64,000 nucleotides of DNA from Leptobrachium leishanense (Eukaryota; Chordata; Amphibia; Anura; Megophryidae), in assembly GCA_009667805.1 (NCBI GenBank), contig CM019071.1, forward strand, positions 50,916,101 through 50,980,100, read 5' to 3'. A program made the position numbers and the translations under genes. The notes under the pieces are model-generated. The model was not told where the DNA came from, made no database searches, and saw nothing but the letters and a program-made list of their open reading frames with translations. Positions 1 through 64,000 of the stretch are shown piece after piece; the stretch's first letter is position 1; the number at the start of each line of letters is the position of its first letter.

Positions 1-983
1 ATGTTTAATCATCTGCAGCGTGTAAAGTGTTTTTTTTCACATGAACATTTGCGGTTATATTTTCTATGGGTTGCGCTTGTACAAAAATTAGAAATGTGGA
101 CTTATTAAATTTTTGGGGGGGAATTATGTGACTTTTAGCAAACGCACACCATAGAAAAAAATCATTAGTGCAGCATCATTGTTCACATTATAATTGAAAT
201 GTGAACAATATTGCTGCATTAATAAAAATAACACAAAAAAAAATACATGTTTTTTAATTTTTTTACTTTATACCTGGTCAAGTTCAGGCCTTTCGATTGA
301 CACTCTCCATGACCCCCTAGCTGCCATGGTTCTGGAGATATCGGGGTTTAATTGAACCCCCTATCTCCACCAGGGGATTCCGGGCAGCTAGGGGTTCCCC
401 CGGCTATCTGACATCATCACTCTATGCGTGAGGACATCAGGCAGTGAGGGGGGACCCGGGGGTGGAGCCGCCATCCAAGATGGCGGCCCTCACCGGAGTT
501 AGGCCGCACTTCGGCGACACAAGGCGCTGAAGTGCGACCCGGTGCCTAAGGGGTTAAAGCCAGGCACCGCTTAAAAGGGGACTCTCCCCTTTTAAGCGGT
601 GCCTGGCTTTTTTTTGTGGGACCTCCCGACCGGGAGGGAGAGGGATCCGAACGGATCCCCCCTCCCTTCCAGGCGACCTCCCGGCATTGCCGGGGGCAGG
701 GCCAGCGCAAGGTGGCACAGGCGGCCGCCTTACTATCTGGCTTCCTGCCAGTTTGTGGGGTCGGAATTCCCCAGCCCTGAGCGGCGCCACCTTGGTCGGC
801 CGGGGAGACCGGGCGCAGCGCTAGGGGCCGAACCACCTGACCAGCGCCGCTCGCAATCTCGCGAGAACGCGGCTGCGCTGGTCATGTGGTTCCCGCCCGG
901 GGATCGGCAAAGCTGCATCATGTCAGCGGCCACTCACCACCATGAGGATCGCCGGCGAAGCCTGGGGGGCCTGGCAGCAGGTG

Positions 984-1615
984 AGAGCTGGGGGCAGATA
1001 TATCCATATGTGAGCTGGGGCAAATATCTCCATATCAGCTGGGGTAATATATACCCATGTAATCTGGGGGCAAATATATCCATGAGTTGGGGGCAAATAT
1101 ATTCACATGTGATCTGGGGGCAAATATATCCATGAGTTGGGGGCAAATATAACCATGAATTGGGGGCAAATATAAATATATCCATGAGCTGGGGCAAATA
1201 TATCCATGAGCTGGGGGCAAGTATATACACATGTGATCTGGGGGCAAATATATCCATGAGTTGGGGCAAATATAACCATGAATTGGGGGCAAATATAAAT
1301 ATATCCATGAGCTGGGGCAAATATATCCATGAGCTGGGGGCAAGTATATCCACATGTGATCTGGGGGCAAATATATCCATGAGTTGGGGCAAATATATAT
1401 CCATGAGCTGTGGGCAAATATATCCATGAGCTGGGGCAAATATATCCATGAGTTGGGGGCAAATATATCCATGAGTTGGGGCAAATATATATATATATCC
1501 ATGAGCTGGGGGCAAATATATCCATGAGCTGGGGGCAAATATATCCACATGTGGTCTGGGGCAAATATACCCATATGAGCTGGGGGCAAATATTTCTATA
1601 GGAGCTGGGGCAATA
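984..1615 (+). repeat. Minisatellite, about 22-26 bp unit, inside hAT C1
   Basis: The unit is about GAGCTGGGGGCAAATATATC plus CAT, repeated roughly 25 times with variants such as ACATGTGATCTGGGGG. The array resumes at 3643-3755 after the L2 insertion, so the LINE landed within it. The same unit in reverse complement occurs at 43725-43910. Long antisense open frames here result only from the repeat lacking stops and are not called as genes. Confidence 0.9.
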
Positions 1616-1689
1616 TATATTATTATTCTTTATTTATAAAGCCCCAGCATATTCCGCAGCGCTGTACAATAAGCACAGTATAGACAGGG

Positions 1690-2304
1690 TTACAATACAT
1701 TGAACAACATTTGACAAACAGTACAGGAGGAGATGAGGGCCCTATTCCCGTAGGAACTCACAATCTGGGAGGGTTGGGGTTGGAAACAGGAGGAGAGGAC
1801 TGTAAGGTGAGAGTGATTGATGGTTGCGTCAGTGAGTTGGGGGTAGGCTTCCCTAAATAGGAATGTTTTAAGGGAGCGTTTGAAGGAAGAGAAGTTAGGG
1901 GAAAGTCTGACAGTACGAGGGAGAGCGTTCCAGAGAGTGGGGGCTGCGCGTGAGAAATCCTGCAGTCTATCATGGGAAGAGGTGATGCGGGGAGAAGCTA
2001 GGCGCAGGTCACTGTTTGACCTTAGGGAGCGGGCTGGGGTGTATTTGGTGATTAGTGAGGACAGGTAGTGGGGCGCTGAGTTAGTGAGGGTTTTGTAGGT
2101 AAGGATAAGGATTTTGAACTTAATTCTGCAGTGGATGGGGAGCCAGTGAAGGGACTCGCAGAGGGGAGCGTCAGAGACAGAGCGGCGGGTGAGGTGAATT
2201 AGCCTGGCGGAGGCGTTCAGGATGGATTGTAGGAGGGAGAGGCGGGACAGAGGGAGGCCAGATAAGAGATTATTGCAATAGTCGAGTCGGGAGATTACCA
2301 GGGC
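1690..2304 (-). pseudogene. L2 LINE reverse transcriptase, C-terminal fragment
   Basis: The minus-strand translation contains ALVISRLDYCNNLLSGLPL, LHWLPIHCRIKFKILILTYK and FSRAAPTLWNALP in order. These are the conserved post-RT motifs of L2/CR1-group LINE ORF2 proteins. The frame opens where the solo LTR interrupts it and ends shortly before the LINE tail. Endonuclease, catalytic RT core and start are absent, so this is a dead 3' fragment. Confidence 0.85.
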
Positions 2305-2309
2305 GTGTA

Positions 2310-3442
2310 TGTCAGGTGCTGGTTCTGGGGTGGTAGGATTGAGCCCAATATGCAAGAAGGGAAACAGAGATTCAGATAAACATATACAAGAGAGGGTTTA
2401 TTTGGAGTAACATAAAGGCAATAAACAAATATATCAAGGAGCTGGATAAGAGGAGGAAGGGAAGACACTGAATATATATATTAAACAGTAACAGATTAAC
2501 TGAAAGCAAGATGAGAAAAGAGTAAACAGAAGGATAGTACTAAGCTACTCTAAACTATAAAAGGAGACAATATGAGAATGATGGCGAAGGAGATCGTTAG
2601 AAAAAATAGAAAACAATGGCAGAAGAGTCTTGGCAGGCAGAGGGTCTTGGGCTTGTAGGGGTTCCTGGGAATGCAAGGCAACGGGCTGAGGATTCTGCGA
2701 GATGCAGGGCAGCAGTTCCGAGGATTCTGTGGGATGCAGGTACAGAGGGCAGCAGACTGAGGATTCTACGAGATGCAGGGCAGCGGGTTTCGAGGATTCG
2801 GCAGCGGGCTGAGGATTCTGCGAGATGCAGGTTGAGGATTCGGCAGCGGGCTGAAGATTCTGCGAGGTGCAGGGCAGCAGGCTCCGAGGATTCTGTGGAA
2901 TGCAGGTACAGAGGGCAACGGGCTGAGGATTCTGCGAGGTGCAGGGCAGCAGGTTGAGGATTCGGCAGCGGGCTGAAGATTCTGCGAGATGCAGGGCAGC
3001 AAGCTCCGAGGATTCTGTGGAATGCGGGTACAGAGGGCAACGGGCTGAGGATTCTGCGAGGTGCAGGGCAGCAGGCTGAGGATTCTGCAAGGTGCAGGGC
3101 AGCAGGTTGAGGGTTCGGCAGCGGGCTGAAGATTCTGCGAGATGCAGGGCAGCAAGCTCCGAGGATTCTGTGGAATGCAGGTACAGAGGGCAAGAAAATA
3201 CTGGAGGAGACAAACCAGATTAAGGTTCTAGGCAGGAACAGGAGGTAGCTCCCTGTCAGCTTGGTATTCACCAAGGCATTGCAGAAGCAAAGTTACTTGG
3301 GTGCGGTTTGGCTTTATGCAGGGAGCATCAGATGAATTAGGCAACACCTGAGTGTTGCAGAGGAGAGTCCTGAGAGTCTTAGTACTACGAGGTGGCGCTA
3401 GAATTTAGGCTTTTTACGGTGCTGGCGTCTCGGGGCATTACA
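2310..3442 (-). mobile_element. Solo LTR with internal minisatellite
   Basis: The block starts TGTCAGG and ends GGGGCATTACA, giving TG...CA termini. It is flanked by an exact 5-bp duplication GTGTA at 2305-2309 and 3443-3447. It interrupts the L2 reading frame exactly at these points. A minus-strand AATAAA at about 2397-2402 suggests minus orientation. No internal gag or pol sequence is present, so this is a solo LTR left after recombination. It is unusually long because of a tandem array at 2676-3190. A shorter LTR with similar ends and a similar AATAAA context lies at 27786-28367. Confidence 0.8.
2676..3190 (+). repeat. Tandem repeat inside the solo LTR
   Basis: Units built on GGGCTGAGGATTCTGCGAG, GCAGGGCAGCAG and CCGAGGATTCTGTGG alternate in a higher-order pattern. 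Open frames on both strands through this array come from the low-complexity unit and are not genes. Confidence 0.85.
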
Positions 3443-3642
3443 GTGTATGAGTTGTTTTGTGGTGTCAGCGGTAAGAAATGGCCGAATTGTGGAAATATTA
3501 CGCAGCTGGTATCGGCAGGAGGAGGAAAGAGACTGGATGTGGGGGATGAAGGAAAGAGCAGAGTCAAGTGTAACTCCAAGACAGCGAACTTGGTTTGATG
3601 GGGAGATGGTGATACCCTCCACCGTGATAGAGAAGTCAGGAG
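3443..3642 (-). pseudogene. L2 LINE reverse transcriptase, fragment upstream of the LTR insertion
   Basis: The minus-strand translation contains VRCLGVTLDSALSFIPHIQ and LRNISTIRPFLTADTTKQLIH. This is the segment that normally comes just before the SRLDYCN motif of L2 RT. The reading continues logically across the LTR to 2304, so both blocks belong to one LINE copy. The fragment begins at the 5' truncation of the element. Confidence 0.8.
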
Positions 3643-4140
3643 GTGTACCCATGTAATCTGGGGGCAAATATATCTACATGTGATCTGGGGCAAATATATC
3701 CACATGTGATCTGGGGGCAAATATAACCATATGAGCTGGGGCAAATATACTTATATATACACACTAGGGTTGCTCATATATGTGTATATATAGAGATTAT
3801 CATGGCATCTCTATCCTGATTGGCTTGACATGACATGGATGGGGGGGGCACCAAAATGCACCTTCGCCTGACTAGATAAAAATGCTTGCATCGGCCCTGG
3901 CCGGGGGTCGCCTGGAAATGACATCATCGCGCATGGCGCGATGACGTCATTTACGTCAGGAGGAGCTTGACTTCAGCATCTGAGGATGCTGAAGTCAGAA
4001 CGCCGCGGGACCCCGGGCAGAGAGGTGAGTATCTCCGCCGGGGGTCCCGCAAAGCTGATGACGTGTGAGACACGTCCTCCTCAGCATACAGCGGGAGTAA
4101 CTGAGGACGTGTCCCACATACGTCGTCAGCAGTGAAGGGG

Positions 4141-4566
4141 TTAAAAATGTCTTTTTTTAAACTTTTTGTCCTTGTTTCCCGTCCCCCAGGGCACTACCCA
4201 GACATTGTTTTTAAATGTTTCTATAAATCCTAGAAATCCGCCACTTCACGGGCAGGTTATGGGGACCCCCTAGGCACGATATTTGAAGGAATTTTTCGCT
4301 TTTATTTTTAACCCTTATTTCATGGAAAACTCACTGTCCTTTTAAAAACTTTTTTTTTACTTTTTGTCCTGGTTTCCTGTCCCCCAGGGCCCTACCCGGA
4401 CCCCCATACACCTTTTATGGCAAATATCCACCATATATGCCTTCTTGGAGGGCACTCTAAAAATTGAACATTGAGTCCCATTGATTTGTATTGAGTTCGT
4501 GTTCGAACTTTTGAAAAGTTCGAGTTCGAATGCGAACCGAACTCAGGGGTGTTCGGCTCATCCCTA
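4141..4566 (+). mobile_element. hAT element B, terminal part (rest lies upstream of the window)
   Basis: The block ends GTTCGGCTCATCCCTA, the TAGGGATGAGC terminus of the BED-finger hAT family seen in full at 29767-37226. Its sequence matches 29767-30120 in reverse complement. The TTAA element 1-4140 is inserted in it. The 8 bases that follow (ATCTCCAG, 4567-4574) also serve as the duplication of the next hAT. Confidence 0.75.
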
Positions 4567-4574
4567 ATCTCCAG

Positions 4575-7500
4575 TAGGGATGACCCGAACACCCACGTGT
4601 TCGGTTCGCATTCGAACAATTTCAAAAGTTCGAGATCGGACGCGAACATGATCCGAACTCAATGCAAGTCAATATGACTCGAACGTTCAATTTTTAGAGT
4701 GACCTGCAAGAGGACATATATGCAAGATATTTGCCATAAAAGGTGTATTGGGGTCCGGGTTGTGCCCTGGGGGACAGGAAACAAGTAAAAAAAGTAAAAA
4801 AAAAAAAGACGTTTTTAAAGGAACAGTGATAAAAATTGGAAAAAGCATCAGTCAAGCGGCCCCCTTCACCACTCTTCCTCTGATAAACAGCAGCCTCAGA
4901 AGCACCTGTGTCATCAGTTGCTAACCTACCAGTGTCTGGAAAGGTGTTACACAATTGTCGCTTTAGAGCGTACTCAAGTTGTTTCATCCTGTGCTCCCTC
5001 TGTGAGGGCAGGATGAGCTCTGCAACCTTACCCTTGTATCGTGGATCAAGAAGGGTTGACAACCAGTAATGTTCCCTCCCCTTGATAGCACAAATCCTGG
5101 GGTCCTTTAGCAGGCTTTGCAGGCGAAGGGAGCCCATGCAGCGTAGGTTGGAGGTGGCATTAGCGTCAGATTGTTCCCGGTCGCTGAGGATGACCGTATC
5201 GTGCACTACCTCCTCCCAGCCACGTACTAGTCCTTGGGTTTCTGGGGACACAAAACCTTCCCTTGAGGAATCCTCTTTCAATGCCCCCACAACTTAAATA
5301 TTCCTCCTCCTCCTCATCCTCCTCCTGTCTGATCTGAGGAGGACCCGCTGGAATGTTGTCTGTGGAAAGACTGGGGCCTTGAGAGCTAGGGAAGGCCTCC
5401 TCTTCCTCCCGCTGCTCTGCCTCTAGTGCCACATCCATAATTCGCCACAGAGTGCGCTCCAGCAGAAACACTAAAGGAATTGTGTCACTGATGCATGCAT
5501 TGTCCCTGCTCACCATCCTCGTTGCCTCCTCAAATGGTGACAGTACAGTTCATGCATCCTTGATTATCAGCCACTGCGGGGGGGCATAACCAAATTGACC
5601 TGAACCTGTCCTTGTGCCATACTCACACAGGTACTCATTGATGGCCCTCTGCTGCTTGTGCAGGTGCTGCAGCATTGCCAATGTTGAGTTCCACCTGGTG
5701 GGCATGTCACAGATCAGGCAGTTTGTGGGAAGGTGGAATTCTCTTTGAATTTCTGCCAGGCGAACACTTGCTGGGGATGACCGTCTGAAGTGGCTGCAGA
5801 CTTCTCTGGTCTGGCTGAGAAGCTCTTCCAGCCCTGGGTACCTGATTAGGAAACGCTGTACTACCAGATTTAGGACGTGTGCTAGGCATGGTACATGCGT
5901 CAACTTACCCAGGCTTAGGGCGGAGAGAAGGTTGCTGCCATTATCACAGACAGCCATTCCCAGCTCAAGCGGCGTGGTGTTAACCATCTCTGCCTCTGCA
6001 GAGCTGACAGAATTTCTGGTCCGGTGTGGCTCCTGTCCCCTAAACAAACCAGCTCAAGCACAGTATGGCATCTTTTTGCTTGAGCCATTACATTGCCACT
6101 TCGCCAGAGACAGAGAAGGAGGAGGAAGAGGAAGAGGTGGTGGAGCAGACAGACCTCATATAAACAGCTTTCTGGAGGCGTGGTGGATGAGCAAGCTCCA
6201 GCACAGAGCCCCGTCCTGGATCCCTCCCAGCTGCAAGCAGAGTTACCCAGTGTGCCGTGAAGGAAATGTAACGGCCCTGTCCATGCTTGCTGGACTATGT
6301 GTCTAAAGTAATGTGCACCTTGCTGCTGACTGCCTTTCCCAATGACTCCATAACATTGTCCTCCACGTGCTGGTACAGTGCTGGAATGGCCTTCCGTGAA
6401 AAGAAATGGCATTTTGGAAACTGCCACTGTGGTACAGCACATTCGGTAAATTCACGGAAGGAAGCAGAGTCCACCAGCTGGAAAGGCAGCAGCTGTAATG
6501 CGAGTAATTTTGCCAAGCTGGCATTTAGACGTTGTGCACATGGATGGTTGAGACAATATTTTTTCTTCTGCTGCAGCCGCTGGGGCAAGAAATCTGACTG
6601 CATAAATCTGCAGCTGTTGGAATGCTGGCAGATTCAGAGGAAGGACGTGGTACACCCATTACTGTAGCATCATCCCTGTCAGTGGAGGTTGTAGGCAATC
6701 ACATGGCAGGACATATAGTGGGGGTAGAGACAGATGATGAGGAGGACCTATGCAAAGTGTTGTGCCAGCGGAATGGGTGGCAGGTGGTCATATGTCGCCT
6801 CAAGCACGTGGTACCCAATTGTCTGATGTCGTTCCCACGCTTGATCCTCTTCCGACATAGCTTACAAATAGCAATGCTGCAGTCTGCTGCACATGTCGTG
6901 AAGAACTCCCAGGCAGCAGAGATCCTGGACGTGTGCTGCGAGACAACAGTGCTCTGCACCTGAGCAGCTCTGACATATGATGCCTTGGACTGGCTACGGT
7001 TGCTCATAGAGGACGTTCTGCCTCGTTTTTGTTGTGCCGCCTCCTCCTCCCTTGACTCCTCTAGTCGATCAGGCACCCAGGTGGAGTCAGTGACCTCCTA
7101 TCTCCTCGTCACTGGAGCCAACCTTGCAATATGCTGCTGGGGCAACATGAGTGCCAGTTCTTTGTGTGTCACTGGCATCCCTTCCCTCTAGGCTGATTAT
7201 ACTCCCTTCCTCAACCTCAGAGTTTGAATCAGAGCACTGGAGTTGCTGCGCATCCTCAAGCAGCATGTCACTGACACTGTAGTCAAACAATTCAGCTGAC
7301 TCCTCCGTGTATGATAGTGGGGATACGGCAGCAGTAGCTGTGGACATGGAGGCTGAATTAGATGTTTTGGCAGCTGAGGTGGACTGTAAACCACTACAAG
7401 CCTGGCTGGCAGAGGACTCGGAGGATGAGGATGGACTGGTTAGCCAATCCTGGAAATCCTCTGTATGTTGCTGCTGCTTAAGACGGTCAGCACCAGTTAG

Positions 7501-8256
7501 AAACAAGGACAAGCGTGCCCCTGCAGAGGATGCACCACGTCCACGACGACCAGGGGCACAGCCTTCCGACACAGAGACTGCTTGCCCTCTTATCTGTGTC
7601 TGGGAGCGTCTGCCTGTCTTTTTTGGTCTTTCTGACATGGTGAGTGATATATAGATTAAAGATATACAGATTTTCCAGAACAATGCTATACGTCAGTGAT
7701 ACAGCCTGATAGCAGCTGGCAGTGCCAACACACAGATTACAATTCCTAGATATCTGCTAGAAGTATGTTGGACATCCTGATAGCTGGCAGTGAGAAGACA
7801 CAGATTACAATTCCCAGATAATTATTTTCTAGAAGAAAGTGAGACCCCAATAGCTGGCAGGGAGAAGACACAGATTACAATTCACAGAAATCTGCTAGAC
7901 GCCTGTGAGACACACTGAAAGAACAATCTCCTTTCACTCCTGCAAAAAACACACGTGCTGGGGCTGCAGGGAAGCCTTATATACAGTAGTGTGCTGCGGG
8001 ACTTAGCTCTCTGAGCCCATGATTGGGCAAAATTTGCCCAATCAGTAGTTTGAGCCCTGACTGGCATAGTCTTGCACCTGACCTGTTGTCAGGTGCAAGG
8101 CTGTAGCCAATTACGAGCTTCAGGCCAGTGGAAAAGTGCATTGTGGTCCATTGTGGGCGAACACGCGGCAAACACGTGGAAATGTTCGCCGAATGGCCAA
8201 ACGGGCAATGTTTGGATTCAAACTCATGTTCCGATCAAACCGTCAGCCCATCCCTA
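4575..8256 (-). mobile_element. hAT element A, BED-finger family, C-terminally deleted
   Basis: The element runs from TAGGGATGACCCGAAC to GCCCATCCCTA and is flanked by exact 8-bp duplications ATCTCCAG (4567-4574 and 8257-8264). It encodes a degraded minus-strand transposase. Compared with the copy at 29767-37226, it lacks the C-terminal dimerisation region: the coding sequence runs directly into terminal non-coding sequence at about 4840. It also has only a short version of the 5' tandem repeat region (7690-7900). It lies in the RNase H region of the Gypsy element. Confidence 0.88.
4694..7638 (-). pseudogene. hAT transposase with BED zinc finger, degenerate
   Basis: The start is the ATG at 7638 (MSERPKKTGRRSQ), followed by a Ser/Gly-rich acidic N-terminal region. 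A BED finger lies at about 6950-6765, with CKLC and a later RRHMTTCH supplying the Cys and His ligands. The hAT catalytic region follows, with a first-Asp block near 6300 (VHITLDT) and a second-Asp block VCDNGSNLLSAL near 5957. CLAHVLNLVV, the family CxxH motif, comes next. Acidic EEEEEY and HYWLSTLLDPRYKG segments follow. The C-terminal ERTFS-type block carrying the third catalytic residue is missing. Several frameshifts break the frame, so the protein cannot be made. Confidence 0.85.
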
Positions 8257-8264
8257 ATCTCCAG

Positions 8265-8555
8265 TCGTACATCAGATATTGGAATATTCACTAGTACCGT
8301 ATGTACCTGTTCTTCCAAGTCCGGTTCATCTCTGGCTTCATGACCATCTGGAAACACCCTAGACAATGTGTCAGCCATTGGGATTTACTTTCCAGGCTTA
8401 TATTTCACCGTGAGATCATATCGCTGTAATTTCATAACCATCCTCTGCAGGCGTGGAGGTGTAGAGGAGAGCGGCTTCTGCAAGATGTATTCCAATGGCC
8501 TATGGTCTGTTTCCACAACCACAGGTTGCCCATATATGTACTGGTGAAATTTCTC
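8265..8555 (-). pseudogene. Gypsy RNase H, C-terminal part
   Basis: The minus-strand translation reads QYIYGQPVVVETDHRPLEYI, then LQRYDLTVKYKPGK and a stop, then MADTLSR. VETDHRPLE and ADTLSR are hallmark segments of Gypsy RNase H. A TAA replaces the residue after KPGK. The fragment ends at the ATCTCCAG hAT target site. Confidence 0.8.
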
Positions 8556-9970
8556 TCATCCATTCACAATGGCCAACATCTCCTTCTTAATCTGAGCATA
8601 GTTGGCTTGTGTTGTAGTCAGCACACGTGAAGCATATGCCACAGGATGTCCTTGTTGAATCAGTACAGTGCCTAACCCAAACTGAGATGCATCCACCTGA
8701 AGTGTAGTGGCACAGTTTATGTCAAAATGTTTTAGTATTGGCCCTGGATGTTTAGTGATCACTTTTTTCACTTTGTCAAAAGTCTTCTCCATGTTTGCAT
8801 CCCAAGACCATATAGCAGCCTTCTGTAGCAAAGCACGTAATGGTGCTGTCTGCTGAGCAAGGCCTTGGGAGAATTTGGATAGATAGTTGAAAATGCCCAA
8901 AGACGTCTCCAGTTCCTTCCTGGAAGTTGGGGCCTTCATATTAATAACTGCTGTTATCTTCTTTGGATCAGGCTTCAAACCCTCTTTGGTTAGTATGTGT
9001 CCAAAATATGCAACTTCGTTTACTCCAATTTGCATTTTGTTTGGATTGAGTTTCAGATTTTTCTCACGACATCGTTTGAGTAAAGCAGTAAGGTTATTAT
9101 ACTGTTCTATACGATCCTTTCCATAGACCAACAAATCATTAATTATTACTTCCACGCCATGTAGACCATCAATCAATTCATGTGGTTTCTATCGAAATAT
9201 CCCCTGCGCAGACGCTATGCCGAAAGGTACCCTTGTGAATCGCCATCGCCCAAAGGGAGAGTTGAAAGTGGTCAGATAACTGCTGGCTTCATCAAGACGC
9301 AATTGCCAGAACCAGACTGAGCATACAGTACACTAAACATGGTTTCCCCTACAAGCTTGTGGGCTAGGTTTTCAATGGTGGGGAGTTTGTAGTGTTCTCT
9401 CATTATTACTTTGTTCAAATCACATGGGTCAACGCAAATACAGATTTCACCTGTGTTTTTCTTTTCCACCACAACCATAGAACTGACCCATTCTGACGGT
9501 TCTGTGACCCTTTTTACTACTCTTAGATTCTCAATCCTAGTTAGAGGTATTTTCCATGGTGCCTGAATGACAGGCTGTGCACCCTCTTCTATACGTATGC
9601 GGCTGATCCCAGGGAGGCACCCTAGGCCCTGGAATAGATCACAGTACTCACGCTTAATGTCATCCTTTGACAATCTGCTGTGCCCACCATCCACAGTCAT
9701 TATAATCTGTACAAGACCAATCTCTTTACTTGTTTTTAGACCTAATACTGCTGGGGCTTGTGTGTCGATCACAAATAGTTGTAAAAGTTGTTCAGATCCC
9801 TTGTGAGAACATATGACATTACAGCGACCCATTACTTTAAGCTTTTCGCCACCATATCCCATCAGTTTTGGTAGGTCCTGAGTTTCCAGAGGGCATTCAT
9901 TCCTGAGGTATTCCAGGTATACGTGGTTTGGCACACAATTCACTTGTGCTCCTGTGTCTATTTTAAATTT
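8556..9970 (-). pseudogene. Gypsy protease and reverse transcriptase, frameshifted
   Basis: KIDTGAQVNCVPNHVY near 9950 is the aspartic protease active site (DTGA). RT follows, with APWKIPLTRIENL, EWVSSMVVVEKKNTG and the DPCDLNKVIMREHY block. A one-base shift near 9200-9280 is followed by VIINDLLVYG, the Asp-Asp catalytic turn (one residue before the DD is Asn). KLNPNKMQIGVNEVAYFGHIL and TTLQVDASQFGLG, the start of RNase H, come next. All motif order is normal for Ty3/Gypsy. Frameshifts make it non-functional. Confidence 0.85.
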
Positions 9971-10030
9971 GACTGGAGTTTTGTCAGCCCCTAGCTGTAA
10001 GGTTATATTAGCTTCATCTGCAAACTGATG

Positions 10031-10240
10031 TTATTTCTGTACTGCTGCAAGGTATATCGATGTGCAATCCGAGTCTGTCCCTGCATTGTCGTCATTATTC
10101 TCTATGGCAAGTACAGTCCGTGTTTGTGTCCTTGCAGTGTGTGAAAACACATTACATACCCTGGCAAAATGTCCCTTTTTCTTGCATTTATTGCATGTCT
10201 GCCACCTTGCAGGACACACAGCTTCTCTATAGTGCATGTT
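10031..10240 (-). pseudogene. Gypsy gag zinc knuckle (CCHC)
   Basis: The minus-strand frame contains CNKCKKKGHFARVC, a C-x2-C-x4-H-x4-C nucleocapsid knuckle, preceded by HYREAVCPARWQT. It lies between gag and protease as expected for a Gypsy polyprotein. The frame is separated from its neighbours by shifts and stops. Confidence 0.82.
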
Positions 10241-10384
10241 TCCACAATAGTCACATGTTGCTGGTGTATTATTTTTCCCAGTGACATACTTGCTTTTGAT
10301 CCCTTTGTGTCTTCTTTCTTGACAGTATCTGCTGCTTTGATTTTCTATAGCATTGATCTGGTGCTGTGTTGGACCTGCATGTCT

Positions 10385-10910
10385 TTTCTTTACATTTCAT
10401 ATGCTCTAGCAATCCTTATGGCTTTCTCTAGATTTAAATCTTCTTCCAGCAGCTTTTCCTGAACTTCTTTAAACTTACTGCCCATCACAATACAGTCTTT
10501 AATCATATCTCCAGCATCATGAAAAGCACAGTCTATGACGAGCAAGCGCAGCTGTGTCACCCATTCATCCACAGATTCACCTGTATACTGATTCCTCTCA
10601 TAGAACACTTCCCTTTGCACTGTGGAGTTTTTCCTGGGGTTGCAATATGCTTCAAACTTTGCAAACAGTACCTCTGTTTTTCTCTTGTCCTCTGCAGTGA
10701 TATCCCCACTTGCTTGCCACGCTCTGCACACATCACGTCCTTTTTGTCCCACACATATCAACAAAAAGCAGCTCATTTCCTTATCAGTCCTGGGCCTGCA
10801 AACACAAGTTCTATCAGCTCCCTCCATTTTGACCAATTTATCTGATATGTTCCCTCATTCCAAATCCAGGGAAGGAATGTTCTTTGTGTTGCTGTTTTCT
10901 GCCATGTCTC
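10385..10910 (-). pseudogene. Gypsy gag, capsid-like region
   Basis: The minus-strand translation starts near 10910 (MAENSNTKNIPSLDLE). It continues to a helical region with FEAYCNPRKNSTVQREVFYE and DEWVTQLRLLVIDCAF, followed by KCIVMGSKF-like and LNLEKAIRIARA segments. This fits the retrotransposon gag domain of Ty3/Gypsy elements. An in-frame stop lies near the N-terminus and the frame ends before the CCHC knuckle. Confidence 0.75.
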
Positions 10911-10915
10911 TCTGA

Positions 10916-10932
10916 CCTCACTTCTGGTACCA
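10916..10932 (-). promoter_or_regulatory. Primer binding site of the Gypsy element
   Basis: Immediately inside the LTR end (10933) the minus strand reads TGGTACCAGAAGTGAGG. Starting with TGG next to the LTR is typical of a tRNA-primed minus-strand site. The tRNA is not assigned. Confidence 0.6.
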
Positions 10933-11027
10933 TGTGATGAATCCACTGAAGTATTGGCAGACAACAAGGAGCTTGACAAGAACAGACTTTACTCAGCAGC
11001 ATCCATCTTACAATAACTGACACTCCC
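10933..11027 (-). repeat. Gypsy 5' LTR, inner part
   Basis: The minus strand ends GGATTCATCACA at 10933. The LTR is broken at 11027 by the retrovirus, whose CTCCC target duplication marks the join. With 17110-17222 it makes an LTR of about 203 bp. Confidence 0.7.
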
Positions 11028-11670
11028 TGAAGGGATTTCACCCTTGATTCCCTTCCCCTACACAGTTAAAACATCCAAAAGCCTTTCTGTATCTAAATAA
11101 TAAAACTCATGTTTTACGCAAGATAACTGTAGTTTAGGAATGCGGCTCACGGCTGTATCTCTGTAAAAGGTCGCGTGTCCTTGCATATTATGTCCTAGTA
11201 TCCTTCCAAGGCAGTAATCAGCTTAAACCATAACAGATAGAAAGGATTGTGGTCACTGTGTCTGCACAGCTAAATTCGCCGAATCTATGATACGTCCTTT
11301 AGATAGCTTGTTTCAAAATGTGCATTTCTCAGAATTTCTGCAAGCGCTTACGTGTGAAAGTAACCAACAATAATTTGTTTATGCCGCATGAGATATGTTA
11401 CCTCCGCCTCAGTGTGTCACGACTGATTAACGTGGTATTTTGTATATGTTGCAAGATGTATGACGTATATTGCTTTTCCACTTGCGTAAGTGGTTTTTAC
11501 AATATAAGGCTAGCGTCTTGAAATATTAAAGGCAGAGAGATTCTGCCAACTGAGCATCGGTTATCTGTCTGTGTTCCTTCTGGTCCAATCTCTCTCCCAG
11601 CGCTGGACGAGTGTTTCCTCTACCGAGTGTCCATCCCACCAAAGGGTCAAGTGACCAGTTAACCCCTTCA
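11028..11670 (+). repeat. Retroviral 5' LTR
   Basis: TG...CA ends with short inverted termini TGAAGGG/CCCTTCA. A TATA-like ACAATATAAGG lies near 11500. The sequence is almost identical to 16467-17109 (one T/G substitution in AAAGGATTGTGG, plus a G and an A indel near 11170-11195). Confidence 0.92.
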
Positions 11671-11672
11671 CT

Positions 11673-11690
11673 TGGAGGCACTGCTGAGAT
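11673..11690 (+). promoter_or_regulatory. Retroviral primer binding site, tRNA-Thr-like
   Basis: TGGAGGCACTGCTGAGAT begins two bases after the LTR. It resembles the complement of a vertebrate tRNA-Thr 3' end, which gives TGGAGGCACCGCTGGGAT, with two differences. The tRNA assignment is from recalled tRNA sequence and is moderate in strength. Confidence 0.55.
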
Positions 11691-12374
11691 CTCCGACAGG
11701 CTCTTCTCATTAACCGGGTGAGTACCATATGTACTCCGGTATGTGACAGAGACCGCTGTGAGATAAAACGAACTCGGGGTTAACACTAAAGTTCTAAAGT
11801 TCTAAAGTTTTAAAGACAATAAGGGAGGTCTGGGACTACCTTATCTAAAGAATCCAAAGACAAAGAGATTGTTATATTTGGGAGGACGCTCGGTGTGGAA
11901 CCTCGTGAATCATTGTTTTATTTGTTTGTTTGTCTATGATTTAAAGTATAAGTGTATGGTATAATCAGGTGAATTAGTAGATGGTAAGACGAACATTCCC
12001 TGACTGTTGTTATATTTTGTCTGTTTGTAACTTGTTTGTATAAAGCATAAGAATATGGGAATAATAATAGTTATAATGAATATCCACCCCCAGAGACAGG
12101 AGAACCATGCAAGGATTATGTAATTAGAGTAGGGGTACAGATAGATACCTGGTAGATCCATGTAGTACCTGGTAGATCCAGAGTTGTGATCCCTTCCCAC
12201 GAGAAGGAGACAACAGTCCATTTCATATGGATATGGTAAAAGGTCTCTGTCTTGGAGACTCAGAAGCATTTCCATATTATGAAAGAGATCCAGAATGGGA
12301 TAAACAGTATATGCAATTAGGAGGAGAACAATGGCTTCTAACCCCAACTCACTGGTAAATGGCGAGATGACCCA

Positions 12375-12698
12375 ATGATTACTCTGTATATACATGGCAA
12401 ATCTATCGCATTTATGGCAGATACAAGTGCAACCACCAGTACTCTGGAGGCTTGTCACTACACGGGTCCCCTTTCTGAGTCAGAACCTTCCACGGGTATC
12501 AATGGCGTATCCACACCTACATACACCACTGTTCCTCTCCTTTTAACCCCCGATGACGGCACAACCTTGTTACAACATTGTTTTACATTTACGATTATCA
12601 AAGATTGCCCTGTTAGCCTACTGGGAAGGGTCTACTGGCTCTTTTACAATTGTCCATACACAACACACCAGATAGCATCCACATTGAAAGCTCGGTGA
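12375..12698 (+). pseudogene. Retroviral aspartic protease remnant
   Basis: The frame contains GKSIAFMADTSATTSTLEAC, the retroviral protease active-site region. The family normally has Asp-Thr/Ser-Gly-Ala; here the Gly position is Ser, which should impair catalysis. The later hydrophobic CPVSLLGR matches the C-terminal LLGRD-like strand. The frame overlaps the RT frame, so a shift separates them. Confidence 0.72.
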
Positions 12699-13744
12699 TA
12701 CCCATTCTATGCAGGACACGTCACTTTTTTCTAACCACAGACACCGCGCCCCCTGAATGGAAGGAGTTCACCTCCCTATGGTCCCAAGGTCCTTTCGACA
12801 CCGGAATGATACCATGCACCCCTTATAAGGCCCGAGTGCACACGAATGTTGACCCCGTATACCAAAAACAGTACCCGTTGTCCCAAGAAAAGATTGAGGG
12901 TATCAGACCTATGCTGCAACAGTTTTTGACAGACGGTATCCTGGAAGAGGTTGTGTCCCCCTTTTCCACCCCCATCAACCCTGTCCGCAAACCCGATGGG
13001 TCGGTTAGGTTTGTCCAAGACCTGCGCGCCATTAACTCACTGATAATCCCCATTGCTCCCATAGTTCCTGACGTTACAACGCTTCTTTCCTCTGCTCCCG
13101 CAACACACAGTCATTTCACAGTCATCGACCTAAAGAACGCATTTTTTAGCATTCCTGTGGACCCTGACACGGCACTACTATTTGTTTTTTCTTTTGAGGG
13201 TTGTTAGTATACACGGAAGCGCCTCCCTCAGGGGTATATTAATGCCCCAGTGGTTTTTGCCATCGTGCTTCAAACCGCTTTAATATCGTGGCACCCCAGC
13301 CAAGGTTCAGTCCTGCTACAGTACGTGGACGATCTCCTCCTCTGTAGACCATCAGGCGAAGCCGCCAAGGCTGACGGACTGTCACTCCTACAATGGTTAC
13401 AAGATTGTGGTCATAAGGTTTCACTTGAAAAATTACAATGGTGTCAAACACAGGTTGAATATCTAGGTTTTGTTTTACGGCAGGGGGAAAGGAGTATCAG
13501 TCACAAAAGGATCCAGTCTGTTATGGGCCTGGTCACCCCAAGTACCAGAAAAGAAATGCTATCTTTCCTGGGAATGATAAACTACTGTAGACAATGGATA
13601 CCTGACTGCTCCTACTATGATAACATCCTGAGACAACACACTGTGGGGAACCCAGGCAAGCTCACCTGGACCCCTGAAATGACAAACGCATATAATGCTC
13701 TTAAAGAACGCTTTTATGTCCAGTCCAGCCTTGGGGCTCCCTGA
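12650..13744 (+). pseudogene. Retroviral reverse transcriptase with in-frame stop
   Basis: Motifs in order: QYPLSQEKIEGIRPMLQQFL, GILEEVVSPFSTPINPVRKP, VRFVQDLRAINSLI, FTVIDLKNAFFSIPV, then LLQYVDDLLLCRPSG (catalytic YVDD) and QVEYLGFVLRQG. The first catalytic Asp is in the VIDLKNAF block. A TAG at 13205-13207 interrupts the frame, and the frame ends with a TGA at 13742-13744 where a shift precedes the next block. The similarity is to gamma/epsilon retroviral RT. Confidence 0.88.
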
Positions 13745-13764
13745 TTACATGTTACTATTTTTAT

Positions 13765-14256
13765 TTGTTTGCAAGGGACAACTGTAAAACCATGGCCGGC
13801 GTTCTCACCCAGGAACACGGGGGCCGCTTGCGTCCCATAGCTTTTTTCTCTAAAGTCATGCCAACTCCAGTCCAAGGTATGCCCTCTTGCCTACGCTCTC
13901 TGGTAGCTAGCTCGATGGCGGTGCAAATGGCTACTCAGTTCACCTTAGGACATGAAACCCACTTGCACACCTCCCATGACGTACTAACCCTCCTCAAAGG
14001 TATACACACCCACCATATGACATCACAAAGACTCTCAGGCTATGAAGTGACTCTTCTCAGCAACCCGACCCTACATATCGAGTATAGTTTCTCCATTGTA
14101 GGTCCTTCCGCTATCCTTAACGCCCTCCTAGGACTCAAGGATATTGATGACAAAACACCCCCCGACATGACTGCCTCCTTACCATTGACTCTGATACATC
14201 CCCCCGCCCAGACATGTGCACAACCCCCGTTCCAAAAGCCTTTATGTATCTCGTAG
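13765..14256 (+). pseudogene. Retroviral RT connection region
   Basis: The segment includes VLTQEHGGRLRPIAFFSKVM, then a HETHLHTSHDVLTLL block. This is the thumb and connection segment between RT and RNase H in gamma-type pol. It is in a different frame from the RT core and from the RNase H block that follows. Confidence 0.8.
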
Positions 14257-14558
14257 ACGGTTTATGTACCCGTCCCACAGACACCACCTACCATGCAGGT
14301 TATGCCATAGTCTCCCTGCCTAATATTATCCACGAGGCAGAACCTATCCCCTACCGCTCTGCACAAGCTGCCGAGCTCATTGCTCTCACACGCGCTTGCA
14401 TTCTGTACACAGGTATGCCCGTTACTATCTACACTGATTCTAAATACGCCTTCGGCGTTGTCCACGACCATGGTAAGATATGGCAGAAACGCGGCTACGT
14501 AGCAGCGGATGGTAAACCATATCACACTCATCCCTTGTGGATGATATCTCCTAAGTGA
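14214..14558 (+). pseudogene. Retroviral RNase H
   Basis: Acidic catalytic positions are visible in MYLVDGLCT (Asp), AAELIALTRAC (Glu) and VTIYTDSKYAFGVVHDHGKI (Asp). These are the D-E-D signature of retroviral RNase H. The frame ends at a TGA after LWMISPK. The last RNase H segment, with HCRAHTRNND and ADMAAKRAA, continues in the next frame. Confidence 0.85.
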
Positions 14559-14562
14559 CCTC

Positions 14563-15315
14563 ATGCTCCCCTCTGCCCTCACTGTTCTGCACTGTAGAGC
14601 ACACACACGTAACAATGATGTTGTCCCCCAGGGGACCGAGTTAGCTGACATGGCTGCTAAACGTGCGGCCTCCACCGGCAACAGCCACCTACACTTTCCC
14701 ATGTTAAAACCCCTTTCTATTTCTAATGAGTTTCTCTTCTGTGAGCTACAGCGGTACGCCATAGACACAGAGTTAGAAGACTGGTGCTATCCCACTCTAC
14801 ACAAAAATTTCACCTCTGGTTTGATTACCAAGGACGGTAAAGTATGCATACCCCAATCCAGTGCCACACTTTTCATTGATCAATTTCACGGCGCCAGTCA
14901 CCACAGCATCAACACTACCAAACGGTTGCTTGAGTCTCATTTTTATATCACTGATTTTCTAGCCCTCACGAAGGATTATGTTTCCCGCTGTCTCACTTGT
15001 CTTCGCAACCACCCCAACAACCCTCCCTGTATCGCACATCAGCATCTAGAGTACCCCACGACTTTTTTCACACATCTGCAGATTGGTTTCACACGTATCC
15101 CCAGGGTTGCTGGTAGGGCTCAGGAGTACGCACTTGTCATGGTAGACATGTTCTCCCGCTGGCCAGAAGTATTTCCCACTAGGGCAGAGGATGCCAAAAC
15201 AGTGGTTCGTATTTTGGCTCGAGAAGTAATTCCCCGGTGGGGGATTCCTCTCCAGCTCAATTCTGACAGAGGCCCCGCATTTACCTCCCTCCAGATTGAC
15301 ATAGAGCCTTTGTAA
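14563..15315 (+). pseudogene. RNase H tail and integrase N-terminal and core regions
   Basis: After the RNase H tail comes an HHCC-type zinc region (FHGASHHSINTTK and VSRCLTCLRNHP). The core follows with LQIGFTRIPRV and LQLNSDRGPAFTS. In active retroviral integrases the first block has Asp where Gly is seen here; the second Asp is kept. The frame stops at TAA 15313-15315 soon after. DNA joining by this protein is not expected. Confidence 0.85.
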
Positions 15316-15325
15316 GGCCCTTCAG

Positions 15326-15960
15326 GTGGACTGGAAGTATCATATCCCTTGGCACACGCAGAGTTCTGGCCTTGTCAAGCGCATGAACCGAGCAAACAAA
15401 GATTGTCTGCGGAAAGCTACGGGGGGCACCTTTCATAACTGGAAGTCTGTCCTCCCGATAGTTTTGGCGGAAATCCGTATGTCCGTCAATCGGAATACTG
15501 GGTTTTCTCCACTTGAGATCCTAATGGGTAGACCGTTCCCCAGCCCCTGGGCCCGTCATCAGGTACTCACTGACCTCGGGGACCTCCAGCAGGTTAGGGA
15601 TGAGTATGTCAGACAGTTGATTACTTCTTTGAAAAAACCACCAGAGACGAAGTTACGTTCAGATCTCTTTCCCAGGTACACCGACCCATCCTTTCCAGGA
15701 GGGGGACCGGATCCTCCTCAAGCACCTACAGGAGGGGAAACGTCCCGAGGATTTCGCCTACGGACCTCCCACCACTATTGTCGCCTTCACCAGAACCGCC
15801 ATTCTACGGAGGCCAGCCCCACCTGGATCCATGTTTCCCGTGCCCAGCTAGTGCCTCCGAAAGACAAAGAGAAAGACAAAGAGAAAGACAAAGCCAAAGA
15901 CAAAGCCAAAGACAAAGCCAAAGGAAAGTCAAGCCCACGACAGCACCAAAGAGGTACTAG
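15326..15960 (+). pseudogene. Integrase C-terminal part with lysine-rich repeat tail
   Basis: HTQSSGLVKRMNRANKDCL is the third catalytic block; the family Glu is Lys here, a second loss in the DDE triad. NTGFSPLEILMGRPF and WIHVSRAQLVPP are normal C-terminal integrase motifs. A run of 12-bp units encodes alternating DKEK and DKAK at 15855-15925. At least two frameshifts lie between 15650 and 15830. Confidence 0.8.
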
Positions 15961-16013
15961 CGGTCACCCCAGAACCCGATAACGGGGACCTAAAGGTCCC
16001 GACCTCCTACGCC

Positions 16014-16193
16014 ATGATGGGACAAAGGGAGAGTATCGAGACCTCCGAAGATACAGAACCGCCAACTACGGCCCATACCCCTAGACCGGATGATGACACA
16101 CCCCATGCCACCCAGCCTCACCAGTCATCCACTGGTTGGGTGGACACTATTATCATGTACCTTCTTTTGGCCCTTTTTGCATCCCTACGTTGA
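16014..16193 (+). CDS. Small open frame, acidic with C-terminal hydrophobic segment (possible env leader remnant)
   Basis: A 59-codon frame starts at ATG 16014. Its first forty residues are acidic and Pro/Thr-rich. It ends with WVDTIIMYLLLALFASLR and a stop, a single membrane-like segment. It lies downstream of integrase, where env normally starts, so it may be the remains of an env leader. No surface or fusion protein sequence follows before the purine tract. It may also be chance. Confidence 0.35.
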   Translation: MMGQRESIETSEDTEPPTTAHTPRPDDDTPHATQPHQSSTGWVDTIIMYLLLALFASLR

Positions 16194-16450
16194 TCCTCAC
16201 CAATAGACGATTATGTTGCCCTCCGCTGACACATACGCAACCTCTCCAATCTCCAATGACAGGGAAACGATCTAGTGGGATGCTACCACAACCAGGAGCA
16301 CCCGGAGTAGATGCATTTGCGTGTTACCCCTTCCGCAAATGATATTTCCCACTATTCCGATGTGCTCCACTTGACGTATGTGAGGTTTCCTGGTGAAATC
16401 CCATATGTCACCGTCTCGCTAGATTTATCATATGTTCTTAATTAACATAT

Positions 16451-16466
16451 GAGGAAAAGAGGGGAT
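16451..16466 (+). promoter_or_regulatory. Polypurine tract of the retrovirus
   Basis: GAGGAAAAGAGGGGAT lies directly before the 3' LTR start at 16467. A purine run at this place is the plus-strand primer in retroviruses. Confidence 0.8.
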
Positions 16467-17109
16467 TGAAGGGATTTCACCCTTGATTCCCTTCCCCTAC
16501 ACAGTTAAAACATCCAAAAGCCTTTCTGTATCTAAATAATAAAACTCATGTTTTACGCAAGATAACTGTAGTTTAGGAATGCGGCTCACGGCTGTATCTC
16601 TGTAAAAGTCGCGTGTCCTTGCATATTAATGTCCTAGTATCCTTCCAAGGCAGTAATCAGCTTAAACCATAACAGATAGAAAGGATGGTGGTCACTGTGT
16701 CTGCACAGCTAAATTCGCCGAATCTATGATACGTCCTTTAGATAGCTTGTTTCAAAATGTGCATTTCTCAGAATTTCTGCAAGCGCTTACGTGTGAAAGT
16801 AACCAACAATAATTTGTTTATGCCGCATGAGATATGTTACCTCCGCCTCAGTGTGTCACGACTGATTAACGTGGTATTTTGTATATGTTGCAAGATGTAT
16901 GACGTATATTGCTTTTCCACTTGCGTAAGTGGTTTTTACAATATAAGGCTAGCGTCTTGAAATATTAAAGGCAGAGAGATTCTGCCAACTGAGCATCGGT
17001 TATCTGTCTGTGTTCCTTCTGGTCCAATCTCTCTCCCAGCGCTGGACGAGTGTTTCCTCTACCGAGTGTCCATCCCACCAAAGGGTCAAGTGACCAGTTA
17101 ACCCCTTCA
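16467..17109 (+). repeat. Retroviral 3' LTR
   Basis: 643 bp, nearly identical to 11028-11670, ending CCCCTTCA at 17109 and followed by the CTCCC duplication. Confidence 0.92.
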
Positions 17110-17222
17110 CTCCCCGCCCCTTGATCACATGACTAACTGTTAACTGTTTCCTAACATGCAGAATGAACTAGGCATAACTATAATACACTTAATACATAAC
17201 ATGAAGCATACACATCATTACA
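17110..17222 (-). repeat. Gypsy 5' LTR, outer part
   Basis: After the second CTCCC (17110-17114), minus-strand LTR sequence resumes and ends at 17222. Its minus-strand start is TGTAATGATGTG. Together with 10933-11027 it gives TG...CA ends. Confidence 0.65.
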
Positions 17223-17879
17223 GAGGGGGCCATGTCACAGGACCCAGCCCAAATTGACCTCCAACTGTGCAGGTGAATGTATTGTATTCACTTACTCTAC
17301 TGTTTAGCACTCCAAATCTAGCTTAGAGATCCCCTCACCTTGATCTCTGACATGCAGAGAAAGTTTTGATTGACAAAGGAGGGTCGTTTCCTGGTTGCCA
17401 TGGAGTTGGACATTATCAGTGCAGTGAAGCCCCATAGTGTGAATGTGATGTGATAATAGGACCATGACCTGGTGTGTTTATTAATCCAACCCATGTGCAG
17501 CCCCAGGAGAGATACAACCACTGGGAAATCAAAGCTGCAGCCAGCTTGTCCAAGGATTCAGTGAAGCAGGTACAGCAAGTTGTGATTTTAAACACAGCTT
17601 TGTGTGTCAGGCCTGCAATAGTACCTGGAAATACACATTTGGGTAAGAATGGGCGTGAGTGGTTATATTTTTTTGTAAATATGGACACATGGCCGGTGAT
17701 CCCACACTTCATTTTTATTAAGGGCTTGACCCTGCACACAATCCCAACACACACCCTCTCATTCCGCATAGATACACACAATGATCCCATCACACACCCT
17801 CTCATTCCATACAGATACATACCCTCTCATTCCATAAAGATTCACACAATCCCATCACACACACACACTTGTTTAATGA
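17223..17879. other. Unassigned sequence
   Basis: No open frame with recognisable motifs was seen. Positions 17720-17880 are rich in CACACA, TCCCATCACACACCCTCTC and similar short repeats. It may be the flank of the Gypsy insertion or an older unrecognised repeat. Confidence 0.5.
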
Positions 17880-18075
17880 GATGAGTGGGGGGTGTTTAAT
17901 GAGATGAGTGGGGGGCTGTTTAATAAGATGAGTGGAGGGGGTTTAATGAGATGAGTGGGGGGTGTTTAATGACACGATGAGTAGAGGGGGTTTAATGAGA
18001 TGAGTAGGGGTGTTTATTGACATGAAGATTGGGGGGTTAATGAGATGAGGGGGGGGGTGTTTAATGAAATGAAGG
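17880..18075 (+). repeat. Tandem repeat, TTTAATGAGATGAGTGGGG unit
   Basis: Seven or so degenerate units of about 23-30 bp based on GTTTAATGAGATGAGTGGGG occur in a row. Confidence 0.85.
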
Positions 18076-18151
18076 GGCGTGTCACATTTAAATTAGGGGG
18101 TGCACGAGTTTAGTCAGGCCTAGGGAAGCACAAAACCTAAATACACCACTG
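18076..18151 (-). mobile_element. hAT-like terminus (CAGTGGTGTATTTAGG end)
   Basis: The block ends CCTAAATACACCACTG. Its complement, CAGTGGTGTATTTAGGTTTT, is a common vertebrate hAT terminus. The other end and the 8-bp duplication were not found, so the limits are uncertain; the preceding tandem repeat may be part of it. Confidence 0.55.
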
Positions 18152-18159
18152 GTCATCGG

Positions 18160-18470
18160 GTGGACAGGGATCCCTGGACATTTTTGCTCCACCGCTCTCA
18201 GGAGGTTATGCCCCCACTGGAAAATAAACCCCTCCATAGGATTGCGCTGGCAGCGTGGAGAGCCGTGGCAAAACAATGGACAGCGCCCACCCTCCCCTCT
18301 TTGGAGAGGGTGTGGATTAATATATGGGAAGCCATGGTGATGGACAGATTGACAGCAATTGTTCATGACACCATGCATCTGGTTGACCGAGTCTGGACCC
18401 CTTGGCTGGAGTACGAGCCTGTCTAGGGCGTCCATGGATAGTCGGTTTGGGCTCTCCAGTGATACCGATC
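18160..18470 (+). pseudogene. L1-like LINE ORF2, extreme C-terminal fragment
   Basis: The plus frame encodes DPWTFLLHRSQEVMPPLENK, RIALAAWRAVAKQW, LPSLERVWINIWEAM and VDRVWTPWLEYEPV. This pattern matches the C-terminus of L1/Tx1-type ORF2 proteins in frogs. A TAG follows at 18424-18426 and the LINE 3' region seems to run to about 18470. It abuts the hAT end at 18151. Confidence 0.65.
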
Positions 18471-18536
18471 ATGTGATTGTGGTTAGAAATGTTGCCCCCC
18501 CTTCTATGGGCTATATTACAAAGCTGGTGCTAACTG

Positions 18537-18605
18537 AACCAGAGCTGTTGTAAACTTAAAACCTCCATAAGCTATAATGGCTCTAAGTTTACAACAGCTC
18601 TGGTT
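18537..18605. repeat. Hairpin with 22-bp arms
   Basis: AACCAGAGCTGTTGTAAACT is followed about 20 bases later by its complement TAAGTTTACAACAGCTCTGG. The arms appear perfect. It stands just outside the BEL insertion site. Confidence 0.8.
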
Positions 18606-18647
18606 AAGTTAGAACTCCTCAGAGTTCCTAAACTTTAGGTTCCTTAG

Positions 18648-19102
18648 TATTCTGACTCCGATCGTTGTATAGCGATTTATCCCTTGCAGAGACCTCTATG
18701 CCTGGCCTGTATAAGTAGATGCAATCACCGAGGACAATCCTTATCAGATAGCTGAACTCACCAAAACACTGTTACTTTCCACGACTTGCTTTATTCCATA
18801 TATCAGGTTACAGCAGATCACAGGATACAGCAGATGATGGAATGATAGGTCAAAAGATGATACTGTCCGTAGCTTGCGATAATGAAGAGACATATGCTGC
18901 TAGATAACTGCACCATGCTACAGCTCTTACTCAGAAAGAAGGGTGGAACTTCACACACACAGGAAGTGCATCATCATAAAGCGAGGGAAAAAAGAGAAAA
19001 CATGTACAATACAGAAAGACCACTAGGTGGCAGCATAAGGCAGCATAGGACTATCTATACAATATAAATCCCCATCTAAATAAATATAACTGTAACAGCA
19101 CA
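18648..19102 (-). repeat. BEL 3' LTR
   Basis: Plus-strand ends are TATTCTGACTCCGATCG and CTGTAACAGCACA. The minus strand thus starts TGTGCTGTTACAG. Nearly identical to 23687-24152 but lacking a 10-bp GTTTTGTGCG segment. Confidence 0.88.
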
Positions 19103-19213
19103 CTCCCCGTCTGGCATTGAAAATGTCACTATATATAAACATCATAACGGTAGTTATGCAAGCGTAAATAACGACAGTGTAATGTGCTAGATGTCTTGAA
19201 AACCTAAGTAAGT

Positions 19214-19471
19214 TCAGTCTCCAAGCGGTAAGAGCAAAACAAGTTCCGTGATAGGTCTGATAAAAGTCTTTACAGTTCCTTGTCTTGCGACCTTCACCTC
19301 CACCTTACGTACCTTACCATCATCGCTAGAGATGCTCTTTTTAATAAGTCCCATAGGCCACTCTATCCTTTCGGCTTGCTGGTCCTTGAGGAGAACGAGA
19401 TCTCCAACTTGAACGTTCGGTTTCAGGCATTGCCATTTCCTGCGTCCTTGCAGAGTGGAAAGATACTCCAT
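19214..19471 (-). pseudogene. BEL integrase C-terminal domain (DUF5641-like)
   Basis: MEYLSTLQGRRKWQ, VQVGDLVLLKDQQAERIEWP and a short IRPITELVLLLP end match the C-terminal domain that follows BEL integrase. The zinc and DDE core that should precede it are not found between this block and RNase H. Confidence 0.78.
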
Positions 19472-19545
19472 CTTCCAACGATTCCAGAAGCAGTTGGCAA
19501 GGTGTTGTACTCACTTCCACTGGTTGTAGCACATTTTTTCTGTCT

Positions 19546-20140
19546 TTAAAGTTTCCAGGTGGAACAGGAACAGTCCCGAGTTTCTGGGTAAGAAGAGTAG
19601 CTGGAGTAAGGATGGTTGGGTTCTCTGGATCTGTAGACACTGTCTGGAACAAGTGGTCTAGAACTGATTATGGCAGATGCTTCTCGCGATAGAGAAACGT
19701 TCAAAGCGTTGACAGCCCAAGACGAGTCTTTGTGCAGTTCTGGTGACAAGAGGAGTTTTGACCTCAGGAGGAATATCTGGATCTTCGTCAGGATTTTGAA
19801 GACCAAAGACGTCAGCTGTTGTGTCTTCTGGATGATCCAGCAGGAATTCCGGACCTTGTGGTAGGCGACAGCTGCTATGGCATCAGAAGATGCATCTGAG
19901 AAGATGTGAAGTTCCTTTCTCTGACTTGTAGCAAGAGAAGCTGAAGTGTAGCAGCGTGTGGCGACTGGCAGCCTTCCGAACCTCATGAGTACATCTACGA
20001 GGTTGTTGGTCAGGTTAGGACCAGTGAGAAAAAACATCGTTCCGGGATATGCCTTGGTGCTTGGCACTGGAGTCAAATACTACCCTGATTTGATTTGGCT
20101 TACGTGGATGATACACTCCGAAGAAAGGCAGCTACCAGCA
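19546..20140 (-). pseudogene. BEL RT/RNase H remnant with core deletion
   Basis: FFLTGPNLTNNLVDVLMRFG is the early RT motif. It is followed almost directly by RCYTSASLATSQRKELHIFS and DASSDAIAAVAYHKV of RNase H. The whole RT palm, including the catalytic YxDD block, is missing between them. Later codons are scrambled by stops. Confidence 0.8.
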
Positions 20141-20917
20141 CTCCTCATGTTCTCGGAGAGGCGGAGCTGACTCAGCGTGATTATTGTCAAAGATCCTTTT
20201 CATAAAGGCGATGAAATGGTCCTTCATTTCAGGTCTGTTCTTTAGTGTTCGTTGTAGTGACTTGACTCTGGATAAAGCCTGTTCACGATTGTTTGGGAGT
20301 TTGACCCTTGCAGCACGAAGAGGTAATGGTGCTACCCAGCTGTTAGACTCATCCTTGAAGAATTCTTTGTCCATTACTTTGATGAATTCTCTGTCTTCAA
20401 CTGACAAAGCTGTTTTGTTGTCATCACTTGTAGTACAAAACACTGTGGTACCTAGTTTGTCATCACAGAGGATAGGAGTGACGTCGGACACGCAGATGAT
20501 GTCAAGAGGCTTCTCCTTTACGTCATAATGGTGAGGACACGGTTTGAAGTGGGATACACATCCGTTTCCTAACACGTGCGTTTTGAAGGAGTGGATCTCC
20601 GATGACGTGTGCATTTTATCCAAGCATACATTGCCCACTATTACCCAGCCCAGGTCAAGTCTTTGTGCATAAGGGGCATCGTCAGGTCCGTTGCACTGTT
20701 CCCGTACTTTATGTACTCTGAGAATGTCTCTTCCTAGCAGGACCAAGATTTCAGCATTCATGTCCATTACTGGAATCTCATCTACAAGATGCCTTAAGTG
20801 CGGATGGTGATATGCAGCCTCTGGAGTAGGAATCTCTTCCCTTTCGTCTGGTATCTGGTCACATTCAACTAATGTTGGTAGGAGTATTCCCTCTCTCCCC
20901 TTGACGTGAGAGACCAT
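20132..20917 (-). pseudogene. BEL protease tail and pre-RT region
   Basis: EILVLLGRDILRVHKVREQ and YAQRLDLGWVIVGNVCL are typical of the BEL protease to RT linker. WVAPLPLRAARVKLPNNREQ, then FIAFMKRIFDNNHAESAPP, mark the start of the RT. The frame shifts near 20140, where the first RT motifs begin. Confidence 0.82.
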
Positions 20918-20946
20918 AAACCCGTTGGCCCTTCTGCCGAAAGTCT

Positions 20947-21831
20947 CTACGCGACCAGAACAGGTTCTGAGAGTATACGTGTTGCGTGTCCCTTTATGCC
21001 GAAGATCTCAAAGAATTTAGGCTTAACAAGCGATCTGTTGCTCTGTTCATCTAATATGGCATACATCTTCGTGGCTTTCTCAGGTTGACCCTCTGGGTAT
21101 ATCTTGACTAGGCATACCTTGGCACAGCATTTGTAATCTAAGCCTTCTCCGCAGACTTCCGTGTATGAAGAAGAAATATTTCCTATAGCTGGAGCATTAC
21201 CTTGTTGCTCCCCGCCATGATTTGAGACAGGTGCAGAGGTAGGTAGCTGCTGTGGGTTGTCTGGAAGTGGAGTGGGGTGCATAGCTGTAACATGTCTGTC
21301 GCTGCTGCATTCTGTGCACTTGATGACAACTTTACAGTCTTTAGCAAAATGTCCGTAAGAGGCACAGCACCTGTAGCATACCCCAAGTTTTTGAAGAATC
21401 TCCCTGCGCTCTTGTAAAGTCTTTGCCCTAAGGCCATGACATTTCTTTAAAGGGTGAGGCTTCTTGTGAATAGGGCACTGACGACTAGGGTCTATATCGC
21501 TATCACCCGAATCCCTCTGGTTTGCATGAGAGGACACGGGTGGTGAGATGTCTGTCCTTTTAACAGATATTGTTCTATTAAAGTCTCTACGTGTAGCCGC
21601 TGTGTTATCATACCTTGATGAGGATGCTGGTGATGATGATGAAGCTGGCAAGTTGGTTTCGCTGAAGCTGAAGCTGGGATCGTTTCTTCTCCAGGCTTGT
21701 TCACTGATGAACCTGCAAAAATATGAGAATGGAGGGAAGGATACGTTAGTCTCTTTTGTATCTTGAGCCGTATTGCGCCCATTTCTCTTGCAGGCCGTAT
21801 GGCAGTTTAGACGCCACTGGATTGACACCAT
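20947..21831 (-). pseudogene. BEL zinc knuckles and A17-like protease start
   Basis: CYRCCASYGHFAKDCKV is a nucleocapsid-like knuckle, followed by IKCTECSSDRHVTAMHP. A Ser/Gln-rich linker then leads to KMYAILDEQSNRSLVKPKFF, the LDxxSNRSL active-site type seen in vertebrate BEL proteases. A Ser-rich N-terminal stretch precedes the knuckles. Confidence 0.82.
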
Positions 21832-22390
21832 GAGCAGTGTCCAGGAAGCTTAGTCCAGGTAGACGTGGGTCTGTCTTTGCCAACTCTAGCTCCATGAGGA
21901 GATCACTCAGTTCTTGGAGCTTGCGATAGTCCTTGTTACCCATTTTTGGGAAGTTTTGCAGTCTCTTGAACAGAGCGCCTTCTATGGCTTCAGCGCTGCC
22001 ATAAGCTTGCTCAAGTCTTGCCCACGCAGCAACGAGACCTGCATCCGGGTGGTCAACATGTACTGTTCTCAATCTTTTAACACGATCTGTGGATTCTGGC
22101 CCCAGCCACCTTATGAGCAAATCAAGTTCCTCCTTGGTAGTAAGGTTCAGATCAGCAATAGCAGCCTTGAAGGTTGATCTCCAGGCCCTGTAGCTCTCTG
22201 GACAGTCGTCGAACCTTGAGAGGCTGGTGTTAATGAGCTCTCGGCGTATCATATATCTGGCGAAGTCAGTCAAGTCTGATCTCTCACTCTTTGGTGCCAA
22301 AGTAACTTGAGGAACCGCTTGGGTGTTAAAGTTCTCTGGTGATGAAGGGTGAGGTTTACCAGGATAAAATGACGTTGCAAGAGCGTTTAA
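21746..22390 (-). pseudogene. BEL/Pao gag domain (DUF1759-like)
   Basis: Motifs ARYMIRRELINTSLSRFDD, YRAWRSTFKAAI, LLIRWLGPES, RLEQAYGSAEAIEGALFKRL and RKLQELSDLLMELELAK match the conserved DUF1759 retrotransposon region. The frame breaks near 21746, and the knuckle and protease part continues in another frame. Confidence 0.85.
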
Positions 22391-23442
22391 CTTGGTGTAG
22401 CCTCTAAGGCTTCTGCTGGCTGCGGCTTGAGCTGCGGCTTGTCACTGGGATTCACCTTGCTGGCAGACTGAGTTGATGTGATTTGCTGCGTAGATGTTCT
22501 TGTGTTGTGGACTGGAAGAGGCTCAGGCATTTGGAGCTGAGAGGTCTCTGCATTGAGAGTCAGAACAGTGTTGGGAGGAGGTACAGGAGATGACTGTGTA
22601 TTGTTGCAAATGTTATGTTTTAATACGTATTCACTAGTGCGTTCGACTGGGTCTTCCAGTTCTGCTGGGATAGGGTAGTCTGTATTAGTACTTTGTCCCA
22701 TTGCTTCTTCGAGGATCTTCAGCCTCGCTACGGCACCTGCTTCCTCCTTTTCCATTTGCAGAATCTTGATTTGGGATTCTGTCTCTGCTTGGCGGACTTT
22801 GCTGTGAGCTTCTAACTCTGCTTGTTTTTTAGCAAAGGAGCTTTGCACTTTCTTTGACTCCGCTTCAGCGCGGGTCTCTATTAGCTTGTCGCTTAACGTT
22901 GAATGTCTGGAGCGAGAGGATCTGGAAGAATGTGCAGTGTGCTTGGTTGATGTGGATCTGTGCGATCTGGTCTCTTGCAGTTGAGCAATGCGGAGTTCTG
23001 CCCGTTCTTTGGCAACTTGCACTAGGAGGTCTCTTTGTTGGTTTAGTGCATCAGTCTTGGACAATTCTGCTGAAAAGTCTTTCATATTAGAGTCCTGCAA
23101 GAAGTCTGTGTATTTTTCTGACAGCCTCTGGTAACGTTGATATGCAGCAGACAGACGATCTATAGAGTCTCTTAATTCAGCTGGGTGATTGTTAAAGTGT
23201 GGTAAAACTGACATGCATTGTGACGTTCTGTCCCACAGGTCTGTCAGATTGCTGGAGAGCTCATCTCTAGTGCATTCATAGTTTTCTCTGAGTTTCTGTG
23301 TCGGTTTTATTGTGCGTTTGGGTTTTACACTCTGTTCGGCAAACTCTGCAGAATCTGCTCCTTGTACGTCTGCCGGTTCAGGGACGTGATGAATCTGCGT
23401 CGGTTCAGCCATAATAGAGTGCACAGAACCTTGTCTGGACAT
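22390..23442 (-). pseudogene. BEL gag, N-terminal coiled-coil region
   Basis: The start is the ATG at 23442 (MSRQGSVHSIMAEP). About 350 residues follow. The centre is helical and charged, with AKERAELRIAQLQETRS and KVQSSFAKKQAELEAHSK forming a likely coiled coil, then a Pro/Gln/Thr-rich linker. This is the N-terminal part found in vertebrate BEL/Pao polyproteins. A frameshift near 22390 separates it from the Pao gag domain. Confidence 0.8.
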
Positions 23443-23686
23443 TTTATGCGTTTTTGCAAAAATAGTACTGTCTCTTTAAAAAGATGAACGGCAGCTTAGA
23501 CAGGCAGGTAACACAGTTAAATGCAGAGAAACCGTTTCAATATTCAGTGAGATGCAGTATAAGTGAGATGCAGTAAGCTTGTGCGATCATGTGCTTCCCC
23601 AAGATGGCTGATGGCACTGAGCTTGATTGCAGATTAAGCACACACATATATAGTAGCAGGCTGTAGGATTCTACACATCTTTTGAC

Positions 23687-24152
23687 TATTCTGACTCCGA
23701 TCGTTGTATAGCGATTTATCCCTTGCAGAGACCTCTATGCCTGGCCTGTATAAGTAGATGCAATCACCGAGGACAATCCTTATCAGATAGCTGAACTCAC
23801 CAAAACACTGTTACTTTCCACGACTTGCTTTATTCCGTATATCAGGTTACAGCAGATCACAGGATACAGCAGATGATGGAATGATAGGTTTTGTGCGGTC
23901 AAAAGATGATACTGTCCGTAGCTTGCGATAATGAAGAGACATATGCTGCTAGATAACTGCACCATGCTACAGCTCTTACTCAGAAAGAAGTGTGGAACTT
24001 CACACACACAGGAAGTGCATCATCATAAAGCGAGGGAAAAAAGAGAAAAGCATGTACAATACAGAAAGACCACTAGGTGGCAGCATAAGGCAGCATAGGA
24101 CTATCTATACAATATAAATCCCCATCTAAATAAATATAACTGTAACAGCACA
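23687..24152 (-). repeat. BEL 5' LTR
   Basis: The same sequence as 18648-19102 with an extra 10 bp near 23890. It is the upstream LTR for minus-strand transcription, with gag starting inside it at 23442. Confidence 0.88.
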
Positions 24153-24549
24153 CTTAGGATGGTCCTATAACAGCCCTAATACGCAGGACCCTATGACACA
24201 AACACCAGTAAATACTGGTATGGAGAGAGAAAGAAAAAAGGCTGCTATCCTGCAGTGACAGCTGTCAGCAATTCTCACTTGTGTAATTAGTGCATAGTTG
24301 TGGGATGAGAGTGAAAGAAGTTTTAAAATGTAAATTAAATTGTCATGCCAATAGCTCTACGCGTTTCGCCTAGCGGCGTCATCAGGAGCGTGGTGGCAGC
24401 ATGATGGGTGGCAGAGTGAAAAGGCTAGCTAGCGTTTGTGTGTCACAGAACCATCCTAAGGATCCTAAAGTTTAGTAACTTTTGAGGAGGTGCATTCACT
24501 CTGCACTCTCCTCCTTCCTCTACATACAGGTTTTCCCTTTCTATCCATT
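24153..24549. repeat. Target repeat of the BEL element, with inverted ends
   Basis: AAACTTTAGGTTCCTTAG before the BEL and CTTAGGATGGT after it pair with ACCATCCTAAGGATCCTAAA at 24451-24470. The BEL thus landed in one arm of an inverted-repeat element. The body contains CTCTACGCGTTTCGCCTAGC followed by GGCGTCATCAGG, a motif related to 41308 and 29247. No coding potential was seen. Confidence 0.5.
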
Positions 24550-25830
24550 TTAACCACTTCAATGCTAAGGACGCGCTCAGCGCGTCCTCAGCATTACCGC
24601 TGGTGTGCTGAGGACGCGCTGAGCGCGTCCTCACATTGGGGTCAGCGTTCGGCCGGGTTCCGGCCGATCGCTGGCCCCTCCGGTGCGGGCTGACATCCTG
24701 GATGTCAGCCCGGCATCCGGACCAGCAGCCGCCATTATTAGGTGTCATCGCGGGGGCGCGATGACACCTAATTCAGGCGCCCCCCCGCATGTGCGGAGGA
24801 GGCGCCTGAAAGGGAGGAGGGGAGGTCCTTCGGACCTCTCTCCCTCCCGATCGGCGGCGCACAGGGGGTTAACCCAGGCATTATTTGGAAGGGCACAGCC
24901 TGCCCTTCCAAATGATGCCTGGCATTAACCCCTGGGGAGCTGGATAGCAAATCGGCGCTGAAAAGTGCCTATTCGCGATCCTTCCCGGGAGCTGGCCGAC
25001 ATCTTGGATGTCGGCCAAGCCTCCTGGAACTCCCCCAGAGGACTGGCGTCATCGTGCGTAGCACGATGACGCCAGTCCTACAGTTAACCCCTAACTGCCA
25101 CCAACTGTGGAGATAGGGAGTTCCAATGAACTCCCTATCTCCCGATCCGTGGCAGCTAGGGGTTAAATTTTGATATCGTTGGATCGGCCAGAGCATGGCC
25201 GTTCCATCGATACCAAACATGAAAGTTAAAAATGTTGTAAAAAAATAAAATAAAGAAAAATAAAAAAAAAAAAAATTAAAAAAAAAATAAATAAATAAAA
25301 AAAAAAAAAATTAAAAAAAAAAAAAATAAATAAAAAAATAAACACTTTTTTTTCTTTTTTTTGGGTTTGTTAATGCAGCAATATTGTTCCCATTTCAATT
25401 ATAATGTGAACAATGATGCTGCACTAACGATTTTTGTATGCGGTGCGTTTGTTAAAAATAGTGTCATTTTCCCCCAAAAAAAATGTAACGAGACCCCATC
25501 TCTAATTTTTTTAACAAGCGCACCCCATACAAAATATAACCGCAATTGCTCACATGTTAAAATGTGGAAAAAAACACTTTACACGTTGTAAATTATTGAA
25601 AATACATATTTTATTGCATTTTTTGTTATAATATACAGACATGACATAACGTATACATATAATAATGACATATTATGAATCTACCGAGTCTGACGGAAAG
25701 AACGATATATAATATGTCGGTGTCATATACTAAAATAAGCCTTCAAAACACGTTTAAACATGATGCGCAAAACAGGTAAAAAATGACCTCAGCACAGGGG
25801 CGGGAAAAGCCTCAGCAGCGAAAAGGTTAA
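24550..25830 (+). mobile_element. Non-autonomous TTAA element, family A copy 2
   Basis: Bounded by TTAA (24550-24553, 25827-25830) with ends CCACTTCAATGCTAAGG and CAGCAGCGAAAAGG. The left half is a series of hairpins; the right half is AT-rich with poly-A stretches (25230-25345). No transposase. The layout matches 58320-59556 closely, with scattered decay in some stems. Confidence 0.82.
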
Positions 25831-25959
25831 GGGAAGAGCGTTTATTCCTGTCCATTCAAGTACGTTTATTTAAGGGATTAACTGGTTAGGACCACTTCAA
25901 GGATCCCAGCGCATTGTATTTGGACTAGGAATACGTTCAGGAGAGTATCTATTTCTAGG

Positions 25960-27237
25960 TTTTATTTAATCCATAAAGCAAGGAGTGTGTATAAATAAAT
26001 ATACACTACACAGTGTGGGCGCCTATTTATGAGTGATAATTTAAAGTGCTGGGTGTGGTGCTAATAAATAGTCAATGCTGCCTATAGTATGGTAAAAACA
26101 CATAAAAAACAACCAAAATATGTGTCAGAATACAAGATAAAAAGCGGAAAACCATACGGCGCATATAGTGCAATTAATAGGTTAATAAATCAATGGATAT
26201 GTAAAATCCATAAAAACAATGTAAAATTCAATAAAAAATGTATATCATAAAGGTAAAAATATTTGTATAAAAGTCAATGAAAGTGCATAGAGTGAAGTCC
26301 AGGTCAAATGTGCAAAAAAGTGCTCAAGTATATAATAATGGAATACTCAAAAAATGATGATGAAGGATAGTGTGCTGATCTTCCTTTAAGTGCTGGTGTT
26401 GAATTGATTTTTTTTTTGTGTGTGACAGGAATTTGGAATCCAGTTTCGCACCCCAAACACAGGTGCACTGATAACCTACCAGCAATACAGGTGGAAAGAG
26501 ATTCACAGGGAAGAGTAGCAAAAGGGATTTCAATAGACTGGCTGACTTGGGTTTCATTTTCCATTGGTCTCCAGGTGCCTCCTAGCACGGGGTTTGGGTT
26601 CCCACCCTAAGAGGACCCAGAGCTACATACATTGAGCCTGACATTACGAGGCTCCAAAATCGGTGAGTGTGTTTCACTTTTTCCTCTTCACATCTTCATA
26701 CATATGCAGTATTACGCTATGGGAGTGCCGTCTCCCGATTCTCTCCATTTCATCTAGTCTCCAGTACGGACATAAAGAAGGGAAGTGCCACCCTATATTT
26801 GGCCGCAAGCTGTTTTTCCTTGAGCCGGGACCTTGTGGGCTCCCATGAATGTGAGTGGTTTAGATCTTGATTATAATTTGAGCTAATTTTAGTCCGACCA
26901 TCTGCACTATTATTTTTTCCTGTGATGTGCTTCTTTTGAGGATCACTGACGGATAAAAGGATTCAACACCAGCACTTAAAGGAAGATCAGCACACTATCC
27001 TTCATCATCATTTTTTGAGTATTCCATTATTATATACTTGAGCACTTTTTTGCACATTTGACCTGGACTTCACTCTATGCACTTTCATTGACTTTTATAC
27101 AAATATTTTTACCTTTATGATATACATTTTTTATTGAATTTTACATTGTTTTTATGGATTTTACATATCCATTGATTTATTAACCTATTAATTGCACTAT
27201 ATGCGCCGTATGGTTTTCCGCTTTTTATTTAATCCAT
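25960..27237. mobile_element. Foldback insertion with 268-bp perfect-looking inverted arms
   Basis: Arms lie at 26137-26404 and 26961-27228, with a 556-bp spacer. By eye the arms match at every base. A 15-bp direct repeat TTTTATTTAATCCAT flanks the whole block (25960-25974, 27223-27237), as expected for a target duplication. About 160 bp lies outside the left arm with no partner. No coding sequence was recognised in arms or spacer. Confidence 0.7.
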
Positions 27238-27650
27238 GTTTGGTGACTCACATGTTTTCATATTTTTATTTTAATAGTAAAAGTTACGTTTTAATCCAGC
27301 AGACCATGTGTCTGTAGCAACGCACTGTTTTCTACCCTTGCACACTATTGATTTAATAATTCAATGCACCATTTATTAGATAAGTCAGTGATAACACCCT
27401 GGCCCGTGTGCGCCTCTCGCCCTCTGCCAAGGCAGCCCATTGCGACTTAAGTGAGTCCATGGGCTGAACTTGTTCTGCAGGTTCGTAACAATCTGGCAGG
27501 TTAATAATTATTCTTGTTGTGTTGGATTTCTGGTGTCTTCTCACTTCTAGACACACCTAACAGGTACATGATCCAAACATGTCAGGCGCTTGAGCGGCGT
27601 GTATATAAAATCGCTTTAAATCTGTGCCAGACTGCCTGCGTCCAGCTGAG
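27238..27650. other. Unassigned sequence with one small minus-strand open frame
   Basis: A 66-residue frame at 27353-27556 (minus) reads CLEVRRHQKSNTTRIIINLP, then later MDSLKSQWAALAEGERRTRA. It has balanced composition but no motif I can name. It could be an exon or an old transposon fragment. Nothing else was recognised. Confidence 0.35.
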
Positions 27651-28545
27651 AGAGTGAGTTCCGACAGAGTGAGTGAGAGTGTGTCAGAGTGAGTGTGAGT
27701 GTGTCAGAGTGAGTGTCTCTGGCAGAGTGTGTGTCTCTGGCAGAGTGTGTGTCTCTGGCAGAGTGTGTGTCTCTGGCAGAGTGTGTGTCAGGGTTCAGAC
27801 TGCAATCATGCAGCAGGTGGGGTTGTGAGCCCAGGATGCAGGGATATGGCAGGTTTGTAAGATAAACAAAGGGTTTATTTATATTAAAACACAAGAAGCA
27901 TGAACGGAAGAGGAACGAAGATACTGGAGAAGCGAGCAGAAAGAGTCACAAAGGGAAAGTAACAGCTCATGGGGCGGACAATGTATAAAGAATAACACTA
28001 AACAATACAGATATTCAGGCAAGCTACCAATAGGGATTAATCAAATAGAGTGGTCGTTGGCAAGGCAGGGATCTAGGCAAGGCGGCAGGCAGGGTGGTCA
28101 AATCCATATCCAGGGGGTCCGATACACGGTGTTAAAGATAGGGGAACAGGAGCTTTCAAGGAGCTTTCTCACACAGGACTTAGCCGTCGGGGACTTCAAT
28201 GTGGAAGTGTTGGTTTCAGGGCGTAGCTTCCTTATATCAAGGCCTCAATTAATGTGATGCAGTTCAGGTGAGGCTAAAAGGCAAATCTGAGAGTCCAGGA
28301 ACTTGTAATGTTCATATTGCATGTTTCAAAGGGGGCGTCAGAGGGTCAGGGCGACCAGGACCTGACAGTGTGTGTGTGTCATTGTGTGTGTGTGTGTGGC
28401 TGGCGGAGTGTGTGTGTGTCTGGCAGAGTGTGTGTTTGTGTGTGTGTGGCTTGCAGAGTGTGTCTGTGGCTGGCAGTGTGTGTGTGTGTGTCTGGCAGAG
28501 TGTGTGTGTGTGTCTGGCAGTGTGTGTGTGTGCGAGTGGGTAAAA
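27650..28545 (+). repeat. GTGTGT / CTCTGGCAGA microsatellite, split by an LTR
   Basis: AGAGTGTGTGTCTCTGGC units repeat at 27650-27785. A related TGTGTGTGTCTGGCAGAG array resumes at 28368-28545. The solo LTR at 27786-28367 sits within it. Cys/Val-rich and His/Thr-rich open frames here are repeat artefacts. Confidence 0.9.
27786..28367 (-). mobile_element. Solo LTR, 582 bp
   Basis: Starts TGTCAGGGTTCAGAC and ends CCAGGACCTGACA, with GTGTG on both sides (27781-27785, 28368-28372). The flank is itself GT-rich, so the duplication is suggestive only. A minus-strand AATAAA near 27873 gives the orientation. Start and AATAAA context resemble the LTR at 2310-3442. Confidence 0.7.
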
Positions 28546-28770
28546 AGGGTGTCCAATGACAATAGAGCAAATAAAAATAAGGAAAATAAAACCTTCACAA
28601 CGTCTCAATGTACAGATGTTAACACAGATAGATCTATCTCTATATCTGAGCGGCCAAACTGATATTTGAAGCAACGCTCTGCACTTCTAGGCTCAAAAAA
28701 GTAGCCAAAAGACCACATGCCCAAAAATTACCTAACAGCAAAAAGCACCAGGTAACAAAGTGATAAATAA
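28546..28770. other. Unassigned AT-rich sequence
   Basis: No motif or frame recognised. It forms the left flank of the MITE at 28771. Confidence 0.4.
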
Positions 28771-29173
28771 GGCCTGAGGTCAGACTAATGCATTTTTAAC
28801 GTGCGCTTAGGCGCTCTTAATCACGGCTGCAGTAGCAGCAAATGACAGGCAATATACGAAAATGCGGCTGCGCAACTCAAGAGGCAAACGAACGCATTTT
28901 TTAGAGAATGCAGAACCTCTAGTACTGACGTACAGAGTGCGCTGCGTCCACATAGTGGCGTGTGTGCTTGATTAGGAGACGTCAGACGCTGCTCATGTCC
29001 GGCCAACCTAACGTCCAGACACCCAAAGTTTCCTGGTTTGGATCCGTAACAAATCACGCACGAAAATGCGCATCGTATGACTGTTTTCGCGCATTCCGTG
29101 AAAAAATACGTCAATGCATTCCGACGCACATTTTTCCAGACGATGCGAAAAATGAGTTCGTTTGGCCCTAGCC
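28771..29173 (+). mobile_element. Harbinger-like MITE, copy 1
   Basis: Ends are GGCCTGAGGTCAGACTAATG and GTTTGGCCCTAGCC. A 3-bp TAA lies before it and TTA after it. The interior (for example CGTACAGAGTGCGC and GCGCATTCCGTGAAAAAATA) matches 59743-60170 closely. TA-rich 3-bp sites and GGC...GCC ends point to PIF/Harbinger. No coding sequence. Confidence 0.7.
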
Positions 29174-29340
29174 TTAATAGAAGCAGATAAAATCATAATT
29201 TGGGTCAGTACAAACCAACTCCCAGATGCTGAGGCAGGTTCCCAACGTTTCGGCAAGGATTCGCCTTAATCAAGGTATACCTTGATAAAAGCGAATCCTC
29301 GCAGAAACTTTGGCACCTAACTTTTGTAGCTGGCTCCTAG
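29174..29340. repeat. Dispersed repeat flank with CGTTTCGGCAAGGATTCGCC motif
   Basis: CCCAACGTTTCGGCAAGG is followed by a partial inverted copy (GCGAATCCTCGCAG). A similar motif type is seen at 24360 and 41308. Its class is unknown. Confidence 0.4.
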
Positions 29341-29766
29341 ATTCAAAGCAAATTTGTCAAGCCCTGCCCTAGATGTTTCTGAACTACAACTCCCATGAAT
29401 CTCTGGCAATTGATCGCATTCAAAGATTTCTGGGAATTGTAGATAAGGGGTGACAAACTCTGACGCTCCCAGATATTAATGGTCTACAATAAGGTTGTCA
29501 AACTTCAGCGGGACAGATGTCAATGGTCAACAGGGATGTCAAACTCCAATCACCCGGATATTAGTGGTCTGCAACCGGGGTGTCAAACTCCAGCCCCAGA
29601 TGTTAATGGTTTGCAGCAGAGGTGTTAAACTCTGGCCCCCATATGTTAATGATCAACAACCGGGGTGTCAAACTCTGGCCCCCTCATATGTTAATGGTCA
29701 ACAACAGTGGTGGCAAACTCTGGACCCCAGAGATACATCAGGGGTATCTATAACAGGGGTGTCTAA
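29341..29766 (+). repeat. Minisatellite with about 50-bp unit (GGGGTGTCAAACTC)
   Basis: Repeats of GGGGTGTCAAACTCTGGCCC followed by ATATGTTAATGGTCAACAAC occur. The array resumes at 37227-37500 and 38118-38180 after the hAT and foldback insertions. ACTACAACTCCCATGA at 29383 and ACTACAACCCCCATGA at 37332 are related to a common vertebrate repeat. Confidence 0.8.
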
Positions 29767-30379
29767 TAGGGATGAGCCGAACACGTCCGAGTTCGGGTTC
29801 GTACCGAACCTGAACATTCCAAATGTTCGAATCCGAATCCGAACCCGAACTCAATACAAGTCAATGGGGCTGAAAATTCGGTTTTTAGAGTGCTCCCCAA
29901 GAGGGCATATATGCTAGATATTTGCCATTAAAGGTGTATGGGGGTCCGGGTAGTGCCCTGGGGGAAAGGAAACAAGGACAAAAAGTTTTTTAAAAAAAGT
30001 TTTTAAAGGGACAGAGAGTTTTCCATGAAATAAGGGTGAAAAATAAAAACAAAAAATTCCTTCAAATATCGTGCCTAGGAGGTCCCCATAACCTGCCCGT
30101 GAAGTGGCGAATTTCTAGGAAGTATAGAAACACTTGAAAACAAAAAAATGAAGTTTCAAATTACGGTAAATGCTTTTCCTTTAATCTATCCATAAACAAC
30201 TGCTTGGGGCGGCAGTCTGTATGTAAAGAGGAGACATTTTCGGAAACGTAGAAAAAGTTTAGTGATTTTTTGGCAAATTTATTGTGAAACTTATGCAGGC
30301 TTTGGATGAAAGTAACAATAGGTGCTTTAGAATTGGGCCTTTAGCGTCGGCAACAGTGCCGTCACACCGTAACCACTCT

Positions 30380-30790
30380 GAGGACATGAATCTGATACAG
30401 GCGTCAGTGGCAGTGCACCCAAATATTGTGCTTTTGGTGCCAGGCCTGCAAGTACTATCATACAGTAACCCCTCTGTGGCATTGTGGAAGAATGCAGGGG
30501 TGAACCTTGCGGTCCTATATTAGAAAGATATGAATATGGTAAAGGCATCAGTGCACCCAGATATTGTGCTTTTGGTGCCAGACTGCCAGGGCAGCAAGTA
30601 CTATCATACAGTAACCCCTCTGCAGTATTGTGGAAGAATGCAGGGGTGGACCATGTGGTCCTATATTAAAAAGATATGAATCTGGTAAAGGAGTCAGTGC
30701 ACCCAGATATTGTGCTTTTCATGGCAGCAAGGACATTCACACCGTAACCCTTTTGTGGTATTGTGGAAGAGTTCAGCGCTGGAGGTTTTG
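30380..30790 (+). repeat. Tandem repeat near the 3' end of the hAT, about 145-bp unit
   Basis: Three units contain ACTATCATACAGTAACCCCT, GTGGAAGAATGCAGGGGTG and ATATTGTGCTTTTGGTGCCA. A fragment of this repeat in reverse complement lies at 58037-58165. Confidence 0.8.
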
Positions 30791-30813
30791 TGCATGCAGA
30801 AGACATACCCGAT

Positions 30814-33800
30814 CTATTCCGTTACTTCGGCATCAGGGGATTGATAGCTGCTGATCCAGGACTGATTCATTTTTATAAATGTCAGCCAGTCTACAGAGTC
30901 GGTGGACAGACGCACTCTTTTGTCTGTGACAAAACCTCCAGCGGCACTGAATGTCCTTTCAGAAAGCACACTGGATGAAGGGCAACCTAGTAGCTGCATA
31001 GCATATTGGCTAACCTCTGGCCAGTGATCCAATCTCAACACCCAATAAGCCAGTGGATCATCTGCTGGAAAGGTATCCAGGTCTGCCCTTGCCCCTAGGT
31101 AGTCCTGCACCATATGGTGAAGACGCTGGCAATGGGTGCCTACATTTGACGTCCCTGGGTGTAGAGGACTAAAAAAAATTAAAAATGCATCAGTCAAGCG
31201 GCCCTGGCCTTCACCACTATTCCTCTGATCATCCGCAGCCTCAGAAGCACGTGTGTCATCACTTGGTAACCTACCAGTGCCTGGAAAGGTGTTACACAAG
31301 TGTCGCTTTAGAGCGTCCTCAAGTTTTTTCATCCTGTGCTCTCTCTGTGAGGGCAGGATGAGCTCTGCAACTTTACCCTTGTATCGTGGATCAAGAAGGG
31401 TTGCCAACCAGTAATGATCCCTCTCCTTGATAGCACGAATCCTGGGGTCCTTTAGCAGGCTTTGCATTATTAGGGAGCCCATGCAGCGTAGGTTGGAGGT
31501 GGCATTAGCTTCCGAGTCTTCCTGGTCAATGAGGATGACCGTATCGTGCACTTTCTCCTTCCAGCCACGCACTAGCCCTTGTGTTTCTGGGCACACGAAC
31601 CCTCCCTTGTTCGAGAGAAAGACTAATAAGGAGTGAGTGAGGTTTAAGAATTATTCCTGTATTACACAAGAGTGAAAGGGAGTGAGTTCCCTTTGTTCTA
31701 TGGGATCCGGCATGGGTGCCTTTGTTTTATGAGCTGAATCATGGCTCTTTGTGATTGGATACAATAGGGAGATAAACAATGGAAAGGAGGGGGAAGGGAG
31801 GGTACAAAAGGCAGTGCGTGGGACATTTTGTGTATTGCAGCTAATTTTCTTTTACACCCACCCAACCCACCCTGTTTTGTTTTCTCTTTTATAGATGCTG
31901 GTTCTCTACAACATCGGAAAGGTCACCAGCAGAAGCGCCATGGATAGGGGCAATGGCGTGGTGATTTCACCACTCATTCAAGAATGCCCGTGGTTTCCCA
32001 TATGGAAATATGCCATGTTGCATGAACCCTTTTCGTGGTTTATACGGCCACGTCTGGGGGATTGTTTAAATATGGACATGGTTAGTCTACCTATTGCATT
32101 AGGTTATACACCATGTTACATGAAGCCAGCCTGTGGTTTTGAACGGCCAAGGTTGGGGGATCGTTCTTTGATTAAAAGCATGGTTTAGAGTAACTATTAT
32201 CGATCAGATAGTATCCCAAGTGGCTTGAAGACAGTTGGTGGTTTTTACGGCCACAACTGGGTGGATTGCGCTTTAATTGGGTACTTTACCATGTGGCAGC
32301 AAGCCAGCTGGTGGTTTGTTCGGCCACAGCTGGGGGATTGCGCTTTAAGATGGACATGGTTTAGGTTAGGGATGAGCGGTGAAATAGGCGGCCTGGTGCG
32401 TGGAGAGGCGATAGTGGGGGGAGGGTCTGCAGGGTACGGGGTGAGTGTGGTTTCGTACGGCCAAGCTCAGGTGCCTTCCTGGTTTGCAGATCCTCTTGGC
32501 CTGCTATCTGCCATAAAAATACCCTAAGCAGACATGTGGTCATCCTGCTTAGCCACGTGGGGCACTATTTCTGGGCAATGCTTGTGGTGCATTGCAGTTG
32601 CCAGTGTTATCTGGCTGCCAGTGTTATCTGGTGTAGCGTATTTGGCATACGAGGATCGATAATATTAATTCTGTCTTAGAGGCAAAGAATTTGGCCTTAA
32701 GTAATAAAAGACGTGACCTTTTCAAAATGCCAATACTTTGTTGTGTTTTCATTTATGAGAAAATGGAGGGGGGTTAGTTGGTTTAAGAAGGTAACTTACA
32801 TGGGAGAAGCTGTAAAAAGAGGATAGGGGTATAATTCTTAGAGGAATCCCCACCTTCAATGCCCCCACTACTTAAATATTCCTCCTCCTCCTCATCCTCC
32901 TCCTGTCTGATCTGAGTAGGACCCGCTGGAATGCTGTCTGCGGAAAGACTGGGACCTTGAGAGCTAGGGAAGGCCTCCTCTTCCTCCCGCTGCTCTGCCT
33001 CTAGAGCCACATCTATAATTCCCTGCAGAGTGTGCTCCAGCAGGAACACTAAAGGAATTGTGTCACTGATGCATGCATTGTCCCTGCTCACCATCCTCGT
33101 TGCCTCCTCAAATGGTGACAGTACAGTGCATGCATCCTTGATCATCAGCCACTGCGGAGGGGAAAAAAAACAAGTTGACCTGAACCTGTCCTTGTGCCAT
33201 ACTCACACAGGTACTCGTTGATGGCCCTCTGCTGCTTGTGCAGACGCTGCAGCATTGCTAATGTTGAGTTCCACCTGGTGGGCATGTCACAGATCAGATG
33301 GTTTGTGGGAAGGTGGAATTCTTTTTGAATTTCTGCCAGGCGAATGCTTGCTGGGAATGACCATCTGAAGTGGCTGCAGACTTTTCTGGCCTGGCTGAGA
33401 AGCTCTGGCAGCCCTGGGTACTTGGTTAGGAAAAGCTGTACCACTAGATTTAGGACGTGTGCTAGGCATGGTACATGCGTCAATTTACCCTTGCGTAGGG
33501 CGGAGAGAAGGTTGCTGCCATTATCGCAGACGATCATTCCCAGCTGAAGCTGGCATGGTGTTAACCATCTCTGCACCTGCCCCTGCAGAGCTGACAGAAT
33601 TTATGGCCCGGTGTGGCTCCTGTCCCCTAAACAAACCAGCTCAAGCACAGTATGGCATCTTTTTGCTTGAGCCATTGCGTAGCCCCTTCCACGCGTCGGT
33701 TTAACTGCCACTTCGCCAGACACAGAGAAGGAGGAGGAGGAGGAAGAGGTTGTGGAGCAGACAGACCTCATACAAGCAGCTTTCTGGAGGCGTGGTGGAT

Positions 33801-35240
33801 GAACAAGCTCCAGCACAGAGCCCTGTCTTGGATCCCTCCCAGCTGCAATCAGAGTTACCCAGTGTGCCATGAAGGAAATTTAACGGCCCTGTCCATGCTT
33901 GCTGGACCACGTGTCTAAAGTCACATGCACCTTGTTGCTGACTGCCTTTCCCCATGACTGGATAACATTGTCTTCCACGTGCTGGTATAGTGCTGGAATG
34001 GCCTTGCGTGAAAAGTAATGGCGTTTTGGAACCTGCCACTGTGTTACAGCACATTCAGCAAATTCACGGAAGGGAGCAGAGTCCACCAGCTGGAAAGGCA
34101 GCAGCTGCAATGTGAGTAATTTTGCTAAGCTGGCATTTAGACGCTGTGCTTGGGGATGGTTGGGACTATATTTTTTCTTACGCTGCAGCAGCTGCGGCAA
34201 CGTAATCTGACTGCGTAAATCTCCAGCTGATGGGATTATGTCACATTGTGAGGAAGGACCTGGTACATCCATTACTGTAGCAACATCGCGGTCAGTGGAG
34301 GTTGTAGCAGGCAAAGATATGGCAGGACATACAGTGGGGGTAGAGACAGATGAGGAGGACCTATGCAAAGTTTTGCGCCAATGGGATGTGTGGCAGGAGG
34401 TCATATGTCGCCTCAAGCATGTGCTACCCAAGTGTCCGGTGTCTTTCCCACGCTTAAGCCTCATCTGACATAGATTACAAATAGCAATGGTGTGCTCTGC
34501 TGCACATTTCTTAAAGAACTCCCAGACAACAGAGTTCCTGCATGTGTGCTTTGAGACAACAGTGATCTGCACCAGAGCAGCTCTGACATCTGATGCCTTG
34601 GACTGGTCATAGAGGATGTTGTGCCTCATGTTTGCTGTGTCTCCTCCTCCCCCTCCTCCTCACTTGATTCCTCTTTTCGATCTGGCACCCAGGTGAAGTC
34701 AGTGACCTCATCATCAATGTCATCTTCACCCCCTATCTCCTCGTCACTGGAGCCAACTTGGCAGTATGCTGCAGCTGCTGGGGCAACATGAGTGCCAGTT
34801 ATTTGTGTGTCATCACTGGCACCCCCTTCCTCTAGGTTGATTATACTCCCTTGCTCAACCTCAGAGATTGAATCAGAGCACTGTACTTGCTGCGCATCCT
34901 CAAGCAGCATGTCACTGTCATTGTAGTCAAGGCAAGTCAAGGCAGGAGTAGCTGTGGACATGGAGGCTGCATTAGATGTTTTTGCAGCTGAGGTGGACTG
35001 TAAAGAACTACATGCCTGGCTGGCAGAGGACTCAGAGGATGAGGATGGCCTGGTTAGCCAATCCACCAAGTCCTCTGTATGTTGCTGCTGCTTAAAACGG
35101 CCAGCACCAGTTAGAAAGGACAAGCGTGCCCCTGCAGAGGATGCACCACGTCCACCACGACCAGAGGCACAGCCTCCCGACACAGGGGCTGCTTGCCCTC
35201 TTATCTGTGTCTGGGAGCGTCTGCCTGTCCTTTCAGACAT
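30814..35240 (-). pseudogene. hAT transposase with BED zinc finger and dimerisation domain, broken
   Basis: ATG at 35240 (MSERTGRRSQTQIRGQ) starts an acidic Ser-rich region to about 34626, where a one-base shift occurs. The BED finger is at about 34480-34375 (CNLC, then RRHMTSCH). VTLDTWSS near 33915 and VCDNGSNLLSAL near 33535 hold the first two catalytic Asp. CLAHVLNLVV follows. Acidic EEEEEY is near 32880. After the inserted block, HYWLATLLDPRYKG and the C-terminal YWVLRLDHWPEVSQYAMQLL and VLSERTFSAAGG (third catalytic Glu) lie at 31420-30900. Shifts and the insertion inactivate it, though every domain is still readable. Confidence 0.88.
31608..32841 (+). mobile_element. Unclassified 1.2-kb insertion, LTR-like
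   Basis: Compared with the sister element at 4575-8256, coding sequence jumps here between CCCTTG and AGGAATCC. The insert begins TGTTCGAGAGAAAG. It has a TACAAAAGGCAG promoter-like site near 31802, AATAAAAG at about 32703 followed by GT-rich sequence, and four degenerate units of about 100 bp. These units centre on CGGCCACAACTGGG and GGGGATTGCGCTTTA. No clear target duplication or CA end was found, so LTR identity is only a possibility. Confidence 0.5.
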
Positions 35241-35339
35241 GGAGATTGAGTGATATATATAGATTAAATATATACAGAACTCTGATTCAACTCTGGTATA
35301 AAGATTAAATATTTACAGAACTCTGGTATAACTCAGTGA

Positions 35340-36840
35340 GACACCCTGATAGCTGGCAGCCAGTGACAAGACACAGATTACAATTCCCAGAAACCTCTTA
35401 GAAATCAGTGAGACCCCCAGATGGGTGCCAGTGAAACCTCCTATAAATCAGTGAAACCCCTTAATGGGTGGCAGTGAAACCTCCTATAAATCAGTGAGAC
35501 CCCCTGATGGGTGGCAGTGAAACCTCCTATAAATCAGTGAGACCCCTTGATGGGTGGCAGTGAGAAGCCACAGATTACAAATCTCAGAAACCTCTTATAA
35601 ATCAGTGAGACCCCTTGATGGGTGGCAGTGAAACCACCTATAAATCAGTGAGACCCCTTGATGGGTCGTAGTGAGAAGCCACAGATTACAAGTCTTAGAA
35701 ACCTCCTATAAATCAGTGAGACCCCTTGATGGGTGGCAGTGAAACCTCCTATAAATCAGTGAGACCCCTTGATGGGTGGTAGTGAAACCTCCTATAAATC
35801 AGTGAGACCCCCTGATGGGTGGCAGTGAAACCTCCTATAAATCAGTGAGACCCCTTGATGGGTGGCAGTGAGAAGCCACAGATTACAAATCTCAGAAACT
35901 TCTTATAAATCAGTGAGACCCCTTGATGGGTGGCAGCCAGTGAGAACACACGGATTATAACAATTCCCAAATATTTTGTAGAAATTAGTGACCCCCAAAA
36001 TACTTGCTGGCAGTGACAAGACACAGAAGATCACCTCAATTCCCAAATGTTTTGTAGAAATTAGTGAGCCCCAAAATACTGTGTGGTACTGGCTCTGTGA
36101 TAAGACACCGATCACCTCAATTCCCAAATATTTTGTAGAAATTAGTGAGCCCCAAAATGCTGCGTGGTACTGGCTGTGTGACAAGAGACAGATCACCTCA
36201 ATTCACAAATGTTTTAAAGAAATTTGTAACCCCAAAATACTTGCTGGCAGTGACAAGACACAGAAGATCACCTCAATTCACAAATGTTTTGTAGAAATTA
36301 TAGTGAGTCCCAAAATACTGCATGGTACTGGCTGTGTGACAAGACACAGATCACCTCAATTCCCAAATATTTTGTAGAAATTATAGTGAGCTCCAAAATA
36401 CTGCGTGGTACTGGCAGTGTGACAAGACACAGATCACCTCAATTCACAAATGTTTTAAAGAAATTTGTAACCCCCAAAATACTTGCTGGCACAGTGACAA
36501 GACACAGAAGATCACCTCAATTCACAAATGTTTTAAATAAATTTGTAACCCCCAAAATGCTTGCTGGCACAGTGACAAGACACAGAAGATCACCTCAATT
36601 CACAAATGTTTTAAAGAAATTTGTAAGCCCCAAAATACTTGCTGGCACAGTGACAAGACACAGAAGATCACCTCAATTCACAAATGTTTAAATGAAATTT
36701 GTAACCCCCAAAATACTTGCTGGCACAGTGACAAGACAGAGGAGATCACCTCAATTCACAAATATTTAAAGAAATTTGTAATCCCAAAATACTTGCTGGC
36801 ACAGTGACAGGACACACATCACCTAAATTCCCAGATATTT
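35340..36840 (+). repeat. Two adjacent tandem arrays near the 5' end of the hAT (43 bp and about 78 bp)
   Basis: Positions 35340-35940 have units of CCTCCTATAAATCAGTGAGA plus CCCCTTGATGGGTGGCAGTG with a 43-bp spacing. Positions 35950-36840 have ATCACCTCAATTCACAAATG plus CCCCAAAATACTTGCTGGCA units spaced 77-79 bp. The sister copy has only a few such units at 7690-7900. Confidence 0.88.
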
Positions 36841-37226
36841 GGTAGAAATGAAACCCCCCCAGTAGCGTGGCAGACCGGCAGTAACAACACAGAACGACAA
36901 TCTCCTAAGAAATCTCCTCTCAAATGCGTGCTGTAGCTATGCGTGGAAACGTTATATAGTGTGCTGCGGGACTTAGCTCTGTGAGCCCATGATTGAGCCG
37001 TGATTGCCATACTGTTGAACCTGTCTTGCACCTGACCTGTGGTCAGGTGCAAGGCTGTAGCCAATTACGAGCTTCAGGCCAGTGGGAAAGTGCATTGTGG
37101 GCCATTGTGATGCATTGTGGTCGAACTCGCTCCGAACACCCGGAAATGTTCGGAGTTCGGGATCTAACCGAATAGGCTAAGTTCGGCCCGAACTCCGAAT
37201 CGTCCGAACCAAACAACTCATCCCTA

Positions 37227-37504
37227 GTGTCTAACAGGGGTGTCTACAACAGGGGTGTCCTACTCCAGCCCCCAGTTGTTAATGGTGTACAATAAGGCTT
37301 TCAAACTCCGCCCTCCCTCATATGTTTCTGAACTACAACCCCCATGATTCCCTGATCATATATTGTATTCAAAGAATTCTGGGAATTTTAGGCCATCAAC
37401 ATCTGGGGAGCTAGAGTTTGACAGCCCGTCCATAGACCATTGACATCTGGAGGACCAGAGTGTGACAGCCCGTCCGTAGACCATTGACATCTGGAGGGCT
37501 GGTT
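37227..37504 (+). repeat. Continuation of the GGGGTGTCAAACTC minisatellite
   Basis: After the hAT duplication, units of ACAGGGGTGTC and later GACCATTGACATCTGGAGG and GTGACAGCCCGTCC occur. The array is again interrupted at 37505 and resumes at 38118. Confidence 0.75.
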
Positions 37505-38117
37505 TTCTGCTAAAATTGCGAACTTGCCATAATGGCGAACCGCATGACTTCCGGTGCACCTACGTCACTAAAAATGATGAAATACAGCTGTTTCCGGTGC
37601 ACACAGCTGTGTACAGGATCCGGAGGTACAATTCTAGAAACGCCCCGTCCCGTTTAGAAACGCCCGGTGCCAGCACCTCTCCTACCCCTATCATACACGC
37701 TGGAACACAGACAGAACGAACTACCCATCTCAGCGTCTCCCCCAACAAACCTCCCCCCGCCCGCTCAAGATAATCAGCCGCCCTGTGTCAGCACTTCTCC
37801 CCGCACCGAGCATCACTGACTCCGGGGAGGGATTGGGAGAAGTTCCGGGGGGGTTGTTGGGGGAGACGCCGAGATGGTTAGTTCGTTCTGTCTGTGTTCC
37901 AGCGTGTATGATAGGGGGAGGAGAGGTGCTGGCACTGGGCGTTTCTAAAAAGGACGGGGCGTTTCTAAAAGGGACGGGGCGTTTCTAGAGTTGTACCTAC
38001 GGATCCTGTACACAGCTGTGTGCACCGGAAACAGCTGTATTTCAGCATTTTTAGTGGCGTAGGTGCACCGGAAGTCATGCGGTTCGCCATTATGGCAAGT
38101 TCGCCATTTTAGCAGAA
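37505..38117. mobile_element. Foldback element with arms of about 255-270 bp
   Basis: Left arm 37505-37761 starts TTCTGCTAAAATTGCGAACT. Right arm 37846-38117 ends with AGTTCGCCATTTTAGCAGAA. They pair across most of their length with a spacer of about 85 bp. The right arm has an additional GACGGGGCGTTTCTAAAA unit. It interrupts the minisatellite. No clear target duplication was found, and the class is uncertain; very long inverted ends resemble MULE or foldback elements. Confidence 0.65.
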
Positions 38118-38249
38118 CACAGGAGTGTGACAGCCGTAGACCTTTGACATCTGGAGGGCCGGAGTGTGACAGCCCTGCTCTAGAGAGCCGGATGGAATTT
38201 TTTAGTTAGTTTTGTGTTTTTACTATTGTGATTTTTAGCTAATTTTTAA

Positions 38250-39091
38250 GATTGTCTGACACATTCAGTAAGTGAAGGGAGCCCTAAAGCAGCGCACTTG
38301 ATCGATGTTAACCGCTACCTGAAGGGATTCACCACAGGGTCCCCGGAGTGCTAGGAAAAGCTGCCGAAAACCCACCGAATTCCTGCTGAAGAAACGCATC
38401 CGATACAATCCGAAGAATTGGATCACTCAAACCGCCACAAAAAACAGGTCTGGAAAATGCCGCCGAACAGAGAGCAGAGCAACCGCCGGAAAAAGCCGAC
38501 AAGCTGCAGAACGGGGTAAAAAGAAAAAGAAGTGTGAAAATCGAAACTCTGTTTGAAAAAAAGCTATTGAACGAAAATGTCTGGAATTTCCATATCAGAT
38601 CCAATGAATGATAATAAAAAGTCTGAAAAAAGAAAAAACGATTTTAAAAAAATAAAACGGAAAAAAAATATTCCCGAAAAAAATCACGAAAAATGCCTAA
38701 AAGATCCTACAAAATCAATAAAGAGACTTTTTGCTGCAGAATAAAATAATAAACAGTATATTAGATATTTAATTAAAACGGGAATGTTTTTAACATTGAA
38801 GCCCATGGGATTTTCCTGATTAAACCTGCCGAATGAAACCACCAAACAGCAGGGCATTTCACTGACATGTCTCTGCTGTTCAATGTCTGTGAATAGAGTA
38901 ACCATGCTTCTCTATGGGGATTTCACTGCCACAGGCACAGGCACCGTACAAACTGTCAGTTTGCCAAAATTTGGCGAACAGCCTGCTCTCTCTCTCTGAA
39001 TAGCCGAATGGCCCCGAAATGTCACCGTACGGGAAATTCACTGTTCGGTGACATTTTGGGGCCAGATCTGCTCTCTCTTAATAACCCTGTA
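38250..39091 (+). mobile_element. Dispersed repeat D, copy 1
   Basis: Shares CACCACAGGGTCCCC, ATAAAGAGACT plus CTGCAGAATAA, and GAATAGCCGAATGGCC with copies at 39424-40333 and 51229-52133. It ends TCTTAATAACCCTG, followed by TA. The left edge is blurred. No coding sequence; the class is unknown but the ends suggest a DNA transposon. Confidence 0.6.
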
Positions 39092-39423
39092 TGTAAAATG
39101 ACACCAGGGTACTAGCAGCGGGCCAGCTAGGGTGTAAGAGCCCCCGGGCATTCAAGCTTAGGGTTACTATCATTTTTTGTTTTGATACATTGTGCAATAT
39201 AAACAAATCGATACGTTTATCCAATGTTTTATTCCCTCCGTCTCTCTTGGTCACAGATTTAGTTCTGCGTTAGAAAAGTGATTATATTAAAAGCTCATGT
39301 CTTTGTTCCCAGCACACCAGCAGGGCCGACACCGGAGCCGCGGGCTGGAATCTGGGCCAGGACGAACATAAACAACTTGCTATTAATAGTGTCCTTCAGA
39401 GCATTCTATAAAACATACACCTA
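39092..39423. other. Unassigned sequence between D copies
   Basis: No frame or motif recognised. Confidence 0.4.
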
Positions 39424-40333
39424 CAGAGTTATTCAAAGAGATTCGAAAAGTCACCACACGATCGGTGACTTTTCATTGTCTTCAATTCGGTTCCTTTTGC
39501 CGATCCCATTTCGGTGACCCTGCGGTGTATTCAGCAAGCACCACAGGGTCCCCGAATTGCAGGGAAAATCTGCCGCAAACCTGACGAAAACTAACCGCAA
39601 AACCCGGCGAATGCACGCCGAAAACCTGCAAATCATCTGGATTAACCCGAAGACGCCGGAAAAACCCAAGCAGGAGCCAATCACACGCAGCGAAGCCGCC
39701 GGAAAAACCGAGACCGCAGAAGAGCGAAGTGAATAAATTAGGAAAACAGTTTGCTTGAATGTTTGAAAAGTGAAAAGCTGTTTGCAAAGAAACTACTGAG
39801 CGAAAATGTCTGAAATTTACATATATGATCCAATGAATGATAATAAAAAGGGCTGTTACAGAAAAAATAAGTAAACGTAAATTTTTTTTAAAAAATCAGA
39901 CTTTTTAAAAAAAATATCCAGAAAAATGCTTAAAATATCCTAAAAAATCTATAAATAAAGAGACTCTTTACTGCAGAATTTTATAATGAACGGTTTATTA
40001 GATATTGAATTAAAACGGGAATATTTTTAACATTGAAGCCTATGGGATTCGCCTGAATAAACCTGCCGAATTAAACCACAGAATGGCAGGGCATTTCTGG
40101 AACCTTTCACTGCTGGTTTGTGTTCTCTGAATAGCCGAAGCATTGCTTTTTCATGGGGATTTCACTGCCCTCGAACAGGCACCAAACAGGCACCGTATGT
40201 GCAGGCAATTCGCCAGGATTTGGCGAATTGCCTGCTGTTTGGATAGCCGAATGGCCAAGAAAGGTAACCGAATGTTGATTTTCAGCGTTCGGTTACCTTT
40301 CTCAAGCAATTCGGATCTCTTTGCATAACCCTG
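39424..40333 (+). mobile_element. Dispersed repeat D, copy 2
   Basis: The ends are inverted: CAGAGTTATTCAAAGAGATT at the left and CTCTTTGCATAACCCTG at the right. Subterminal hairpins involve GTCACC...GGTGAC and GGTAACCGAA...TTCGGTTACC. The interior matches 38329-39091. A clear target duplication was not seen. Confidence 0.65.
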
Positions 40334-42030
40334 ATAGTCTTATGGATGTGAATCAATCTAGCAGTGAGGTCAGCTACTCGCTCATAATAATTATCCCGCT
40401 GCCATTTCTGGATCCAAAATTCCCCAAAGCACCTTCAGCGTTTGAATCATACCAGTGGATGAACTTTTAGACTAACACACGCTCTTATTTTTGCTACAAA
40501 GTGGAAATGTCCTGCATTGTAAAAATGGAATTCTGACCTCGGGGGAGGGGCTGCAAGAGAATTAATATATAAACACTTGATTCCTCACCCACCATACAAA
40601 CATGTTTATCTGTGTATATACCTTTTTTTACATAAAGGAACCCTACCACTAACATAAACTATAAGTAGATTACTTGTGCATTACAAAAAACACATTATAA
40701 AACACATTATAAAGCAAACTCTTAGTGATATAGGCCTTCAAGGTTCTGTTCTTTCATGACAAAATATAACATATCTGGTGAGCACAAAATGAATGCTCTG
40801 GGGTTCGAATGTCTCATGTAGGTCCGCAACACATCATATGGTTATGTAAAAGAAGCAAATACAGAAAATCATAGTGCAAAACTGCAAAATGTAAATAGTG
40901 AGGCGATAAATTAAATGGTAATTCCACTCACAAATATAGAGCCCCAGCACCAGCTCTGAGTGGGATTTCGCCTCTGGGTAATTTTTTTCTTCCTCCTTGT
41001 TAGCAGGTGACCCCCACCTTAAGATTGAAATATTTCTTCGAACACCTTATATAGGTGGAAGCATAGGAGGATAAACAAAGAGATACAGGCTTTCCTAGTG
41101 TAAATCTTTTTTGTTAAAAAGGTGCACGTTTTTTTCTACTGATTCAAGACTCACATTTGGTGGAGCTTTCAAAGCTCAAGTAGGAACGCCCATGGATTTT
41201 TTGTGGAAAAAATCCAAATGAAAAACCGCTCTGGAATCGGGACGTGGTCTTAAAAAGGTTTTATTAAAATAAGGTTAAAATAAAGCATAAATCAGGGCTC
41301 CAGGACGCGTTTCGCTGCTGTAAAGCAGCTTCCTCAGCTGGTAAATTTAACAACCACATCTCTAGGGTATATATACACTTCTAATAATTAATCATTAACC
41401 ACTTATGTCCCCAATCAGTCCAAACTCCTGTCCGGTGTGCGCCGCCATCTTGCGCATGCGCCGCACCGTCTTCCGCGTTGGTTTCAGGATATATTTTCTA
41501 GACGCGGCCATTTTGCGCATGCGCCGTCTCAAACTCTGTATTTCTATGAAGGTCTCTGACATCGATCGCGCTTTGCCGCAATGTGCAGATGCATTTGCAA
41601 CATTGGAGTAGGCAAAGTGAATCATAGACTCCAGCACGTTTACACTTGGGCCAAAGATGTTCTCATTCCAGTTGACATATAGATGAAAGGAAATTCATAA
41701 TTAGGGGCACACAGGTATACAATATAGGTCACTCCCCCATGCCAACTGTGGGACAAAATATGCTCCCAACTCTAACTTATTTCTTATCATAGCCTAAATT
41801 GCTTTAGTGACCTAAATTAGATTATATGATGATCTCTATTAGTAAGGCCTTTTGGCTTAAATAAATACCGAGTGAAAAACCTTCACAAGTGTCCCAAAAT
41901 GCAAAATCTGAAAAATAATGGATTATACAAACACTACTTTATATTGTATTTAAATTTATTATAGTGCTAATAATGGGCTAAAAATATATAAAGATGAGAC
42001 TGATCCACTAAAATCCCATATTTTTAATCG
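40334..42030. other. Mostly unassigned sequence with a CGTTTCGC repeat
   Basis: Positions 41300-41340 contain GGACGCGTTTCGCTGCTG and then CTTCCTCAGCTGG, a dispersed frog-like repeat motif. Two CGCCGCCATCTTGCGCATGC-like blocks occur near 41440-41530. Short ACACATTATAAA repeats are at 40688-40715. No coding region was found. Confidence 0.4.
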
Positions 42031-42491
42031 CTCCAACCTATGGGTTTATGGATAGTTGTTGAATAAAGTGCAATGTGAACATAAATATATATTAAAACAG
42101 GTGCATAAAGTGCAATACTGAACCTATATATATATATTGGATCTGTGCACTTAAATCCCACATACAGTACATAATGAATGTAACTAACTACATACATAGT
42201 CATTAAAGTGCAAATATAGAGATAAATGTACAGAGACTCAATACCACCTGACTGGCCAGACCGCGTGACCTGCGCACGCACGCAGCCAGCTCCCCTTCAA
42301 CACGGACTCACGCTGTTCAGGACCGGGCACTCCCGCTGCATGGCATCGCAGGCCCTTGGGCGGCGCCAGAGGGCCCGGCGGGTCAGTCCGGGCCTGAACT
42401 TTTAGGCGCGCAAATTTCTTTTGAAATTATGCGGCCCTAAGAAAACTGCACCTGGGGCCACCGCCCCCAGCCCCCCCACGCTACGCCACTG
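42031..42491 (-). mobile_element. hAT-like terminus (CAGTGGCGTAGCG end)
   Basis: The block ends GCTACGCCACTG at 42491. The complement, CAGTGGCGTAGCGTGGGGGG, is a common vertebrate hAT end. The opposite end was not identified, so the left limit is a guess. Confidence 0.5.
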
Positions 42492-42529
42492 CTCTCTCCA
42501 GGTCTCCTGGATCGAGTCACTCCGCTGTC

Positions 42530-43004
42530 TCAAATTGGATGGCTTCCCGCTTCTTTAAACTCAATCTTGCCAAAACTGAAATTCTCGTTATTCCTCCCAA
42601 CAAGAAGATCCCAATAACACCTATCTCTGTATGAGTAAATGGAACGCCCATTAGCCCAACACCCCAAGCTCGCTGCCTTGGTGTCACTTTTGACTCAGAC
42701 CTAACTTTCTCTTCCCACATCCAGACAGTGACCAAATCCTGTTACTTTCAACTCAAAAACATTGCCCGTGTCCTCCCCTTTCTCACACAAGATACCGCAA
42801 AAATGCTGGCTCATGCTCTTGTAATTTCTCTTATTTTTCTCACTAAACGCATTTCGCGTACTTCCCCCCCTCTGCCGGTCCCTCCATTGGCTTCCTGTAC
42901 CTACCCCCTCTACCGGTCCCTCCATTGGCTTCCTGTACGTTTCAGGATACAGTTTAAAATACTGATGCTCACGTTCAAATCATTCAATAACTCAACCCCT
43001 CCCT
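42530..43004 (+). pseudogene. L2 LINE RT fragment, upstream part
   Basis: The translation includes ARCLGVTFDSDLTFSSHIQ and later LKNIARVLPFLTQDTAKMLA, then LHWLPVRFRIQFKILMLTFK. This is the standard L2 post-RT order, with a deletion and short duplication (TPSTGPSIGFL-type DNA) near 42870-42930. Confidence 0.8.
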
Positions 43005-43189
43005 CAGGGCCGGCCCAAGACATTGTGCTGCCTGGAGCGAAGGATGAAATGCTGCCCCCCCAAAAAAAAACACGCAGCGTTTATGAGCGTATCACAGTGC
43101 GCCACAGCAATAAAATTCAAACACTCATACACACCGTACATTAGAATTTTCTTGCTGTGGAGCTCTGTGATACAGAGTATATAACTGAG

Positions 43190-43725
43190 CCCAGAGTCAC
43201 ATACCCAGCAGTGCCCAGCATCACATACCCAGCAGTGCCCAGCATCACATACCGAGCAGTGGCCAGTGTCACATACCCAGCAGTGCCCAGCTTCACATGC
43301 CCAGCAGAGAAAAGCGTCACATACCCAGCAGTGCCCAGCATGACACATCCAGCAGTGCCCAGCTTCACATGCCCAGCATGACATATCCAACAGTGCCCAG
43401 CTGTGCCCAGTGTCACATACCCAGCAGTGCCCAGTGTCACATACCCAGCAGTGCCCAGCTTCACATGCCCAGCAGAGCCCAGCGTCACATACCCAGCAGT
43501 GCCCAGCGTCACATGCCCAGCAGAGCCAAGCGTCACATGGCCAGCAGAGCCCAGCATCACATACCCAGAAGTGCCAAGCGTCACATACACAGCAGTGCCC
43601 AGTGTCACATACCCAGCATTGCCTAGCATCACATACCCAGCAGTGCCAAGCGTCACATACCCAGCAGTGCCCAGTGTCACATACCCAGCATTGCCCAGCA
43701 TCACATACCCAGCAGTGCCCACACA
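43190..43725 (+). repeat. 24-bp minisatellite in hAT C2
   Basis: Units of CACATACCCAGCAGTGCCCA plus GCAT repeat about 22 times. As 24 is a multiple of three, long frames stay open on both strands; these are not genes. Confidence 0.92.
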
Positions 43726-43912
43726 TGGGTATATTGCCCCAACTCACACATGGATATATTTGCTCCCAGGCCAGCTCACGGATATATTTGCCCCCAGGCC
43801 AGCTCATGGATATATTTGCCCCCATGCCAGCTCATGGATATATTTGCCCCCAGGCTCACGGATATATTTGCCCCAGGCCAACCTACGGATATATTTGCCC
43901 CCAGGCTCACCT
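43726..43912 (-). repeat. Minisatellite shared with hAT C1, reverse orientation
   Basis: About seven units of GGATATATTTGCCCCCAGGC plus CAGCTCAC. This is the reverse complement of the array at 984-1615. Confidence 0.88.
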
Positions 43913-43929
43913 CTGCCAGGCCCCTCCGA

Positions 43930-44140
43930 TGGGCAGATCCTGCTGCGGCCGCCGCGTTCCTTCGTACCACGAGCGGCAGCCTCGTGAGTATCTGACGCTC
44001 GCCTGGGATCCACCCTCCAGCCTACCGCGGTCTCGCGAGATCACGTGATCTCGATCGCAGCAGGCTGGAGGATGGATCTTAGGCGAGCGGCAGATACTCA
44101 TGCGGCTGCCGCTCGTTGAAGGAACAAACGCGGCGGCCGC
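43930..44140. repeat. Large GC-rich hairpin in hAT C2
   Basis: GCGGCCGCCGCGTTCCTTCG, CGAGCGGCAGCC and GAGTATCTG on the left pair with their complements at 44080-44140, around an interrupted loop with CTCGCGAGATCACG. Arms are about 80 bp with some mismatches. Confidence 0.7.
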
Positions 44141-44280
44141 ACGATCTGCCGGTGCCGCATAAAAAAATAGTGCAGAGCGCAGCAGCGGTGCCGGGGGCTG
44201 AAATTTGCCGCCCCCGAATTTCTGCCCCCTGGCGCCGCTGCTCCACTCTGCACCATTGTCGGGCCGGCCCTGCCCTCCCT

Positions 44281-44505
44281 ACATGTTTTCGTTACTCCGC
44301 AAGCACATCCCATCTAGACAACTCCGTTCAGCAGGTGATCTCCACCTGTCATCTTTCTACACACGCACGGTCAACTCTCGCCTCCAAGACTTCTCAAGGG
44401 CAGCACCAGTCTCGTGGAATGACTTGCCTCGCCCTATCAAACTCTCCCCTGACCTTCAGGTCTTCAAGAAATCCCTCAAAACCCATCTCTTCAGATTATT
44501 GTAAC
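44281..44505 (+). pseudogene. L2 LINE RT fragment, downstream part
   Basis: QLRSAGDLHLSSFYTRTVNS and LQDFSRAAPVSWNDLPRP, then FKKSLKTHLFRLL, the normal C-terminus of L2 ORF2. The frame closes with TAA soon after. Confidence 0.82.
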
Positions 44506-44784
44506 GCATTACTGATACAACTCATCCCTCTGCTCACCTACTCACACTTGATTGAAGCCGCTTGTATGGCCCCACTATTCCCGAACCACTAATGATCCTG
44601 CCATCTAGTGCAATTCCTCTTGTCTTCCTCAACCCCAATCCCTCTAGACTGTAAGCTCCTATAAGCAGGACCCTCTACACCTCTTGTTTCCATCCTATGT
44701 CCATTTATATGTATTTCGTTCGCTTTGGTTATTGTAAAGCGCTGTGGAAACTGTTGGCGCCATATAAATGATGACAATAATAAT

Positions 44785-44925
44785 AACATTATAAACACAG
44801 CTTAAACATCTTTTAAAACACCATATTAAAACACATTATACAACACCTTATAAAACACATTACAAAGCACGTTATAAAGCGCATTATAAAAAACATTATA
44901 AAACACCTTATTAAACATTATATGT
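44785..44925 (+). repeat. Short tandem array, ACACATTATAAA-type
   Basis: About ten degenerate 12-15-bp units such as AAAACACATTATA follow the LINE tail. Similar units occur at 40688-40715. Confidence 0.7.
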
Positions 44926-45590
44926 GTGTCATGGAACTGACGTAGCGATCCCCGCGTCAAACCCCGAGACTTTTATTTCCATGGCGAAAACCCCAAAAGA
45001 CATAGACCGCTGCTTTGGGGAAGACCTTATGTTCATTTATATTGTGTGGTTTTAAATGTATTGTTGTCGCGGAACCCCTTGCTCAGAGACTGGACTGTAT
45101 TAACCCCTCGTTCCTCTGCTATTCCCCTCAGTTAAGCTATTTGTCTCTTAGTGTTTTAAAGTGGTGGTTTTGTGACTCCAGCCCCCCCCTATCAGCATGT
45201 AATCAAAATACCTGTAAGCCTGTCCCTTATGCTCACTGTGTTATCTGACACCAGGGTTAACCTGGGATTGAAAGCCTGAGCTGGGTTTGAAACCCCAGCC
45301 AATCACCATCCAAGGAGCTAGAAGGGCCAACCAATCCCATTCCTGGAATACACCTCATTGCCTGTAATGGAGCATCTGTAGAAGCTTTAAACGTCTGCTC
45401 CCCGAAAAGTAACTGCTCCAGTGGGGTGATATTTCAAACGTAGGGTGATCCTCAGGCAAGCTACCGTTGTGGTGATTTTCAGGAGGGAGCTCCATTGGGA
45501 ACCCACTTTGCTGAGCCTTTCTTGACTCCAGGACCATGCGGCATCCAAGGGGGATATCTACTATATGCTGTCATTCGTGCCCCTACCACC
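44926..45590. other. Unassigned sequence, possibly an LTR
   Basis: TGTCATGGAACTGACGTAGC near 44927 starts a block without coding sequence. The right end and any duplication were not found, so LTR identity is only a possibility. Confidence 0.3.
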
Positions 45591-45745
45591 ATGTACCGTA
45601 GCGCTGTACAATGGGAAAGACAGGATAACCAATATACATGCAAGTTAAAAACATAGAACAGTACCAGAAAAGCCCCTGCTCAAGAGCTTGCACTCTGAGA
45701 GGACCTGATGGGGAACTGCTGAATGACGGTGCCGTAATGTCTGGG
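45591..45745 (-). mobile_element. LINE 3' tail fragment, L2-like
   Basis: On the minus strand CAAGCTCTTGAGCAGGGGC and GTACAGCGCTACGGTACATG follow the pattern of L2-like 3' ends. No coding part remains. Confidence 0.5.
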
Positions 45746-46047
45746 GGGCGGGAATATTAACTGTTGTTATCTGATTCTGAACCAAATAAAAGCAGGCCAA
45801 GTGAGATGGCCAGTGTGTATTCTGTGATGAACATACAGCCTGCCTGGTGTCTGTCTCAACTACGCTACAGCTATAATCACTCTCAGAAGGCACTGAGCGG
45901 CATTCTCGAAATGCAAAGAGACTCCAAGGCAGGCGTTCAGAACAAGCGGGTCCGCAGCTGTGGATCAGGCTGCTCGAGGCACTGAGTTCCGAGCAACTCA
46001 GAGGCCGGGCTGATCCTGGTAAGGGGGTGTCTGGAGAGCCAGGACAG
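45746..46047. other. Sequence upstream of the Tx1-like LINE, perhaps its 5' UTR
   Basis: No motif recognised. It may be the 5' untranslated region, since ORF1 begins at 46048. Confidence 0.35.
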
Positions 46048-47752
46048 ATGGGAAGAGACGGTGTCCCGTCACACCCCTCTGATTTAATTCACCTCGCCAC
46101 TCCTAACCCCGCCCCCAACCAGGTTGCCTTACATCGTACCCCCAGTCATTCCCCAGTGGTTAACCCCGGTATCGGTCCCGTAATTACCCCGGTAACGGGG
46201 AGTATATCCGGAGGTGGGTTCCCCTCGGCTGGTCCCGGAGTCCGGATCCTGCCACCAGGAGGGCTCTCTCTGGGTGTTGGCGCACCGTCCCCTCTGAACC
46301 GTCAGTGGCCGGCGCCCGCAGGACCTCTCTCCCTTGCCCCCCCAGGGGCGAGGAGGAGGAACGTGGTGCGCCTGGTCAAGGGCGGTGAGGGGCCCGTCCC
46401 AGACCGGCGGGCGGTGGTCACCTGGCTGAAGGACATGGGATTCCTCCCGGTGCACCTCTATGCCCTCATCCACCTCGGGGGCGCCCGGGAGTTCGACGTC
46501 AGTTTTCTGACGCCGCAGCTCCTGGACCGCTTCTGGGCTGGGTGGGACGCGGCGAGGATGGTGAAGGACTCCGTATGGGAGGGATTTTCTGCTGTGCCTG
46601 TTTCCCGACAGGGGGGTGAAGCGGGTCACGTTCCTCACGGGGAACGAGTCCATCCCCATCGCAGAAATCCTGGTCTGGGCCCGTAGATACGGGGAGGTGA
46701 AAACCACCCCGCAGAAGATTCTGGATGAGGACGGGATCTGGACCGGCAGCTGGACGATCACCCTCCAGCTGCACGAGATCCGGGGTGTCGCCTCGTTTTT
46801 CATAGGGGCTGACCGGGTGACCTGCTTCTACACCGGTCAGCCCCGAGTGTGTTTCAAATGCGACTCTCCCAGGCATTTCAGTAATGCCTGCGAGGTGTTA
46901 CGCTGCACGCTCTGTGGGGTACCTAAGGGACCGGTGTGGCCACATCATGTGTAACCTGTGCGGAGAGCTGGGGCATGCTTACCGCTCCTGCCCATATGCC
47001 GCACATAACCTGGAGGAGCTCTGGCGGGACAAACCCCGTGAGATGCCTCCTCCGGGGGAGTGCGATGCTGCAGGAGGTGGGGCGGCGGGCACAGGACCCT
47101 CTCCCTTGGGCACTACCCGGGTAACGACGGCCTCTGATCCTGGACGCGCTGGCGAGAAGGCAGCACCCAGGGAATCTTCCACCACGGACACTCCGTCTCC
47201 TCATCCCCGGACCCAGGCCCCAGCCACCCAGAGAATCATCTCCGGGATTAGGGGCTCTGTCCCTGCCACAGGCAAGACGACAGTTCATCCCCCTGGGGAA
47301 CAGGTGGACCCCAGTAAATCCACCTCTGGAGGTGCCAGGGAGTGGCAGATCGCCGCTAAGAAAGGGAAGGGACCTGCAAAGTTACCGGATATACAGGCAA
47401 GCATTCTGATAAATCTGCACCCCCTCCCTTGGAATCGTCCTCCTCCTCTTCCATTGCGGAGAGCGGGGCCGTGTCAGTTCCATCACCCACTGATGCCGTG
47501 GGGGAGCTCTCTCAGCCGCCCTCCACTGTGGAGGATGCCATTCCAACATCTTCGTGGGCTGACATAGTGGAGGAGTTGGAGCGGGAGAGCTCCAACCGGT
47601 CCGGTGCTCTGGCGGAGGAGGAGTACGAGGAGGTCCTCATTGATGACGATGACATAGTGCCCTCGGGCACGTCTGTCAAGAGGTACCCCTCGGAGGACGA
47701 GAGGGAAGATAGTCGTAAACGGGGAAAGTCTCTTCACGCTAACCACCCGTGA
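46048..47752 (+). pseudogene. LINE ORF1 with CCHC knuckles, frameshifted
   Basis: The first ATG is at 46048 (MGRDGVPSHPSDL). A Pro-rich start leads to VVTWLKDMGFLPVHLYALIH and FDVSFLTPQLLDRFWAGWD, an RNA-binding-type region. After a shift near 46610 come ITLQLHEIRGVASFFIGADR and CFKCDSPRHFSNACEV. A shift near 46910 precedes MCNLCGELGHAYRSCPY, a second knuckle. A Ser/Pro linker and acidic EEEYEEVLIDDDD tail finish the protein. The stop TGA (47750-47752) overlaps the ORF2 start. Confidence 0.8.
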
Positions 47753-48675
47753 TGGCTGCCCACTACGCGATCTCTGTGGCCACGCACAACGTGGCGAGTC
47801 TCAAGGCAGCGAGAAAGACCTTCGCCGCCTTTGATTTCTTCCGCAGGGCCCGCCAGCAGGTCATCTTTGTCCAGGAGACGCGCCTGGACACGCTGGCGGC
47901 CCTGCACCGTGCGAAGATAGAATGGAGATGGGGGCCCTCCTTCTTCTCCCTGGCCACAGGGGGATACGAGGGGGTGGCCATCCTTTTCCAGGACGTCGAG
48001 GTGGTATTTCAGCGGGTGGTTGAGCTAAGGAAGGGTCGATGCGTGGTCCTCGATGTCTCGCTTGCAGGGCAGCCTCTCCGACTGATTAACATCTACGGCC
48101 CCCAGTCCAAATGGGAGAGGAAATGTCTGTTCAGTGAGATAGAGCCTTTCCTCTATACGTCCAAGGCGATCCTCTTTGGTGGTGACTTTAACACCGTCAC
48201 TAGGCCCAACGACAGGGGGGGTACCAAGGGGTGCCTTGGATATGACTCTTTTTTTCTTAATAAGATGGTTAGTCAGGCTGGTCTGGTCGATGTGCACACT
48301 CAGCACGTCCCAGGCCTCACCGGGTTCACTTTTCACAGAGGTAAGAGCAGCAGTACGATAGACAGGTTTTTCGTTAAGGAGGGCTTCCCGGTGTCGGCCC
48401 CCATGCTGACGCCGGTGGAGTTTTCCGACCACCTTGTTTTATCCTGCGAGTTGAACGTCGCAAAGACCCCTGCGAGAGGCAAAGGGATTTGGCGGCTCAA
48501 TTCAGATCTCCTAGAGGAAGCGAAGGTTAAGCAGGCCTTCGAGATGTTCCTGGCGGACCAGATGACTTTGGAGGACGTATGCGCCTCGAAGTCAGAGTGG
48601 TGGGAGATGGTCAAGGCGCGAGCGCGTACCCTTTTTTCGCTCTCTTGTTGTGAACGCCCAGGCCAGCAGGTATAA
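47752..48675 (+). pseudogene. LINE ORF2, apurinic-type endonuclease region
   Basis: The start ATG at 47752 shares its A with the ORF1 stop. The 307-residue open frame contains the endonuclease motifs in order: ATHNVASLKA (Asn), VIFVQETRLD (Glu), LRLINIYGPQ, AILFGGDFNTVTRP (Asp and Asn), SSSTIDRFFV and VEFSDHLVL (Asp and His). All the expected catalytic residues are present. The frame ends at a TAA near 48675, after which RT coding continues in other frames. Confidence 0.85.
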
Positions 48676-48796
48676 GATCTATCTCGGCCTTATGCGGAAG
48701 CTCGACCGCCTGGTCTCGCAGGGAGGTGATTCCGGGGAGATCTCCGAGGTCCGCTCCTTGATGAAGGAGTTCTAGTACGACAGGTACGCCTCGCTT

Positions 48797-50020
48797 GTGA
48801 TGGAGAGAGATCACGGGTCTTACCGCTCACCCGACCCCTTTCTCAGTTGCAAGCGCAAGGAAGGTACCAAGGTCATCTCTGGGCTGCGTGACACCTCTGG
48901 GGTCCTGCAGGATTCGTCCCACGGGATTCACGACGTGGTCCGGTTGTACTGCTTGGAGCTCCTCGGACAGAGGCGGGCCCGGCCAGACCAGGTGGAGGGC
49001 TTCCTTCGCGACATAGACCCTCATCCTGAGATTGAGACTTCCCTCTGTGAGGAGTTGATCGGCCCTATCACCGCGGCTGAGGTAACTGGTGCCATCTTGA
49101 GCCAAAACAAGAGTAAGGCGCCTGGGGCCCGACGGGCTCACGGCGGAGTTTTATCAATGTTTTAGTGCTCTATTGGCGCCCCATCTCGCAGAGGTCTTCA
49201 ACGAGTCCCTAAACGGGGGCCTTTTGCCCCCCATGTTGAGGACTTTGGCGGTGATACTGCTGACCAAGCCGGGGTGGTCGACACGGCAGACGTAGGGAAC
49301 TGGCGTCCCATTTCGCTGCTCAACATCGACAGGAAGATCCTGGCGAAAGTGTTGTATCTGCGACTGCAAGATTTGTCTGGGGGTCTCCTGTCTAAGTCCC
49401 AATTCTGCACAGTCCGAGGCCGTAACGTCTTCAACGCCATTCTCGAGGTGCGGGAGGCCGTAGAGAGGTGCAGGGCCGGCGATTGGATGGGTTACCTTCT
49501 GGCACTTGATCAGTCTAAGGCCTTCGATCGGGTGGATCACCTCTATCTGTGGACAGTGATGAGGCGCTACGGCCTTCCGGCTAAATTTGTCAACTGACTT
49601 ATCACCCTTTACTGGGGGGCAGAAAGCTTCGCACTTGTGAACGGTTGGAAGGGGCGACCATTTCGGGTCCTAGCCGGGTCCGACAGGGCTGTCCCCTTAG
49701 TCCCTTGCTCTATGCCTTCGCAATCGACCGCTTCCATCGAAGGCTCGAGGCGGGGCGTTTGAGAGGGGTCGACAGGGGCCCGGCAACGGCACCCCTTTGG
49801 GTGGTGGCGTACGCAGACGACGTCTCCATCGTGGTCTCCGATCCTTCGGAGGCTGCGCTCGTGGTGGACCTAGTCTCGCGCTATTCCTCCACCTCGTCAT
49901 CCCAGATCAACAAGATCAAGAGCGGGGTGTTCTGGTGCGGGAAGGAGGGGGACGAGTTCCCTCTTCCGGACGGTTTCCCGCCGCCCCAGTCTGAAATCAA
50001 GATCTTGGGGATTACAGGAG
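48797..50020 (+). pseudogene. LINE ORF2, reverse transcriptase part
   Basis: After a pre-RT region (TAAEVTGAILSQNKSKAPG), frames switch several times. VGNWRPISLLNIDRKILAKV, LSKSQFCTVRGRN and LLALDQSKAFDRVDH carry the first catalytic Asp. SRVRQGCPLSPLLYAFAIDR then APLWVVAYADDVSIVV follow (YADD at 49810-49821). NKIKSGVFW and EIKILGI are the last RT motifs before the deletion at about 50020. Confidence 0.85.
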
Positions 50021-50885
50021 GAGGATTGAAACCTCGGGTGGGACTGTACATATTTGTGTATATATATATATATAGTTGATCACAGGGGTGGAGGGTGGGT
50101 CACAGAAAGTGCTTCACGTTTCATTTTGGGGTGGGGTGGTGGTGGTGGGGATGTAGCGGTCGGGAAAGACTTTGGACAATTTGCACAATTGACATTTTTC
50201 TTTTCGCTTTGGGTTTTTGATGGCCGAGGGGTGGGAACGGTGAGCGCACACGAAAAGCGCCGAACACCAGCGATTTCAGACTTTACGGGACCGTTCGGGG
50301 GGTTTTGCGTAGGACGTCAATGTATTCTTTTCATATGCAGATGGTTTGATTTGGTTTTTGCCTTTTTACTGATTTATATTTTTGTTTTGTTATTTGTTCT
50401 TTTTATGTATTTCTTTGTCATTCAATAGTGTAGGAGAGTGCGGGTCCTGGTCCTAAAATTGACGGTAAAAATATATGATTTTGAATGTCGGTGTATATAC
50501 GTTCTATTTTGTACATATTCCCATTGTCCCTATTGTTTCCTTGTATTGACGGTCAGTCAGCTATTATTTGTTTGATGGACAGCGTCCTAGTTTTGGGTTC
50601 TTTTTCTATGTGGCGGTTTGTCACTTGTTTTCTTTTCCCTTTTGGACTTTTTGTGACGGCATGTCTATATTTTGTGTTTCCTTCTGCCAAGTGGGTAATT
50701 CCTTTGTTCTTCTTATTAATGTTTTCCCCTGTTATATATATGTTCCCCCTAATGTTCTACCCCGTATGTACTGTCATTATCAAGTGTCCTTTTGCTGTAT
50801 TTCATTTTGTTGGCTATGTTATTTCCTGTATGTACGCTTGATTGTATTTATGTTTGTTATGTGGCACATTCCAATAAAAACAAAT
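50020..50885 (+). other. 3' UTR of the Tx1-like LINE
   Basis: T-rich non-coding sequence with AATAAA at 50873-50878. Open frames here are hydrophobic translations of the T-rich strand and not genes. Confidence 0.6.
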
Positions 50886-51228
50886 AGACCCAGTGACACA
50901 TATAGAGGAGAATATCACACAATGGATGCACCCAGTGACACATATAGAGGAAAATATGTTCTTAACTAAACAAATAAGAGAAAAACAAACACATGTAAGA
51001 TATCAGCAACATCAAATAAACACAATAAGGACGTGTCATTTTTTTGGTGGTAGTGGAACTTTAATAACACAATTATTTTTCGTTCGCATTGCAGCCCATA
51101 TTTTGGAATACATAAGTCTGTAATATGTTGTTGGTTTTTTTCCACAAGGGCTCAGTGGTGACATCGCTACAAAGTTTCAGAACGTGCTAAAATTGATTGA
51201 CATAAAATCAAAACAAACTCAAAAACAC
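50886..51228. other. LINE flank with a short direct repeat
   Basis: CCCAGTGACACATATAGAGG occurs twice (50890 and 50931). The remainder is AT-rich and unrecognised. Confidence 0.45.
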
Positions 51229-52133
51229 AAATTATTCAGAAAGAGCCAATCTGGCCTCGAAATAGCACCGAAACAGGGAATTTCCCTGTACAGTGACATT
51301 TTGTGGCCATTCGGCTATTCAGAGAGCAGGTAGTTCGCCAACTTTTGGCAAAGTGCCAGCAAGTACGGTGCCTGTTCGACGGCAGTGACATCTCCCATAG
51401 AGAAGGAATGGTAGTCTATTCACAGACACCGAACAGTAGAGAAATGTCAGTGAAATGCCCTGATGGTGATTTAATTCGTCAGGTTTATTCAGGAGAATCC
51501 CATAGGCTTCAATGTTAAAAATATTCCCGTTTTAATGCAATATCTAATAAACCGTTTACTATTTTAATATGCAGCAAAAGGTCTATTTGTTGAATTTTTA
51601 GGATCTTTTAGGCATTTTTCAGGATTTTTTTCGGCAATTTTTTTCCCTTTTTTTTATATAAATCGTTTTTGTGTTTTTTTTCGTTTTTCTGTAACAGACA
51701 TTTTTATTATCATTCATAGGATCTTATATGTTAATTCCAGGCATTTTTGCTCAGTAGTTTTTTTTGCAAACCGCGTTTCAATTTTAACACTTTCAATCCT
51801 GTTTTTTTGTTTTCTTTTAACCCCGTTTGTCGGCTTGTCGGCTTTATCCGGCAGCTGGTTGGCGCTGTGTTCAGTGGCCTTTTCCGGACGTGTTCAGCGT
51901 GTTTTTTTGTGGCGGTTCGAGTGATCCAATATTTTTGGATCGTATCGGATGCATTTTTTCGGCGGATTTTTGGCGAGTTTGCAGCGGTTTTGCGTCGGGT
52001 TTTCCCTTCACTCTGGGTACCCTGTAGTGAATGCTGAATTCACCGAAGGGTAGGGAAATTTGATTCTCCGAACTGCAGGGAACAAGACAGCACCGACATG
52101 TCGGTGACATTTCGGTGCTCTTTGAATAACCCC
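51229..52133 (-). mobile_element. Dispersed repeat D, copy 3
   Basis: Reverse-complement copy of the D family: TTATTCAGAAAGAGCC start, GGCCATTCGGCTATTC, TCAATGTTAAAAATATTCCC and a GAATAACCCCC end. No coding sequence. Confidence 0.65.
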
Positions 52134-52361
52134 CGTTTTGTTACTTTGTTGCAGACTTTATTTGCTGTGGAATCTTTGTGTCTGGATGTTTATAATAATG
52201 TTTCCAGGCATCTGCCATAACCGGAATGTTTATACGGCTTGGCTTTTTGCTCTTTAATCAATCTATTAATTGTGAAATAATTATACGTTCCTTTAATCTA
52301 CAGATAATTATACTGCTCTGGTTTTAAACCAATTAAATATTTTTTAATTACCATTTCATGT
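52134..52361. other. Unassigned AT-rich sequence
   Basis: Nothing recognised; it is the flank of the TTAA element at 52362. Confidence 0.4.
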
Positions 52362-54768
52362 TTAACCACTTGGCTGCTATGGACGCGCTCAGCACGTCCA
52401 GCCAAGTGGTTCTCCTGTGCTATGGACGCGCTGAGCGCGTCCATGCACAGGAGGCAGCAATCTCCCGGATGTCAGCCCAGCACTCGGGAACCCGGCGGAG
52501 CAATTAGATGTCATCGCGGCGGCGCGATGACATCTAATTCAGGCGCCCCCCCCCGCATGTGCGGAGGAGGCGCCTGAAAGGGATGGGGGGAGGTCCTTCG
52601 GACCTCTCTCCCTCCCGATCGCCGGGGGGGCAGGGGGTTAATACAGGCACCGTTTGGAAGGGCACAGCCTGCCCTTCCAAACGGTGGCTGTGATTAACCC
52701 CTGGGGAGCCGGATCACGAATCGGCGCTGAAAAGCGCCGTATCGTGATCCTCTCCTGGAGCTGGCCGACATCTTGGATGTCGGCCAAGCCTCCAGGAACT
52801 CCCCCTGAGGACTGGCGTCATCGTGCATAGCACGATGACGCCAGTCCTGGAGTTAACCCCTAGCTGCCACCAATGGTGGAGATAGGGGGTTCATTGGAAC
52901 CCCCTATCTCCCGATCCATGGCAGCTAGGGTTTAATAATTGATATTGTTGGATCGGCCAGAGCATGGCCATTCCAATGATACCAAACATGAAAATGAAAA
53001 CTGTTTTTTAATAAAAATAAAAAAATAAAAATATTTAAAAAAAAATTCTAAAAAAAAAAAAAAAGTTTCTTTGTTTTGTTAATGCAGCAATATTGTTCCC
53101 ATTTCAATTATAATGTGCACAATAATGCTGCACTAACGATTTTTGTATGCGGTGCATTTGTTATAAATAGCAAAATTTTCCCCCCAAAAAAAAGTAACGA
53201 GACCCCATCTCTAACCTTTTTAACCCCTTAATGACCCCTGACGTACTCTGTACGTCCTGTCCTCGGGTCTCCCTTAGACCCGCGGACGTACAGGGTACGT
53301 CAGCGGCGCCAAATCCCCCTCCCGCCCGATACTCACTTCCCTCGTCGGATCCCATGGCGATCTGGCAGGGAGGAAGCCTGCCCATGTGATTTACATGGGC
53401 AGGCGAGGCTGATGACGTCGCCACGCTGCGTGGTGACGTCATCAGAAGGTGCCCCCATGTAATTCAATGGAGGGGAGGGGGGGCTCCTTCGGAGCCCTCT
53501 ATCTCCCCAACCATTGAAGCTAGCAAAATGCTTTTTGCACCGCTGAAAAGGGGAGAGTCTCCCCTTTTCAGCGGTGTATAGCATTAACCGTTTCGCCGCC
53601 GGATCGCGTTTTAGCGCGAATTTGCGCCAAAACGCGATTCGAACCTGGAGGGGGGCTGACATCTTGGATGTCAGCCTAGCCTCCAGGTCCCCCCCCACCC
53701 ACTGACAACCTCACCATATGTGTGAGGATGTCAGTGGGCCAGTTAACCCTCTAGCTGCCATGTAGAGATAAGGGGATCCTAAGGATCCCTTTATCTCCCG
53801 ATCCATGGCAGCTATATGGTAATATTTGACATCATTTGAAAGGCCTGATCATGGCCTTTCAAATGATACCAAACATGACCAGGTTTGGTTTTAAAAAAAT
53901 ATTTAAACAAAAAAATAATAAAAAAAAATAATAATAAAAAAATTAAATAAAATAAAAAAATTTGTTTTTTTTAAAAAAAAATTTTGTCTGGGGGGGTTTA
54001 ATTAAATAGGACCTAGGCTGACATCTCAAAATAATTAGCACAAAATGGTCAGAATGAGCGCAGCGCACATAGGTGAACTGCCTCAGCAGTGAAAGGGTTA
54101 AAAGGTAAAAACATGTAAAAATTGGGTATTTCTATTATCGGGATAAAATTTGGAAACTATTTAGCCGGGGTCTTTATTGGTGGTTATAGCTTTAGGGGAT
54201 TAAATTACGAAAAAGTGTGTTTTTACCATTTTATTTCATATTTTATTTATATTAAATTATTGGATATGATGGAAATAATGGTATTTCTAGAAAGTCCATT
54301 TAATGGCGGGAAAAAGGGTGTATAATATGTGTGGGTTGAATAAACGAGTAAGAGGAAAATTTGACCTAAACCCTAACAGCGCAGAAACGTAAAAACAGCA
54401 GCGGTCACTAAAGGACAGATTTGTATAAAACCGCCCGGTCACTAAGGGGTTAACAAGCGCACCCCATACAAAATATAACCGCAAACGATCGCATGTTAAG
54501 ATGTGAAAAAAAACACTTTACACATAATAAATTATTGAAAATTCAAATTTTACTGCATTTTTTGTTATAATATACAGACATGACATAATGTATACATATA
54601 ATAATGACATATTATGAATCTGTAGAGTCTGCCGGAAAGACCGATATATAATATGTCTGGGTCTAATAAAAAAAATGGCTACAAAACGCGGTTAAACATG
54701 ATGAGCTAAAACCGGTAAAAATGACCTCAGCACAGAGGTGTGAAAAGCCTCAGCAGCGAAAGGGTTAA
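52362..54768 (+). mobile_element. Non-autonomous TTAA element, family A copy 3, with nested TTAA element
   Basis: TTAA at 52362-52365 and 54765-54768. Left end CCACTTGGCTGCTATGG, right end CAGCAGCGAAAGGG. Hairpins tile 52366-52985. Sequence is then AT-rich until 53219, where a second TTAA element is inserted; family A resumes at 54454 with AACAAGCGCACCCC. Stem sequences differ from 58320-59556 by paired changes (see findings). Confidence 0.85.
53220..54453 (+). mobile_element. Nested TTAA element, family B, composite structure
   Basis: TTAA duplications at 53220-53223 and 54450-54453. Ends CCCCTTAATGACC and GGTCACTAAGGGG are near-perfect inverted repeats. An internal family-A-like end, CCTCAGCAGTGAAAGGG plus TTAA, lies at 54081-54101. 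The part to its right (54102-54449) matches 60504-60860 in reverse complement. The left part has its own hairpins (for example about 53540-53575). It appears to be a recombinant of two TTAA families. Confidence 0.75.
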
Positions 54769-54989
54769 AATAGATGTTTGTGTTCCATAAAATATAAGAA
54801 AATGCACCAATAAAGCTCTTTGATTTCATTTTTACATTGAGATATTGAAATGAAATGTGTATTGTTATACACGTGATAGATTATTATTCGTTGTTTGTGT
54901 CTTTTACTTTTTTACGACTTTACAAAGCGGTGGTTACACACCGGCTCCTATCCCAGCCGAGCCAGAGATGAGTGATGACATGTAGTGAT
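54769..54989. other. Unassigned sequence
   Basis: An ACCAATAAAGCTCTTTG segment near 54810 resembles a polyadenylation context but no gene is attached. Confidence 0.35.
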
Positions 54990-55205
54990 TAGGGATGAGC
55001 TGTTCGGTTCGGAGTTCAATTTGAACTTTGGCCGTTCGCAAGTTCGCGAACTTCGAACTTTTTGGATGTGTTTGGTTCGCAAAATTTTTTTGGGAAAAAA
55101 GTATAAAAAATGCTTAAAAACATACTAAAAAATCTAGGAATAAAGAGACTCTTTACTGCAGAATATTATAAGCAATGGTTTATTAGATAATGAATTAAAA
55201 ACTAA
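54990..55205 (+). mobile_element. hAT-type end joined to D-like sequence
   Basis: TAGGGATGAGCTGTTCGGTT at 54990 is a TAGGGATGAGC hAT terminus. From 55085 to 55205 the sequence (AATAAAGAGACTCTTTACTG and CAGAATATTATAAG) matches the interior of the D family. The two are not otherwise associated in this window. Confidence 0.6.
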
Positions 55206-55394
55206 TGTGTACGTGCAAAACTTCTCACCTCTAAATGACCTGTGTTTTTCAAACGGCATAACAACAGGTGTTTTTAGTCTGGTGTAAAGAATTTGATACA
55301 TTGTATGTATGTAGACTATACTGAGGGGGTGGGGTTGTGTCTGCTTCTGAGTGAGAAGTTTTAATTTCCCTCCTAAAACTTCTTCTAATATGCT
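55206..55394. other. Unassigned sequence
   Basis: No motif recognised. Confidence 0.3.
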
Positions 55395-56007
55395 GCATTT
55401 CACCGCTGTGTGCTCATGCTCAGCTCATTTTTACCGCTTTCGCTCATCATGTTTAAGCACGATTTTGAAGCCACATCTTATTAAATGACCGAAATGTTAG
55501 ATATCGTTCTTTCCGGCAGACTCCGCAGATTCATAAAATATCATTTTTATATGTATACGTCCTGTCCTGGCTGTATATTATGAAAAAAATGCAATAAAAA
55601 TTGAATTTTTAATCATCTGCAGTGTGTAAAGTTTTTCTTTTTCACATTTTAGCACATGAGCGTCTGCGGTTATGTTTTCTATAGGGTGCGCTTCTACAAA
55701 AATTAGAAATGGGGACTTGTTACATTTTGTGGGGGGAATTACGTGATTTATAGCAAACACACCCCATAGAAAAAAATCATTAGTGCATCACCGTTCACAT
55801 TACAATTGAAATGTGAACAATATTGCTGCATTAATAAAAATAACACACATAAAAAAATACATGGTTTTTTTTTTTTTTACTTTATACCTGGTCATGTTGG
55901 GTATCATTCGAAAGGCCATGCTCAGGCCTTTCGATTGACACCCTCCATGACCCAATAGATGCCTGAAGATATCGGGGTTCAAATGAACACCCTATCTCCA
56001 CCAGGGG
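55395..56007 (-). mobile_element. Family A fragment
   Basis: Matches the AT-rich half of family A in reverse orientation (CACATTACAATTGAAATGTG, AATATTGCTGCATTAATAAA) and resembles positions 1-360 most closely. Both termini and the hairpin region are missing. Confidence 0.65.
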
Positions 56008-56061
56008 ATTGGCCTGTGCAATATATATACGCATGATGTGAGCTGGCCTGGGCAATATATA

Positions 56062-57677
<1,616 letters not shown>

Positions 57678-57679
57678 TA

Positions 57680-57974
57680 CATATATATATATATATACGC
57701 ATGATGAAAATTTGCAAAGGATAAGGCACGCAAAGTGAAATTTTGATGTGTCTGAAATTGAAACTTACGTGACAAAACTAATTATTTTTTTCGTTAATTT
57801 ATATTTGTTCAATACAGTTAATTTTAATTTGTTTTAATAGAGTTAATTTAAAATGGTTTAATACAGTTTATTTATATTTATTTTACCTTTACTATTGGTG
57901 CTTTTCAAACTTTATTCTTAAATAAAAAGAAATTTAGCAGTTTCATGTTGTGTCGTTTTTTTTTTTTGTTTGTT
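57680..57974. other. AT-rich unassigned sequence
   Basis: Includes an ATATAT microsatellite and three TTTAATACAGTTAATTT-like repeats at 57795-57875. Confidence 0.4.
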
Positions 57975-58036
57975 TTTGGCGGGGGTGCAAGTAGCTGGTT
58001 TTGCCTAGGGCCCAAAATAGTCTAGCACCGGCCCTG
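57975..58036 (-). mobile_element. hAT terminus (CAGGGCCGGTGC end)
   Basis: Ends GTCTAGCACCGGCCCTG at 58036, the complement of a CAGGGCCGGTGC hAT end related to elements C1 and C2. Confidence 0.6.
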
Positions 58037-58165
58037 ACCACATGGTCCACCCCTGCACTCTTCCACAATACCACAGAGGGGTTACTGTATGATGGCACTT
58101 GCAGGCCTGGCACCAAAGGCACAATATTTGGCTGCACTGCCACTGACGCCTGTATCAGATTCATA
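58037..58165 (-). mobile_element. Fragment of the TAGGGATG hAT tandem repeat
   Basis: Matches 30365-30500 in reverse complement (CACCCCTGCACTCTTCCACA, GGGTTACTGTATGATGG). It has no termini. Confidence 0.65.
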
Positions 58166-58319
58166 TTTGAAATTAACTCAAAAAAACACTTTCATAAGGG
58201 GCATGCTAAAACATAGAATTTTAAAAAGGCCAACTTTATTAAAATAAAGGAAGCTCTCAATGTCATTGACTGGCAGAAACTCTTTCACGGGAAAAACACT
58301 GAGGATAAGTGGAATATCT

Positions 58320-59556
58320 TTAACCACTTCGCTGCTGAGGACGCGCTCAGCGCGTCCTCAGCAGTCCCGCTGGTGTGCTGAGGACGCGCTGAGCGCGTCC
58401 TCCCATTGGGGTCAGCGTTCGGCCGGGTTCCGGCCGATCGCTGGCCCCCACGGTGCGGGCTGACATCCTGGATGTCAGCCCGGCATCCGGACCAGCAGCC
58501 GCCAGAATTAGGTGTCATCGCGGGGGCGCGATGACACCTAATTCAGGCGCCCCCCCCGCATGTGCGGAGGAGGCGCCTGAAAGGGAGGGGGGGAGGTCCT
58601 TCGGACCTCTCTCCCTCCCGATCGGTGGCTCTGCGGGGGTTAACCCAGGCATCATTTGGAAGGGCACAGCCTGCCCTTCCAAATGATGCCTGGCATTAAC
58701 CCCTGGGGAGCTGGATCGCGAATCGGCGCTGAAAAGCGCCGGTTCGCGATCCTTTCCCGGAGCTGGCCGACATCTTGGATGTCGGCCAAGCCTCCGGGAA
58801 CTCCCCCAGAGGACTGGCGTCATCGTGCGTAGCACGATGACGCCAGTCCTAGAGTTAACCCCTAACTGCCACCAACTGTGGAGATAGGGAGTTCCAATGA
58901 ACTCCCTATCTCCAGATCCGTGGCAGCTAGGGGTTAAATTTTGGTATGGTTGGATCGGCCAGAGCATGGCCGTTCCAACGATACCAAACATGAAAGTGAA
59001 AAATTTTGTAAAAAAGGAAAAATAAAAATAAAAAAAAATTAAAAAAAAAAATTAAAAAAAAAAAAATAAACACTTTTTTTTATGTTTTTTGGTTTGTTAA
59101 TGCAGCAATATTGTTCCCATTTCAATTATAATGTGAACAATGATGCTGCACTAACGATTTTTGTATGCGGTGCGTTTGTTAAAAATAGTGTCATTTTCCC
59201 CAAATAAAAATGTAACGAGACCCCATCTCTAATTATTTTAACAAGCGCACCCCATACAAAATATAACCGCAATTGCTCGCATGTTAAAATGTGGAAAAAA
59301 ACACTTTACACATTGTAAATTATTGAAAATACAGATTTTATTGCATTTTTTGTTATAATATACAGACATGACATAACGTATACATATAATAATGACATAT
59401 TATGAATCTACCGAGTCTGACGGAAAGAACGATATATAATATGTCTGGGTCATATACTAAAATAAGCCTTCAAAACACGTTTAAACATGATGCGCAAAAC
59501 AGGTAAAAATGACCTCAGCATAGGGGCGGGAAAAGCCTCAGCAGCGAAAGGGTTAA
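58320..59556 (+). mobile_element. Non-autonomous TTAA element, family A copy 4 (best preserved)
   Basis: TTAA at 58320-58323 and 59553-59556. Ends CCACTTCGCTGCTGAGG and CCTCAGCAGCGAAAGGG are inverted repeats. Hairpins occupy most of 58332-58945, and the remainder is AT-rich. No coding sequence. It splits a LINE reading frame exactly at a TTAA inside a Phe-Lys codon pair. Confidence 0.9.
58332..58945. repeat. Hairpin-tiled region of family A copy 4
   Basis: Consecutive hairpins: 58332-58364, 58380-58402, 58420-58436, 58456-58482, 58506-58543, 58544-58579, 58594-58610, 58646-58692, 58713-58752, 58755-58800, 58810-58850 and 58880-58913. The last sits inside an outer pair, CCCCTAACTGCCAC with GTGGCAGCTAGGGG. 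Most stems are 8-18 bp with short loops. Almost all of the interval lies in one of them. Confidence 0.88.
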
Positions 59557-59742
59557 ACTAACACTAGAAAAGTACACGTCACAATATATTCCACTGGTTA
59601 ATAAATATAAAAGAAACAGACTGAAACCAATGTGGCTTAGTAGGAAGGTAACTAAGGAAATGAAAAATAAAAAGAAGGCATTTAAAGCTTTTAAATTTGA
59701 TAAATCTGAGGCATCCTATAAAGCATATAGGGCAGCCAATAA

Positions 59743-60170
59743 GGCTGGGGTCAGACCAGCGCACTTTTAACGTGCGTTCTGGCGCACATAATTACGGCCG
59801 CACTAGCAGCAGATGACGGGCAATGACGGCAAATATACGATGTATGGTCGCACGAAAGTCCGGCCGCGCAATGCAAGTGGAAAACGAACGCATTTTTTCG
59901 AGAATGCCGAACCGCTAGTACGGACGTACAGAGTGCGCAGCTGCGGCATAGCGGCGTGTTTGCGCGATTAGGAGCTGTCAGACACTGCTAATGTCCAGCC
60001 TACATAACGTCCAGACGCAAAAAGAGCTTTATTGACGATCCGAAAAAAATCACGCACGAAAAATGCGCATCGTATGACCGTTTTCGCGCATTCCGTGAAA
60101 AAATACGTCAATTCGTTCGGACGCACTTTTTTACGTTCGCGGGGAAAAATGCTTTCGTTTGACCCTAGCC
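59743..60170 (+). mobile_element. Harbinger-like MITE, copy 2
   Basis: 428 bp with ends GGCTGGGGTCAGACCAGCGC and GTTTGACCCTAGCC. It is flanked by exact TAA duplications (59740-59742, 60171-60173) confirmed by the interrupted LINE frame. Interior matches 28771-29173. No coding sequence. Confidence 0.85.
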
Positions 60171-60173
60171 TAA

Positions 60174-60499
60174 AGCATGTAAAAATGCGATTAGATGGGC
60201 TAAACTAGAAAATGAAAAATAAATAGCCAAAGAGAGCAAGACCAACCCTAAAAGATTCTTTAGGTACATAAATTCTAAAAAACCCAAGAGTGAAAATGTA
60301 GGTTCACTAAAACCTGAGTCAGGGTTATTGTTAACTGAAGATCAGGATAAGGCAGAAATTTTAAATGATTATTTTTCTTCAGTATTTATCAAAGAGAAAC
60401 CTATAACAGGAGACATGAAATTCATTAATAAAAACTTACTAATACAAAGTGACTGGTTGACTCAGGACAAGGTTTTGCAGAAATTAAACAATGTGAATG
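60174..60499 (+). pseudogene. CR1-like LINE ORF2, segment between endonuclease and RT
   Basis: IRWAKLENE, ESKTNPKRFFRYINSKKPKS and DQDKAEILNDYFSSVFIKEK are typical of the pre-RT region of CR1/Jockey-group LINEs. Earlier pieces (IDWQKLFHGKNTEDKWNIF before 58319 and KPMWLSRKVTKEMKNKKKAF at about 59620) precede it. The RT itself is cut off by the TTAA element at 60500. Confidence 0.75.
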
Positions 60500-63400
60500 T
60501 TAACCCCTTAGTGACCGGGCGGTTTTACACGAATCCGTCCGTTCGTGACCGCTGCTGTTTTTACGTTTCTGCGCTCTTAGTGTTTAAGTCAAATTTTCCT
60601 CTTACTCGTTTATGTAACCCACACATATTTTACACTGTTTTTCTCGTCACTAAATGGACTTTATAAAGATACCATTTTTTTCATCATTTCATATAATTTA
60701 CTATAAAAAATATTGTGAAATATGACACAAAAATTGAAAAAACACCACTTTTTCGAACTTTGACCGCCAAAATTTCTTATGTATCAACAACCGTCAAAAA
60801 AAATTAATTCTTTAGTAGTTTCTAAATTTAGTACTGAGTTTAGCAATACCCAATGTTTACATATTCCTCGCTTTTTTCCTTATTTTATGCAACAATAAGT
60901 GCAAGTAGCACTTTGCCATTTCCAAAGAGTTTATTTTCAAAACTAGTGATAGTGACATTGTAACACTGATATCTGTCACTAATTCCTGAAAAACCCTCCA
61001 CATATACATATTTTTTTAAAGTACACAAATCAAGGTATTAAACTTGGGGTATTTTGACTCTTTCCATGCAAACCATTTTACCACAAATCTATGCCAAAGT
61101 TTGAGAAAAAAAAAAATTTGGTGATTTTTTTTTTTTGAACGCAATTTAAGAATACATGTACTGTGAACTTTAAGGTTTACTGCCAAAAAGCACCCCAAAA
61201 TATGTTCAGCAACATCTTCTGAGTAAATTGATACCACCCAAGTATAGGTATGTCGGGTCATTTGGGGGCTAAAAGGCCTTATTTGGGGGGTGCGCATTTC
61301 AGTTTTCCAACTTGGAATTTTCACATTTCGTCATCATGCACCCATGTCCTATTTGGGACATTTTTGAAGCCGGCCAAAGTAATTTACCCCCATCAAACCA
61401 TATATTTTTAGAAAGGGCACACCCTGGGGTGCTTCAAAGAGTTGTATTTTAACACTTTCCATGCACTAGCTCTATGTCAAACTTTCAGGTAGTCACTTTT
61501 TGTGTTATTTTTTACACACATTGTACTTTAGGCATGAATTGTCAAATCCAGTTATGGGTTACTGCCAAAAAACACCCCAAAATATGTTCAGCAACATCTT
61601 CTGAGTAAATTGATACCACCCATGTATAGGTATGTCGGGTCATTTGGGGGCTAATAGGCCTTATTTGGGGGGTGCGCATTTCAGTTTTCCAACTTGGAAT
61701 TTTCACATTTCGTCATCATGCACCCATGTCCTATTTGGGACATTTTTGAAGCCGGCCAAAGTAATTTACCCCCATCAAACCATATATTTTTAGAAAGGGC
61801 ACACCCTAGGGTGCTTCAAAGAGTTGTATTTTAACACTTTCCATGCACTAGCTCTATGTCAAACTTTCAGGTAGTCACTTTTTGTGTTATTTTTTCACAC
61901 ACATTGTACTTTAGGCATGAATTGTCAAATCCAGTTATGGGTTACTGCCAAAAAACACCCCAAAATATGTTCAGCAACATCTTCTGAGTAAATTGATACC
62001 ACCCATGTATAGGTATGTCGGGTCATTTGTGGGCTAATAGGCCTTATTTGGGGGGTGCGCATTTCAGTTTTCCAACTTGGAATTTTCACATTTCGTCATC
62101 ATGCACCCATGTCCTATTTGGGACATTTTTGAAGCTGGCCAAAGTAATTTACCCCCATCAAACCATATATTTTTAGAAAGGGCACACCCTAGGGTGCTTC
62201 AAAGAGTTGTATTTTAACACTTTCCATGCACTAGCTCTATGTCAAACTTTCAGGTAGTCACTTTTTGTGTTATTTTTTCACACACATTGTACTTTAGGCA
62301 TGAATTGTCAAATCCAGTTATGGGTTACTGCCAAAAAACACCCCAAAATATGTTCAGCAACATCTTCTGAGTAAATTGATACCACCCATGTATAGGTATG
62401 TTGGGTCATTTGGGGGCTAATAGGCCTTATTTGGGGGGTGCGCATTTCAGTTTTCCAACTTGGAATTTTCACATTTCGTCATCATGCACCCATGTCCTAT
62501 TGGGACATTTTTGAAGCCGGCCAAAGTAATTTACCCCCATCAAACCATATATTTTTAGAAAGGGCACACCCTAGGGTGCTTCAAAGAGTTGTATTTTAAC
62601 ACTTTCCATGCACTAGCTCTATGTCAAACTTTCAGGTAGTCACTTTTTGTGTTATTTTTTCACACACATTGTACTTTAGGCATGAATTGTCAAATCCAGT
62701 TATGGGTTACTGCCAAAAAACACCCCAAAATATGTTCAGCAACATCTTCTGAGTAAATTGATACCACCCATGTATAGGTATGTCGGGTCATTTGGGGGCT
62801 AATAGGCCTTATTTGGGGGGTGCGCATTTCAGTTTTCCAACTTGGAATTTTCACATTTCGTCATCATGCACCCATGTCCTATTTGGGACATTTTTGAAGC
62901 CGGCCAAAGTAATTTACCCCCATCAAACCATATATTTTTAGAAAGGGCACACCCTAGGGTGCTTCAAAGAGTTGTATTTTAACACTTTCCATGCACTAGC
63001 TCTATGTCAAACTTTCAGGTAGTCACTTTTTGTGTTATTTTTTCACACACATTGTACTTTAGGCATGAATTGTCAAATCCAGTTATGGGTTACTGCCAAA
63101 AAACACCCCAAAATATGTTCAGCAACATCTTCTGAGTAAATTGATACCACCCATGTATAGGTATGTCGGGTCATTTGGGGGCTAATAGGCCTTATTTGGT
63201 GGGTGCGCATTTCAGTTTTCCAACTTGGAATTTTCACATTTCGTCATCATGCACCCATGTCCTATTTGGGACATTTTTGAAGCCGGCCAAAGTAATTTAC
63301 CCCCATCAAACCATATATTTTTAGAAAGGGCACACCCTAGGGTGCTTCAAAGAGTTGTATTTTAACACTTTCATGCACTAGCTCTATGTCAAACTTTCAG

Positions 63401-64000
63401 GTAGTCACTTTTTGTGTTATTTTTTCACACACATTGTACTTTAGGCATGAATTGTCAAATCCTGTTATGGGTTACTGCCAAAAAACACCCCAAAATATGT
63501 TCAGCAACATCTTCTGAGTAAATTGATACCACCCATGTATAGGTATGTCGGGTCATTTGGGGGCTAATAGGCCTTATTTGGGGGGTGCGCATTTCAGTTT
63601 TCCAACTTGGAATTTTCACATTTCGTCATCATGCACCCATGTCCTATTTGGGACATTTTTGAAGCCGGCCAAAGTAATTTACCCCCATCAAACCATATAT
63701 TTTTAGAAAGGGCACACCCTAGGGTGCTTCAAAGAGTTGTATTTTAACACTTTCCATGCACTAGCTCTATGTCAAACTTTCAGGTAGTCACTTTTTGTGT
63801 TATTTTTTCACACACATTGTACTTTAGGCATGAATTGTCAAATCCAGTTATGGGTTACTGCAAAAAAACACCCCAAAATATGTTCAGCAACATCTTCTGA
63901 GTAAATTGATACCACCCATATATAGATTTGTTCTGTTGTTTTTGGGGTGCTACGCCAATCTTTGACATGTGCTTGTCAATTTTCTAATTTGACATACAGT
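60500..64000 (+). mobile_element. TTAA element, family B copy 2, continuing past the window
   Basis: Begins TTAA then CCCCTTAGTGACCGGGCGG at 60504, the same end as 54449 in reverse. The first 350 bp match 54102-54449. From about 61160 the element is a tandem array. The far end is outside the window. No transposase frame was seen. Confidence 0.75.
61160..63925 (+). repeat. Tandem array with 383-bp unit, about seven copies
   Basis: The marker GGCATGAATTGTCAAATCC occurs at 61531, 61914, 62297, 62679, 63062, 63444 and 63827, giving spacings of 383, 383, 382, 383, 382 and 383. Units are almost identical. Each contains GCAACATCTTCTGAGTAAAT and GGTGCGCATTTCAGTTTTCC. The final unit diverges after 63920. 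It has no open frame of note. Confidence 0.95.

What the first reader, a model, noticed from the sequence alone, without database searches (positions are those of the whole stretch)
58320..59556. Hairpin-tiled TTAA transposon family whose stems covary between copies
In copies 58320-59556, 52362-54768 and 24550-25830 about 600 bp is covered by a dozen or so back-to-back hairpins. Copies 3 and 4 differ by paired changes that preserve pairing. Stem 8: ATCATTTGG/CCAAATGAT versus ACCGTTTGG/CCAAACGGT. Stem 9: GATCGCGA/TCGCGATC versus GATCACGA/TCGTGATC. Stem 10: TCCCGGAG/CTCCGGGA versus TCCTGGAG/CTCCAGGA. Stem 12: AGGGAGTT/AACTCCCT versus AGGGGGTT/AACCCCCT. Stem 2: GAGGACG/CGTCCTC versus ATGGACG/CGTCCAT. 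This is the pattern expected if structure is maintained, either by selection (for transposition, replication or an RNA product) or by mutational copying of one arm from the other. I do not know of a described TTAA family with this architecture, but I cannot search.
Basis: partly seen in the sequence, partly recalled or inferred. Interest (0 to 1): 0.85.

Follow-up and report, generated by a model that had tools for sequence, protein, structure and literature searches.

The report
Frog piggyBac transposons tiled with hairpins
A jumping-gene family in a toad genome carries a row of about a dozen DNA hairpins whose two arms change together in the lineage that still spreads but decay independently once a copy has landed, which suggests that the folded DNA itself matters to the jumping gene.

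Summary
The three named copies carry a row of near-perfect hairpins (stem cover 0.58-0.76; shuffles below 0.09), and all five quoted paired differences are present. These are non-autonomous piggyBac elements in a toad genome, very probably Leptobrachium leishanense. They insert at TTAA. Their ends resemble those of an element that encodes an open piggyBac transposase and is itself hairpin-tiled on the left.

Across nine subfamily representatives, 63 of 256 stem pairs covary (slid controls 7-11). Pairing is kept only in the lineage that goes on spreading: between two subfamily consensuses 16 pairing-preserving double changes against 14 one-sided; in 71 landed copies 7 against 360 (p = 2e-15). 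Host-wide arm copying at the rate needed would have left about 58. Mismatches already in the source pass through transposition unrepaired: 0 of 340 cells in three subfamilies, 4 of 110 at one site in a fourth.

G.T and A.C mismatches are about equal, so the constraint looks DNA-level. Six transposase ORFs also exceed synonymous shuffles in hairpins. Best reading: selection in cis for hairpin-forming DNA. Rare copying tied to transposition is not excluded. Function is untested.

The parts
58320..59556 (+). Copy A, complete non-autonomous piggyBac element with TTAA at both ends
58332..58988 (+). Hairpin array of copy A. Stems at 58332-58364, 58380-58402, about 58408-58448, 58456-58482, 58505-58544, 58542-58581, about 58584-58620, 58645-58693, 58713-58752, 58754-58800, 58810-58850, 58855-58937 (inner 58879-58914), 58940-58988
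   Evidence: the two 'about' stems are placed by eye
58991..59556 (+). A/T-rich right half of copy A, with weaker, imperfect inverted repeats (stem cover 0.24) and the right terminal repeat
24550..25830 (+). Copy B, complete, 92.8% identical to A; hairpin array about 24562-25217
52362..53223 (+). Copy C, left part with its hairpin array
54450..54768 (+). Copy C, right part, beyond the nested element
53220..54453 (+). Nested chimeric element N in copy C, given here with the TTAA on both sides (53220-53223 and 54450-54453); copies A and B show the site with one TTAA. Its left and right ends are of the L079 type; a second, A-type right end lies inside at 54081-54101
1..700 (-). Copy E, middle and right part, cut by the window edge; divergent subfamily with homologous covarying stems
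3881..4144 (-). Copy E, left end with terminal repeat; separated from the rest by other repeats at about 700-3880
55416..56012 (-). Copy D, truncated right part of a related element, beside a Tc1-like reading frame

Best explanation
These are non-autonomous members of the piggyBac superfamily. They carry, between the left terminal repeat and an A/T-rich right half, a row of about a dozen near-perfect DNA hairpins that autonomous relatives carry too. Shown here: family membership, the shared array, covariation between subfamilies, and its near absence in landed copies. Inferred: source copies are under selection in cis to keep both arms complementary, because hairpin- or cruciform-forming DNA at the left end helps the element to be mobilised or amplified (for example by shaping the left end for transposase assembly, or by tying excision to replication). 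Copies that have landed are released from this and decay one arm at a time.
For: Membership: TTAA on both sides of 38 of 40 copies. The L080 element has a left end resembling that of the MITEs, a matching right end and an open 606-aa transposase with PF13843 and PF13842; piggyBat 9c0f is the best PDB match. Covariation: 63 of 256 pairs over nine subfamily representatives in 12 of 12 helices, slid controls 7-11; A2 to C1 16 double Watson-Crick changes against 0-1 in slid controls, A2 to N 45 against 4-9. Active versus landed: 16 paired / 14 one-sided against 7 / 360, p = 2e-15; one-sided stem changes against loop changes 14/16 between consensuses and 227/81 among landed singletons, p = 0.003. 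Landed copies: non-CpG singleton rate 0.0049 in stems and 0.0067 in loops, p = 0.06. Mismatches present in the source are passed on unrepaired. G.T about equals A.C. The four non-autonomous subfamilies examined (A, C, E, N) keep the array. Six of six ORFs read exceed synonymous shuffles in hairpins; 9 of 10 other coding-like pieces of the window have none, one has 0.03.
Against: No assay exists here. Hairpins inside the transposase ORF sit at different places in different lineages (0 of 13 shared between L079 and L080) and change mostly one-sidedly there (L080 to L096: 18 one-sided, 2 paired; L079 to L098: 9 one-sided, 0 paired), which selection on particular hairpins does not predict. Three of the 16 paired A2-C1 changes lie where C1 folds differently, and 5 of 16 touch a CpG. 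For distant pairs many double changes do not pair (A2 to N 45 pair, 22 do not; N to E 12 and 11). Arm copying at under about 1% per mismatch per transposition could also give the pattern. The consensuses stand for few active lineages, so independent events are fewer than pairs. The passenger group shows a small excess of paired changes (6 seen, about 1.6 expected). In piggyBat, subterminal left-end DNA restricts transposition rather than helping it (PMC11707139, passages read).
Confidence: 0.5

Rival explanations
1. Arm copying coupled to the element's own life cycle: during excision, repair or amplification a polymerase occasionally copies one arm from the other, so active lineages accumulate perfect stems without any benefit.
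For: Strict Watson-Crick pairing with no clear wobble bias; stems rebuilt as blocks, such as the second arm in C-type copies that complements 13 of their first 15 bases (52364-52376 with 52399-52411); hairpins also in the ORF at lineage-specific places; loop inversions, a footprint of template switching (PMC8794818, abstract and passages read).
Against: Mismatches already in the source are restored in 0 of 340 cells over 44 copies of A1, A2 and C1, and in 4 of 110 cells at a single site of N. The T.G state of L038 and L039 at one pair suggests a stepwise route. The right part of the same elements has far fewer hairpins.
Confidence: 0.27
2. Host-wide template switching at hairpins in ordinary replication keeps any palindrome perfect.
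For: Loop inversions also occur in landed copies, such as L025, L030 and a passenger subclade. Template switching is reported to create and mend hairpins (PMC8794818, abstract).
Against: The rate fitted between subfamilies predicts 58 paired changes in landed copies; 7 were seen (P = 3e-17). Ten coding-like pieces of other repeats in the same window have almost no hairpins.
Confidence: 0.04
3. The stems are kept for an RNA: a structured transcript, small RNAs from the stems, or mRNA structure of the transposase.
For: In the two autonomous loci the array lies upstream of the ORF, and the ORF itself is hairpin-rich. A count of single mismatches inside consensus stems gave 24 G.T and 18 A.C, a slight lean towards wobble.
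Against: Inside and beside stems G.T and A.C are about equal: 32 and 36 in left ends, 19 and 18 in ORFs; an RNA would tolerate G.U over A.C. Stem cover with G.T allowed against A.C allowed was 0.060 and 0.055 (L080), 0.066 and 0.052 (L096), but 0.033 and 0.103 (L079), so no consistent sense-strand lean. Non-autonomous copies without a gene keep the array. No Rfam match at gathering scores.
Confidence: 0.1
4. The palindromes are double-stranded binding sites for a dimeric protein, such as the cysteine-rich domain of the transposase, not structures.
For: In piggyBac this domain binds a palindromic 19-bp internal repeat as a dimer (PMC7351741, passages read).
Against: The stems differ in sequence from each other and change between subfamilies while still pairing, which a sequence-specific site would not allow.
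Confidence: 0.09

Closest known systems
piggyBac superfamily, relatives of the amphibian Uribo/TxpB elements
   Same: TTAA duplication, short terminal repeats beginning CC, DDE_Tnp_1_7 plus C-terminal zinc finger; the L080 transposase is 54% identical to Xenopus tropicalis Uribo2 over 83% of its length.
   Different: A covarying hairpin array of about 620 bp at the left end. I recall palindromes near the ends of Xenopus piggyBac vectors, but no call showed it.
piggyBat of Myotis lucifugus
   Same: Closest solved transposase, E 4e-72; the three catalytic aspartates align. Its left end also holds subterminal elements that affect activity (PMC11707139, passages).
   Different: In the passages read those elements are a few transposase-binding motifs and one site is inhibitory; no hairpin array is mentioned there.
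CMITE, piggyBac-related MITEs of Acropora corals (PMC2872659, abstract and section list read)
   Same: Non-autonomous elements linked to piggyBac; an internal region more conserved than the ends.
   Different: No hairpin array or covariation in the part that I read.
T2-MITE / Kolobok of Xenopus
   Same: TTAA elements of frogs (the TTAA duplication is recalled), recent activity and long life (PMC6004289, start of abstract).
   Different: A different transposase superfamily; a term search of PMC6004289 found neither 'hairpin' nor 'palindrom'.

Membership tests
piggyBac superfamily | TTAA target duplication | tested here: met
   38 of 40 A-family copies TTAA on both sides; L018 TTAA/CTAA, L031 CTAG/CTAG. 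Nested N against the site in A and B.
piggyBac superfamily | Transposase with DDE_Tnp_1_7 core and C-terminal cysteine-rich domain in an element with the same ends | tested here: met
   L080: ends like the E and A families (left by BLAST, right by eye), PF13843 308 bits, PF13842 31 bits. L079: right end of N, same domains.
piggyBac superfamily | Three catalytic aspartates | tested here: met
   Align with those of piggyBat 9c0f in the printed alignment (D237, D309, D413 named in PMC11707139; the PDB chain is numbered 6 higher). Checked for L080 only.
piggyBac superfamily | Precise, footprint-free excision | not testable with these tools
   Needs an excision assay or population data.
MITE (non-autonomous derivative) | Short, no transposase gene, ends of an autonomous element, many copies | tested here: met
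   About 1.2 kb; 3317 first-look candidates for A, of which 40 were scored; ends shared with L080. Mobilisation by L080 is inferred.
Structured RNA family | Wobble-tolerant covariation on one strand, or a match to a known family | tested here: not met
   G.T about equal to A.C (leans slightly to G.T); Rfam none in window, L001, L079, L080.
Already described repeat family (Repbase/Dfam) | Match of consensus or terminal 17 bp | not testable with these tools

The most novel reading that the evidence does not exclude
A eukaryotic cut-and-paste transposon in which DNA folding itself is a selected, heritable trait of the whole element: a left-end array of cruciform-capable hairpins kept by compensatory change in the active lineage, and extra hairpins written into the transposase gene through codon choice, strictly Watson-Crick and therefore acting at the DNA level.
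Probability: 0.4. Interest if true: 0.87.

Novelty: new variant of a known kind. Interest (0 to 1): 0.72.

Why it matters
Compensatory change is usually read as proof of a functional RNA. Here it appears in a DNA transposon, without a clear wobble bias and only in the lineage that keeps spreading. With thousands of candidate copies in one genome, active and landed lineages form a natural experiment that can separate selection for DNA folding from template-switch copying of arms, a question open for palindromes generally. If the array helps transposition, it would add an unsuspected cis-requirement to piggyBac, a widely used gene-delivery tool. If instead the transposition cycle copies arms, that would be a new mutational mechanism.

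Tried and rejected
Searches of viral contigs and genome contigs for conserved right-half patterns found nothing. Rfam: nothing at gathering scores. Time-homogeneous arm copying: rejected. RNA with wobble: no clear asymmetry. CpG coincidence as the whole explanation: rejected, since 5 of the 16 paired A2/C1 changes touch a CpG in either sequence. The transition share of paired against one-sided changes was looked at by eye and did not discriminate. Literature: papers on hairpin, piggyBac, MITE, palindrome and frog terms were sought; none of the titles and abstract starts listed describes such an array. That is not proof that none is in print: only the starts of abstracts are shown, and most subscription journals and Repbase Reports are not held.

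Rows dropped: of 31 sequences extracted from 29 C-type loci (L042-L070; L041 is the window's own C), four were left out before (L042m, L045m, L060m, L060p: ends misplaced or a second copy in the locus) and L054 was used singly. A-family L017, L018, L023, L027, L038, L039, L040 and B were not put in the A1 or A2 groups. Of 15 N copies, 11 entered the counts (L083, L088, L094, L095 left out). Of the E consensus from 8 loci only the part from about the fifth hairpin rightwards was used, because several have another repeat at the 5' side. One search also left out homopolymer runs and gappy columns.

Full report
What is there. The window lies in a 3.54-Gb genome, contig C9. Contig C4 is 394,693,044 bases, equal to the 394.69-Mb scaffold N50 reported with 13 pseudochromosomes and 3.54 Gb for the toad Leptobrachium leishanense (PMC6895153, passages read). 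The best protein relative of the L080 transposase is also from Leptobrachium (80% identity over 89%). The species is therefore very probable, by inference.

Copies A (58320-59556), B (24550-25830) and C (52362-53223 plus 54450-54768) carry stems over 0.76, 0.59 and 0.58 of their left halves, against at most 0.09 in 50 Markov-1 resamplings each. Copy A against copy C has 13 paired, 21 one-sided and 1 non-pairing double change; copy A against copy B has 0, 16 and 1. Copy C is split by element N (53220-54453 with both TTAA), whose insertion duplicated a TTAA that stands once in A and B. More divergent copies E and D are also present.

What it is. Forty best copies of A in the genome (3317 first-look candidates, 40 scored) are 92-100% identical to A. 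Thirty-eight of 40 have TTAA on both sides; L018 has TTAA/CTAA and L031 has CTAG/CTAG. A search with PF13843 gave 10,295 candidates; 116 were scored, and 110 of these have no stop inside the match. Two of the loci were read in full. L080 with L081 is a 5445-bp element whose left end starts TTAACCCTTTCGCTGCTG (77.6% identity with the E-type copy L078 over 85 columns) and whose right end matches the E and A families by eye; it encodes 606 aa. L079 is a 4954-bp element whose right end matches that of N (83.5% over 273 aligned columns) and which encodes 571 aa. Both proteins have PF13843 and PF13842, and L080's is closest in the PDB to piggyBat, with the catalytic aspartates aligned. So A, B, C and E are non-autonomous piggyBac elements, presumably moved by an L080-type transposase. 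N has ends of the L079 type around an A-like interior.

The array is a feature of the autonomous elements too. Stem cover is 0.60 in the left 707 bp of L079 and 0.39 in the left 460 bp of L080, but 0.03 and 0.09 in their right parts; shuffles of these four stretches averaged at most 0.017 with maxima up to 0.06.

Covariation. Consensus sequences of subfamilies A1 (22 copies), A2 (11), C1 (11) and CP (16) fold with 280, 281, 284 and 269 pairs in 690 bases. On an alignment of nine representatives (A1, A2, L038, L039, L040, C1, L054, N, E), 63 of 256 stem pairs have two Watson-Crick types that differ on both sides, with at least two such pairs in each of the 12 helices; with the partner slid by 1-3 columns the number is 7-11, and Watson-Crick cells fall from 91% to 25-29%. 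The structure came from the same sequences, which favours it; the double-change count is less affected. A2 to C1 has 16 such changes (slid 0-1), A2 to N 45 (slid 4-9), A2 to E 24 (slid 1-4), N to E 12 (slid 0-3). Against this, 22 double changes from A2 to N and 11 from N to E do not pair, and at these distances many double changes are expected by independence alone (40 and 10). Three of the 16 A2-C1 changes (columns 40/63, 48/55, 49/54) lie where C1 folds differently, and 5 of 16 touch a CpG.

Active against landed. A landed copy evolves as host DNA; a subfamily consensus approximates the source that kept spreading. In 71 landed copies (A1 22, A2 11, C1 11, N 11, and 16 CP copies that share near-identical flanks and so were amplified as passengers inside another repeat) 17,577 pair cells show 360 one-sided changes, 7 double changes that keep pairing and 1 that does not; about 3.8 doubles are expected by independence. 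Six of the 7 are in the passenger group (about 1.6 expected there); in the listing, made with a slightly different fold, three of its seven lie in the A/T-rich tail and the other four are CG-to-TA or GC-to-AT. Between A2 and C1 the numbers are 16 and 14 (16 and 15 on another alignment); Fisher p = 2e-15. Non-CpG singleton rates in landed copies are 0.0049 in stems and 0.0067 in loops (p = 0.06), so stems are hardly constrained after landing. One-sided stem changes against loop changes are 14 to 16 between the consensuses and 227 to 81 among landed singletons (p = 0.003).

Is it arm copying? A model in which a mismatched pair is repaired from the other arm at a constant rate, fitted to A2-C1, predicts 58 double changes in the landed copies; 7 were seen (P = 3e-17). 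Mismatches present in the subfamily consensus were then followed into the copies: 0 of 340 cells restored in A1, A2 and C1, 0 of 95 in the passengers, 4 of 110 in N, all at one site. Each A1, A2, C1 and N copy has its own insertion site and so has presumably been through at least one transposition, which puts copying below roughly 1% per mismatch per jump. A lower rate, summed over many jumps of the source, is not excluded; I give this 0.27. Loop inversions do occur, also in landed copies: loop 12 CCAATG to CATTGG in C and in one passenger subclade, CATCGG in L025; loop 11 GTA to TAC in L030 and L038. So the hairpins do take part in template-switch-like events, but rarely. One pair (columns 358/392) is C-G in C1 and L040, T.G in L038 and L039 and T-A in A1 and A2, a stepwise route.

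RNA or DNA? If one RNA strand were selected, G.U would be tolerated over A.C. Inside and beside stems of left ends there are 32 G.T and 36 A.C; in ORFs 19 and 18 (some left-end rows are related, so not independent). A narrower count of single mismatches inside consensus stems gave 24 and 18. Constraint, or copying, at the DNA level fits better.

Hairpins in the transposase gene. Six ORFs (L079, L080, L096-L099; three lineages by identity) have stem cover 0.107-0.172; 40 synonymous-codon shuffles each reach at most 0.023-0.048. Of ten other coding-like pieces in the window, named as transposon genes by eye, nine have none and one 0.03. Positions are shared between close ORFs (10 of 13, L079/L098), less between L080 and L096 (3 of 8), and not between L079 and L080 (0 of 13). 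Changes there are mostly one-sided: L080 to L096 18 one-sided and 2 paired, L079 to L098 9 and 0. So hairpin content is favoured or generated element-wide, but individual ORF hairpins come and go. This is unexplained by a fixed function of each stem and is the main reason for keeping the copying rival high.

How it may work. Shown: the array is common to the two autonomous and four non-autonomous types examined, sits on the left, is kept in active lineages and is lost nearly neutrally after landing. Inferred: it acts in cis at the DNA level for mobilisation or amplification. Published work shows an asymmetric piggyBac complex and subterminal left-end DNA that changes piggyBat activity (PMC7351741, PMC11707139, passages read); in piggyBat that DNA is inhibitory, so the array could also restrain transposition. 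No measurement here decides between these.

Limits. One genome; 40 scored copies per DNA query; consensus rows stand for few lineages; no Repbase or Dfam; no expression data; no assay.

Noticed in passing
53220-54453; L082-L095: Element N is a chimera: L079-type ends outside, an A-type right end inside at about base 880. Copy L083 ends at the inner end with TTAA on both sides, as if mobilised with one end of each type.
   Followed up: partly
L031: An A-family copy flanked by CTAG on both sides instead of TTAA, an apparent insertion at a non-canonical target.
   Followed up: no
L052, L055-L059, L061-L070: Sixteen C-type copies share near-identical flanks: one insertion was carried and amplified inside another repeat. 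It served as a control for unselected decay.
   Followed up: partly
L079:2194-3909, L080:2147-3967, L096-L099: piggyBac transposase ORFs are themselves rich in 9-22 bp hairpins, far above synonymous-codon shuffles, at lineage-specific places.
   Followed up: partly
PF13843 search of the whole genome: Of 116 scored piggyBac transposase matches (10,295 first-look candidates), 110 have no stop inside the match, suggesting very recent or current activity in this genome.
   Followed up: no
61170-63931: Tandem array with a period of about 383 bp, units about 98-99% identical.
   Followed up: no
43944-44141 and 44166-44257: Two long imperfect inverted repeats (about 200 and 92 bp overall), G+C rich, not recognised as part of the piggyBac family.
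   Followed up: no
56280-57326: Open Tc1/mariner-like reading frame of 348 aa (named by eye) between copies D and A.
   Followed up: no
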